DNA of 42,362 bases from Micrococcales bacterium. Lineage in GTDB: Bacteria; Actinomycetota; Actinomycetes; Actinomycetales; WQXJ01. A model generated the notes under the pieces. That model worked only from the letters and a program-made list of their open reading frames with translations. It was not told the DNA's origin and searched no databases. The position numbers and the translations under genes are program-made. Shown here one piece after another: positions 1 through 42,362 of the stretch. Location: positions 1-42,362 of the forward strand of contig WQXJ01000017.1 in assembly GCA_009784895.1 (NCBI GenBank), given 5' to 3'. Every line of letters begins with the position of its first letter. The stretch's first letter is position 1.

Positions 1-1335
<1,335 letters not shown>

Positions 1336-1391
1336 TTTGCTCGGCTAGCTGCCAGCTCAAGGCGTCTGGGGCTGTGAGTCGGCTGTTGATG

Positions 1392-1411
1392 GGCGTGTCG
1401 CACGCCATTTT
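1392..1411 (+). terminator. Intrinsic terminator after gdhA
   Basis: GGCGTG (1392-1397), loop TCG, CACGCC (1401-1406), then ATTTT. The 6-bp GC stem and short T-run lie 57 bases after the gdhA stop and before the next signal-peptide gene. Confidence 0.6.
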
Positions 1412-1513
1412 GTGGCCTGTGGTGCTAGCTTCGCCCCAGGCGTGAACCACATGCCTGGGCAGCTTCCCCCTGTTCCGGGTAGCTCCCCCCTATCTGGTGG
1501 ATGGAGTTTGATT

Positions 1514-2218
1514 ATGAAAAAGAGGCGTATTGCCGCAAGTCTTGGAGCCTTAGCTATTGGCCTTGCCGGAACCGCCGTTGTTGGCAGCGCAACCCATGCG
1601 GCGGGCCCAATTGGCACTTTCACGGCGGCTTGGTCCGCCGGCAACGTTGTACTAGGTGAGGAATTCAACGTGCTGGGTCAGTGCACAGCAAACGACCCGG
1701 CCCTCGACCCGGTTCAATTTGTGCAAATCGAGGTGTCGAATCTCAACTACCCGTGGGATCAATGGAAAGAGGTTGTCACCACGGACGCCGGCGGCTTCTG
1801 GGTTTCTTCTAGTTTGTCTAGTCCGGGCGAGGCGAGCTGGGATGGATGGGCCTTCTGCTACACCTACAACGGCTATGTCGAGGGCATCAGTCTTCCCAGT
1901 GTTGACGTGGTAGAGGTCTGGGCAACCGTCAACGGCTACAATCCCGCAACCGTGGCGGCTGGCTCCAGTGTGACGGTCCAAGGAGGTGGCTTCCTGCCGG
2001 GCGAGACGGTTGATGCCACGCTCAATTCGCAGCCCGTCTTCCTTGGCTCTGGTCCCGCACCCAATCCGAAGATGACTGTGACGATCCCGGCCAGCACCCC
2101 GCTGGGCGCGCACACCATTGTGCTCCAAGGTGCCAACTCAGGGCGGACAGCCAGCGTCAAGGTAAATGTAATTGCCGGCGGCAGGCTGCCGGTCATCGAG
2201 ACTGGCATTGGACTGTAG
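1514..2218 (+). CDS. Secreted Ig-like protein, tandem paralog 1, ends LPVIETGIGL
   Basis: 234-residue exported protein of unknown function. The ATG at 1514 is chosen because GGAG sits 7 bases upstream and the protein then begins with a textbook signal peptide: KKRR, a hydrophobic core (LGALAIGLAGTAVVG), and a probable cut near THA-AG. Residues about 30-130 are a diverged beta-rich domain. From VEVWATVNGYNP onward is an Ig-like/IPT-type beta domain with the GGGF-PGETV pattern seen in actinobacterial surface proteins. The protein stops just after LPVIETG, which resembles an LPXTG sorting motif, but no membrane helix or positive tail follows in any frame. It is about 90% identical to the next paralog over its last 100 residues and much less so upstream. 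A class F-like sortase lies two genes on. A role at the cell surface is inferred. Confidence 0.85.
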   Translation: MKKRRIAASLGALAIGLAGTAVVGSATHAAGPIGTFTAAWSAGNVVLGEEFNVLGQCTANDPALDPVQFVQIEVSNLNYPWDQWKEVVTTDAGGFWVSSSLSSPGEASWDGWAFCYTYNGYVEGISLPSVDVVEVWATVNGYNPATVAAGSSVTVQGGGFLPGETVDATLNSQPVFLGSGPAPNPKMTVTIPASTPLGAHTIVLQGANSGRTASVKVNVIAGGRLPVIETGIGL

Positions 2219-2231
2219 ATACCCAGAAGCC

Positions 2232-2244
2232 GGTGCTTGACACC
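2232..2244 (+). terminator. Short hairpin after paralog 1
   Basis: GGTG, loop CTTGA, CACC, 13 bases after the stop. The same position after paralog 2 has a longer version (3197-3213), so the 3' untranslated region was part of the duplicated unit. No T-run follows. Confidence 0.3.
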
Positions 2245-2266
2245 AGTCAGGCCTAGATCGGTCAGA

Positions 2267-2342
2267 GATACAGGCGTAGCGGGCGCAAACGCGACCGGCT
2301 TTTGATGTGGCGGACACCTTGACGGACCAAGGTTTGATCTGA
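2267..2342 (+). pseudogene. Degraded duplicate of the gdhA 3' end
   Basis: Codons at 2276-2302 read VAGANATGF, matching gdh[10 protein letters not shown]. After a 2-base deletion, 2307-2342 reads VADTLTDQGLI-stop, matching gdh[12 protein letters not shown]-stop. At DNA level the last 36 bases differ from gdhA 1300-1335 at only a few positions. The fragment sits between the two paralogous secreted-protein genes exactly where gdhA sits relative to paralog 1. It is therefore the scar of a tandem duplication covering the gdhA end plus paralog 1. Confidence 0.85.
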
Positions 2343-2431
2343 TCTGCACCTATGGTGGTCGGCTCGAATCGATTGAGCCAAAGTCCTAATCTGCGTGGGC
2401 GAGTTGGTTCCCGTAGAAGGGCCGGAGATGC

Positions 2432-2437
2432 TAAATT
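2432..2437 (+). promoter_or_regulatory. Candidate -10 (TAAATT) for paralog 2
   Basis: GCTAAATTCG here aligns with GCTAGCTTCG at 1425-1434 upstream of paralog 1. Both give a TANNTT hexamer in an otherwise diverged upstream region (52 and 88 bases before the starts). No clear -35 is seen. Confidence 0.35.
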
Positions 2438-2483
2438 CGTCTTTGGCATGGACCATACCACCATGAGTAGATGGAGAATGAGA

Positions 2484-3182
2484 ATGATCAAGAGGCGCAT
2501 CGCCGCGAGTCTTGGTGCCCTGGCCATTGGGTTGGCCGGAGCCGTTGCAGTTGGGAGCGCGGCCCAGGCGGCAGGCCCAATCCTCAGCTTCACGGCAGAC
2601 GTCACCGCCACCAATGTCGCGACCTACGAGGACTTCGTAGTGTTTGGTGAATGCGTCGCGGCCGATCCGGTCAACGACCCGATTGTCAACGTTTATGTTG
2701 AGGTCTGGAACGTTGACGATCCAACCGACAATTACACCGCCGATCTGATGCCCGACGCTACCGGCTTCTGGGCGTCAGCCAATTTGTACTCCACCGGTCC
2801 GGCCGACTTCACCGGCTACGCCGTCTGTGTGACCTATTCGGGCTACTACGAGCCCATCTTCCTCCCAAATATCTCGGTGGTAGAGGTTTGGGCAACCGTC
2901 AATGGCTACAACCCGGTCACTGTAGTTGTCGGCTCCACCGTTGTCGTTGAGGGTGGCGGCTTCGTGCAGGGCGAAACCGTCGATGCCACGCTCAATTCGC
3001 AGCCCGTCTTCCTTGGTTCCGGCCCCGCGCCAAATCCGAAGATGACGGTCACCATTCCTGCCAGCACTCCGTTGGGCGCGCACACCATTGTGCTTCAAGG
3101 TGCCTTGTCGGGTCGGGCGGCTGTAGTCGATGTCAACGTGGTTGCGGGCGGCAGGCTGCCGGTCATTGAAACTGGCATCTAG
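2484..3182 (+). CDS. Secreted Ig-like protein, tandem paralog 2, ends LPVIETGI
   Basis: 232-residue paralog of the preceding gene. ATG 2484 (MIKRRIAAS) aligns with the first paralog's start and has GGAG 7 bases upstream. The in-frame ATG at 2478 would overlap that spacing. It has a signal peptide with a cut near AQA-AG, a diverged central domain rich in Asp, Asn and Tyr, then a nearly identical Ig-like module beginning VEVWATVNGYNP and ending GRLPVIETGI-stop. Like paralog 1 it has no C-terminal membrane helix after the LPVIETG motif. The central half has diverged strongly while the last 100 residues stayed nearly constant. This suggests a variable exposed domain on a conserved stalk, or gene conversion of the 3' part. 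Ligand and function are unknown. Confidence 0.85.
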   Translation: MIKRRIAASLGALAIGLAGAVAVGSAAQAAGPILSFTADVTATNVATYEDFVVFGECVAADPVNDPIVNVYVEVWNVDDPTDNYTADLMPDATGFWASANLYSTGPADFTGYAVCVTYSGYYEPIFLPNISVVEVWATVNGYNPVTVVVGSTVVVEGGGFVQGETVDATLNSQPVFLGSGPAPNPKMTVTIPASTPLGAHTIVLQGALSGRAAVVDVNVVAGGRLPVIETGI

Positions 3183-3196
3183 TTAGTCGCGAAGAA

Positions 3197-3253
3197 CCGG
3201 TGCTTGTCACCGGGCAGACGTGAATCGGTTGGGTTCCGCGGGCGCCAGCCCGC
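3197..3253 (+). terminator. Two hairpins after paralog 2
   Basis: First stem: CCGGTG (3197-3202), loop CTTGT, CACCGG (3208-3213). Second stem: GCGGGC (3238-3243), loop GCCA, GCCCGC (3248-3253). There is no T-run, so these would be tailless actinobacterial terminators or 3'-end stabilisers. They separate the paralogs from the sortase. Confidence 0.45.
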
Positions 3254-3282
3254 GCCAACCGCTCCCATAGATAAGAGTGCTC

Positions 3283-4011
3283 ATGTCTGGATCACGGCGC
3301 CCAGCGGCGTGGGCGGTGGTGTGTGCCATCTCGGCCATCACCACCGCCGGCTTGCTGGGCGCTTCTGTATTTGCGGCATCGGGCGCAGACGTCTCCATGG
3401 CCTTGCCGCCGGCGAAGTCGTGGCCGGCGCCCACGCCCAGCCCCATACCCAGCCCCACCGCCGAGGTGGCCCAAGCCGAACCTACCCACGTAGCGATCCC
3501 CGCCATTGGCGTTGACGCCGATGTAAAGGAGTTCACGCTTGAGGACGCCGCCGGTTCTTCCTCCCGCCGGACCGGCACCTCCTGCTTGGTTGACGGCCTG
3601 ATTATCTGCATTAATCCACCGCTGTTTGACCTGGCCTATTGGATGAGGGCCGGCGCGGGGGGCATAGCCTACGGCGACATGCCCGGCACAGAGGCGCAGG
3701 GCAACGTCTACCTGATTGCGCATGCCTCTCACCAAGTCGAGGCCGTCTTCACTGACCTCTACCAGCTTGCGGTGGGCGACGAGATCGCCGTTACCAACGA
3801 AAACGGCGAACTGACCTACCAGGTCCAAGAGGTGGTCCAGGTTGGTAAGGATTCCTTCACCACCATGCCCCAGGCGCTTGAGCAGGTCCCCGGCAGGCTG
3901 CTGCTGGTGACCTGCTACTACGGGCCGTCGGCGGAATTCCAGGGTGGCTCGGCCGCGGCCAACGTGGTAGTCGTGGCCCAGTTGACGGAAGGAAAACCGG
4001 TTGACTCCTGA
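3283..4011 (+). CDS. Class F-like sortase lacking the usual catalytic Arg
   Basis: 242-residue membrane-anchored transpeptidase-like protein. ATG 3283 has a weak AAGAG upstream; GTG 3277 in frame is the alternative. An N-terminal helix (AWAVVCAISAITTAGLLGASVFA) is followed by a Pro-rich linker (about 40-62) and then the sortase barrel starting THVAIPAIGVDADV. The catalytic His is in YLIAHAS (His147) and the Cys in LLLVTCYYG (Cys211). Class F sortases usually read C..GG......YRDNVVV, but here the equivalent stretch is GGSAAANVVVVA, so the Arg position appears to be Ala. A loop with two extra Cys (TSCLVDGLIICINPP) is unusual. The last 11 bases overlap the LCP gene. The neighbours suggest that it handles the LPVIETG or LPVTG proteins. 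Activity without the Arg is uncertain. Confidence 0.8.
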   Translation: MSGSRRPAAWAVVCAISAITTAGLLGASVFAASGADVSMALPPAKSWPAPTPSPIPSPTAEVAQAEPTHVAIPAIGVDADVKEFTLEDAAGSSSRRTGTSCLVDGLIICINPPLFDLAYWMRAGAGGIAYGDMPGTEAQGNVYLIAHASHQVEAVFTDLYQLAVGDEIAVTNENGELTYQVQEVVQVGKDSFTTMPQALEQVPGRLLLVTCYYGPSAEFQGGSAAANVVVVAQLTEGKPVDS

Positions 4012-5428
4012 GACCGAATCCACCCCTGAGGAGACCAAAGAGGCTGCGCCTAGGAAAGCGGGCCAGCTGTGGGCCCCAACCGAGGCTGCCCCTGTGCAGA
4101 ACGACGAAACCTCTAAACCCGAAGAGACTGTAATCAATTCGGGACCCGAAGAAACCGAAAAGGGCTCTAGATCCGGGGAAGGCGACGAGGCTGACGAAGC
4201 CGACAAGACCAAGGAAGCCTCGAGAAGCGAAAATACCGACAAGACTGCCGACCCTGAGGAACCCACCGAAGGGCCGGAACCAGAGGAACCCAAGGAAGAC
4301 TCAGAACCTGCAAAGACCGGCGACGACTCCGAAACTCAGGAGAAAGGCGAGGCTACCCCTGACCAGGGCGCCGGAGCCGCCCCGGCGAAAACAGATGAGC
4401 CTCCGAATGCTCCTTACGACTGCCGGCGCCCCCGCGCCAGCACTATGGCCAAGCGGCTGGTGGCAATGGCATCGCTGATCCCGGTGCTGCTGGCAGCGGA
4501 CCTGTTGGCAATGGTCAATAGCATCGAGCGGCTCGACACCCCCAAGCCATTCACCCAGTCCCAATCCAAAACTTGGGTCATCATTGGCTCAGACGACCGG
4601 TCCTACCAGCCTGATGCCGGCGAGGGTCCTTCCTACATGCTTGGGCCTCGCGTTGGAGGGCAGCGGGCCGACGTGGTGATCGCAGTTCGCGTCGACCAGA
4701 ACGGTGTGCGAGCCCTGTCGATTCCACGCGACCTGTTCTTGGAGCCAGCACCGGCCTATATGCCGCAGCGGCTGACAACTTTGCTGAATGAGGGCCCGGC
4801 GGCCGTGACCTCGGCCTTGTGCCTTGACCTGGGTATCCCGGCTGACCATCTGGTGATTGTCCGGCTCGAAGGCTTCGTCAAACTGATTGACCTGATTGGC
4901 GGCATCGACATCGAAGTGCCTTACCCGATCCGCGACGAAAACAGCGGCCTGGACATCGCTCAGTCCGGTCGGGTCCACCTTGACGGCCGGGCCGCCTTGG
5001 CCTTTGTCCGCTCCCGGCATGCGGAACAAAAGATCGACGGGGAGTGGGTCCAGGATGACGAGACAACCGGCGCCTCTCAGCGAGCCGCCTCGGCCGGCAC
5101 GGTGTTAAGCGCGGCGGCCTCAAAGGCGGCCAGCATTCGCGATCCACTGGTACTCCACGCTCTGGCCAGGGAGGCGGCCAAGAGCACGGCGCTCGATTCG
5201 CGTACCTCGCTCTTCGACCTGCGTGACCTGACCATGCTGCGCGGCGTCAACATCCCGACCTTGCCGGTAGACACGGGTGACTCGGAGCTTCTCTTCAAGA
5301 CCAACGACTCTACCTTCAACACTCTGACCAAGATGGGCTACCAGCGCGGCGGCTGCTCCATGACGGGGGTAGAACCGCCATCGACCGAACCACCACCCAC
5401 CGAATCACCGGCCTTAGGGAATGAGTGA
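4001..5428 (+). CDS. LytR-CpsA-Psr (LCP) family cell-wall glycopolymer ligase
   Basis: 475-residue membrane protein. LCP enzymes transfer undecaprenyl-linked polymers (teichoic acids, arabinogalactan, capsule) to peptidoglycan outside the membrane. The TTG at 4001 is supported by GGAAGG about 8 bases upstream. It overlaps the sortase stop by 11 bases, implying translational coupling. Residues 1-140 are a very acidic Glu/Thr/Lys/Pro-rich cytosolic region that is probably disordered. A membrane helix lies at about 152-174. The LCP domain follows: WVIIGSDDRS, the metal-binding RADVVI, SIPRDLF, LIGGIDIEVP, LDGRAALAFVRSRH. A C-terminal Pro/Thr-rich tail ends the protein. The usual KIN motif is replaced by RLTTLLNEG. 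Pairing with a sortase suggests a cell-wall assembly pair. Confidence 0.93.
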   Translation: MTPETESTPEETKEAAPRKAGQLWAPTEAAPVQNDETSKPEETVINSGPEETEKGSRSGEGDEADEADKTKEASRSENTDKTADPEEPTEGPEPEEPKEDSEPAKTGDDSETQEKGEATPDQGAGAAPAKTDEPPNAPYDCRRPRASTMAKRLVAMASLIPVLLAADLLAMVNSIERLDTPKPFTQSQSKTWVIIGSDDRSYQPDAGEGPSYMLGPRVGGQRADVVIAVRVDQNGVRALSIPRDLFLEPAPAYMPQRLTTLLNEGPAAVTSALCLDLGIPADHLVIVRLEGFVKLIDLIGGIDIEVPYPIRDENSGLDIAQSGRVHLDGRAALAFVRSRHAEQKIDGEWVQDDETTGASQRAASAGTVLSAAASKAASIRDPLVLHALAREAAKSTALDSRTSLFDLRDLTMLRGVNIPTLPVDTGDSELLFKTNDSTFNTLTKMGYQRGGCSMTGVEPPSTEPPPTESPALGNE

Positions 5429-5441
5429 CCTATCCCCAGCG

Positions 5442-5474
5442 GCTGCCAGAAATCGGCAGTCACTGCCTGGCAGC
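5442..5474 (+). terminator. Hairpin after the LCP gene
   Basis: GCTGCCAG (5442-5449) pairs with CTGGCAGC (5467-5474), with an inner GCAG/CTGC stem-loop. It begins 13 bases after the stop and has no T-run. The rest of 5475-5676 shows only a CCCCCGGGGG palindrome at 5521-5530 and no gene. Confidence 0.45.
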
Positions 5475-5676
5475 TGCCTAAGGCGGGTGCCGATTGCGCG
5501 CAGCCGCTGACAGACGCACACCCCCGGGGGAGCCTGGTTTGCCCCCAAACCCATTGCCTTAGATGCCTCGAGGCCAAATGCCCGCGACATCTCGCCGCGT
5601 TGCGGCCCCAGACAAATGAGGCAACAATTGAGCTTGGCTGCTTCGATGTGAGGCGCTGGGACCGGTAGGGGGATCG

Positions 5677-6012
5677 ATGGCCACCTTCAAGAAGCCTTGT
5701 ATACATTGCGGCACCTTGGTGGATGGCGATGCCAGGTACTGCCCAACATGCGCCTCGTCGACCCCATTCGCCCACCACTGTCCCTCCTGTCTCAGGGAAG
5801 TCACACCCGCCCAGGCGGTTTGCTCTGGTTGTGGCCGGCAGCTTCGTGTGGCCTGCCCGGCCTGTGGGGTGGCCACCTTTGTAGCTGAGGCCGCCTGCCA
5901 GTCTTGCGGCGCCACGCTGATGGTGACCTGCCCCAACCGCCGCTGCGGCCAACCGCAATTCTTCGAAAACACCAAATGCACCGCTTGCGGCAAGAAGATC
6001 AAACTGAAGTGA
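5677..6012 (+). CDS. Multi zinc-ribbon protein (111 aa)
   Basis: Small cytosolic protein made almost entirely of zinc ribbons. Cys pairs occur at CIHC, CPTC, CPSC, CSGC, CPAC, CQSC, a CPNRRC pair and CTAC, ending KKIKLK. This is the double-zinc-ribbon (DZANK) architecture, which usually works as a protein or nucleic-acid binding scaffold. ATG 5677 has AGGGGG a few bases upstream. The next gene starts 10 bases after its stop, with a GAGGAG ribosome site overlapping the stop, so the two are probably co-transcribed. No enzymatic domain is visible and the function is unknown. Confidence 0.8.
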   Translation: MATFKKPCIHCGTLVDGDARYCPTCASSTPFAHHCPSCLREVTPAQAVCSGCGRQLRVACPACGVATFVAEAACQSCGATLMVTCPNRRCGQPQFFENTKCTACGKKIKLK

Positions 6013-6022
6013 GGAGAGCGCC

Positions 6023-6799
6023 ATGCTGAGGGCTTTTACCAGGAACTACGAGGACAACTCGACCGAGGCCGGCTTCGAGTTTACGTTCTACTGCGATAAC
6101 TGCCACGACGGCTTCAAGTCAAGCTTCATCGAGTCGGAAACTGCCAAAAAGGGCAAGGGCCTGCGGGCTTTGACCCAGGGTGCTGGCATTGTTGGCAGTT
6201 TCCTCGGTGGCCGGGCCTCAAGCGCCGGCTGGGCGGCCGAGCGCGGTGGCTCGGTCCTATCCGAGCGCTTCAACGGCATGAGCCCTGAATGGCACAAGGA
6301 GCATGAGAACGCCTTTGGCATGGGCCAAAACGAGGCCCAGCAGCACTTCCACCGCTGCCACAACTGCAGCACCTATGTTTGCGACGCCTGCTACAACGAA
6401 GACGCTGGGCTCTGCATCAAATGTGCGCCGCGCCAAGAGGTTTATGTTGCTCAGGCCCACGCCGGTGCCATGAGGCGCAACATCGACCAGGCTGCCGAAT
6501 CAGCCCAAGTCTGGTCCGGCACAATCGAATCGAAGACCACGGTTTGCCCCAGTTGCGGCAAGCCGGCCGGCAGTGGCAAGTTCTGCAACAACTGCGGAGC
6601 TTCGATGGCCCTGTCGAGCTGCCCCAAATGTGGAGCCGAAGTGGCCCTGGGCGTGGCTTTCTGCGGCTCATGCGGCACGTCTATGCAGCAGGCCGCCGCG
6701 CCGCCGGCGCCGCCGCCCGGCCAGTGCGGCAATTGCGGCCAGCAGAACCAGCCTGGTGGCCGCTTCTGTGGCGGCTGCGGTGCCCCACTGGCCGGCTAA
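6023..6799 (+). CDS. Zinc-ribbon protein with glycine-rich segment (258 aa)
   Basis: Cytosolic protein with about ten CxxC knuckles. The N-terminal ribbon (YCDNCHDGFKS) is split from its partner pairs (CHNC, CDAC, CIKC) by a Gly/Ala-rich segment (GAGIVGSFLGGRASSAGWAAERGG) that might touch membrane or protein. Three or four C-terminal ribbons follow (CPSCGKPAG, CPKCGAEVALG, CGNCGQQNQPGGRFCGGCG), joined by an Ala/Pro linker. The ATG at 6023 has GAGGAG overlapping the upstream stop. It forms a two-gene unit with the 111-residue ribbon protein. Such proteins are annotated only as zinc-ribbon domain-containing. Metal-dependent assembly with its neighbour is a guess from co-localisation. Confidence 0.8.
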   Translation: MLRAFTRNYEDNSTEAGFEFTFYCDNCHDGFKSSFIESETAKKGKGLRALTQGAGIVGSFLGGRASSAGWAAERGGSVLSERFNGMSPEWHKEHENAFGMGQNEAQQHFHRCHNCSTYVCDACYNEDAGLCIKCAPRQEVYVAQAHAGAMRRNIDQAAESAQVWSGTIESKTTVCPSCGKPAGSGKFCNNCGASMALSSCPKCGAEVALGVAFCGSCGTSMQQAAAPPAPPPGQCGNCGQQNQPGGRFCGGCGAPLAG

Positions 6800-6855
6800 G
6801 CCGCCTGGGAAGTTGAACCGACAGTCGGGCTAGTTGGACCAGGAGAACAGCGCAG

Positions 6856-8868
6856 ATGACGATAGTTGTCGATGGCGAACCCATCGAATTGGACCAGGTA
6901 GCTACCGGAGCCAGCCTGTATGACGGCCGCAAGGACGTGGTGGTAGTTCGGGTCAACGGAGAGCTGAAGGATCTGGACCAACCCATCATTGACGGTTCGA
7001 CCGTTGAGGCTGTCACCCTGGCCGAGCCGGACGGCCTTATGGTGCTGAGGCATTCCGCCGCCCACCTGCTGGCCCAAGCCGTCCAACAGATCAACCCCGA
7101 AGCCAACTTGGGTATTGGCCCGCCCATCACCGACGGTTTCTACTACGACTTCGAGGTCCAAGAACCGTTCACCCCTGAAGACCTCAAGCAGCTCGAGAAG
7201 GTCATGACCCGCCTGGCCGCCCAGGGGCAGACCTTTGCCCGCCGCGTCGTCAGCGACGACCAGGCCAAAGAAGAACTCTCTAACGAGCCCTACAAACTTG
7301 AGCTGATTGGTCTCAAAGGCGGCGCAGACCAGGGTGCCTCGCAGGAAGCCGCTGAAGGCGCCGCCGTCGAAGTGGGCGAAGGCGAGCTGACTATCTATGA
7401 CAACGTTAATCGCCAGGGCCAAACCGTTTGGAAGGATCTGTGCCGCGGGCCGCACATCCCTACTAGCCAGCTGCTGAAAAAGGGCACTTTCAAGCTGATG
7501 CGGTCAGCTGCCGCCTACTGGCGCGGTTCGGAGGAAAACCCGCAGCTGCAGCGCATTTACGGCACGGCTTGGGCTAGCCAAGAAGACCTAAAGGCCCACA
7601 CCGAACGCCTGGCGGAAGCCGAGCGCCGCGACCACAGGAAACTGGGCCAAGAGCTCGACTTATTCTCCTTCCCCGAAGAAATCGGTTCCGGCCTGCCCGT
7701 TTTCCATCCCAAAGGCGGCATCATCCGCCAGGAGATGGAGGACTACTCGCGCCGCCGCCACGTCGAAGCCAACTACGACTTTGTTTATACCCCACATATC
7801 ACCAAACAGCGGCTGTTCCAGATCTCCGGGCACCTCGACTGGTTTGCCGACGGCATGTATCCGCCCATGCACTTGGACGAAGAACGCAACCAAGACGGCT
7901 CAATTCGCCGCCAGGGGCAGAACTATTACCTAAAACCGATGAACTGCCCCATGCACAACTTGATCTTCGCCTCGCGCGGCCGGTCCTACAGGGAGCTACC
8001 GCTCAGGCTGTTCGAGTTCGGCACGGTTTATCGCTACGAGAAATCCGGTGTGGTCCACGGGCTAACCAGGGCCCGCGGTTTTTCCCAAGATGACGCCCAC
8101 ATTTACTGCACTAAAGAACAAGCCCGCGACGAGCTGGCCTCGCTATTGACCTTCGTAATAGACCTGCTGGCGGACTACGGCCTAGACGACTTCTATCTGG
8201 AATTATCCTCACGCGACCCGGACCATTCGGTTGGCAGCGACGAGGTCTGGGACGAGGCCATGCAGACCCTGGAAGAAGTCGGCCGGGCCAGCGGGCTCGA
8301 TCTAGTGCCGGATCCAGGCGGGGCGGCCTTCTACGGCCCCAAGATCTCCGTCCAAACCCGCGACGCCATTGGCCGGACCTGGCAAATCTCCACCATCCAA
8401 CTCGACTTCAATATGCCGGAACTCTTTGGCCTGGAATACACCGCGGCCGACGGCTCACGCCAGCGTCCAGTCATGATCCACCGCGCCCTATTCGGCTCGA
8501 TTGAGCGCTTCTTCGCCATTTTGACCGAGCACTACGCCGGCGCCTTCCCACCCTGGCTGGCCCCAGTCCAAGTCCGCGGCATCCCGGTGGCGGGCGAATT
8601 CGAACCCCACCTGGACCAGGTTCTGGACCAGCTCAAGCTGCGCGGTGTGCGCGTCGAAATGGATCGCTCCGATGACCGCTTCGGCAAGAAGATCCGCACC
8701 GCCGCCACCGAAAAGGTGCCGTTTGTCCTGATCGCCGGGGCCGATGACGTAGCCGCCAAAGCGGTTTCCTTCCGTTTCAGGGACGGCCGACAAGACAACC
8801 AAGTGCCGATCGATCAAGCCATTGAGCGGGTCTGCCAGGTTATCCAGAACCGAGAGCGTGATGCCTGA
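6856..8868 (+). CDS. thrS: Threonyl-tRNA synthetase
   Basis: Class II aminoacyl-tRNA synthetase charging tRNA-Thr. At 670 residues it is close to the usual length. Domains in order: TGS (about 1-65), the editing/SAD region ([22 protein letters not shown]), catalytic core and anticodon-binding domain from about 560. Motif 1 ([17 protein letters not shown]), the zinc ligands in MNCPMH, DDAHIYC and MIHRALFGS, and motif 2 around [17 protein letters not shown] are intact. AGGAG lies 10 bases before ATG 6856. The HIT gene overlaps its end, starting the PIM lipid cluster exactly as thrS does in mycobacteria. No T-box fits in the 56-base gap upstream. Confidence 0.98.
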
Positions 8869-9403
8869 GACCGAGGACAGCGCCAAGTTTGCCGGCCAGG
8901 TCGACGGTTATGACCGGCTCTGGGTGCCGCATCGCATGACCTATGTGGCCGGTCCCAACCGGCCCAAGGACCAAGGCGAACATGACTGCCCGTTCTGCGC
9001 CGCGCCTGGTCAAGACGACGAGGTCGCCCTGGTGGTGGCCCGCGGCGAGCGTGTCTTCGCTTTGCTCAACCTTTACCCCTACAACTCCGGCCACGTCTTG
9101 ATTTGCCCCTACCGCCATGTGCCGGACCTGACCGACTTGACCACCGACGAGGCCAACGAGCTAATGGCCTTTAGCCAACAGGCCGTCAAAGCCCTCCAAG
9201 CCACCCGTCAACCCCAAGGCTTCAACTTGGGACTCAACTTGGGGGCGGTGGCGGGGGCCGGCCTGGCCGCCCATTTGCATTTGCATGTGGTGCCACGCTG
9301 GCGTGGTGACGCCAATTTCATGCCGATCGTGGCCCAGGTCAGGGCGCTACCAGAACTGCTTGGCACCACCAGGGAAGCGCTGGCCCGTGAGTGGGGCGCT
9401 TGA
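8861..9403 (+). CDS. HIT-family dinucleoside polyphosphate hydrolase/phosphorylase
   Basis: 180-residue HIT protein. The histidine triad is HLHLHVV (His138, 140, 142), preceded by the conserved [15 protein letters not shown]. An N-terminal CPFC pair with nearby His suggests the zinc site of this subgroup. It is the positional equivalent of Rv2613c, described as a diadenosine tetraphosphate phosphorylase, so Ap4A turnover is the likely role. ATG 8861 (or GTG 8858) lies inside the end of thrS, overlapping by 8 bases. Ap4A is a by-product of aminoacyl-tRNA synthetases, which may explain the coupling to thrS. Confidence 0.93.
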
Positions 9404-10038
9404 TGCTTGGGCTCAACGGCCGCCAGGTCGCCAAGGTAGTTTTCACCCCACCGGCAAAAGTTCTAGTCAAAGTGGGCATCACACCCAATTGGGTCACCGC
9501 CATTGGCACGCTGGCAACTTGCGGCGTGGCCCTGGGTCTCTACCCAACCGGCCACCTTTGGCTCGCTTCAGTCCTGCTGGGCGCGCTGATCTGCACCGAC
9601 GCCCTGGACGGCACTATGGCCCGCCTAACCGGGACAACCTCCAAATGGGGCGCCTTCCTTGACTCGACCTTGGACCGGGTGGCCGATGCCGCCATTTTTG
9701 GCGGCCTGACTATCTATCTGGCTAGACAGGGTGACCTTTGGGGGACCGTGGCCGGGGTGGGCTGCCTGGCCCTGGGTGCGGTGGTGCCCTACGCCCGGGC
9801 CAAAGCCGAAGCGCTTGGCCTAAGCGCCGCCATCGGCCTAGCCGAACGGAGCGACCGGCTGATAGTCGCCCTGGTGACAGCCTTTATCACCGGGCTGGGC
9901 GCGCCCCGCCTAGTTCTGGTGATTGGTTTGGGTCTGCTCGCACTGGCCTCGGCCATTACCATTTGCCAGCGCGCCTGGGTGGTTTACGCCCAGGTCAAAC
10001 GGGCCAGCGCCACGCCAGGCCAGAGCCAGGCGCCATGA
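9403..10038 (+). CDS. pgsA: Phosphatidylinositol phosphate synthase (CDP-alcohol phosphotransferase)
   Basis: Integral membrane enzyme joining CDP-diacylglycerol to inositol 1-phosphate, the first step of PI and PIM synthesis. The eight-residue signature is complete: D66, D69-G70, A73-R74, G83, D87 and D91 (DALDGTMAR, then GAFLDSTLD). About six hydrophobic segments are seen. ATG 9403 shares one base with the HIT stop (TGATG). GTG 9391 is an alternative that adds four residues. The assignment to inositol phosphate rather than glycerol phosphate rests on position between HIT and PatA, as for Rv2612c, not on a residue I can prove. Confidence 0.92.
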   Translation: MLGLNGRQVAKVVFTPPAKVLVKVGITPNWVTAIGTLATCGVALGLYPTGHLWLASVLLGALICTDALDGTMARLTGTTSKWGAFLDSTLDRVADAAIFGGLTIYLARQGDLWGTVAGVGCLALGAVVPYARAKAEALGLSAAIGLAERSDRLIVALVTAFITGLGAPRLVLVIGLGLLALASAITICQRAWVVYAQVKRASATPGQSQAP

Positions 10039-10967
10039 ACCTGACGGCCTTGGCATGGCGGGTGGTACCGCGCCTGCCCCAGCGTTTGGCCGCCGGGATC
10101 TTCAACCTGGCGGCCGATCTATCTTGGGCCGTCCGCTCCAAGAACTGCCGGCGACTGACCGCCAACCTGGCTCGGGTCAGGCCGGAAATGAACCACCGAC
10201 AAATTAGGCGGCTGACCCGCCGGGGGCTGCGCCGCACTTTGAAGTACTACCGCGAGGCCTTTTGCCTAGGCAGGTACTCCCAGGGGCAAATCGACCGCCT
10301 GGTCCACCTCGAGGACCACGACCGGGTGGTCAAAATGCTGGGGCAGCCGCCGCAGGGCATTTTGGCCATGGGCCATATGGGCAACTGGGACGCCGCCGGC
10401 GCCTGGTCCGCCGTCAACCTGGCACCGGTCATCACCGTGGGCGAGCATGTCCAACCGGAGCGTCTGTTTCAAGAGTTTATGGCCATGCGGGCGCGGATCG
10501 GAATGACCGTCATCCCATTCGAAAAGGGCCAATCCGCCTACCACCAGCTACTGGCCAAAGCCCAGGTCGAAACCCCCTACATTATGCCGCTGCTGGCAGA
10601 CCGCGACCTGTCCTCCTCTGGCGTCGAAGTCGACATGTTTGGCCGCAAGATGCTGGTCGGGGCTGGCCCGGCGGTTTTGGCAATTGACACCGGGCGGCCG
10701 TTGCTGCCGGTCTCAATGCACAGCCGGGGCCGCAACTACGTGCTGCGCATTCACCTGGCCATCGAACCCAAAGCCGGTCTCAGCCGCTCAGAACAGGTTC
10801 AATACCTGTCTCAGGCCTGGGCCAGTGTCCTGGCCAAAGAGATCTACGACCACCCGGCCGATTGGCATATGTACCAGAAGGTCTTCGTCGAGGATCTGGA
10901 CCCGGCCCGCCTGGCCAAAGTCCGCCAGCTGGCGAGAGGTGTCAACGATGGCGGTGAACCAGCATGA
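10035..10967 (+). CDS. patA: PIM acyltransferase PatA (LpxL/HtrB-like)
   Basis: 310-residue membrane-associated acyltransferase that palmitoylates the 2-linked mannose of PIM1/PIM2 at the inner face of the membrane. The catalytic HX4D is GHMGNWD (His114, Asp119). The conserved downstream segments LLADRDLSSSGVEVDMFGR and GPAVLAIDTGRPLLPV are present. The start overlaps the pgsA stop in ATGA and its own stop overlaps pimA in ATGA, so the cluster is translated as a coupled unit. The positional equivalent is Rv2611c. Confidence 0.94.
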   Translation: MNLTALAWRVVPRLPQRLAAGIFNLAADLSWAVRSKNCRRLTANLARVRPEMNHRQIRRLTRRGLRRTLKYYREAFCLGRYSQGQIDRLVHLEDHDRVVKMLGQPPQGILAMGHMGNWDAAGAWSAVNLAPVITVGEHVQPERLFQEFMAMRARIGMTVIPFEKGQSAYHQLLAKAQVETPYIMPLLADRDLSSSGVEVDMFGRKMLVGAGPAVLAIDTGRPLLPVSMHSRGRNYVLRIHLAIEPKAGLSRSEQVQYLSQAWASVLAKEIYDHPADWHMYQKVFVEDLDPARLAKVRQLARGVNDGGEPA

Positions 10968-12118
10968 GGATTGGACTGGTTTGCCCCTACTCCTTTGACG
11001 TGCCCGGTGGTGTCCAATTCCATATCCGCGACCTGGCCCAAGAGCTGATCGCCCGCCGCCATGAGGTCTCCGTCCTGGCCCCGGCCGAAGAAACCACCCC
11101 GGTGCCTGATTACGTCGTTCCAACCGGTCGCACGGTGCCGATCCACTACAACGGTTCGGTTGCTCGCCTCAGCTTTGGCCCGGTCACGGCCGCCCGGACC
11201 CGGCGCTGGGTGGCGGAAGGCAATTTCGACTTGCTCCATGTCCACGAACCGATCACGCCGTCGGTGTCAATGCTGGCGCTGATCAACGCCCAGGGTCCCA
11301 TCGTGGCCACCTTCCATTCCTCCCAGCTGCGCTCACGCGCCCTCAAAGCGGCCTTTCCCCTGGTCCGGGCGGCCCTGGAAAAGCTGGTTGGCGTTATCGC
11401 GGTCAGCGAAGACGCCCGGCGCACGGTGGTCGACCATCTGGGCACCGATGCCATCATCATCCCCAACGGTGTCTACGTCGATCACTTCCAGGGCCCGGCC
11501 GACCCACGCTGGCAGGGCACCAAGGAACAGCCGGTGATCGCTTTCCTGGGCCGTCTCGATGAGCCGCGCAAGGGCCTAGCCGTGCTTGAAGGCGCTATTG
11601 GCCCTGTGCTTGAGACCTTCCCAGAGGCCCGCTTCGTCGTGGCTGGTAACGGTGACGCGGCGGCCTCAGCTGCGCGCCTGGGCGACCAGGCCCGGGCGGT
11701 CGAGTACCTCGGGCCCATCAGCGAGCCAGACAAGGTCGCGCTGCTGTCCCACTGCTCGGCCTATGTGGCGCCGCAGACCGGCGGGGAGTCCTTCGGCATT
11801 GTGTTGGTCGAGGCGATGAGCGCCGGTGCGCCGGTGGTGGCCTCCGACTTGGGCGCGTTTAGCCGCGTGGCCGATGCCGGCGCCTTGGCCCGCCTGTTCC
11901 CGGTCGGGGATTCGATCGGTTTAGCTGAGGCGCTAATCGACACTTTGACCCAGGTGGAGCAGACCGACGCTATGCGCCGGGCTGCTCAGGTCGCCGCCCA
12001 CCGCTACGACTGGTCGGTTGTGACCGATTCAATTCTGACGCTTTACGATGTCGCCACTTCGTCTGGTGCCGGCGCGGTCAAGGCCGCGCCGCGGCGCGAG
12101 ACCTGGGGGAGGATCTAG
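10964..12118 (+). CDS. pimA: Phosphatidylinositol alpha-mannosyltransferase
   Basis: GT4-family GT-B glycosyltransferase that adds the first mannose from GDP-mannose to PI. At 384 residues it is the usual length. The N-terminus MRIGLVCPYSFDVPGGVQFH is the PimA signature and contains the GGVQ nucleotide/acceptor loop. The C-terminal domain has AFLGRLDEPRKGL and the donor-binding ESFGIVLVEAMSAGAPVVASD. ATG 10964 overlaps the patA stop. The next gene begins directly after its TAG with the ribosome site GGGGGAGG inside the pimA end. Confidence 0.96.
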   Translation: MRIGLVCPYSFDVPGGVQFHIRDLAQELIARRHEVSVLAPAEETTPVPDYVVPTGRTVPIHYNGSVARLSFGPVTAARTRRWVAEGNFDLLHVHEPITPSVSMLALINAQGPIVATFHSSQLRSRALKAAFPLVRAALEKLVGVIAVSEDARRTVVDHLGTDAIIIPNGVYVDHFQGPADPRWQGTKEQPVIAFLGRLDEPRKGLAVLEGAIGPVLETFPEARFVVAGNGDAAASAARLGDQARAVEYLGPISEPDKVALLSHCSAYVAPQTGGESFGIVLVEAMSAGAPVVASDLGAFSRVADAGALARLFPVGDSIGLAEALIDTLTQVEQTDAMRRAAQVAAHRYDWSVVTDSILTLYDVATSSGAGAVKAAPRRETWGRI

Positions 12119-12676
12119 ATGGGCCACGACATCACCGTGATTGTCTTGATTGTGCTGTTAGTGGGCGCCATCGGGGTGACCACCGTCTACTTCGCGGCTT
12201 CCCGCATTGACCGGCTGCACCGACGGCTGGACCGAGCCTGGGACACTATGGCGATCCAGCTGACTCGGCGGGCCTCAGTGGCAGCCCACTTGGCTCTGAT
12301 TGGCATATGGGATCCGGTGACTTCAATTGTGGTGTCCGCCGCCGCCCAGGAGGCTCTGGAAGCGCCACCAGATGACACCGCCCATTCGGAGCTGTCAGCC
12401 GTCCTGCGCCAAGCCTTGGGCGAAGACGAGAATGTCAACCAGGACTTGTCGAACCGGGATAAGGCCGAATGGCTGTCACTGCTTTGGGGTGTTTGGTACC
12501 GCGCCCAGCTGGCCCGGCGCTTTTACAATGAGGCCGTCTCGATGACCGTGCGTCTACGCTCCCGCCGCGCCGCCCGGTTGTTTCACCTAGCTGGACGGGT
12601 GCCCATGCCAGTGACCTGCGATATCGATGACGCTGCTCCACCTGCCCTGGAACAAGCAGCCGCCTCCAACCCCTAA
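12119..12676 (+). CDS. Membrane-anchored LemA-like protein
   Basis: 185 residues with one N-terminal membrane helix (VIVLIVLLVGAIGVTTVYF) and a mostly alpha-helical soluble part. The pattern around LDRAWDTMAIQLTRRASVA and RRFYNEAVSMTVRLRS resembles LemA proteins (helical bundle with YN.AV). The similarity is weak and I am not certain of the family. It follows pimA without a gap and shares its ribosome site region, so it is the last gene of the PIM operon. Proteins in this position are common in actinobacteria but uncharacterised. A direct repeat array begins 27 bases after the stop. Confidence 0.7.
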   Translation: MGHDITVIVLIVLLVGAIGVTTVYFAASRIDRLHRRLDRAWDTMAIQLTRRASVAAHLALIGIWDPVTSIVVSAAAQEALEAPPDDTAHSELSAVLRQALGEDENVNQDLSNRDKAEWLSLLWGVWYRAQLARRFYNEAVSMTVRLRSRRAARLFHLAGRVPMPVTCDIDDAAPPALEQAAASNP

Positions 12677-12703
12677 CCACTCCCTGACTAGCCATTTTCC
12701 CGC

Positions 12704-12870
12704 CAGGTTGAGCTTTGGCATGACCCCAACAACCCCCAACACTCGCGAGGTCGAGCTTCGGCATAACCCCCAATACTCGCGAGGTCGAGCTTCGGCATAA
12801 CCCCCAATACTCGCGAGGTCGAGCTTCGGCATAACCCCCAATACTCGCGAGGTTGGGCTTTGGCATGAAG
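12704..12870. repeat. 34-nt direct repeat array
   Basis: Five units begin at 12704, 12747, 12781, 12815 and 12849, with a strict 34-base period after the second. Units at 12747, 12781 and 12815 are identical or nearly so. Their core resembles GAGGTCGAGCTTCGGCAT followed by AACCCCCAATACTCGC. The outer two are variants with GAGCTTTGGCATGA or GGGCTTTGGCATGA. There are no unique spacers, so it is not CRISPR. Single related copies lie at 20621-20643 and 31452-31470. The period is not a multiple of three, so the minus-strand reading (MPKLDLAS) is not a protein repeat. Confidence 0.85.
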
Positions 12871-12994
12871 GGCCGGGGCGGGTCTCGGCGCGGCTGTTTC
12901 GGCGCCGCGCCTTGGACGGGCCAGCGGCGCTTGGCAGCGGTGGCCTAAGATTGGACGGCCTGAAGTTGGAAGACGTCTAGGGGGTAGTTGAGCA

Positions 12995-13753
12995 ATGTCG
13001 GGTCACTCGAAGTGGGCTACCACCAAGCACAAGAAGGCTGCGATTGACGCCAAGCGGGGCAAGCTGTTCGCCAAGCTGATCAAGAACGTTGAAGTGGCCG
13101 CTAGGACCGGTGGGGGCGATCCGGCCGCCAACCCGACTTTGTATGACGCTATCCAGAAGGCCAAGAAATCCTCGGTGCCGAATGACAATATTGACCGGGC
13201 TGTCAAACGCGGTTCGGGGGCAGAGGCCGGCGGGGCCGAATACGCCTCGATCATGTATGAGGGTTATGGCCCCGGGGGTGTGGCCGTACTGGTCGAAGCT
13301 TTGACTGACAACCGCAACCGGGCCAGTTCTGATATCCGCCTCGCCCTGAGCCGCAACGGCGGCTCACTGGCGAACCCAGGCTCGGTCAGTTATTTGTTCA
13401 GCCGCAAAGGTGTCATCGAGGTGCCACCGGCCGAGGGCCTAGATGAAGACACCGTCCTAGACGCCGTGCTAGACGCCGGCGCGGAGGAAGTCACCGCCGG
13501 CGAAGGCGGCTTTGAGATCGTCACCGCCCCGGAGGATTTGGTCACCGCCCGCCAGGCGCTGCTGCAAGCCGGCATTGACTACGACTCGGCCGAGGTTTCA
13601 TTCGTACCCAGTGTCGAAGTCGCCCTCGAGCTCGAAGGCGTCAAGAAGATCCTGCGCCTGGTCGACACGCTGGAAGACAGCGATGACGTCCAAAACGTCT
13701 ACACCAACTTCGACGCCAGCGACGAGGTGCTAGCCCAGGCCATGGAGGACTGA
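12995..13753 (+). CDS. yebC: YebC/PmpR family transcription/translation factor
   Basis: 252-residue YebC protein, the usual length. It starts with the family hallmark [23 protein letters not shown] and contains [14 protein letters not shown] and [22 protein letters not shown]. Members have been reported as DNA-binding regulators and as factors helping ribosomes through proline stretches. It precedes ruvCAB, a conserved pairing, and ruvC begins 8 bases after its stop. A possible -10 (TAAGAT, 12946-12951) and a G-rich ribosome site (AGGGGGTAG) lie upstream, after the 34-nt repeat array. Confidence 0.96.
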
Positions 13754-13761
13754 GATCCAAG

Positions 13762-14322
13762 GTGCGGGTGTTGGGGATCGATCCGGGTTTGACGCGCTGC
13801 GGTTATGGTGTGGTTGACGCCCTTCCAGGCCGCCGGCTAGCCCTGGTTGGTAGCGGCGTGGCCAGCACAGATGCCGCCGCGCCGCTGGACCGGCGGCTAC
13901 TCGAAATGTCGAATCAGATCGAGGCCTGGCTAGAGAAGTACCAGCCGCAGGCGGTAGCGGTAGAGCGGGTTTTTGCCCAGCAAAACGTCCTAACCGTGAT
14001 GACCACCGCCCAAGTGGCCGGCCTGGCCCTGGTGGCCGCGGCTCGGCGCGACATTGAGGTTGCCCTGCACACGCCAACCGAGGTCAAAGCCGCCGTCACC
14101 GGCACCGGCGCTGCGGCCAAAGGCCAAATTGGCCAGATGGTGGCCCGGCTATTGAATCTGCCCGGCCCGCCCAAACCTGCCGATGTGGCCGACGCCCTAG
14201 CCCTGGCCATTTGCCACGCCTGGCGACCGTCGACCCTGGCTCCAACCGGCCGGGCCGCCACGCCGGCCCAAAAGGCCTGGCTCGAAGCCGAGCGCGCCAC
14301 CCGGCAAAGAGTAAAGCAATGA
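13762..14322 (+). CDS. ruvC: Holliday junction resolvase RuvC
   Basis: 186-residue endonuclease that cuts Holliday junctions symmetrically. The acidic catalytic residues are all in place: Asp7 (GIDPG), Glu68 (VAVERVF), and Asp141 with Asp144 in PADVADALALAICH. GTG 13762 gives the standard N-terminus MRVLGIDPG. The stop overlaps ruvA in ATGA, so RuvC and RuvA are translationally coupled. Confidence 0.97.
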   Translation: MRVLGIDPGLTRCGYGVVDALPGRRLALVGSGVASTDAAAPLDRRLLEMSNQIEAWLEKYQPQAVAVERVFAQQNVLTVMTTAQVAGLALVAAARRDIEVALHTPTEVKAAVTGTGAAAKGQIGQMVARLLNLPGPPKPADVADALALAICHAWRPSTLAPTGRAATPAQKAWLEAERATRQRVKQ

Positions 14323-14915
14323 TCGCCTCGCTAAATGGTCAGGTGCTGGCACTGAGCGCCACTTCAGCCGTAATCGAATGTGGCGGAGTTGGACTGAGCG
14401 TGACCTTGACTCCGGCCGCCCGCTCGTCCCTGCGGCCAGGCGAGTCTGCCTTGGTCCTGACCTATCTGGTGGTGCGGGAGGACGCCTTGTCGCTCTACGG
14501 TTTCGCGGACGATGCCGAACGGCAGGTTTTCGTCACCGTCCAGTCGGTCAGTGGTATCGGTCCGCGCATCGCGCTAGCTCTAGTCTCCACCATGACGCCC
14601 GAGGCGCTCAGCCGCGCAGTGGCCACTGGGGACGTGGCCGCCATTACTCGGGTGCCGGGCATCGGTAGGAAAGGCGCCCAAAAGCTGATCCTTGAGCTAG
14701 AAGGCAAACTGGGCCAGGCGGCATCGGACAGCTTGGCCGGCCTGCCCGCCGGCCAGGCCGCCGCCGAGGCCACCGACGCCTTAGTCTCGTTGGGTTGGCC
14801 CAGACCCAAAGCGCGGCAGGCGATGGACCGGGTGACGGCGGCGCCTGACGCGCCCAGCGAGGTGGGTGAGCTGCTCAAGGCGGCGCTGCGATTGTTAGGC
14901 GGTGGCCGTGGCTGA
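14319..14915 (+). CDS. ruvA: Holliday junction branch migration protein RuvA
   Basis: 198-residue DNA-binding subunit that forms tetramers on the junction and recruits RuvB. It has the N-terminal OB fold ([13 protein letters not shown]), the two helix-hairpin-helix motifs ([35 protein letters not shown]), then a flexible linker and the C-terminal RuvB-binding domain ([19 protein letters not shown]). ATG 14319 overlaps the ruvC stop, and the C-terminus overlaps the ruvB start by about 14 bases. Confidence 0.97.
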
Positions 14916-15933
14916 AGACCAGACCGACCGGGACAACGAACTGGCCGAGCGGCGCGAGGAACTCTACGGTGCGGCCACGCCAACCGAACGCGCCGTCGAA
15001 GCCGCGCTTAGGCCTAAGTCGTTGGCCGAGTTTGTGGGCCAAGGCGTGGTGCGCCAACAGCTGCGGTTGGTGCTGGACGCGGCCAAGGCCCGTGGGGCGG
15101 TGCCGGACCACGTTTTGCTTTCCGGCCCACCTGGACTAGGTAAGACCACTTTGTCGATGATCATCGCGGCGGAGTTGGGTGTGTCGATGCGGGTGACCTC
15201 CGGACCGGCCATCCAGCACGCCGGCGACCTGGCGGCGGTTTTGACCTCATTGGATGAGGCCGAGGTGCTGTTTGTCGATGAGATCCACCGCCTGGCCCGG
15301 CCGGTCGAGGAGCTGCTGTACGTGGCCATGGAGGACTTCCGGGTCGACGTGGTGGTGGGTAAAGGGCCTGGTGCCAACGCCATTCCTCTGACCCTGCCGC
15401 CTTTCACCGTGGTTGGGGCGACCACCCGGTCCGGGTTGTTACCGGCACCATTGCGCGACCGATTTGGCTTCACCGGCCAGCTGGACTACTACCAAGTTGA
15501 TGAGCTCGAGCAGGTGGTGGTGCGCTCGGCCGCACTGCTTGACTTAGATGTCTCCGATAAGGCGGCTCTGGAAATCGCCTCGCGCTCGCGGGGCACGCCG
15601 CGCATCGCCAACCGACTGCTGCGCCGGGTACGGGATTGGGCTCAGGTCCATGGCACCGGGGTCGGTGACCACCGGGCGGCGTTGGCGGCGCTAGAGGTCT
15701 ACCAGGTCGACGAACTGGGCCTTGACCGGCTGGACCGGGCCGTGCTTGAAGCTCTGACCGGCCCACATGCCGGGCTGCCGGTTGGGTTGAACACCTTGGC
15801 GGCCACTGTGGGCGAAGAGGCCGAGACCATCGAAACGGTGGTCGAACCGTTTTTGTTGCGCGAAGGGCTGATCACTCGAACGCCGCGCGGACGTGTCGCC
15901 ACCGAGGCGGCTTACCTTCACCTGGGCCGCTGA
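14902..15933 (+). CDS. ruvB: Holliday junction helicase motor RuvB
   Basis: 343-residue AAA+ ATPase that drives branch migration. Walker A is GPPGLGKTT (about 75-83), Walker B LFVDEIHR, sensor 1 GATTRSG and the arginine finger PLRDRFG. The winged-helix C-terminus ([17 protein letters not shown]) is intact. Two nearby GTG starts are possible, 14902 and 14908; AGGCGG favours either. It overlaps ruvA. The stop is immediately followed by an 18-base sequence found again near 40483. Confidence 0.97.
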
Positions 15934-15979
15934 GTATCGCCATCGGCGTCATGTGTTGGGTCCGCACGCCAATCTCCCC

Positions 15980-15985
15980 TAGACT
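15980..15985 (+). promoter_or_regulatory. Candidate -10 (TAGACT) for yajC-secDF
   Basis: TAGACT fits the actinobacterial TANNNT -10. It would place a transcript start near 15992 and a leader of about 39 bases holding GAGGAG. No clear -35 is seen. Confidence 0.4.
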
Positions 15986-16030
15986 CGCCCAGGACTGTTT
16001 AATCACCCGCAAACAGAGGAGCGTGCCCCC

Positions 16031-16498
16031 TTGGCCGAAATAGCTATGGTTTTGGCAGCCGATGACCCGCCGCCACCCAGCGGAGGCATGTTCGGCAGCA
16101 GCGGCTTCTTGCTGGTCATGCTGGTGGTTGTGGTTGGCATGTTTTACATGATGAGCCGCAGAAACAAAAAGCAGCAAAAGGAGCAGGGCGATTTCCGTTC
16201 CTCCCTGCAGGTGGGAAGCCGTGTCATGACAATAGGCGGCGTGATCGGCGTGATCACCTGCATCGAAGGCGATGTCGTTACGCTCAAATCATCCGGTGGC
16301 GATGAGACGCAGTTCATCAAGCGGGCCATCAAGGAATCCCTGAGCGACGAGGCTTGGGAATCTCTCATCATGCCTGATATGGACTTTGATGCACCGGATG
16401 AGGATGAGGATCAGGCCGAGGAAGCCGAACAGTCCGTTCAGGACCAGACAAATCGTGAAGATGACGGTATCGACAATGCACCGGACGCAGGAAAGTAG
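16031..16498 (+). CDS. yajC: Preprotein translocase accessory subunit YajC
   Basis: 155-residue single-pass membrane protein of the SecDF-YajC complex. The helix is GFLLVMLVVVVGMFYMM, followed by the family motif SRRNKKQQKEQ and VGSRVMTIGGVIGVI. TTG 16031 is preferred over ATG 16046 because GAGGAG at 16016-16021 is correctly spaced only for TTG. The C-terminal 50 residues are an acidic Asp/Glu-rich tail, longer than in enteric YajC but common in actinobacteria. It lies 28 bases before secD, with a CCCCCGGGGG palindrome between. Confidence 0.92.
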   Translation: MAEIAMVLAADDPPPPSGGMFGSSGFLLVMLVVVVGMFYMMSRRNKKQQKEQGDFRSSLQVGSRVMTIGGVIGVITCIEGDVVTLKSSGGDETQFIKRAIKESLSDEAWESLIMPDMDFDAPDEDEDQAEEAEQSVQDQTNREDDGIDNAPDAGK

Positions 16499-16526
16499 TT
16501 CCCCCCGGGGGAGAAAGTAGCGAGCC

Positions 16527-18695
16527 GTGGCAAAGAAAACCGAACGCCCGGTTAGGACCCTAGTGGCCCTGGCCGTGTTGATCGCGCTGGTTTACGGCGC
16601 GGTCACGGTCGGGGTGTTGACCAAGAAGAGTGACGACAACAAGGGCGCCTCGTTCGTACCAGAATTCGCCCTTGACCTGGCTGGCGGCACCGAAATGGTG
16701 CTAACACCGGTGATGGAGAACAACGCCAACGTCACCACCGATCAGATCGACCAGGCCATCAACATCATCCGTAGCCGGATCGACGCCTCTGGTGTGGCCG
16801 AGGCCGAGATTTCCCAGCAGGGCACCCAGAACATTGTGGTCGGCATCCCGGGCAATCCCTCGGCTGAGGATCTGGCCTTGGTGACCAGGTCAGCACATAT
16901 GACCTTCCGCACGGTGCTCCAGACCGAACAAGGCGGCGAAACCTACGCCACTGAGTGGATGAACCGTCAATTTGACAATCCGAACTACTCACCTCCTCCC
17001 GAAGATCCAGCCGCCAGCCCCGATCCGGGCACCGAGGAGGAAAGCCCGCCGGCCGAGGATCCCGAGGCCAGCCCTGGCACAGAAGAGGCCACGGCCAGCC
17101 CTGACGCCACGGCCTCACCGTCACCTTCGCCGGGCGGGGACACCGGCGGAATTCCGGTACCGCCGGACCAGGCCTTCGCCGAGCGGCTCAAGGCTGGGCT
17201 GGACCAGGACGCGATTGTGACCGAGGACCGGACCCAGGAGTTGACCGAGCTCAACTGCCAGGTGGCCGGTAGCCAGGCCAGCGGCGCGGTATCCGACCCA
17301 GATGAGCCTTTGGTGACCTGTTCACAGGACGGCACCCAGAAGTACATTTTGGGTCCGGTCATGGTGGAGGGTTCAAACCTGGACGAGGCCAGCTCGGGCC
17401 AGGCCACCACTGCCCAAGGCGGCACCACTGGTCGTTGGGTTGTCAACATTGCCTTCAACTCTGACGGTGGCAAACAATTTGGCGCCGTCACCACCGAGCT
17501 CTATGCCCGCTGCCAAGGCGACGCCACCACGCCCACGCGCCAGTTCGCCATTGTGCTTGATGACTTGGTCATCTCCGCACCGGAGGTTTGCCAAACCGCG
17601 ATCACTGACGGCCGGGCGGAAATCAGCGGTAACTTCACCCAGGCCAGCTCGAAGTCTTTGGCGGACCAGCTGGCTTTTGGCTCGCTGCCAATCAACTTCC
17701 AGGTTGAGTCGCAGCAGCAGGTCTCGGCCACGCTCGGTTCCTCGCAGCTGGAAAAGGGTCTATGGGCCGGGCTGGTCGGCTTGATCCTGGTGGCCATCTA
17801 CTCCTTCTTCCAATACCGTGCCCTGGCCTTTGTGACAGTGTCATCGTTGGTGATTGCCACATCGATGACCTACGGCACCATTTTGTTGCTGTCCTGGTTG
17901 CAGGGCTACCGGCTGTCGCTGGCCGGTGTGGCTGGTGTGATTGTTTCGATTGGCATCACGGCTGACTCGTTCATTGTCTACTTCGAGCGAATAAAGGACG
18001 AGCTGCGCGTGGGCAGAGATCTGCCCACTGCCGTTGAGTTTGGCTGGTCGCGGGCCCGGCGAACCATCGTGGCCGGTGACTCGGTTAGCTTCATGGCGGC
18101 CATGGTGCTCTACTTCGTGGCCGTCGGTGGTGTTCGAGGCTTTGCCTTTACCTTGGGTCTGACCACGATTATCGACCTGGTGGTTGTCTTTGTCTTCACC
18201 CACCCGATTCTCTTGTTGCTGACCAGAACCCGGTTCTGGGGCCACGGTCACCCGTGGTCTGGCCTGGATCCACACCGCCTGGGGGCGCCTGGTTCGATCC
18301 ACTACGCCGGGCGTGGCCAGGTCAAGCGGATCCCGGACAAGCCGAAAGAGGACAGGGCCAAACGGGAAAAGGCTAAGGCCAAAGTGTCGGTTGGGGCGGT
18401 GGCGCCGGCCGCCCCGGGCACCTCAATTGCTGAGCGGAAAAAGGCCGATGCCGAGGCGAAAGCTAGGGCTAAAGCTGAAGTTGACAGCGGGGTTGAGACC
18501 GAGGTCGAGACCAAGGACGAACCGGTCAAGACCGACAAGGCCGACAAAAAGTCTGAGGACAAGACCAAGGACAAGACGTCCAAGGACAAGACCAAGGACG
18601 AACCGGCCAAGAGGGACAAAGCCGACAAAAAGTCTGAGGACAAGACCAAAGACAAATCTGGCAAAGACGACTCAACCGAAGGGGATGAGAGCTGA
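16527..18695 (+). CDS. secD: Protein translocase subunit SecD with low-complexity insertions
   Basis: 722 residues, longer than the roughly 550-630 of most actinobacterial SecD. SecD with SecF uses the proton gradient to pull exported proteins from the SecYEG channel. Helix 1 is followed by ALDLAGGTEMVL, the periplasmic P1 domain, and the helix bundle with GVIVSIGITADSFIVYFERIKDELR. Two additions stand out: a Pro/Glu/Ser-rich insertion at about 151-212 inside P1 (outside the membrane), and a Lys/Asp/Glu-rich tail of about 125 residues with repeated DKADKKSEDKTKDK. GTG 16527 has GGGGGAG upstream. The stop shares one base with secF. Confidence 0.95.
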   Translation: MAKKTERPVRTLVALAVLIALVYGAVTVGVLTKKSDDNKGASFVPEFALDLAGGTEMVLTPVMENNANVTTDQIDQAINIIRSRIDASGVAEAEISQQGTQNIVVGIPGNPSAEDLALVTRSAHMTFRTVLQTEQGGETYATEWMNRQFDNPNYSPPPEDPAASPDPGTEEESPPAEDPEASPGTEEATASPDATASPSPSPGGDTGGIPVPPDQAFAERLKAGLDQDAIVTEDRTQELTELNCQVAGSQASGAVSDPDEPLVTCSQDGTQKYILGPVMVEGSNLDEASSGQATTAQGGTTGRWVVNIAFNSDGGKQFGAVTTELYARCQGDATTPTRQFAIVLDDLVISAPEVCQTAITDGRAEISGNFTQASSKSLADQLAFGSLPINFQVESQQQVSATLGSSQLEKGLWAGLVGLILVAIYSFFQYRALAFVTVSSLVIATSMTYGTILLLSWLQGYRLSLAGVAGVIVSIGITADSFIVYFERIKDELRVGRDLPTAVEFGWSRARRTIVAGDSVSFMAAMVLYFVAVGGVRGFAFTLGLTTIIDLVVVFVFTHPILLLLTRTRFWGHGHPWSGLDPHRLGAPGSIHYAGRGQVKRIPDKPKEDRAKREKAKAKVSVGAVAPAAPGTSIAERKKADAEAKARAKAEVDSGVETEVETKDEPVKTDKADKKSEDKTKDKTSKDKTKDEPAKRDKADKKSEDKTKDKSGKDDSTEGDES

Positions 18696-19801
18696 TGGCT
18701 TTCCAGTTTTCGCGTTGGGGTAATGACCTCTACACGGGCAAGCGGTCATACAAAGTAGTTCCGCGCTACCGGGTTTGGTTCATCGCCGCCGTTTGTGTGG
18801 CGATTGCCTGCGGCATCTTGCTATTTGCCCCGGGCCTGCGCTTGGGCATCGAATTTGCCGGCGGCAACGAATACCGGGTTTCGGGTATCGAGGGTTCAGT
18901 CAGCCAGCAGGTCGCAATTGACCAGGTGCAACGGATAGTCGGTGGCACCGAAGTGCCCAAGGTGACCAACCTTGGCGCCGATGGTGTCCGCGTCCAGACC
19001 TCGGCTCTTAGCCTTGAGGTGGCCGAGGAACTGCACCAGGCTTTGGCCGAGGCCTACGGCGTGCCACCGGAGTCAGTCTCGGTCCAAGAGGTCGGCGCCA
19101 CCTGGGGCGCAGGGGTTTTCTCAAAGGCGGTGCGGGGATCGATCCTGTTCTTGGCCTTGGTGGCTGTGGCCATGATGCTGTATTTCCGCAACTGGGCCAT
19201 GTCGGTCAGCGCCATTGTGGCTCTGCTTCACGACCTGGTGGTAACCGTGGGCATTTACGCGGCGGTTGGCTTCGAGGTGACACCGGCAACGTTGATTGGG
19301 TTCCTGACGGTTTTGGGCTACTCGATGTACGACACGGTGGTGGTGTTCGACAAGGTTCGCGAAAACACCGCCAATGTGCTGGACCAGTCTCAGTTCACCT
19401 ACGGTGAGGCCGCCAACTTGGCGGTCAACCAGACCATGGTGCGTTCGATCAACACCTCAGTAGTGGCGATCCTGCCAGTGGCGTCGATTTTGTTTGTCGG
19501 TGCGTTCATGCTGGGAGCAGGCACACTGCAGGACATTTCGCTGGCGCTGTTTGTTGGAATGGCGATTGGCACCTATTCATCAATCTTCCTGGCCACACCG
19601 CTGGAAGTCTGGTTGCGGCATAGGGAACCGAAGATCTCAGCCCACACCAAGAAGGTCCTTGACTTGCGGGCGACTCGGATCGCCGCTGGCGATGGTGACG
19701 ACACGGCCGCCGAGGCTCTGACCACCATTGGCGCTCTTAGGGCTGGGGGTCACCAAGGCCAGATCGCTCAACCGCGGCGTAAGCCGCGATCGGAGCGCTA
19801 G
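18695..19801 (+). CDS. secF: Protein translocase subunit SecF
   Basis: 368-residue partner of SecD with six predicted membrane helices. It begins with a charged segment and helix 1, then GLRLGIEFAGGNEYRV. The conserved TVLGYSMYDTVVVFDKVREN and the later GMAIGTYSSIFLATPL are present. ATG 18695 overlaps the secD stop (TGATG), so synthesis of the two subunits is coupled. A perfect hairpin GGGCGC-TTC-GCGCCC lies 65 bases after the stop. Confidence 0.97.
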   Translation: MAFQFSRWGNDLYTGKRSYKVVPRYRVWFIAAVCVAIACGILLFAPGLRLGIEFAGGNEYRVSGIEGSVSQQVAIDQVQRIVGGTEVPKVTNLGADGVRVQTSALSLEVAEELHQALAEAYGVPPESVSVQEVGATWGAGVFSKAVRGSILFLALVAVAMMLYFRNWAMSVSAIVALLHDLVVTVGIYAAVGFEVTPATLIGFLTVLGYSMYDTVVVFDKVRENTANVLDQSQFTYGEAANLAVNQTMVRSINTSVVAILPVASILFVGAFMLGAGTLQDISLALFVGMAIGTYSSIFLATPLEVWLRHREPKISAHTKKVLDLRATRIAAGDGDDTAAEALTTIGALRAGGHQGQIAQPRRKPRSER

Positions 19802-19865
19802 CACCGTGCTTGACGGCGCTCTGCCTCCGCCAAGCGCTGGGCTGGTGGACCGCGTTGGGGCGACC

Positions 19866-19880
19866 GGGCGCTTCGCGCCC
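19866..19880 (+). terminator. Hairpin after secF
   Basis: GGGCGC (19866-19871), loop TTC, GCGCCC (19875-19880), without a T-run. It is the main structure in the 243-base gap between secF and apt. Nothing else in the gap looks coding. Confidence 0.4.
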
Positions 19881-20044
19881 AGCCGCCGCGACCAGGTTTG
19901 CGGGCGGATCAGCAACCCTCATTTGGAGCCATGCGCGACGCTTGATGGCCCAGGGTTGGTGGCTGCGTGCCTCAGGCCTGGCGCCCGCGTCACGGCGCGT
20001 TACCCTTCCGGAAGAACGCCGCTTTGGGTAGAGGCGGCCTGAGA

Positions 20045-20575
20045 GTGACCGTGCCAATTAGCCAGCTGATTGCCGACAATGTGCGCGACATCCCCGATTT
20101 CCCGCACGCCGGCGTGGTCTTCAAGGACATCACGCCGCTACTGGCCTCTCCGGCTGCTTTCGCCGCCACCATTGGCCACTTAAGCGACTGGATCAAGGCC
20201 TCCGGTGCCGAGCTAGTAGTCGGAATCGAGGCCCGTGGCTTTGTACTGGCCGCACCCGGAGCCATTGACGCCGGCTTGGGTTTTGTGCCACTGCGCAAAC
20301 CGGGCAAACTGCCCGGCGCCACTCTCAGCCAGGCCTACGCCCTCGAATACGGCGAAGCAGCCTTGGAAATGCAACAAGACGCAATTCCACCGGGTACTGG
20401 CGTGGTTGTGGTCGACGACGTCCTAGCCACCGGCGGCACAGCGGTGGCCGCGGTCAAACTAATTGAGCGGGCCGGGGCCAAGGTGCTCGGCATAAGCTGC
20501 CTGATCGAGATCTCGGCTCTGGGCGGCCGAGCCCAGCTGGTCGGCTATCGCCTTGACACCATGCTGACTGTTTAG
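20045..20575 (+). CDS. apt: Adenine phosphoribosyltransferase
   Basis: 176-residue purine salvage enzyme making AMP from adenine and PRPP. It has the N-terminal NVRDIPDFPHAGVVFKDITPLL, the adenine-side VGIEARGFVLAAP, and the PRPP-binding VVVVDDVLATGGTA. GTG 20045 is preferred because GAGGCGG lies 7 bases upstream; GTG 20051 is possible. In mycobacteria apt lies next to rel. Here an oppositely oriented LPXTG gene separates them. Confidence 0.96.
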   Translation: MTVPISQLIADNVRDIPDFPHAGVVFKDITPLLASPAAFAATIGHLSDWIKASGAELVVGIEARGFVLAAPGAIDAGLGFVPLRKPGKLPGATLSQAYALEYGEAALEMQQDAIPPGTGVVVVDDVLATGGTAVAAVKLIERAGAKVLGISCLIEISALGGRAQLVGYRLDTMLTV

Positions 20576-20620
20576 CCAACGTAACACCCACTACCAACCA
20601 ACACCCACTGCCCATCCAGC

Positions 20621-20643
20621 CGCGAGGCTGAGCTTTGGCATGA
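20621..20643 (+). repeat. Solitary copy of the 34-nt repeat family
   Basis: The core GAGCTTTGGCATGA with the upstream CGCGAGGCT matches the outer units of the array at 12704-12870. It lies 45 bases after the apt stop and 60 bases from the stop of the convergent LPVTG gene. Confidence 0.75.
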
Positions 20644-20703
20644 CTCTGTCCAAGGCCAGCCCAGAGGCGGACTTGGCCTGCCAGCCACGAAGGGGTTGTT
20701 GGA

Positions 20704-21621
20704 CTACGCCCCTCGGTGCCGGGCCACGTGGAAGGGTGTGGCCAGGGCCATGCCTAAGCCAAGCACCAGACCGGCCAGTCCCACCGCGATGCCTGTAAGT
20801 GGGCGCGGGCCTGTCACTGGCAATTGCTGGCCGCCGGCGCCTGTCCCGGCTCCTGGGTTATTGGGCGAGGGGCCCGGGCCAGGGCCTGGACTGGTCTTGG
20901 GGCCCGGAAACACCCGGCCCATCCCCGCGACAATGATGGTCGACTGCGTCACCATCTGTGCGCCATCGGACAAAGAGATAGTGTGATCGCCCTGCGGCAG
21001 ATCTGCCGGGATAGTCAAGGTGTAGGTGGCGAAACCGTCGGCGTTGAGGGTGACGGTGCCAACCTCGGTGTCGCCAATGAAAATGGTGTAGGTGGCATTG
21101 GGCACGCCGGTGATGTTCAGAACTAGCGAGCCGCCGGGCACAACGGCGGTCTCCGTCAGGCCAAGGTCATGAATGATAGTTGGGGGATGGTGCACCACAG
21201 TGGTCCAGCGCCCAAAAAGGCTGCGGGAATCGAGACTGGCGGCGACCTGGTCGGTGACCATCATGGTGCCGGCCTCGTCGGCAAACCAGCCCATAAAGTC
21301 GTGGTCGGCCCAAGTTGGCGGTGGGATTTGTTCGCCTGGCTTGGCCAGCGGGTCACAGATCCATTCGACCGGTGATTGGCCGTCGACACCGCCGTCAACA
21401 AGGAAAGTGATCCAGTCGGTTGGGTAGACATCAGCGTTGGCGCTGTCGAAAACCTCGCAGGTGCCTGAGGCAGCAACCATCGGCGCCGCGCCTACAGCAG
21501 CCGGCGGGCCGCCAGCGGCATAGGCTGCCGCGCCACCAATGGCGCCAGCGCCGCCCAGTGCGGCCACAGCCAAGCCAACCCCAATTGCCAGCGTGGGGCG
21601 AATTGAGCGAGTCCAAGGCAT
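20704..21621 (-). CDS. LPXTG-anchored surface protein with InlB B-repeat and Ig-like domain
   Basis: 305-residue cell-wall protein. The ATG ending at 21621 has GGAAGGA 6 bases upstream and begins a signal peptide (RPTLAIGVGLAVAALGGAGAIGG). After an Ala/Gly-rich stretch comes one InlB B-repeat-like unit (WADHDFMGWFADEAG, then LDSRSLFGRW). An Ig-like domain follows (VVPGGSLVLNITGVPNATYTIF to DGAQMVTQSTIIV), then a Pro/Gly stalk and a full sorting signal: LPVTG, a hydrophobic helix and an ARHR tail. It is the natural sortase substrate in this window. It interrupts the apt-rel order on the opposite strand, which suggests later insertion. The binding partner is unknown. Confidence 0.9.
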   Translation of the reverse strand: MPWTRSIRPTLAIGVGLAVAALGGAGAIGGAAAYAAGGPPAAVGAAPMVAASGTCEVFDSANADVYPTDWITFLVDGGVDGQSPVEWICDPLAKPGEQIPPPTWADHDFMGWFADEAGTMMVTDQVAASLDSRSLFGRWTTVVHHPPTIIHDLGLTETAVVPGGSLVLNITGVPNATYTIFIGDTEVGTVTLNADGFATYTLTIPADLPQGDHTISLSDGAQMVTQSTIIVAGMGRVFPGPKTSPGPGPGPSPNNPGAGTGAGGQQLPVTGPRPLTGIAVGLAGLVLGLGMALATPFHVARHRGA

Positions 21622-21777
21622 GCCGAATCCTTCCGTCACGCCAATGATTCCACCAAATCGACGTTGGTTGGGTGCAATTGGGGTGGCTGGTGGGTAATTG
21701 CGCTGAAGGCAGAGCCCCGGCCGGCCAGCGCCGGGGGAGTCTTTGGAGTCTGCTCCCAATCGTCTGGGCCCACAAAC

Positions 21778-21783
21778 TAGACT
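21778..21783 (+). promoter_or_regulatory. Probable -10 (TAGACT) giving leaderless rel mRNA
   Basis: TAGACT ends 6 bases before the GTG of rel. In actinobacteria transcription starts about 6-7 bases after the -10, so the start codon would be the first base of the mRNA. No Shine-Dalgarno sequence is present upstream of the GTG, consistent with this. Confidence 0.55.
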
Positions 21784-21789
21784 GGCGAT

Positions 21790-24084
21790 GTGAGTGAGGG
21801 CAGCACCGACACTGGACGGGTGGCTCCGCCAGAGCAGGTCCACCACACTGGGCCACTGTCTTGGCTGCCCGGGTTCCGCCCACATCCGGCCCCGCCGGCC
21901 GCGTTGGAGCCGGTGTTGGCCGGCCTGAAAGCTTCGCATCCCAAGGCCCAAACTGACGAAGTCGAAAAGGCCTACGCCGTGGCCGAACGGGTCCACCGAG
22001 GCCAGTTCCGGAAAAACGGCGAGCCGTACATCACCCATCCGGTGGCAGTGGCCACCATCCTGGCGGATTTGGGCATGACACCGTCAACCCTGGCCGCGGC
22101 CTTGTTGCATGACACCGTCGAAGACACCCCCTACACCTACGAACAGCTCGATGAAGAGTTTGGCCGGGAGATCGCCAACCTTGTCGACGGGGTGACCAAA
22201 CTAGACAAGGTCAACTACGGCGAGGCCGCCCAAGCCGAGACTGTCCGCAAGATGGTCATTGCCACCGCCCGCGACATTCGTGTCCTGGTGATCAAGCTGG
22301 CGGACCGTCTGCACAACGCCCGGACCTGGAAGTACGTCCCGGCCGCCTCGGCTGAGCGCAAAGCCCGCGAAACACTGGAAATCTACGCCCCACTGGCCCA
22401 CCGCCTGGGCATGAACACCATTAAGTGGGAACTCGAGGACCTGTCCTTCTTTACGCTTTATCCCAAGGTCTATGAAGAGATCGTCAGGGTCGTAACCGAC
22501 AGGGCGCCGGCCCGGGCCGAATACCTCCGGGTGGTCTCCGAACAAGTCACCGCAGATATGAAGGCGCTCAAAATCAAGGGCACGGTCATGGGCCGGCCCA
22601 AGCACTACTACTCGATCTACCAAAAAATGATTGTGCGGGGGCGTGACTTCACCGACATCTACGACCTGATTGGTGTGCGCATCCTGGTCGACTCAGTGCG
22701 TGACTGTTACGGCGCCCTGGGTGCGGTGCATGCGCGCTGGAATCCGGTGCCAGGGCGGTTCAAGGACTACATCGCCATGCCCAAGTTCAATATGTACCAG
22801 TCGCTGCACACTACGGTAATTGGGCCGGGTGGCAAGCCTGTTGAAATACAGATCCGGACTAACGATATGCACCGCCGGGCCGAATACGGCGTGGCCGCCC
22901 ACTGGAAATACAAAGAGGGCGATGGCAAAAACAAAGACACCACCGAAATGGAGTGGCTGCGCCAGCTCGTTAACTGGCAACGCGAAACCCAAGACCCGGG
23001 TGAATTCCTCGACTCGCTGCGTTTCGAAATAGGTGGCTCTGAGGTTTATGCTTTCACGCCCAAGGGCGATGTCATCGCCCTGCCGTCCGGCGCCACGCCG
23101 GTCGATTTCGCCTACTCGGTGCACACCGAAGTGGGCCACCGCACAGTTGGCGCGCGAGTCAACTCGAAACTGGTGTCGCTTGACACCGAGCTGCACACCG
23201 GTGACGTGGTCGAGATTTTCACTTCCAAAGGCGAAAGCGGGAGCCCGTCGCGTGACTGGCTGGCCTTTGTCCGCTCGCCCAGGGCCCGGAACAAGATCCG
23301 CCAATGGTTCACCAAGGAACGCCGGGAAGAGGCGATTGAACGAGGCAAGGACGCCATCGCCAAAGAGATGCGACGGCAGCACCTGCCGCTCCAGCGCCTG
23401 ATGTCGCATGAAGCCCTGGTGGCCTTGGCCCATGAGCTGCGTTTTGCGGACGTTTCGGCGATGTACGCGGCCGTGGGCGAAGGGCGGTATTCGGCCCATT
23501 CGATGGTCGAAAAACTCCTAGCATCGCTCGGTGGCACGGCCTCAAACGAAGAAGACCTGGCCGAGGTCACCCGGCCTGGCCTGGAGGAGGGCAGGCGCCA
23601 CGCCGCGCACCGGACCTCTGATCCGGGAGTCACCGTCCACGGTATGGACGACCTCTGGGTCAAACTGGCCCGCTGCTGCACCCCTGTTCCGGGCGACCAG
23701 ATTGTTGGCTTTGTCACCCGCGGGTCAGGGGTTTCGGTCCACCGGGCGGACTGCCAGAACGTCTTGTCCTTGTCAAAAACACCCGAACGCATGGTCGATG
23801 TCGATTGGCGCGACAAGCGCCAAGGTGCCTATTTGGTACAGGTGCAAGTCGAAGCCCTTGACCGCCAGCGTCTACTGGGGGATGTCTCCAACACACTGTC
23901 AGAATCGGATGTCAACATTCTCTCGGCGCAAGTCACCACGACCAAGGACCGCGTCGCCATCAACCGATTTGTTTTCGAGATGGCCGAGCCCTCTCATCTT
24001 GAATCCGTCCTAGCTTCGATGAAGCGGGTCGACGGCGTGCTCGACGCCTATCGCATCACCGGCTCCGGCCAGCGCCACAGCTAG
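21790..24084 (+). CDS. rel: Bifunctional (p)ppGpp synthetase/hydrolase Rel
   Basis: 764-residue stringent-response enzyme. Domains: HD hydrolase ([23 protein letters not shown] with His107-Asp108), RelA/SpoT synthetase ([23 protein letters not shown], the catalytic [39 protein letters not shown]), TGS ([24 protein letters not shown]), zinc/RIS region ([20 protein letters not shown]) and C-terminal ACT. Residues 323-326 are RFKD, the RXKD form associated with bifunctional enzymes rather than the EXDD of RelA synthetases. The GTG start is probably leaderless. The gene converges on the DUF349 gene across 147 bases. Confidence 0.97.
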
Positions 24085-24231
24085 GGTTGTCCCACTACCG
24101 GCTCTGTTTGGCGCCAAAGCCGGGCATATGCTGGCCAACCGCCTGGGGCTCCGCCAAGCGCAACGCGCCGCAGTCCACCAGCCGCCGGGCCGGCATCGGC
24201 CAACGGCAAGACATCCAGGCGGCCGCAGCCT

Positions 24232-26340
24232 TTAGGCCCAACCCCGCTCAGCGGATTGCCGCAGGTGATCCAGCATAATCTCGCGCTGCTTGATGTCCTC
24301 TTGCAGCGCCGCGATGGCCGCCTCGTTGCCGGTCGCCTCGACTTTGACCAGTTTCCGCTTCAAGCCGTCAATCAGGGCTTCGAGCTGCTGGGTCATCGAA
24401 TCGGCTCGGGCTTGGGTCTCTGGGTTGGTCTTGCGCCAGGCGGCTTCCTCGGCCGCGCGGACCTGGTCGGCAACGGCTTTCATCCGGCCTTCGACTCGGT
24501 CAATATCCTTTCGCGGCACATGCCCGATGCCGTCCCACTTGTCTTCGAGTTCCCGCAGCTTGGCCTTGGCTTTGGCCAGGTCCTCGACCGGCAGCAGTTT
24601 CTCGGCTTCTTCGATGACCTCCAGTTTGGCCTGAAGATTGCCTTCCCTCTCGGCGTCGTTGGCGGCGTGGTGGGCGTCCCTGGCCTGGAAGAACTGGTCC
24701 TGGGCGGCCCTGAACCGAGTCCACAGGGCGTCATCCTGTTTGCGGTTGGTGCGCCCGGCGGCCCGCCAGCGGTCCATCAGGTCTCTAAACGCGCGCGAGG
24801 TTTCGCCCCATTCGACTGAAGTGGCCAGCTTCTCAGCCTCGGCCACCAGGGCTTCTTTGGCCGCCTTGGCTGTGCCCTGACGCTTGTCTAGCTCGGCGAA
24901 AAAGGCCCGGCGCTTGCGGTCAAAGGTGGCCCGGGCGTGGGCGAAGCGTTTCCACAGTTCGTCCTCTACGCCACGGTCAATCCGCGGTCCAGTGCGCTGG
25001 GCCTGCTTCCAGTTTTCGAAGGTGTCGCGCAACATTTGGGAGGCTTGTTTCCAGTTGATCTGCTCGGCGTCCTGGTTGGCGACCTGCTCGATCTGCTCCA
25101 CCATGGCGGTGCGGTCTTGCAGCGCCTTGTCCTTGGCTGCCAGCCGCTCGGCTTCGAGTCGCTGGCGCACTTGGGCGGCGTGGGCTTTGACGTCGCGGTA
25201 GGCCTGCTGCAACGCTGCCATGTCGCCCACGGCCGGGGGTTCGGCCAAATTGGTTTTCAAACTGGCCAGCGTGGTGTCGATTTCCTTCTGGGTCAGTTGG
25301 TCCATCCGCTGGTCGAACAGCTCGACCTGGGCTAGCAGGTCGAGGTAGCGGCGGGCGTAGAGGGCCAGTGCTTCGGCCGTAGGCACTCCTGGGAACTGGC
25401 CTACGGCCCGCTCAGCCTGACCTTCAGTGACAAAGACTGTCCCGTCGGGGTCGACCCGACCCCATTTAGAAGCTTCGGCGATCTGCTCATCGGAGTGGAT
25501 ATGGACCTGCGGCTGCGGTGGCCTGGCGGCCTGGCCTCCGGCCGGGCCCGGCCTGGGGCGAGCCTTGGCCACTGCGGCCGGGGTTGGCACCGGTGGCCGC
25601 GGTGCTGGTGCAGCCTCTGGCTCCGCTTTGGCCTCTGGCTCTGGGGCAGCTTCCGGTTCGGGTTGCTGCTTAGGCTCGGACTCGCCTTCAGAAGTGGCCG
25701 GCTCTGGTTCAACTGCCGGTTCGGCTACGGCCTCTGGTTCTGGGGCGGCTTCCGGTTCGGGTTGCTGCTTAGGCTCGGACTCGCCTTCAGAAGTGGCCGG
25801 CTCTGGTTCAACTGCCGGTTCGGCTACGGCCTCTGGTTTTGGGGCGGCTTCCGGTTCGGGTTGCTGCTCAGGCTCGGACTCGCCTTTAGAGGTGGCTGGC
25901 TCTGGTTCAACTGCCGGCTCGGCTGCGGCCTCTGGTTCTGGTGCAGCCGGTGGCTGCTCAGGCTCTGAGGCGGCCTCTGGTTCTGGGGCGGTTACCGGTC
26001 CGGGTTGCTGCTCAGGCTCGGACTCGCCTTCAGAGGTGGCTGGCTCTGGTTCAACTGCCGGTTCGGCAACGGCCTCTGGTTCAGTGGCAGTCTCTGGCTC
26101 TGGTTTGACTGCCGGTTCGGCTGCGGCCTCTGGTTCTGGGGCGGCTTCCGGTTCGGGTTGCTGCTCAGGCTCGGACTCGGCTTCAGAGGTGGCTGGCTCT
26201 GGTTCAACTGCCGGTTCGGGTTGCTGCTGTGCCTCGGACTCGGGGTTTGAGGTGGTTGGCTTTGGTTCTGATGGGGTGGGGACTGTTGAGGCCTCACCCG
26301 GTTCTTGGGCCGTGGGGGCCTTTGGATCTTGTTCGCTCAC
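24232..26340 (-). CDS. DUF349 protein with long Pro/Glu/Ala repeat N-terminus
   Basis: 702 residues. The C-terminal 400 or so carry tandem DUF349 helical units, each with a W..A..R or W-rich pattern (FENWKQAQRTGPRIDRGVEDELWKRF; DRWRAAGRTNRKQDDALWTRF). The N-terminal 285 residues are low complexity, built on repeats resembling PEPATSEGESEPKQQPEPE with a 33-residue period. At DNA level these are 99-base near-identical direct repeats. The start is a GTG that overlaps the cyclophilin stop in GTGA, so it is translated by coupling. DUF349 function is not established. The order rel, DUF349, cyclophilin is common in actinobacteria. The repeat number may vary between strains. Confidence 0.9.
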   Translation of the reverse strand: MSEQDPKAPTAQEPGEASTVPTPSEPKPTTSNPESEAQQQPEPAVEPEPATSEAESEPEQQPEPEAAPEPEAAAEPAVKPEPETATEPEAVAEPAVEPEPATSEGESEPEQQPGPVTAPEPEAASEPEQPPAAPEPEAAAEPAVEPEPATSKGESEPEQQPEPEAAPKPEAVAEPAVEPEPATSEGESEPKQQPEPEAAPEPEAVAEPAVEPEPATSEGESEPKQQPEPEAAPEPEAKAEPEAAPAPRPPVPTPAAVAKARPRPGPAGGQAARPPQPQVHIHSDEQIAEASKWGRVDPDGTVFVTEGQAERAVGQFPGVPTAEALALYARRYLDLLAQVELFDQRMDQLTQKEIDTTLASLKTNLAEPPAVGDMAALQQAYRDVKAHAAQVRQRLEAERLAAKDKALQDRTAMVEQIEQVANQDAEQINWKQASQMLRDTFENWKQAQRTGPRIDRGVEDELWKRFAHARATFDRKRRAFFAELDKRQGTAKAAKEALVAEAEKLATSVEWGETSRAFRDLMDRWRAAGRTNRKQDDALWTRFRAAQDQFFQARDAHHAANDAEREGNLQAKLEVIEEAEKLLPVEDLAKAKAKLRELEDKWDGIGHVPRKDIDRVEGRMKAVADQVRAAEEAAWRKTNPETQARADSMTQQLEALIDGLKRKLVKVEATGNEAAIAALQEDIKQREIMLDHLRQSAERGWA
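25600..26220. repeat. 99-base coding tandem repeats in the DUF349 gene
   Basis: The marker GAAGTGGCCGG or GAGGTGGCTGG recurs at 25691, 25790, 25889, 26033 and 26186. Spacing is 99, 99, 144 and 153 bases, all multiples of three. The first units are almost identical, which points to recent expansion. Confidence 0.85.
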
Positions 26341-27137
26341 TGGACATCAATTCCCTGAATGATCATGGGTCTGTTGGGCCGCCCGTCAGTGGACTGGTCC
26401 TCAGTGCCGGCCAGGACAATGTTATCGATTACATCCATACCTTCGGTGACTGTTCCGAAGACGGTATAGCCGGGAGGCGGCAGACTCGAATCCTCATAGA
26501 CAATGAAGAACTGGGCCCCCATTGAGTCTTCTGCTTGGCCTCGAGCCATGGCCAGAACAGCCCGGCCGTAGACGCCGTCAGCTGGCACGTTTTCGAGCGG
26601 TCCAAATTCGTAGCCAGGTCCGTCGGTTCCATCGCCGCTGCGCGAACCGCATTGGAGCACAAAAATGCCTTTGGTGGTCAGCCGGTGACAGGCAACGCCG
26701 GTGTAGTAGCCGGACTCGATCAAAGTGACGAAGTTGGCCACCGCCTGCGGGGCGGCCGCACCGTCAAGATCAAACGAAAATGCGCCGTAGTCAGTGTCGG
26801 CGATGCCTTGCCAAGTCCGGTCTTCTGCGATTGCCGGATCGGGCACTTGGCCGTCGGTCGGCTGCATTGGTTCGAGGACTTCGGGAGTTGGGAACGGGTC
26901 TTCGGTCGACAGGGCATCGTCCGTCGGCGCGGCAGTCGGCTCGGCCTCATAGGTGGGACGATCCCAACTCTGAGCCCAGGTCACGAGCCCGGCAACGCCA
27001 CCGATCCCGAGGGCAGCGGCCACAACGCCGGCAATAATCTGGTTGCGCTTGGATTTGGCTTGTTTGGCTCTGATTCTGTCTTGGTAGGCGAGGGCGCGCC
27101 GTCGTTCGCGCTCGCGCTGTACATTCCGCTTGGCCAC
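26337..27137 (-). CDS. Membrane-anchored cyclophilin-type peptidyl-prolyl isomerase
   Basis: 266 residues: a very basic N-terminus (MAKRNVQRERERRR), one membrane helix at about 33-54, a Pro/Thr/Asp-rich linker, then a cyclophilin domain from about 110 outside the membrane. Recognisable cyclophilin elements are PQAVANFVTLIESGYYTGVACHR, GSRSGDGTDGPGYEF, AVLAMARGQAEDSMGAQFFIVYED and YTVFGTVTEGMDVID. The catalytic Arg of FHR is kept as CHR. GTG at 27137 has AGGAG 6 bases upstream. It probably helps fold exported proteins, and heads a two-gene unit with the DUF349 gene. It is the equivalent of Rv2582. Confidence 0.93.
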   Translation of the reverse strand: MAKRNVQRERERRRALAYQDRIRAKQAKSKRNQIIAGVVAAALGIGGVAGLVTWAQSWDRPTYEAEPTAAPTDDALSTEDPFPTPEVLEPMQPTDGQVPDPAIAEDRTWQGIADTDYGAFSFDLDGAAAPQAVANFVTLIESGYYTGVACHRLTTKGIFVLQCGSRSGDGTDGPGYEFGPLENVPADGVYGRAVLAMARGQAEDSMGAQFFIVYEDSSLPPPGYTVFGTVTEGMDVIDNIVLAGTEDQSTDGRPNRPMIIQGIDVQ

Positions 27138-27285
27138 GGGACTCTCCTGGGTGTTGGGACACTAGGAGGGAAGTTTAGTAGCTGGCGGTCAATTGGCTAA
27201 ACCCCGGCTTGCTTCGGTGCGAATGAGTGGCACGTTCACCAGGTCGGATCCGAAACGGTGTCACAGTTCCCAGGTACGTCAAGAC

Positions 27286-27304
27286 AAAACCGCAGGTCGG
27301 TTTT
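27286..27304. promoter_or_regulatory. Symmetric hairpin between divergent genes
   Basis: AAAACCG, loop CAGGT, CGGTTTT: a perfect 7-bp stem flanked by an A-run and a T-run, so it resembles a bidirectional intrinsic terminator. It lies about 150 bases upstream of the cyclophilin start and 100 bases upstream of mutM, where a terminator is unexpected. It could be an operator or block read-through between the two promoters. Confidence 0.4.
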
Positions 27305-27394
27305 CCGGGGGGACCTGGCCAGCGTGACAATAATCGAGAAACAATCTGGCCGGCACTGGGACTCACTGTCAAAGACGGTTAGTCAGCTGGACAC

Positions 27395-27400
27395 TAGAGT
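27395..27400 (+). promoter_or_regulatory. Probable -10 (TAGAGT) giving leaderless mutM mRNA
   Basis: TAGAGT is followed by 7 bases and the GTG start codon, with no ribosome-binding sequence. The geometry is almost the same as that at rel and the M13 peptidase gene. Confidence 0.5.
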
Positions 27401-27407
27401 TCTTGGT

Positions 27408-28301
27408 GTGCCGGAACTACCCGAGGTCGAAACAGTTCGCCGAGGCCTGGACCAGCTGGTGGTGGGGCGCCGCATCGGTGGCTTCGAGGTGCTAGAAGCC
27501 AAGACCTTCAGGATCGAGCCGCCACTGACAACAGAACGAGGCCTAGTGGGGGCCACGGTTCTGGCCGCGCGGCGGCGTGGCAAGGTTCTGGTTCTGGACT
27601 TAAGTGGCCAGGTCAGCCTGGTTGGCCACCTCAAGATGACCGGCCAAATGGTGGTAGTTGGGCCAAAACAAGCAGACCAATCTGGCCAAAGATGGGGGGC
27701 GGGCCATCCGACTGACTCGCTGATTGGCCAAATGCCAGATAGATCGACCAGATTGATCATCACCTTTGACGACGGCACCAAGCTCTACTTCAACGACCAG
27801 CGGAAATTCGGTTGGCTCCACCTCATGCCAACTAACCAAGTCGAAGCGCTGGACCTGATCGCCAAGATGGGACCAGAACCACTTGAGGGTGAGCCATGGC
27901 CGGAATTTGCCAGCCGCGCCAGGCGCCACAAGTCCACCACCGTCAAAGCCGTGCTGCTAAACCAAGAGGTGGTGGCCGGCATCGGCAATATCTATGCCGA
28001 CGAGGCCTGCTGGATCGCCAGGGTTCACCCAGCCACCCCGGTCCAACGCCTCTCCGACCGCAAGCTAAAGGCGCTGCTGGAAGGCGCTATCGCCTCGATG
28101 CAGCAGTCGCTGGAGCTAGGTGGGTCAACCGACCGTAACTACGTCGATGCCCAGGGCCGGCGCGGCTCCTACCTGGCCTTCGCCAAGGTTTTCCGCAAGG
28201 ATGGCCAGCCCTGTGAACGCTGTGGCGCCACCTTGGCCAAGACCAGGGTGGCCGGTCGCGGTACCCACTTTTGTCCGCGCTGCCAACGACTGCCCAAGTA
28301 G
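27408..28301 (+). CDS. mutM: Formamidopyrimidine-DNA glycosylase (Fpg/MutM)
   Basis: 297-residue base-excision repair enzyme removing oxidised purines such as 8-oxoguanine. GTG 27408 is chosen because it yields (M)PELPEVETVRRGL, placing the catalytic Pro and Glu at positions 2 and 3. The conserved Lys region (RRRGKVLVLDL), the helix-two-turn-helix (LLNQEVVAGIGNIYADEACW) and the C-terminal zinc finger (CERCGATL then THFCPRCQR) are present. The loop before LIITFDDGTKLYFNDQRKFGW is a little longer than usual. It faces the cyclophilin gene divergently. Confidence 0.95.
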   Translation: MPELPEVETVRRGLDQLVVGRRIGGFEVLEAKTFRIEPPLTTERGLVGATVLAARRRGKVLVLDLSGQVSLVGHLKMTGQMVVVGPKQADQSGQRWGAGHPTDSLIGQMPDRSTRLIITFDDGTKLYFNDQRKFGWLHLMPTNQVEALDLIAKMGPEPLEGEPWPEFASRARRHKSTTVKAVLLNQEVVAGIGNIYADEACWIARVHPATPVQRLSDRKLKALLEGAIASMQQSLELGGSTDRNYVDAQGRRGSYLAFAKVFRKDGQPCERCGATLAKTRVAGRGTHFCPRCQRLPK

Positions 28302-28408
28302 CGGCGTCGGCTGGCTCTCCAAGTCGCCGCCCGGCCAACGCCCGCCGGCTGAACCCAGGCTCGCCGGTCACATCTTGGACAACCCGTTCCATTAGGCGAG
28401 ATTTCCCC

Positions 28409-28440
28409 TAATATGGGCCAGCGAGTCTGAACCAGACTCG
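28409..28440 (+). promoter_or_regulatory. TAATAT -10 and 5' stem-loop of the ABC importer
   Basis: TAATAT (28409-28414) would start transcription near 28421. Immediately there lies CGAGTCTG (28422-28429), loop AAC, CAGACTCG (28433-28440), a perfect 8-bp stem at the mRNA 5' end. It could stabilise the transcript or be an operator. A similar -10 and palindrome occur at 29542-29569. Confidence 0.5.
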
Positions 28441-28473
28441 GCAAACCGGCTTCTTAACAAGCGAGGTAATGAC

Positions 28474-29484
28474 GTGAATAAGACTTCCCGCTCCCTATCC
28501 GCAGTGGCAATCGCCCTAACCGCTGGCTTGGCCTTGGCCGCCTGCGGTTCCGGCTCTGATGACTCAAAAGACGGCGCTAAGGGCGCCGATGACGGCAAAA
28601 CCTACAAAATTGGCATCACCAAATTTGTCGCTCACCCGTCGCTTGACGCCGTTGAGGAAGGCTTCAAAGCCGCCCTCGAGGCGAAGGGCGTCAAAGTCGA
28701 TGTCACCCCAGATGACGCCCAAGCCGAAATCGCCAACACCACCACTATTGCCAGCAAATTCGCTGGTAGTGACCTGGATTTGATCCTGGCGATTGCGACT
28801 CCCTCGGCCCAGGCCATGGTCAACCAGATTCCCGACACCCCGATCCTGTTCGCGGCCGTGACCGACCCGGTAGGGGCGGGCCTGGTGCCCAGTTGGGAGC
28901 CCAGCGGCACCAACGTCTCTGGCACATCCGACCTCAACCCCGAAGGCAAGCCAGCCCATTTGGTCCAAGAGGTTCTGCCGGACACTAAGACCATCGGCTT
29001 TGTCTACTCCCTCGGTGAGCAGAACTCAGTGGTCCAGTTGAAGGACCTGCAGGCCGAGGCCGAGGAACTGGGTATGACGGTCAAAGAGGCCGGCATCACC
29101 AACGCCTCGGAATTGGGCACCGCCGTTCAGACCCTCAAGGGTGTCGATGTCATCTACGTTGGCACCGATAACACCGTGGTTGACGCTCTGGTAACAGTGG
29201 TCGACTTTGCCATCGCCAACCAGGTGCCGCTGTTTGTGGCGGACAAAGCCTCGGCTGAAAAGGGCGGCGCCGTCGCCCGCGGCATCGACTATTACGAAAT
29301 GGGCCTGCGCACCGGTGAAATGGCCTACCAGATTCTGGTCGAAGGCGTTGACGTGGGCACGCTGGCCCCGCTGCAGGTTGTCGACACCGAGATTGTCATC
29401 AACCCGACCTCCGCCGAGGCGCAAGGCCTGGTGATTCCACCTGCCATTGCCGATGCCGCCACCGTGGTGGAGACCAAGCAATAG
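28474..29484 (+). CDS. ABC transporter substrate-binding lipoprotein (ABC_sub_bind family)
   Basis: 336-residue extracytoplasmic lipoprotein. The signal peptide ends in LALAAC, with lipidated Cys24, followed by a Ser/Asp/Gly linker. The mature part (YKIGITKFVAHPSLDAVEEGFKAAL; LILAIATPSAQAMVNQIPDTPILFAAVTDPVGAGLV; GFVYSLGEQNSVVQLKDLQ) belongs to the ABC_sub_bind family (PF04392 type). That family includes streptococcal TrpX, but the ligand here cannot be read from sequence. GTG 28474 has GAGG 7 bases upstream. A strong hairpin separates it from the permease gene, which would allow more binding protein than permease. Confidence 0.9.
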   Translation: MNKTSRSLSAVAIALTAGLALAACGSGSDDSKDGAKGADDGKTYKIGITKFVAHPSLDAVEEGFKAALEAKGVKVDVTPDDAQAEIANTTTIASKFAGSDLDLILAIATPSAQAMVNQIPDTPILFAAVTDPVGAGLVPSWEPSGTNVSGTSDLNPEGKPAHLVQEVLPDTKTIGFVYSLGEQNSVVQLKDLQAEAEELGMTVKEAGITNASELGTAVQTLKGVDVIYVGTDNTVVDALVTVVDFAIANQVPLFVADKASAEKGGAVARGIDYYEMGLRTGEMAYQILVEGVDVGTLAPLQVVDTEIVINPTSAEAQGLVIPPAIADAATVVETKQ

Positions 29485-29499
29485 GGCCCTTTCAATAGC

Positions 29500-29517
29500 G
29501 CCCGGGAAGGCCCGGGC
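29500..29517 (+). terminator. Hairpin after the binding-protein gene
   Basis: GCCCGGG (29500-29506), loop AAGG, CCCGGGC (29511-29517). It is a 7-bp GC stem, 15 bases after the stop, with no T-run. It probably attenuates read-through into the permease gene. Confidence 0.5.
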
Positions 29518-29541
29518 CGGGTCCACCGCTCAAAAGACTAG

Positions 29542-29569
29542 TAATATGCGTCCCGCCGGTCATGACCGG
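29542..29569 (+). promoter_or_regulatory. Internal TAATAT -10 with palindrome before the permease
   Basis: TAATAT (29542-29547) followed by the palindrome CCGGTCATGACCGG (29556-29569) at the expected transcript start. The layout copies that at 28409-28440, though the palindrome sequences differ. Confidence 0.45.
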
Positions 29570-29660
29570 TCCTGGCCCCGCGCGGTGCCAGGCCGGATCA
29601 GGCCGGCGGCGCTATGTCCGTTTCAAGTCAACCTAGCTAACCGCCGGAAGGAAGCCAGCC

Positions 29661-30620
29661 GTGCTTAACGTGGTGGCCCAGGGCCTGATCTTTGGCCTGG
29701 TGGCGCTCGGCGTCTTCTTGACCTACAAGGTCCTGGCTTTTGCCGACCTGACGGTTGATGGCTCGTTCACCTGCGGTGCGGCTACTGCGGCTATGGCGAT
29801 TTACGTCCTCGACCTGCCGCCATTGCTAGCCACGGGCATGGGGGTGGTAGCCGGGGCCTTGGCCGGCCTGCTAACTGGCCTGTTGCACACCGGCCTGAAA
29901 ATCGATCCGCTGCTGGCCTCGATCCTGGTCATGATTGGGTTGTATTCAATCAACCTGCGCATCATGGGCAGTCCCAACATCCAGCTAAACCTGCGTGAGG
30001 GCGAGCGCGTCACCACCCTGTTCAGCTACTTCAAAAACAACCAGCTCTGGGACTCTTGGCAGCTGGTCGCTGTCACCGCAGTGGTGGCCCTGGTTTTGAA
30101 GTTCTTTGTCGACTGGTATTTGGCCACCGACTTTGGCCTGACAGTCCAGGCCACAGGTGACAACGCGACGATGGCCTCGGCTCAGGGTGTGTCAACCAAC
30201 GCCACCAAAATCATCACATTGATGGTGTCAAATGGCTTAGTCGGCTTGGGCGGCGGGTTGTATGCCCAGTTCAACGGTTCGGCTGACGCCCAAATGGGTG
30301 TAGGCATGATTCTGGTAGGCCTGGCCAGTGTCATTATTGGCAGCGCCGTTTTCCCCAGCCGCCGGGTGGTCTGGGCCACCTTGGGTGTGGTGGTTGGCTC
30401 CGTGCTCTACCGCCTGGTCATCTACTGGGCCCTGCTACTGCCGGGTTTCAGGGCCCAGGACATGAAGGTGATTAGTGCCGTTCTGGTGGTTCTCGCCCTG
30501 ATTTTCTCCCAGAACAAGGCTTTGAGATCATCGTTTGCCAAACTGTCGCCGCACCGGCAGCGGGCCAAGCGTGCCCAGTCCGATGCCGGCTCCCGTCCCA
30601 CGCAGGAGGTCGGTGCCTGA
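29661..30620 (+). CDS. ABC transporter permease (branched-chain/ribose type)
   Basis: 319-residue membrane protein with about eight or nine hydrophobic segments, of the BPD_transp_2 superfamily that pairs with ABC_sub_bind receptors. The N-terminus (VLNVVAQGLIFGLVALGVFLTYKVL) followed by FADLTVDGSFTCGAATAA, and the later TGDNATMASAQGVSTNATKI loop, are typical. GTG 29661 has GGAAGGA 8 bases upstream. The stop shares one base with the ATPase start (TGATG). The C-terminus is a basic cytosolic tail (SPHRQRAKRAQ). Confidence 0.92.
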   Translation: MLNVVAQGLIFGLVALGVFLTYKVLAFADLTVDGSFTCGAATAAMAIYVLDLPPLLATGMGVVAGALAGLLTGLLHTGLKIDPLLASILVMIGLYSINLRIMGSPNIQLNLREGERVTTLFSYFKNNQLWDSWQLVAVTAVVALVLKFFVDWYLATDFGLTVQATGDNATMASAQGVSTNATKIITLMVSNGLVGLGGGLYAQFNGSADAQMGVGMILVGLASVIIGSAVFPSRRVVWATLGVVVGSVLYRLVIYWALLLPGFRAQDMKVISAVLVVLALIFSQNKALRSSFAKLSPHRQRAKRAQSDAGSRPTQEVGA

Positions 30621-31438
30621 TGTTGGACTTGCGTGGGGTGTCAAAAACGTTCTTCCCCGGGACGGCCAACGAGCGCCGGGCTTTGCGGGACATCAGCTTG
30701 CATCTAGATGAAGGTGATTTCGTCACCATCATCGGTTCGAATGGGGCTGGCAAGTCGACACTGCTCAACGTCATTTCCGGCACCCTGAGGTGCGACCCGC
30801 CCGGGTTGAGCCGGCCCGGCGCTCTAGGTGGAACCGTCACGATTGACGGCCGCGATGTCTCCAAGCAGCCTGAGCACCGCCGGGCGGCTTTGATCAGCCG
30901 AGTTTTCCAGGATCCGGCGGCCGGCACATCACCGCACCTAACGATCGAACAGAATATGGCCATTGCGCTGACCCGGGGCCACCCGCGGCGACTGGGGCGT
31001 GGGGTCACGGCCAAACGGCGGGCCCGCTTCAGCCAGGAGCTGGAGGTTTTGGGCCTTGGTCTAGAAAACCGCTTGCGCACCAGGGTGGGTATGCTGTCCG
31101 GCGGACAGCGCCAGGCGCTGTCGCTGCTGATGGCTTCCTTCACCCATCCGTCAATCCTCTTGCTGGATGAGCACACCGCTGCCCTTGACCCCCAGCGGGC
31201 TGAATTGGTCACCCAGCTGACCATCAAAGTGGTGGCCGAGGCCAAGCTAACCGCTCTGATGGTGACCCACAATATGGCCCAAGCTTTGCGCGTGGGTAAC
31301 CGGCTGCTGATGATGCATGAAGGCGAAATCATCCTGCAGCTGGACGCTTCTCAGAAGAAGCGCACTACGGTGGCTGACCTAATGGAGCGTTTCGTCGCGG
31401 TCAAAGGCCAAATGGCTGACCGGACTCTGCTGTCCTAA
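30620..31438 (+). CDS. ABC transporter ATP-binding protein
   Basis: 272-residue ATPase that powers the importer with the upstream permease and lipoprotein. Walker A is GSNGAGKST, the Q-loop region is SRVFQDPAAGTSP, the signature LSGGQRQALSLLMA and Walker B ILLLDEHTAALD with the switch His in VTHNMAQAL. ATG 30620 overlaps the permease stop. A solitary copy of the 34-nt repeat family begins 14 bases after its stop. Confidence 0.95.
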   Translation: MLDLRGVSKTFFPGTANERRALRDISLHLDEGDFVTIIGSNGAGKSTLLNVISGTLRCDPPGLSRPGALGGTVTIDGRDVSKQPEHRRAALISRVFQDPAAGTSPHLTIEQNMAIALTRGHPRRLGRGVTAKRRARFSQELEVLGLGLENRLRTRVGMLSGGQRQALSLLMASFTHPSILLLDEHTAALDPQRAELVTQLTIKVVAEAKLTALMVTHNMAQALRVGNRLLMMHEGEIILQLDASQKKRTTVADLMERFVAVKGQMADRTLLS

Positions 31439-31451
31439 CCAGCCGTTACAC

Positions 31452-31470
31452 CGCGAGGTCGAGCTTTTGC
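31452..31470 (+). repeat. Solitary copy of the 34-nt repeat family
   Basis: CGCGAGGTCGAGCTTTTGC matches the core of the 12704-12870 array. Like the other copies it lies just after a stop codon. A TAGTCT -10 candidate for the next operon follows at 31479-31484. Confidence 0.65.
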
Positions 31471-31548
31471 AGAGCAGGTAGTCTGGACGGGTCGGAGCCA
31501 GGCACCCCGGTGGCCTTTGACCGATTTACCGCCAGCTAGGAGCCAAAT

Positions 31549-32400
31549 GTGAATCAGCCAACTGTGGCCCAAGCCGTTAGCGTGCTCGAAGAACTCTTTC
31601 CGCCCCGGTTGGCGGAAAGCTGGGACCGGGTTGGGCTGGTTTGCGGCGACCCCAAGGCCCCGGTGACCAAGATCGCCCTCGCGGTTGACCCGACTCTGCG
31701 GGCGACGACACAAGCCATCGAATGGGGCGCTGATCTGCTAGTAGTGCACCACCCGCTGTTGCTCCGGCCGGTCAGCTCGGTGGCGGCAGTCAGTTTTAAG
31801 GGCGCCATTGTGCATCGCCTGATCCAGGCCGGCTGCGCCCTGTACACGGCGCATACCAATGCCGATGCGGCCATCGGCGGAGTGGCAGACGCTTTTGCGG
31901 AGCTGATTGGCTTAACTGAGGTCGCGCCCTTGGTGCCAGATGAAGCTGAAGCCAGGGCCGGCATCGGGCGAATTGGCCGCCTGCCCGCCAAGGTGAGCCT
32001 GCAGCAACTAGGGCAGATGCTGGCCCAGGCGCTGCCCGCAACGCATCACGGGGTGCGGCTGGCCGGGCCGCCGGATGACCAAGTGAGCCTGGTGGCGGTG
32101 GTTGGCGGCGCCGGTGATTCGCTGTTTGACCAGGTGCGCGAGTCAGGCGCGGAGGCCTACATCACGGCTGATCTAAGGCACCACCCGGCGCTGGAGGCAC
32201 GCCAGGCAGCCGAATTCGCCGGTGGCGGCAAGCCCTATCTGGTTGACGTGTCCCACGCCGCCAGTGAGTGGGCCTGGTTGGAGGCGGCCGGGCGAGCCTT
32301 AGCCACCCAGTTGTCCGGCCAGGGCGCTAGGGTGGAAACCTGGGTCAATCCCGAGGTGGCTGACCCGTGGACCATGCGAATTGGAGGCGATCAGCTGTGA
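31549..32400 (+). CDS. Nif3-like dinuclear metal-centre protein
   Basis: 283-residue member of the Nif3/DUF34 family (often labelled GTP cyclohydrolase I type 2). Metal ligands are visible: LLVVHHPLLLRP (His67-His68), the AHTNAD segment, and the C-terminal DVSHAASEW, which stands for the usual GH..SE. GTG 31549 has TAGGAG 6 bases upstream. The family's cellular reaction is not settled. It is coupled by a GTGA overlap to the zinc-ribbon gene, as in Rv2230c-Rv2229c. Confidence 0.93.
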   Translation: MNQPTVAQAVSVLEELFPPRLAESWDRVGLVCGDPKAPVTKIALAVDPTLRATTQAIEWGADLLVVHHPLLLRPVSSVAAVSFKGAIVHRLIQAGCALYTAHTNADAAIGGVADAFAELIGLTEVAPLVPDEAEARAGIGRIGRLPAKVSLQQLGQMLAQALPATHHGVRLAGPPDDQVSLVAVVGGAGDSLFDQVRESGAEAYITADLRHHPALEARQAAEFAGGGKPYLVDVSHAASEWAWLEAAGRALATQLSGQGARVETWVNPEVADPWTMRIGGDQL

Positions 32401-33137
32401 AGGCAGCCGCGGCCTTGCAGGGGCGATTGTTAGTGGTGCAAGGCCACGACACCGCCCTGCGGCAATTGGACCACAAACTCCAGACCATGCCGGCCAAAGC
32501 TGAGCTGGCATCGAGCCAGGTGGCGGTAGTCGAGGCGGCCGAGGCCGTGGCCGGGGCCAAGGTCCGGGTCAGCGACATTCAGCGCGAGCTGACCGCCGTA
32601 GAAGACGAGGTCACCAAAGTTGAACAGCGCCGCCGGCGAGACACTGATCGACTCGAATCCGGCGGCGGCACCTCACGCGAGATTCAGGCCCTAGTGGCAG
32701 AGGTCGAAGCCCTAGAACGGCGCCGTGACGTGCTGGAAGAGGCCCAGCTTGAGGTCATGGAACGGCTGGAAGAGGCCGGCATTGCCTTGGGCCAGCTTGA
32801 ACAGGCCCTGGCGCAAAACCAGGCCAAGGTGGCAGAGCTGATAGAGGTGGTAGCGGCCGAATCAGCCCAAATCGAGGCCGAACAGGCCGAACAGCGCACT
32901 GCCCGGGACCAGGCCGCTCTCGGCCTGGGTGAGGACCTGATGGCCTTGTATGAACGGCTGCGTGAACGTCAAAACGGAGTTGGCGCGGCCGCCCTGATCC
33001 AGCGACGCTGCGACGGCTGCCGGCTCGAGGTGACCCCGGCACATCTGGCGGAGATCCGCGCCGCGGCCGAGGACGATGTGGTGCGTTGTGAGGAGTGCGG
33101 TCGAATTCTGGTCAGGGGCGAGGACAGCGGCCAGTGA
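32397..33137 (+). CDS. C4 zinc-ribbon coiled-coil protein (DUF164/CT398 type)
   Basis: 246 residues. About 20-180 form a long antiparallel coiled coil rich in Glu, Ala, Gln and Arg (VEAAEAVAGAKVRVSDIQRELTAVEDEV). The C-terminus carries a zinc ribbon with CDGC and CEEC. GTG 32397 overlaps the Nif3 stop and has GGAGG 9 bases upstream. CT398-like proteins are proposed adaptors in Chlamydia, but no role is proven in actinobacteria. The stop overlaps the RNase H gene in GTGA. Confidence 0.9.
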   Translation: MKAAAALQGRLLVVQGHDTALRQLDHKLQTMPAKAELASSQVAVVEAAEAVAGAKVRVSDIQRELTAVEDEVTKVEQRRRRDTDRLESGGGTSREIQALVAEVEALERRRDVLEEAQLEVMERLEEAGIALGQLEQALAQNQAKVAELIEVVAAESAQIEAEQAEQRTARDQAALGLGEDLMALYERLRERQNGVGAAALIQRRCDGCRLEVTPAHLAEIRAAAEDDVVRCEECGRILVRGEDSGQ

Positions 33138-34429
33138 GCCGCGAGCTAATTATCGAGGCCGATGGCGGGTCGCGCGGCAATCCTGGGCCAGCTGGGTTTG
33201 GCGCCTTGGTCCGCGACGGGAAAACTGGCGCTGTGCTGTGTGAAGAGGCCGGCTTCATAGGACACGCCACCAACAATGTGGCCGAATACCGCGGACTGAT
33301 TGCCGGCATCGAGGCGGCCCGGCAAATCGACGCCACGGCCCGCCTCGACATCCGGCTGGACTCGAAGCTGCTGGTCAACCAGATGTCGGGGCAATGGAAG
33401 CTGAAGTCACCGGAATTGAAGGTGTTGGCAAAAGAGGCCAAGGCGGCGCTGGGGGAAGCCGAGGCCAGTTTCCGCTGGGTGCCGCGGGAGGACAACACCA
33501 GAGCAGACGCGCTGGCCAACGAGGCGATGGACAGGGAGTCGGGTTTGTCCCATGTCACCGGCGCCGGGTTAGTTGAGCCGACCCAGGCCACAGACGGCAA
33601 TTCGCTATTCGAATCGCATCAGGCAGACGCTTTGCCCCTGCCTGAACTAAGGCAACCGGAAAGCGCCCCTTTTGAGCCGACTGTCGTAATGGGCGACTTT
33701 TCAGCCGACGTTGGGGATTTGGCAAGCGGGGTGCGTCTAGCCCAAATGACTACATCGGGCACCCAGAGGCGGTTGGGCACACCGGGTGAACCAACTACGG
33801 TGATTCTGGTACGTCATGGCATGACTGAGGTGACAGCTTCGGACGCCTTTGCCGGGGCAGCTATCCCGGGAGCCAGCTTGTCCCAAGAAGGCCGGGCCCA
33901 GGCGGCGGCCGCGGCCGAAGAACTCAAACGGATGCTGGCGGTGCCCTGGGTGTTTGTGCCCAGGCCAACGGTGGCTTTCACCTCGCCCACGGCGCGGACA
34001 GTCGAGACGGCGCAACTGGTGGCCCCGGCCATTGGGCTTGAGGCCAAACAGGATCGAACCTGGATTGAAGAAGACTTTGGCCAATGGGATTCGCTCACCA
34101 AAGTCCAAACCAATCAGCGCTGGCCTAATGGCCTGGACCAGTGGTACCAGGATCCCGAATACGCACCGCCGGGTGGTGAATCCAGGGCCCAGGTGGGCCG
34201 CCGGATCTGGCAGGCACTCAACCAACTGGTGGCTAATCATCCTGGTCAAAGCGTCCTATTGGTGACGCATGGCATGGCGATCCGGGCGGCGCTGGGCGCG
34301 GCGCTGGGCGCGCCGCCGGCGGCCTGGTTTGCCTTCAGAGTGGCGCCAGCCTCGATCACGGTGCTGCGTTTGTGGCCAGGTGGCCTCAGCGAGGTTGTTT
34401 GCACCAACCGGACCGTGGCGGCCAACTGA
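33134..34429 (+). CDS. Bifunctional RNase HI / histidine phosphatase
   Basis: 431-residue fusion like Rv2228c. The N-terminal RNase HI domain (1-140) has the acidic set Asp10 (IIEADGGSRGNPG), Glu51 (NVAEYRGL), Asp76 (RLDSKLLV) and Asp125 (DNTRADALAN). It lacks the basic protrusion of E. coli RNase HI. A linker of about 80 residues follows. The phosphatase domain (about 222-431) has RHG at 227-229, the second His at 379 (VTHGMAIRAA), and TSPTARTVETAQ and EEDFGQWDSLT. In mycobacteria the second domain has alpha-ribazole phosphatase-like (CobC) activity. GTG 33134 overlaps the upstream stop. Confidence 0.94.
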   Translation: MSRELIIEADGGSRGNPGPAGFGALVRDGKTGAVLCEEAGFIGHATNNVAEYRGLIAGIEAARQIDATARLDIRLDSKLLVNQMSGQWKLKSPELKVLAKEAKAALGEAEASFRWVPREDNTRADALANEAMDRESGLSHVTGAGLVEPTQATDGNSLFESHQADALPLPELRQPESAPFEPTVVMGDFSADVGDLASGVRLAQMTTSGTQRRLGTPGEPTTVILVRHGMTEVTASDAFAGAAIPGASLSQEGRAQAAAAAEELKRMLAVPWVFVPRPTVAFTSPTARTVETAQLVAPAIGLEAKQDRTWIEEDFGQWDSLTKVQTNQRWPNGLDQWYQDPEYAPPGGESRAQVGRRIWQALNQLVANHPGQSVLLVTHGMAIRAALGAALGAPPAAWFAFRVAPASITVLRLWPGGLSEVVCTNRTVAAN

Positions 34430-34454
34430 AGACGTGACCGTGGCTGGCGGCAGG

Positions 34455-34460
34455 TAGGCT
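34455..34460 (+). promoter_or_regulatory. Candidate -10 (TAGGCT) for rnpB
   Basis: TAGGCT ends 7 bases before the first base of the RNase P RNA P1 stem at 34468, the spacing expected between a -10 and a transcript start. Confidence 0.55.
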
Positions 34461-34467
34461 TGGCTGC

Positions 34468-34850
34468 GCGGATGAGTCGGCCGGACGGCCGCGGCCGCGG
34501 GCTAGGCGCGAACCTACCGGCGGTCGAGGAAAGTCCGGGCTCCCAAGAGCAAGGTGGTGGGTAACGCCCACCCGGGGTGACCCGCGGGACAGTGCCACAG
34601 AAAACAGACCGCCGCCAGCCGGGCGCTAGACCCGGCCAGCGGTAAGGGTGAAACGGTGGTGTAAGAGACCACCAGCACCCACGGCGACGTGGGTGGCTAG
34701 GTAAACCCCACCTGGAGCAAGGCCAGACAGGAAGCGCCCTAGGGCTGCTCGCCCAAGCTTCCGGGTAGGCCGCATGAGGCCGGTGGCAACACCGGTCCTA
34801 GATGGATGGCCGTCCACGACAGAACCCGGCTTACAGGCCGGCTCATCCGC
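34468..34850 (+). ncRNA. rnpB: RNase P RNA (bacterial class A)
   Basis: Catalytic RNA that trims tRNA 5' ends. GCGGATGAGTCGGCC at 34468-34482 pairs with GGCCGGCTCATCCGC at 34836-34850 to form P1, with one G-U pair. The universal core is present: GAGGAAAGTCCGGGC (34526-34540) pairs across to the ACAGAACCCGGCTTACAG region (34819-34836). GGTAAGGGTGAAACGGTG and the GTAAACCCCAC motif are also recognisable. The length of 383 is normal. It follows the RNase HI-phosphatase gene closely. Confidence 0.96.
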
Positions 34851-34856
34851 CCAACC

Positions 34857-34905
34857 GGCTGGCTGTGCGCCCAAGGTACGGTCTGGTGAAGTAGACCAGC
34901 CAGCC
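34857..34905. terminator. Nested hairpin between rnpB and ppgK
   Basis: GGCTGGCTG (34857-34865) pairs with CAGCCAGCC (34897-34905), with an inner GGTCT/AGACC stem. It lies between the 3' ends of two convergent transcripts and can serve both strands. Confidence 0.6.
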
Positions 34906-34913
34906 AGGGGCGG

Positions 34914-35672
34914 CTAGAAGGCCCCGGCGGCCAAAGCCGCCGCACCGGCAATGCCAGCGGCGTTGCGTAACTGTGCCGGAATAATTGGCACCCTCAGCTC
35001 CAATAGCGGCAGGAACTTGGCGTGGTGGCGCGAAACACCACCGCCCACCACAAACAGATCAGGGTGCAACAGCCGGTCAATCTCGCGGAAGTATCGCTGG
35101 AGGCGTTTGGCCCAACGCGCGTAGTCCAGATTGTCGCGGTCCTTGGCTGAAGAAGCCGCCCAAGTCTCAGCATCGCGACCTTTGATAATGATGTGGCCCA
35201 GCTCGGAGTTGGGCCACAGCCTCCCACCGACCACCAAGGCGGTGCCTATGCCGGTGCCTAAAGTCATCACGGCCACCGTGCCGGGGTGGTCTTTGGCAGC
35301 ACCGTATTTGACTTCGGCGAAACCGGCTGCGTCGGCGTCGTTGACCACGGTGACCTGGCGCCCGGTGCTTTTCTTGACGAGCTGGCCCAGGTCAGCCCCG
35401 ACCCAGGACTGATCCAAATTGGCCACCGAGGGGATTATGCCGCCAAAAATCGGAGCCGGAAAGGCCAGGCCAATGGGGATATCGGCGGGCAAATCGAAAT
35501 GGTCGAACAACTCCCCAATCACCGCCACAACGGCCTGCGGCGTGGACGGTTTGGGGGTCAGGATCTTGTAGCGGGCGTCCGCCAGGGCGCCGGTCGTCAA
35601 GTCGACCGGTGCGCCTTTGATGCCACTGCCGCCAATGTCAATGCCAAAGGCCACACCGTCAACGCTGCTCAC
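34914..35672 (-). CDS. ppgK: Polyphosphate glucokinase (ROK family)
   Basis: 252-residue cytosolic kinase phosphorylating glucose with polyphosphate (and often ATP), an actinobacterial enzyme. Phosphate-binding GIDIGGSGIKGAPVDL, catalytic NDADAAGFAE, LGTGIGTALVVGG and PNSELGH are seen. The segment KDRDNLDYARWAKRLQRYFREIDRLLHPDLFVVGGGVSR is characteristic of PpgK. The GTG at 35672 is preferred because GGGAG lies 6 bases upstream; a TTG at 35693 would add seven residues. The C-terminus is Ala-rich and ends at the rnpB terminator. Confidence 0.94.
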   Translation of the reverse strand: MSSVDGVAFGIDIGGSGIKGAPVDLTTGALADARYKILTPKPSTPQAVVAVIGELFDHFDLPADIPIGLAFPAPIFGGIIPSVANLDQSWVGADLGQLVKKSTGRQVTVVNDADAAGFAEVKYGAAKDHPGTVAVMTLGTGIGTALVVGGRLWPNSELGHIIIKGRDAETWAASSAKDRDNLDYARWAKRLQRYFREIDRLLHPDLFVVGGGVSRHHAKFLPLLELRVPIIPAQLRNAAGIAGAAALAAGAF

Positions 35673-35757
35673 ACTTGCTCCCTTTGGTGCCAACTGAGTC
35701 CAAACCGAATCATTCCATATCAGGCTAGGCCCGCCACACGTGATGTGACCGGGTCAG

Positions 35758-36213
35758 CTAGCCGTCGCGGCCGGCCTCGAACTGGGTGATCAGGTCGATG
35801 CGATGGCCGTGACGGGCCTCGCCGCTGAACGGTTCCGCTACAAAGGCGTCGACCAGCGCCAAAGCCTCATCAATGGTGTGTTCACGCGCCCCAAGGCCCA
35901 TGACGTTGGCGTCATTGTGTTGGCGGGCCAGGCGGGCGGTGCGCTCCGACCAGACCAAGGCCGCCCTGATGCCGGCGACCTTGTTGGCCGCGATTTGCTC
36001 GCCGTTGCCGGAGCCGCCAATGACCACGCCCAAAGAACCGGGCTCGGCCACCACCGCCCTGGCTGCCTCGATGCAGAATGGCGGGTAGTCATCGGCTGGG
36101 TCAAAGGCGAAGGCGCCGTGGTCAACCGGTTCGTGCCCGGCGGCCTTGAGATGGTCCTTGACCGCCTGGGCCAATTCGAAACCGGCGTGATCGCTGGCCA
36201 CATGAATCCGCAT
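35758..36213 (-). CDS. rpiB: Ribose-5-phosphate isomerase B
   Basis: 151-residue isomerase of ribose 5-phosphate and ribulose 5-phosphate (pentose phosphate pathway). The N-terminus MRIHVASDHAGFELA is typical. GGSGNGEQIAANKVAGIRAAL carries Glu where E. coli RpiB has the catalytic Cys, which is the mycobacterial form using Glu75. The substrate loop RQHNDANVMGLGAR is intact. The ATG at 36213 is favoured by the family start, and CACAAT lies 7 bases upstream, which would make it leaderless. ATG 36222 would add three residues. Confidence 0.94.
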   Translation of the reverse strand: MRIHVASDHAGFELAQAVKDHLKAAGHEPVDHGAFAFDPADDYPPFCIEAARAVVAEPGSLGVVIGGSGNGEQIAANKVAGIRAALVWSERTARLARQHNDANVMGLGAREHTIDEALALVDAFVAEPFSGEARHGHRIDLITQFEAGRDG

Positions 36214-36404
36214 GGCAGCCATTGTGCCAGGCAAAGGCACCGGCTGGACGGCTGTTGGCCGGGTGGCGCCTGATCGGTGCCTTGACGCCAAAGCCCATTG
36301 GGCCATTGCTAACCAACCCCACCCAAACGCGCCGCAAAGTCAACGGCGAGGGCCGGCATCGGAGGCTGAACGGCAGGCGGCCAAGGCGATGCCGCTCATC
36401 GGCG

Positions 36405-36410
36405 TAGGGT
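36405..36410 (+). promoter_or_regulatory. Probable -10 (TAGGGT) giving leaderless M13 peptidase mRNA
   Basis: TAGGGT is followed by 6 bases and ATG 36417 with no ribosome-binding sequence. The geometry is the same as at rel and mutM. Confidence 0.5.
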
Positions 36411-36416
36411 TGGCTC

Positions 36417-38429
36417 ATGTCAGTTTCTGGAATCGACCTGAGCTATGTCAAAGCCTCGGTCCGCCCGCAAGACGACTTGTTTGAACACATCAACGGCCAG
36501 TGGTTGGACAGCTTTGACATCCCGCCGGACCGCGGCTGGGATGGCATCTTCCGCGAGCTGCGCGACCAATCCGAGCTTGACGTGCGGCGGATCGTCGAGG
36601 AGCTGGCAGCCGGCGAACTGCCAGACGGCGCCGATCCCCACACCGCCCAACTGGTGGCCGCGATCTACACCGCCTTCATGGACACCGAGCGGATCGAGTC
36701 TGCGGGCCTGGCCCCGCTATTGCCAGACCTCCAAGCGGTCGAGGCGGCCCCAAATGTCGATGCCTTGGCCCAGGTGATGGGCCAATTGGGGCGGGGCGGC
36801 GTGGGCGAAGCCATCGCCACTTGGGTCGATACCGATCCGGACAACCCGAACCGCTATGTCATCAACTTGGCCCAGTCTGGCTTGGGACTGCCGGATGAGG
36901 CCTACTACCGCGACACCCAGTACGAGCCGGTCTGCCAGGCCTACCGCCAGCATTTGGCCCGTTTGTTTGGGCTGGTCCAGACCGGTTTGTCCGATGCCGG
37001 CCGGCAACTTGGCCTGCTCGCGACGGTTGGCCATGAGGAGGCCTCAGCCAGGATCTACGCCTTGGAAGAACGCTTGGCAGCGGCCCACTGGGACGTGGTC
37101 AAAAACCGGGATGCCTCGGCCACCCACAACCCGATGCGCCTAGCTGACCTGGAGGAGTTGGCGCCAGGCTTCCCGTGGCAGGGCTGGACGGCGGCTCTGG
37201 GTGGCAGCCGTTCAACCTGGAACGACTTGGTGGTGGCCGAGCCATCCTTCTTCGAAGCCCTGAGCCAAGCCTGGCGCCAGGTCGATTTGGCTGATTGGCA
37301 ATTGTGGGCTGCCGCTCGGGTGATCTCGGCCCGGGCACCGTTGCTGACCGAGGCGTTGGTTCAGGCCAACTTCGACTTCAATGGCAAGGTCCTTGAAGGC
37401 AGCGAGGTCATTAGAGAACGTTGGAAGCGGGGCGTGTCCCTAGTTGAAGGCATCTTGGGCGAGGCCGTGGGCCAGATCTACACCGCCCGCCACTTCCCTG
37501 CGGCCAATAAGGCTCGGATGAGTCAACTGGTTGCCAACCTGGTCGAGGCCTATCGCCAGTCCATCAGTTCACTGGACTGGATGGGCCTGGAAACCAAGGC
37601 CAAGGCTCTGGCCAAACTTGACGCCTTCACGCCCAAGATTGGCTATCCGGACAAATGGCGTGATTATTCAGCCTTGACCTTGGATCCGGCCGATCTGGTT
37701 GGCAACGTCAGGGCGGCCTCGGCTTTTGAGACCGACCGCGAACTGGGCAAAATTGGCCGGCCGGTCGACCGCGACGAATGGTTCATGACGCCGCAAACGG
37801 TCAACGCCTACTACAACCCTGGGATGAACGAGATTGTCTTCCCGGCCGCGATATTGCAGCCGCCCTTCTTCAATATGGAGGCCGATGACGCCGCCAACTA
37901 CGGCGGCATAGGAGCGGTCATTGGACACGAAATTGGCCACGGTTTCGATGACCAGGGTTCGAAATATGACGGTTCCGGGGCCCTGGTTGATTGGTGGACC
38001 GAAGATGACAGGGTCGCCTTCGACCAGCGCACCAAGGCGCTGATCGAGCAGTACAACGCCTTTGTGGTGGAACTGCCGGCCGGCCCAATGCATGTCAACG
38101 GTGCGTTGACGATCGGTGAGAATATCGGGGACCTCGGTGGACTGGACATTGCCTGGAAGGCTTATCTCCTGGCACTTGACGGGGCCGCCCCACCGAGTAT
38201 CGACGGCCTGGATGCGGCCAAGCGCTTTTTCTTCGGCTGGGCTGGTTGCTGGCGGGCCAAGATCCGGCCGGAGCTGACCGAGCTGCGCCTATCGACCGAT
38301 CCGCATTCGCCAGATCGCTTCCGCTGCAACGGTGCCTCGCGCAACTTGGACCTCTTCTACCAGGCCTTCGAGGTGGGTCCAGGAGACGGGATGTATCTTG
38401 CGCCCAAGGACCGGGTCTCGATCTGGTGA
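36417..38429 (+). CDS. pepO: M13-family (neprilysin/PepO-like) zinc endopeptidase
   Basis: 670-residue metallopeptidase of the usual M13 length. The zinc motif HEIGH is at 504-508 (VIGHEIGHGFDDQGSKYD). The third ligand motif is ENIGDLGGLDIAW. NAYYNPGMNEIVFPAAILQPPFF and the C-terminal RCNGASRNLDLFYQAF are family signatures. There is no signal peptide or membrane helix, so it is likely cytosolic, degrading medium-length peptides. The C-terminus KDRVSIW differs from the common CxxW ending. It starts divergently from rpiB and is followed by a duplicated hairpin element. Confidence 0.95.
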   Translation: MSVSGIDLSYVKASVRPQDDLFEHINGQWLDSFDIPPDRGWDGIFRELRDQSELDVRRIVEELAAGELPDGADPHTAQLVAAIYTAFMDTERIESAGLAPLLPDLQAVEAAPNVDALAQVMGQLGRGGVGEAIATWVDTDPDNPNRYVINLAQSGLGLPDEAYYRDTQYEPVCQAYRQHLARLFGLVQTGLSDAGRQLGLLATVGHEEASARIYALEERLAAAHWDVVKNRDASATHNPMRLADLEELAPGFPWQGWTAALGGSRSTWNDLVVAEPSFFEALSQAWRQVDLADWQLWAAARVISARAPLLTEALVQANFDFNGKVLEGSEVIRERWKRGVSLVEGILGEAVGQIYTARHFPAANKARMSQLVANLVEAYRQSISSLDWMGLETKAKALAKLDAFTPKIGYPDKWRDYSALTLDPADLVGNVRAASAFETDRELGKIGRPVDRDEWFMTPQTVNAYYNPGMNEIVFPAAILQPPFFNMEADDAANYGGIGAVIGHEIGHGFDDQGSKYDGSGALVDWWTEDDRVAFDQRTKALIEQYNAFVVELPAGPMHVNGALTIGENIGDLGGLDIAWKAYLLALDGAAPPSIDGLDAAKRFFFGWAGCWRAKIRPELTELRLSTDPHSPDRFRCNGASRNLDLFYQAFEVGPGDGMYLAPKDRVSIW

Positions 38430-38471
38430 CCGGGGTTTGGGGCGCGCCTGGCGGCTCGCCCCAAACCAGGA

Positions 38472-38652
38472 CAGGGCTTGTTGGCCGCGTTTCCTTTGGT
38501 CCGCGCTTCGCGCTGACCACGTCAACACGGGCGGAGCCTGTCTGGCGACAGGCTCCTGGAAAGTGTCTGGCAACACTTCCCAGGAGCGACAACAGGGCTT
38601 GTTTGCCGCGTTTCCTTTGGTCAGCGTTTCACGCTGCCCACGTCAACACGGG
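38472..38652. repeat. Duplicated hairpin element between pepO and cysE
   Basis: Two 60-base direct repeats (38472-38531 and 38593-38652) flank two more hairpins. Each repeat has its own stem after TTTCCTTT: GGTC.GCGC-TTC-GCGC.GACC in the first, AGCGT-TTC-ACGCT in the second, so pairing is kept although bases changed. Between them lie a perfect 10-bp stem (GGAGCCTGTC, loop TGGC, GACAGGCTCC) and an AGTGT-CTGGCA-ACACT stem. It lies between convergent genes and may act as a two-way terminator or be a mobile palindromic element. It has no coding content. Confidence 0.75.
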
Positions 38653-39276
38653 TCAGATCCAGAGTGCTGGGTCTTCGAGTATGCCCGGGGCAACGCCTTG
38701 GCGGACGCGGCGGACCTTTCCAGGTACGCCAACTACGACATCGCCAGGCGCGACATCTTTAACCACCACCGAGTTGGCGCCAATTCGAACGCCGTCCCCG
38801 ATGTTCAAAGGTCCTAGCACCTTGGCGCCGGCCCCAACAGTGACATGGTTACCCAAAGTGGGATGCCGCTTGCCCTTGACCATAGAGCGGCCACCCAAGG
38901 TGACGCCATGGAACAACAACACATCGTCACCCACCTCGGTGGTTTCGCCGATTACCACGCCCATACCGTGGTCAATGAACAACCGGCGGCCCAGGGTGGC
39001 GCCCGGGTGGATTTCGACTCCTGTCAGTGCCCTGATTAGCTGGCTGATGAGCCGGGCCGGGAGTTTGAGCTGCGGGCGTTGCCACATCCAATGGGTCAGC
39101 CGGTGGGCCCAAAGGGCGTGGACCCCTGGATAACCCAACAGAACCTCGATCTTGGTCCGGGCGGCCGGGTCCAAGCGTTGGGCGGTCGCCAGGTCTTCCC
39201 GGATGATCCTGTGGAAGTGGCGCAGGGAGCTGAGCTGTTCGCTCAGGGCCGGTCGGGTCGATTGTGCACTGGTCAT
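38653..39276 (-). CDS. cysE: Serine O-acetyltransferase
   Basis: 207-residue left-handed beta-helix acetyltransferase making O-acetylserine for cysteine synthesis. The helical N-terminal domain is followed by hexapeptide repeats: [35 protein letters not shown]. The catalytic His region ([20 protein letters not shown]) and [21 protein letters not shown] are present. ATG 39276 begins 2 bases after the cysK stop, and its weak GGAA ribosome site lies in the cysK end, so it is co-translated. The C-terminus ends in DPALWI; whether this tail binds CysK is not clear. Confidence 0.95.
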
Positions 39277-39278
39277 GG

Positions 39279-40220
39279 CTATTCCATCAGGTCGTTGTAC
39301 AGGACAGTTGAAAGATACCGTTCGCCCAGGTCCGGGATCATCACCACGATGGTCTGACCGGCTGACTCGGGCCGGGCGGCAAGATCGAGCGCGGCGGCCA
39401 GGGCGGCGCCAGAGCTGATCCCCACCATCAGGCCTTCTTTGCGCGCGGCTGCCCGGGCCATTGCGATGGCGGTGTCGCCTGGCACGTCGATGACTTCGTC
39501 ATAAACGCTGGTATCCAGCACTTCTGGCACAAAGTTGGCGCCAATGCCCTGGATTTTGTGCGGGCCGGCCTGGCCGCCTTTCAAAGTTGGGGACTCGGCC
39601 GGTTCCACACCGACCACTTTGAGACCGGGTTTGTGCTGTTTGAGAACCTGGCCCACACCGGTGATGGTGCCGCCGGTGCCAACACCGGCCACGAAAACGT
39701 CAACCGCACCGTCGGTGTCATCCCAAATCTCTGCCGCCGTGGTCAGGCGGTGGATTTCTGGATTGGCCTGGTTGGAAAACTGGTCGGCCAAGATGGCGCC
39801 CGGGGTGCTGGCGGCGATTCGCTCGGCGGCTTCAACCGCGCCGGACATGCCTTCCGCTGCGGGGGTCAAAACCAGTTCGGCACCAAAGGCCCTAAACATG
39901 GCGCGGCGCTCAATTGACATTGACTCCGGCATGGTCAAGATGACCCGGTAGCCGCGGACGGCGCCAACAAAGGCCAAGGCAATGCCGGTATTGCCGCTGG
40001 TGCCTTCGACAATGGTGCCTCCTGGCCGCAGCGCTCCGGCCCTTTCAGCCGCTTTGACAATGGCCACTCCAACTCGGTCTTTGACCGAATTGGCCGGGTT
40101 GTAATACTCGAGTTTGGCCAGCACCTGCGTGCCTGGGGCAGCGGCCTTGGCCAACCGGTTTATGCGGACTAGCGGTGTGCGGCCAACAAGGGCGGCCGCG
40201 TCGCTGTAGATTCTTGCCAT
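39279..40220 (-). CDS. cysK: O-acetylserine sulfhydrylase (cysteine synthase A)
   Basis: 313-residue PLP enzyme that makes cysteine from O-acetylserine and sulfide. The PLP lysine is Lys47 in [11 protein letters not shown]. The cofactor and substrate loops [15 protein letters not shown] and [16 protein letters not shown], and the late [12 protein letters not shown], are intact. ATG at 40220 has AGGAG 7 bases upstream. Its 5' leader of about 215 bases contains a Cys-Cys-ending leader peptide and alternative helices, so cysK-cysE is likely controlled by cysteine supply. Confidence 0.97.
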
Positions 40221-40292
40221 GAATACACTCCTGACCTGAGAGCTTAGCTAGTTGGGAGGCGCTGGGCTTGGGCCAGGGCAAACTGTCTCGCT

Positions 40293-40354
40293 CCGGTGCG
40301 CGCCACGTCACCGGCTTCCTGGCGCTGGGTGGGCCTGGGTCAACAACAGCCGGT
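40293..40354 (-). promoter_or_regulatory. Putative cysteine attenuator: alternative RNA helices
   Basis: On the minus-strand RNA, segment 1 (ACCGGCT, 40354-40348, inside the leader peptide codons Thr-Gly-Cys) pairs perfectly with segment 2 (AGCCGGT, 40316-40310). Segment 2 also pairs with segment 3 (CCGGTG, 40314-40309, with CACCGG, 40298-40293). The two pairings exclude each other, so a ribosome paused on the Cys codons would cover segment 1 and favour 2:3. Which fold is permissive is not clear, as no U-run terminator is seen. Confidence 0.55.
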
Positions 40355-40387
40355 CAGTTGCAGGAGATCGAGCGGCTGGCTACGCAT
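40340..40387 (-). CDS. Cysteine leader peptide MRSQPLDLLQLTGCC
   Basis: A 15-codon open reading frame on the minus strand upstream of cysK. ATG is at 40387-40385. The last two codons are TGT TGT (Cys-Cys), followed by TGA at 40342-40340. GGGAGGAG lies 7 bases before the ATG, one of the strongest ribosome sites in the window. Poly-Cys upstream reading frames that act as cysteine-responsive attenuators have been reported for mycobacterial sulfur operons. This one differs in having a Shine-Dalgarno leader. The peptide itself probably has no function. Translation rate at the Cys codons would sense charged tRNA-Cys. Confidence 0.8.
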   Translation of the reverse strand: MRSQPLDLLQLTGCC

Positions 40388-40444
40388 AGCGGCTCTCCTC
40401 CCGACCAGTGATCCCGGCCCAAGGCGGCCGGAGCGACAGCCAGA

Positions 40445-40474
40445 AGCCTACGCAAAGCCCGGGTCAAGGCGCAA
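40445..40474 (-). promoter_or_regulatory. Candidate promoter of the cysteine leader
   Basis: Minus-strand TAGGCT (40450-40445) as -10 and TTGCGC (40474-40469) as -35, with 18 bases between. Transcription would begin near 40438, about 50 bases before the leader peptide. Confidence 0.45.
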
Positions 40475-40609
40475 ACCACCGGTGAGTATCGCCATCGGCG
40501 GCCCTAGAAAAGAGTTCAAGCGCCGCCACCGGGCTTACCCAAGGCGGCCAAATGGGCGCCTAATAGGGATTCCTATCACCATTTGCCGGCGTACCGGCCC
40601 CAATACCTC

Positions 40610-40615
40610 TAGGCT
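40610..40615 (+). promoter_or_regulatory. Candidate -10 (TAGGCT) for the deacetylase gene
   Basis: TAGGCT fits the local TANNNT pattern and would give a leader of about 80 bases before ATG 40700. The rest of 40500-40650 shows only a small ATAGG/CCTAT palindrome (40563-40576) and no gene. Confidence 0.35.
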
Positions 40616-40699
40616 GGTACCTGCTCTACCGGTTGGTGTGGTTATGTCAACCGCTTGAAGTGTCCATGTGGTCCGGAATACAAGGAGGGATCCCAGGCG

Positions 40700-41641
40700 A
40701 TGGCTAAGCGATACTGGGGTTTCTGGCGTGTGCCGCTAATCGTGGCGGTGGTGGCCCTTGGCGGTGGCACGGCCGCCTGGGCAGTGCTGTCGCCAACCGG
40801 TGGCGACGAATTGAGCGGCGCCAGTGGCGTATTGACCGCGGGTTTCCCAGGGCAGATGCCGGCTCCGGCCGACCCAGCAGCGCCCACCGTTCGGCTCCAG
40901 CCTGAGGCTTTTGCGCTGGCCGAGGAGCCCGCTGTGGACTGCGACAAGGTCAACTGTGTGGCCCTGACCTTCGATGATGGTCCAGGTGAATACGGTGACG
41001 CCTTGCTGGACCTGCTGGCGGAGAAAAACGCCAGGGCCACGTTCTTCTACCTGGGGCCACCGACAATAACCCACGCCGAGATGGTCAACCGGGCGGCTGC
41101 CGATGGCCACGCCATTGGCAGTCATGCCGCCAGGCACGTTCAGATGACTGAACAAGGTCCGGCTGGGGCCTGCGAAAACGCGGCCACCGGAGGGCAAGCG
41201 ATTGAGGCTATCGGGCTGCCAGCGCCCGTCTTGTTGCGGCCGCCCTACGGTGCCATCAACGGCGCGATCGTGGCGGCTTGCCCGCAATGGAGCTTTGTAC
41301 TGTGGAATGTTGACACCATGGATTGGTCGACCAAGGACGCTGTTCAGATCATGGAGCGCGTTCGCTTGGACACCAAACCCGGGTCGATCATCTTGATGCA
41401 CGAGACGGTCGAGGCTGAACTTACCGCCGTCCCCTTGGCCATTGACTGGCTGCGCGCCAATGGCTTTGTTCTGGTGACAGTGCCGGAGCTGTTTGGCGGC
41501 CAGGCGCCAGCTGGGGAGCGGGTCTATGGTGGCCCGGCACCGACCGTGCCTGAGGTGACGCCGGGCCAGGCGACTGTTCCGGTCATAGCGGGCAGTCGAC
41601 TTCCTCCTGATACTGGCGAGGTTCCTGCGGCCGCAGGCTAG
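40700..41641 (+). CDS. Membrane-anchored polysaccharide deacetylase (NodB/CE4)
   Basis: 313-residue extracytoplasmic enzyme expected to deacetylate peptidoglycan or another N-acetyl polysaccharide. ATG 40700 is set by AGGAGG 11 bases upstream. An N-terminal helix (VPLIVAVVALGGGTAAWAVL) anchors it. The NodB domain starts VALTFDDGPGEYG with Asp92-Asp93. The metal His pair is in SHAARHVQM (His142, His146). LLRPPYGAINGAI and GSIILMHET complete the CE4 motifs. A Pro/Ala/Gly-rich C-terminal tail follows. The common W in SHTWSH is replaced. The target polymer is not known. Confidence 0.93.
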   Translation: MAKRYWGFWRVPLIVAVVALGGGTAAWAVLSPTGGDELSGASGVLTAGFPGQMPAPADPAAPTVRLQPEAFALAEEPAVDCDKVNCVALTFDDGPGEYGDALLDLLAEKNARATFFYLGPPTITHAEMVNRAAADGHAIGSHAARHVQMTEQGPAGACENAATGGQAIEAIGLPAPVLLRPPYGAINGAIVAACPQWSFVLWNVDTMDWSTKDAVQIMERVRLDTKPGSIILMHETVEAELTAVPLAIDWLRANGFVLVTVPELFGGQAPAGERVYGGPAPTVPEVTPGQATVPVIAGSRLPPDTGEVPAAAG

Positions 41642-41746
41642 TGGCCTGCTAATGAACCAACAACCGGCCCGTTGCCTTTTGGGCTGTGTTGTGCCGCCTC
41701 TCAGTTGCGGCATATAGGATTACCTAGCCCGTGTTTGGCCGGGCAC

Positions 41747-41817
41747 GCGGGCGTAGCTCAATGGTAGAGTCCTAGCCTTCCAAGCTAGCTACGCGGGTTC
41801 GATTCCCGTCGCCCGCT
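41747..41817 (+). tRNA. tRNA-Gly (anticodon TCC)
   Basis: A 71-base cloverleaf: acceptor GCGGGCG (41747-41753) with CGCCCGC (41810-41816), D-arm GCTC-AATGGTA-GAGT, anticodon stem CTAGC/GCTAG around loop CTTCCAA with anticodon TCC at 41779-41781, and T-arm CGGG-TTCGATT-CCCG. The discriminator is T and CCA is not encoded. The last 10 bases plus one, GTCGCCCGCTC, are repeated 14 bases downstream (41822-41832). Confidence 0.96.
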
Positions 41818-41821
41818 CGCT

Positions 41822-41832
41822 GTCGCCCGCTC
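41822..41832 (+). repeat. Repeat of the tRNA-Gly 3' end
   Basis: GTCGCCCGCTC is identical to 41808-41818 (tRNA 3' end plus one base). It could be an attachment-site remnant or a local slippage duplication. No integrase is visible in the window. Confidence 0.6.
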
Positions 41833-41926
41833 AGTGCGAATTTCGGGTCATTGTTGACTTTGCGTCCTCCAACATTGGCCAGCCTGGCGCCCGGCTCCGG
41901 GTCCGGCTGCGTCACGGTGGGTTGGG

Positions 41927-42112
41927 CCAGATCGACCTGAACGGCCGAGTGACTGGACCAGATCGACCTGAACAGCCGAGTGACTGGACCAGATCGACCT
42001 GAACAGCTGAGTGACTGGACCAGATCGACCTGAACAGCCGAGTGACTGGACCAGATCGACCTGAACGGCTGAGTGATTGGGCCAGATCGACCTGAACGGC
42101 CCGATGATTGGC
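41927..42112. repeat. 31-nt direct repeat array (six units)
   Basis: CCAGATCGACCTGAAC followed by a GCCGAGTGACTGGA-like half begins at 41927, 41958, 41989, 42020, 42051 and 42082, an exact 31-base period. Units differ at 1-4 positions, and the last unit decays. There are no spacers. The minus strand is open for 104 codons (42162-41848) only because the period shifts frame each unit, so I do not call a gene. Confidence 0.9.
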
Positions 42113-42127
42113 CCTTTACGTTTCCCC

Positions 42128-42146
42128 AGGTGGGCCCAATCCACCT
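42128..42146. other. Small hairpin between the two arrays
   Basis: AGGTGG, loop GCCCAAT, CCACCT. It sits between the 31-nt array and the GTTCATGTCGAT repeats. Nothing coding is seen here. Confidence 0.35.
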
Positions 42147-42188
42147 TGATTGGATTGGTCAAGTCGATTCGGGACCATCATCGAGGCG

Positions 42189-42232
42189 TTCATGTCGATC
42201 GGTCAGTGTCACCGAAATGTTCATGTCGATGG
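42189..42232 (+). repeat. GTTCATGTCGAT direct repeats, inverted relatives of the 31-nt unit
   Basis: GTTCATGTCGATC at 42189 and GTTCATGTCGATGG at 42219 lie 30 bases apart. The reverse complement of the 31-nt unit reads GTTCAGGTCGATCTGGTC, so the two sets are related but oppositely oriented. Repeated subterminal motifs of this kind occur at ends of some insertion sequences, but no transposase is present. Confidence 0.6.
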
Positions 42233-42236
42233 CTGA

Positions 42237-42362
42237 CTCGAGTAAACTCGGACGGCCAAGGTTCACTAACCTTCGGGATGTATGACTACATCCCCTCAGA
42301 TCGCTCACCTTGTCCGTCTCGAGTAAACTCGGACGGCCAAGGTTCACTAACCTTCGGGATGT
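42237..42362. repeat. 81-base tandem repeat with three hairpins (runs off window)
   Basis: A 45-base block is identical at 42237-42281 and 42318-42362, a period of 81. Each unit holds CGAGT-AA-ACTCG (42239-42250), AAGGTT-CACT-AACCTT (42258-42273) and GGGATGTA-TGAC-TACATCCC (42275-42294), all perfect stems. The second copy ends exactly at the window edge, so the array may continue. The minus strand is open through it in phase (27-residue period, VNLGRPSLLE), so a coding repeat cannot be excluded. Confidence 0.85.

Follow-up and report, generated by a model that had tools for sequence, protein, structure and literature searches.

What does a 15-codon reading frame that ends in two cysteine codons do upstream of a cysteine synthase gene? 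The frame lies on the minus strand of the 42,362-nt stretch of DNA analysed here (hereafter the window), where it runs from 40387 to 40340 as ATG...TGT TGT TGA (48 bases). Sequence and translation (MRSQPLDLLQLTGCC, TGA stop) agree exactly, and the frame given in a preliminary description of this DNA holds base for base. We consider it highly probable that this leader ORF senses cysteine supply as part of a ribosome-mediated attenuator of cysK-cysE.

A Cys-ended frame upstream of cysK-cysE

The tandem, putatively regulatory Cys codons (TGT TGT, codons 14-15; 40343-40348, minus strand) adjoin the stop codon. The start codon is preceded by a Shine-Dalgarno (SD) sequence, GGGAGGAG, at 40402-40395 on the same strand, with the spacing of 7 nt that had been described; likewise, the distance to cysK, described as about 120 bases, measures 119 nt from the leader stop to the cysK ATG at 40220. 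A search of the minus strand recognised no promoter of the sigma-70 type. Downstream, cysK (cysteine synthase A; 39279-40220, minus strand; NCBIfam TIGR01139, 431 bits, cut-off 351) has its own SD sequence, AGGAG, at 40228-40232 (minus strand), and it is followed directly, after a gap of 2 nt, by cysE (serine O-acetyltransferase; 38653-39276, minus strand; NCBIfam TIGR01172, 235 bits, cut-off 211). Of the 53 relatives with long flanks, 46 also have a cysE homologue at the same locus. The products of cysK and cysE make cysteine, the very amino acid of the codons clustered at the end of the leader. Because a polysaccharide-deacetylase-like gene upstream of the leader starts at 40703 and diverges, the leader sits in a 482-nt divergent intergenic region.

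To gauge chance, we counted SD-led ORFs of 6-50 aa in 5000 dinucleotide shuffles of this 482-nt region between cysK and the divergent gene: 0.26% contained one ending in Cys-Cys, and 1.7% contained one with at least two Cys among its last five residues. Because of these rates, and because ORFs of the looser kind occur four times in the real 42-kb window, the leader locus is no more than suggestive when taken by itself. Genome-wide, where our statistics are pattern scans, GGAG-N3..12-ATG-N9..39-TGYTGYTGA occurs twice in the 2.36-Mb genome, one occurrence being the leader. Additional TGYTGYTGYTRA and related matches were considered as further Cys leaders in the genome; read back, they are unlike SD-led leader ORFs.

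Other features of the surroundings were recorded in passing. The sequence CCCGTGTTGACGTGG(G/T)CAGCG..GAA.CGC is repeated just 3′ of cysE (38500-38650) and is probably a dispersed intergenic repeat, and a minus-strand ORF at 41848-42162 with internal repeats (QLFRSIW / HSAVQVDLVQSLG) resembles tandemly repeated DNA more than a gene. In the window, Rfam matched only a bacterial class A RNase P RNA (34473-34849) and a tRNA, tRNA-Gly(TCC) (41747-41818), both on the plus strand; no SAM riboswitch or other riboswitch, T-box or other cis-regulator reached the gathering score in the cysK leader.

Recurrence before cysK in related families

Aligning the cysK upstream regions of related genomes had been proposed in the preliminary description. 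We compared these regions in 93 loci from 16 families (labelled f1, f9 and so on) of the same order, and we counted as a leader any ORF of 6-50 aa with an SD match, at least two Cys among its last five residues and a distance of at most 400 nt from cysK. Such an ORF is present in 39 of the 93 loci, where shuffled versions of these sequences predict 0.34; owing to sample bias (towards genomes with close cysK matches, with the genera of f9, f10 and f14 added) 39/93 does not estimate an order-wide fraction, and the contrast with the shuffles is unaffected. Leaders are found in 18 of 21 loci in f9, 11 of 12 in f10, 3 of 7 in f3 and 5 of 17 in the window's own family, f1. Conservation among the closest relatives is therefore partial: the frame is present in these five f1 loci and no leader is recognisable in the rest, the upstream region being incomplete in some and the leader clearly absent in some.

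Elsewhere in f1, the leaders MTRSHPAATARCCC (L004) and MSVNTTHRFACVCCC (L010) lie 133 and 145 nt from cysK, so the spacing is similar in sister genera (119, 133 and 145 nt). An unbiased scan for SD-RTG-CysCysCys-TGA across all 18 genomes of f1 gave 6 matches, 3 of them before cysK; together with the count across families, this strongly supports the Cys-codon leader first described at this locus. In Propionibacterium sp. oral taxon 192, MSVASMSACPCPCCR lies 119 nt before cysK, without an SD match. Throughout, the Cys codons stay beside the stop and the N-termini of the peptides are free to vary between families; the window's leader has two Cys codons, compared with three or more in most relatives.

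These observations bear on two explanations in which the frame senses nothing. A functionless ORF, in which an ATG and two TGT codons happen to follow a random GA run resembling an SD sequence, would fit the shuffle rates for the cysK intergenic region, the four looser matches in the window and the partial conservation in f1. However, it is very improbable given the excess of such ORFs in relatives, where they hold the same position ahead of cysK, at similar spacing in sister genera. As far as sequence comparison goes, this conservation is the decisive evidence against chance; the earlier judgement that the frame is unlikely to be accidental stands by virtue of its recurrence, the locus by itself going no further than suggesting it. 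That the frame encodes a functional small protein is improbable in the extreme. It has an SD sequence, and co-transcription with the operon is expected, but neither length nor sequence is conserved except for the stop-adjacent Cys run, and the peptide matches no curated leader-peptide protein model or other curated family. Variable N-termini combined with a kept stop-adjacent Cys run are what a codon-sensing device predicts; they are not what a functional protein would lead one to expect. Because relatives keep such ORFs far above chance, the leader is very probably a cysteine-sensing switch.

Three relatives without a leader (L005, L006 and L008) share, in the last ~100 nt before cysK, the segment CTTTACAGTG ... 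TAAGCTGAC ... CGGTGCCGCC..CGGCATCGTCCACC. It resembles a promoter plus a short conserved hairpin and perhaps reflects a different control.

RNA structure downstream of the leader and the output step

In other families of the order, the third base of the leader stop codon opens a helix (TAGAGCGCUGG...CCAGCGCUC). In 31 of the 39 leader loci, 7 or more consecutive perfect pairs extend from this base; shuffling the downstream sequence predicts 2.45 such loci. RNAalifold, applied to 16 representatives, gives 9 pairs, of which 5 show changes on both sides (compensatory), a rough count because L139 is misaligned in the helix. One locus (L137) has GAGCAUUGA...UCAAUGCUC followed by UUUUUC, the form of an intrinsic terminator; this U-tract form suggests that the GC-rich stop-codon helices may be terminators or pause hairpins too. 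In addition, because the Cys codons are at most a few codons away from the stop, a ribosome that stalls on them should, given the size of a ribosome footprint, cover the 5′ arm of the helix. No Rfam family matches the cysK leaders of the relatives, the stop-codon hairpin included.

Viewed as a motif, the covarying hairpin takes the form TAGAGCGCTGG..CCAGCGCTC, in which the first pair includes the final base of the leader's stop codon, and CGCCCC often follows the hairpin; it is seen in L012, L013, L118-L121, L124, L127-L133, L136-L141, L168-L170 and others.

In the window the stop-codon helix is absent (3 bp at most). Downstream of the leader lies instead a 41-nt RNA block, CCCAGCGCCAGG..CCGGTGA..GGCGCGCACCGG (40289-40329, minus strand), with a conserved counterpart in a sister genus: the alignment with L010 has 35 identical columns out of 42, and 0 of 500 shuffles align as well. 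L009 shares part of the block, and alignment found no match to it in L004, L003 or L114. The block contains two complementary pairs, GCGCC:GGCGC and CCGGTG:CACCGG; because these pairs cross, two mutually exclusive stems are possible, and the CCGGTG:CACCGG stem dominates in the fold model (0.70-0.98). We also considered an H-type pseudoknot combining both stems; it is unlikely because its third loop would be only ~1 nt, and alternative stems are preferred. The leader RNA shows no unusual stability (z = +0.83), and no U-tract intrinsic terminator occurs in the window's leader region.

These features are compatible with the following mechanism, in which translation of the ORF, stalling and an effect on cysK-cysE are inferred. 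A ribosome would initiate at the ATG led by GGGAGGAG and, when charged tRNA-Cys is scarce, would stall at codons 14-15, beside the stop. The stalled ribosome would cover the RNA around the stop codon and hold the RNA beyond it in an expression-permissive form. With ample cysteine, the ribosome would finish and leave, and the downstream RNA would fold or be exposed, damping expression. In the window, the likeliest carrier of this output step would be the block at 40289-40329, acting on transcription either in a Rho-dependent manner or through a hairpin without a U tract.

Two other readings concern how cysK is controlled rather than whether the frame is real. A rival for the output step, which leaves the sensor in place, holds that the leader RNA masks the cysK SD unless a stalled ribosome opens it, as in translational attenuation of the mycobacterial type. 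The modelled cost of opening the cysK ribosome-binding site (RBS) in the window does fall by 2.7 kcal/mol with a ribosome stalled on the Cys codons, and by 1.3 kcal/mol in a longer, assumed transcript; but shuffling equals the 1.3 kcal/mol effect in 31 of 200 cases for the spacer and in 19 of 200 for the whole leader, and over 37 leader loci the mean effect is -0.04 kcal/mol. We regard masking as rather unlikely. Because RBS opening falls within the shuffle range and shows no mean effect over the 37 loci, attenuation at the level of transcription would be the preferred output in the window. The other reading dispenses with the leader ORF altogether: the inverted repeat CCGGTG..CACCGG (40293-40314) would be a DNA operator for a repressor that controls cysK independently. 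The repeat is a near-perfect palindrome and is conserved in two genera, but the motif is not enriched genome-wide (3 matches in G000 vs 5 for the reversed control), and we consider an operator improbable.

Returning to attenuation at the level of transcription, we tentatively suggest that the order may possess an undescribed, widespread cysK attenuator. In such a device, the leader stop codon would form the base of a regulatory hairpin, and a ribosome stalled on the adjacent Cys codons would block this hairpin sterically without the need for a separate antiterminator; the window would represent a divergent branch in which a two-state element (40289-40329) replaces the hairpin.

Relation to known cysteine leaders and attenuators

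The leader is very probably a known kind of device in a new lineage and gene context, led by an SD sequence and placed before cysK-cysE. In classical attenuators of the trp and his type, the leader ORF carries codons for the amino acid concerned and acts with a terminator/antiterminator pair; no such pair is shown in the window. In tnaC the stall position is beside the stop, as predicted for the window's leader, and Rho dependence in the manner of tnaC is one of the two transcription-level outputs proposed here.

Cys leader peptides were predicted in 2005 before cys operons of Mycobacterium and Propionibacterium acnes and before cbs of Bifidobacterium longum; no clear U-tract terminator was seen at these leaders, and Rho was suggested (Seliverstov et al. 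2005, PMC1262725). Like the window's, they are short ORFs in Actinobacteria with Cys codons near the stop, 5′ of cysteine genes and without a clear U-tract terminator; they belong to other lineages, whereas the window's leader precedes cysK-cysE and has only two Cys codons. That study does not describe the stop-codon helix of the related families. The preliminary description named mycobacterial sulfur operons as the precedent; it was right that the window's lineage differs, but the precedent is broader, as these non-mycobacterial predictions attest. Among the papers searched, we found no report of an SD-led Cys leader before cysK-cysE in the window's lineage and no description of the stop-codon hairpin of the sister families.

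The uORFC-8-2 motif, found before cysS in Rhodobacterales and read as a ribosome-mediated attenuator, also has tandem Cys codons at positions 14-15 (PMC8632094). It differs from the window's leader in phylum, in its downstream gene (cysS, not cysK) and in having an intrinsic terminator with a U run, in contrast to the window, where there is no terminator-like site.

The comparison extends probable cysteine-sensing leader ORFs upstream of cysK to several families of actinobacteria other than mycobacteria. They offer a direct test case for attenuation in GC-rich bacteria, which seldom use U-tract terminators, and the sister families provide, in their stop-codon hairpin, an explicit element open to disruption and restoration tests.

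In mycobacteria, ribosome occupancy has been shown on a Cys-ended uORF (Shell et al. 2015, PMC4633059), and two later papers (PMC9094748, PMC13236596) credit cysteine-responsive attenuation in M. smegmatis to Canestrari et al. 2020. Like the window's leader, the mycobacterial leaderless poly-Cys frames are small, finish in Cys codons and lie upstream of sulfur genes; they sense cysteine supply through ribosomes, as the window's leader would. However, their mRNAs begin with the frame itself and have no SD sequence, and the strong SD sequence before the window's ATG would argue against a leaderless start of this type. RBS unmasking of the mycobacterial type was not supported by the modelling of the window's leader. 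Separately, in two loci of one family (L112 and L115), Cys-run ORFs without a recognisable SD sequence (..RMCCCC* and MCCCRPTA*) lie 260-330 nt 5′ of a second cysK-type gene (MSYY...), which is cysteine-synthase-like; these are possibly leaderless Cys leaders.
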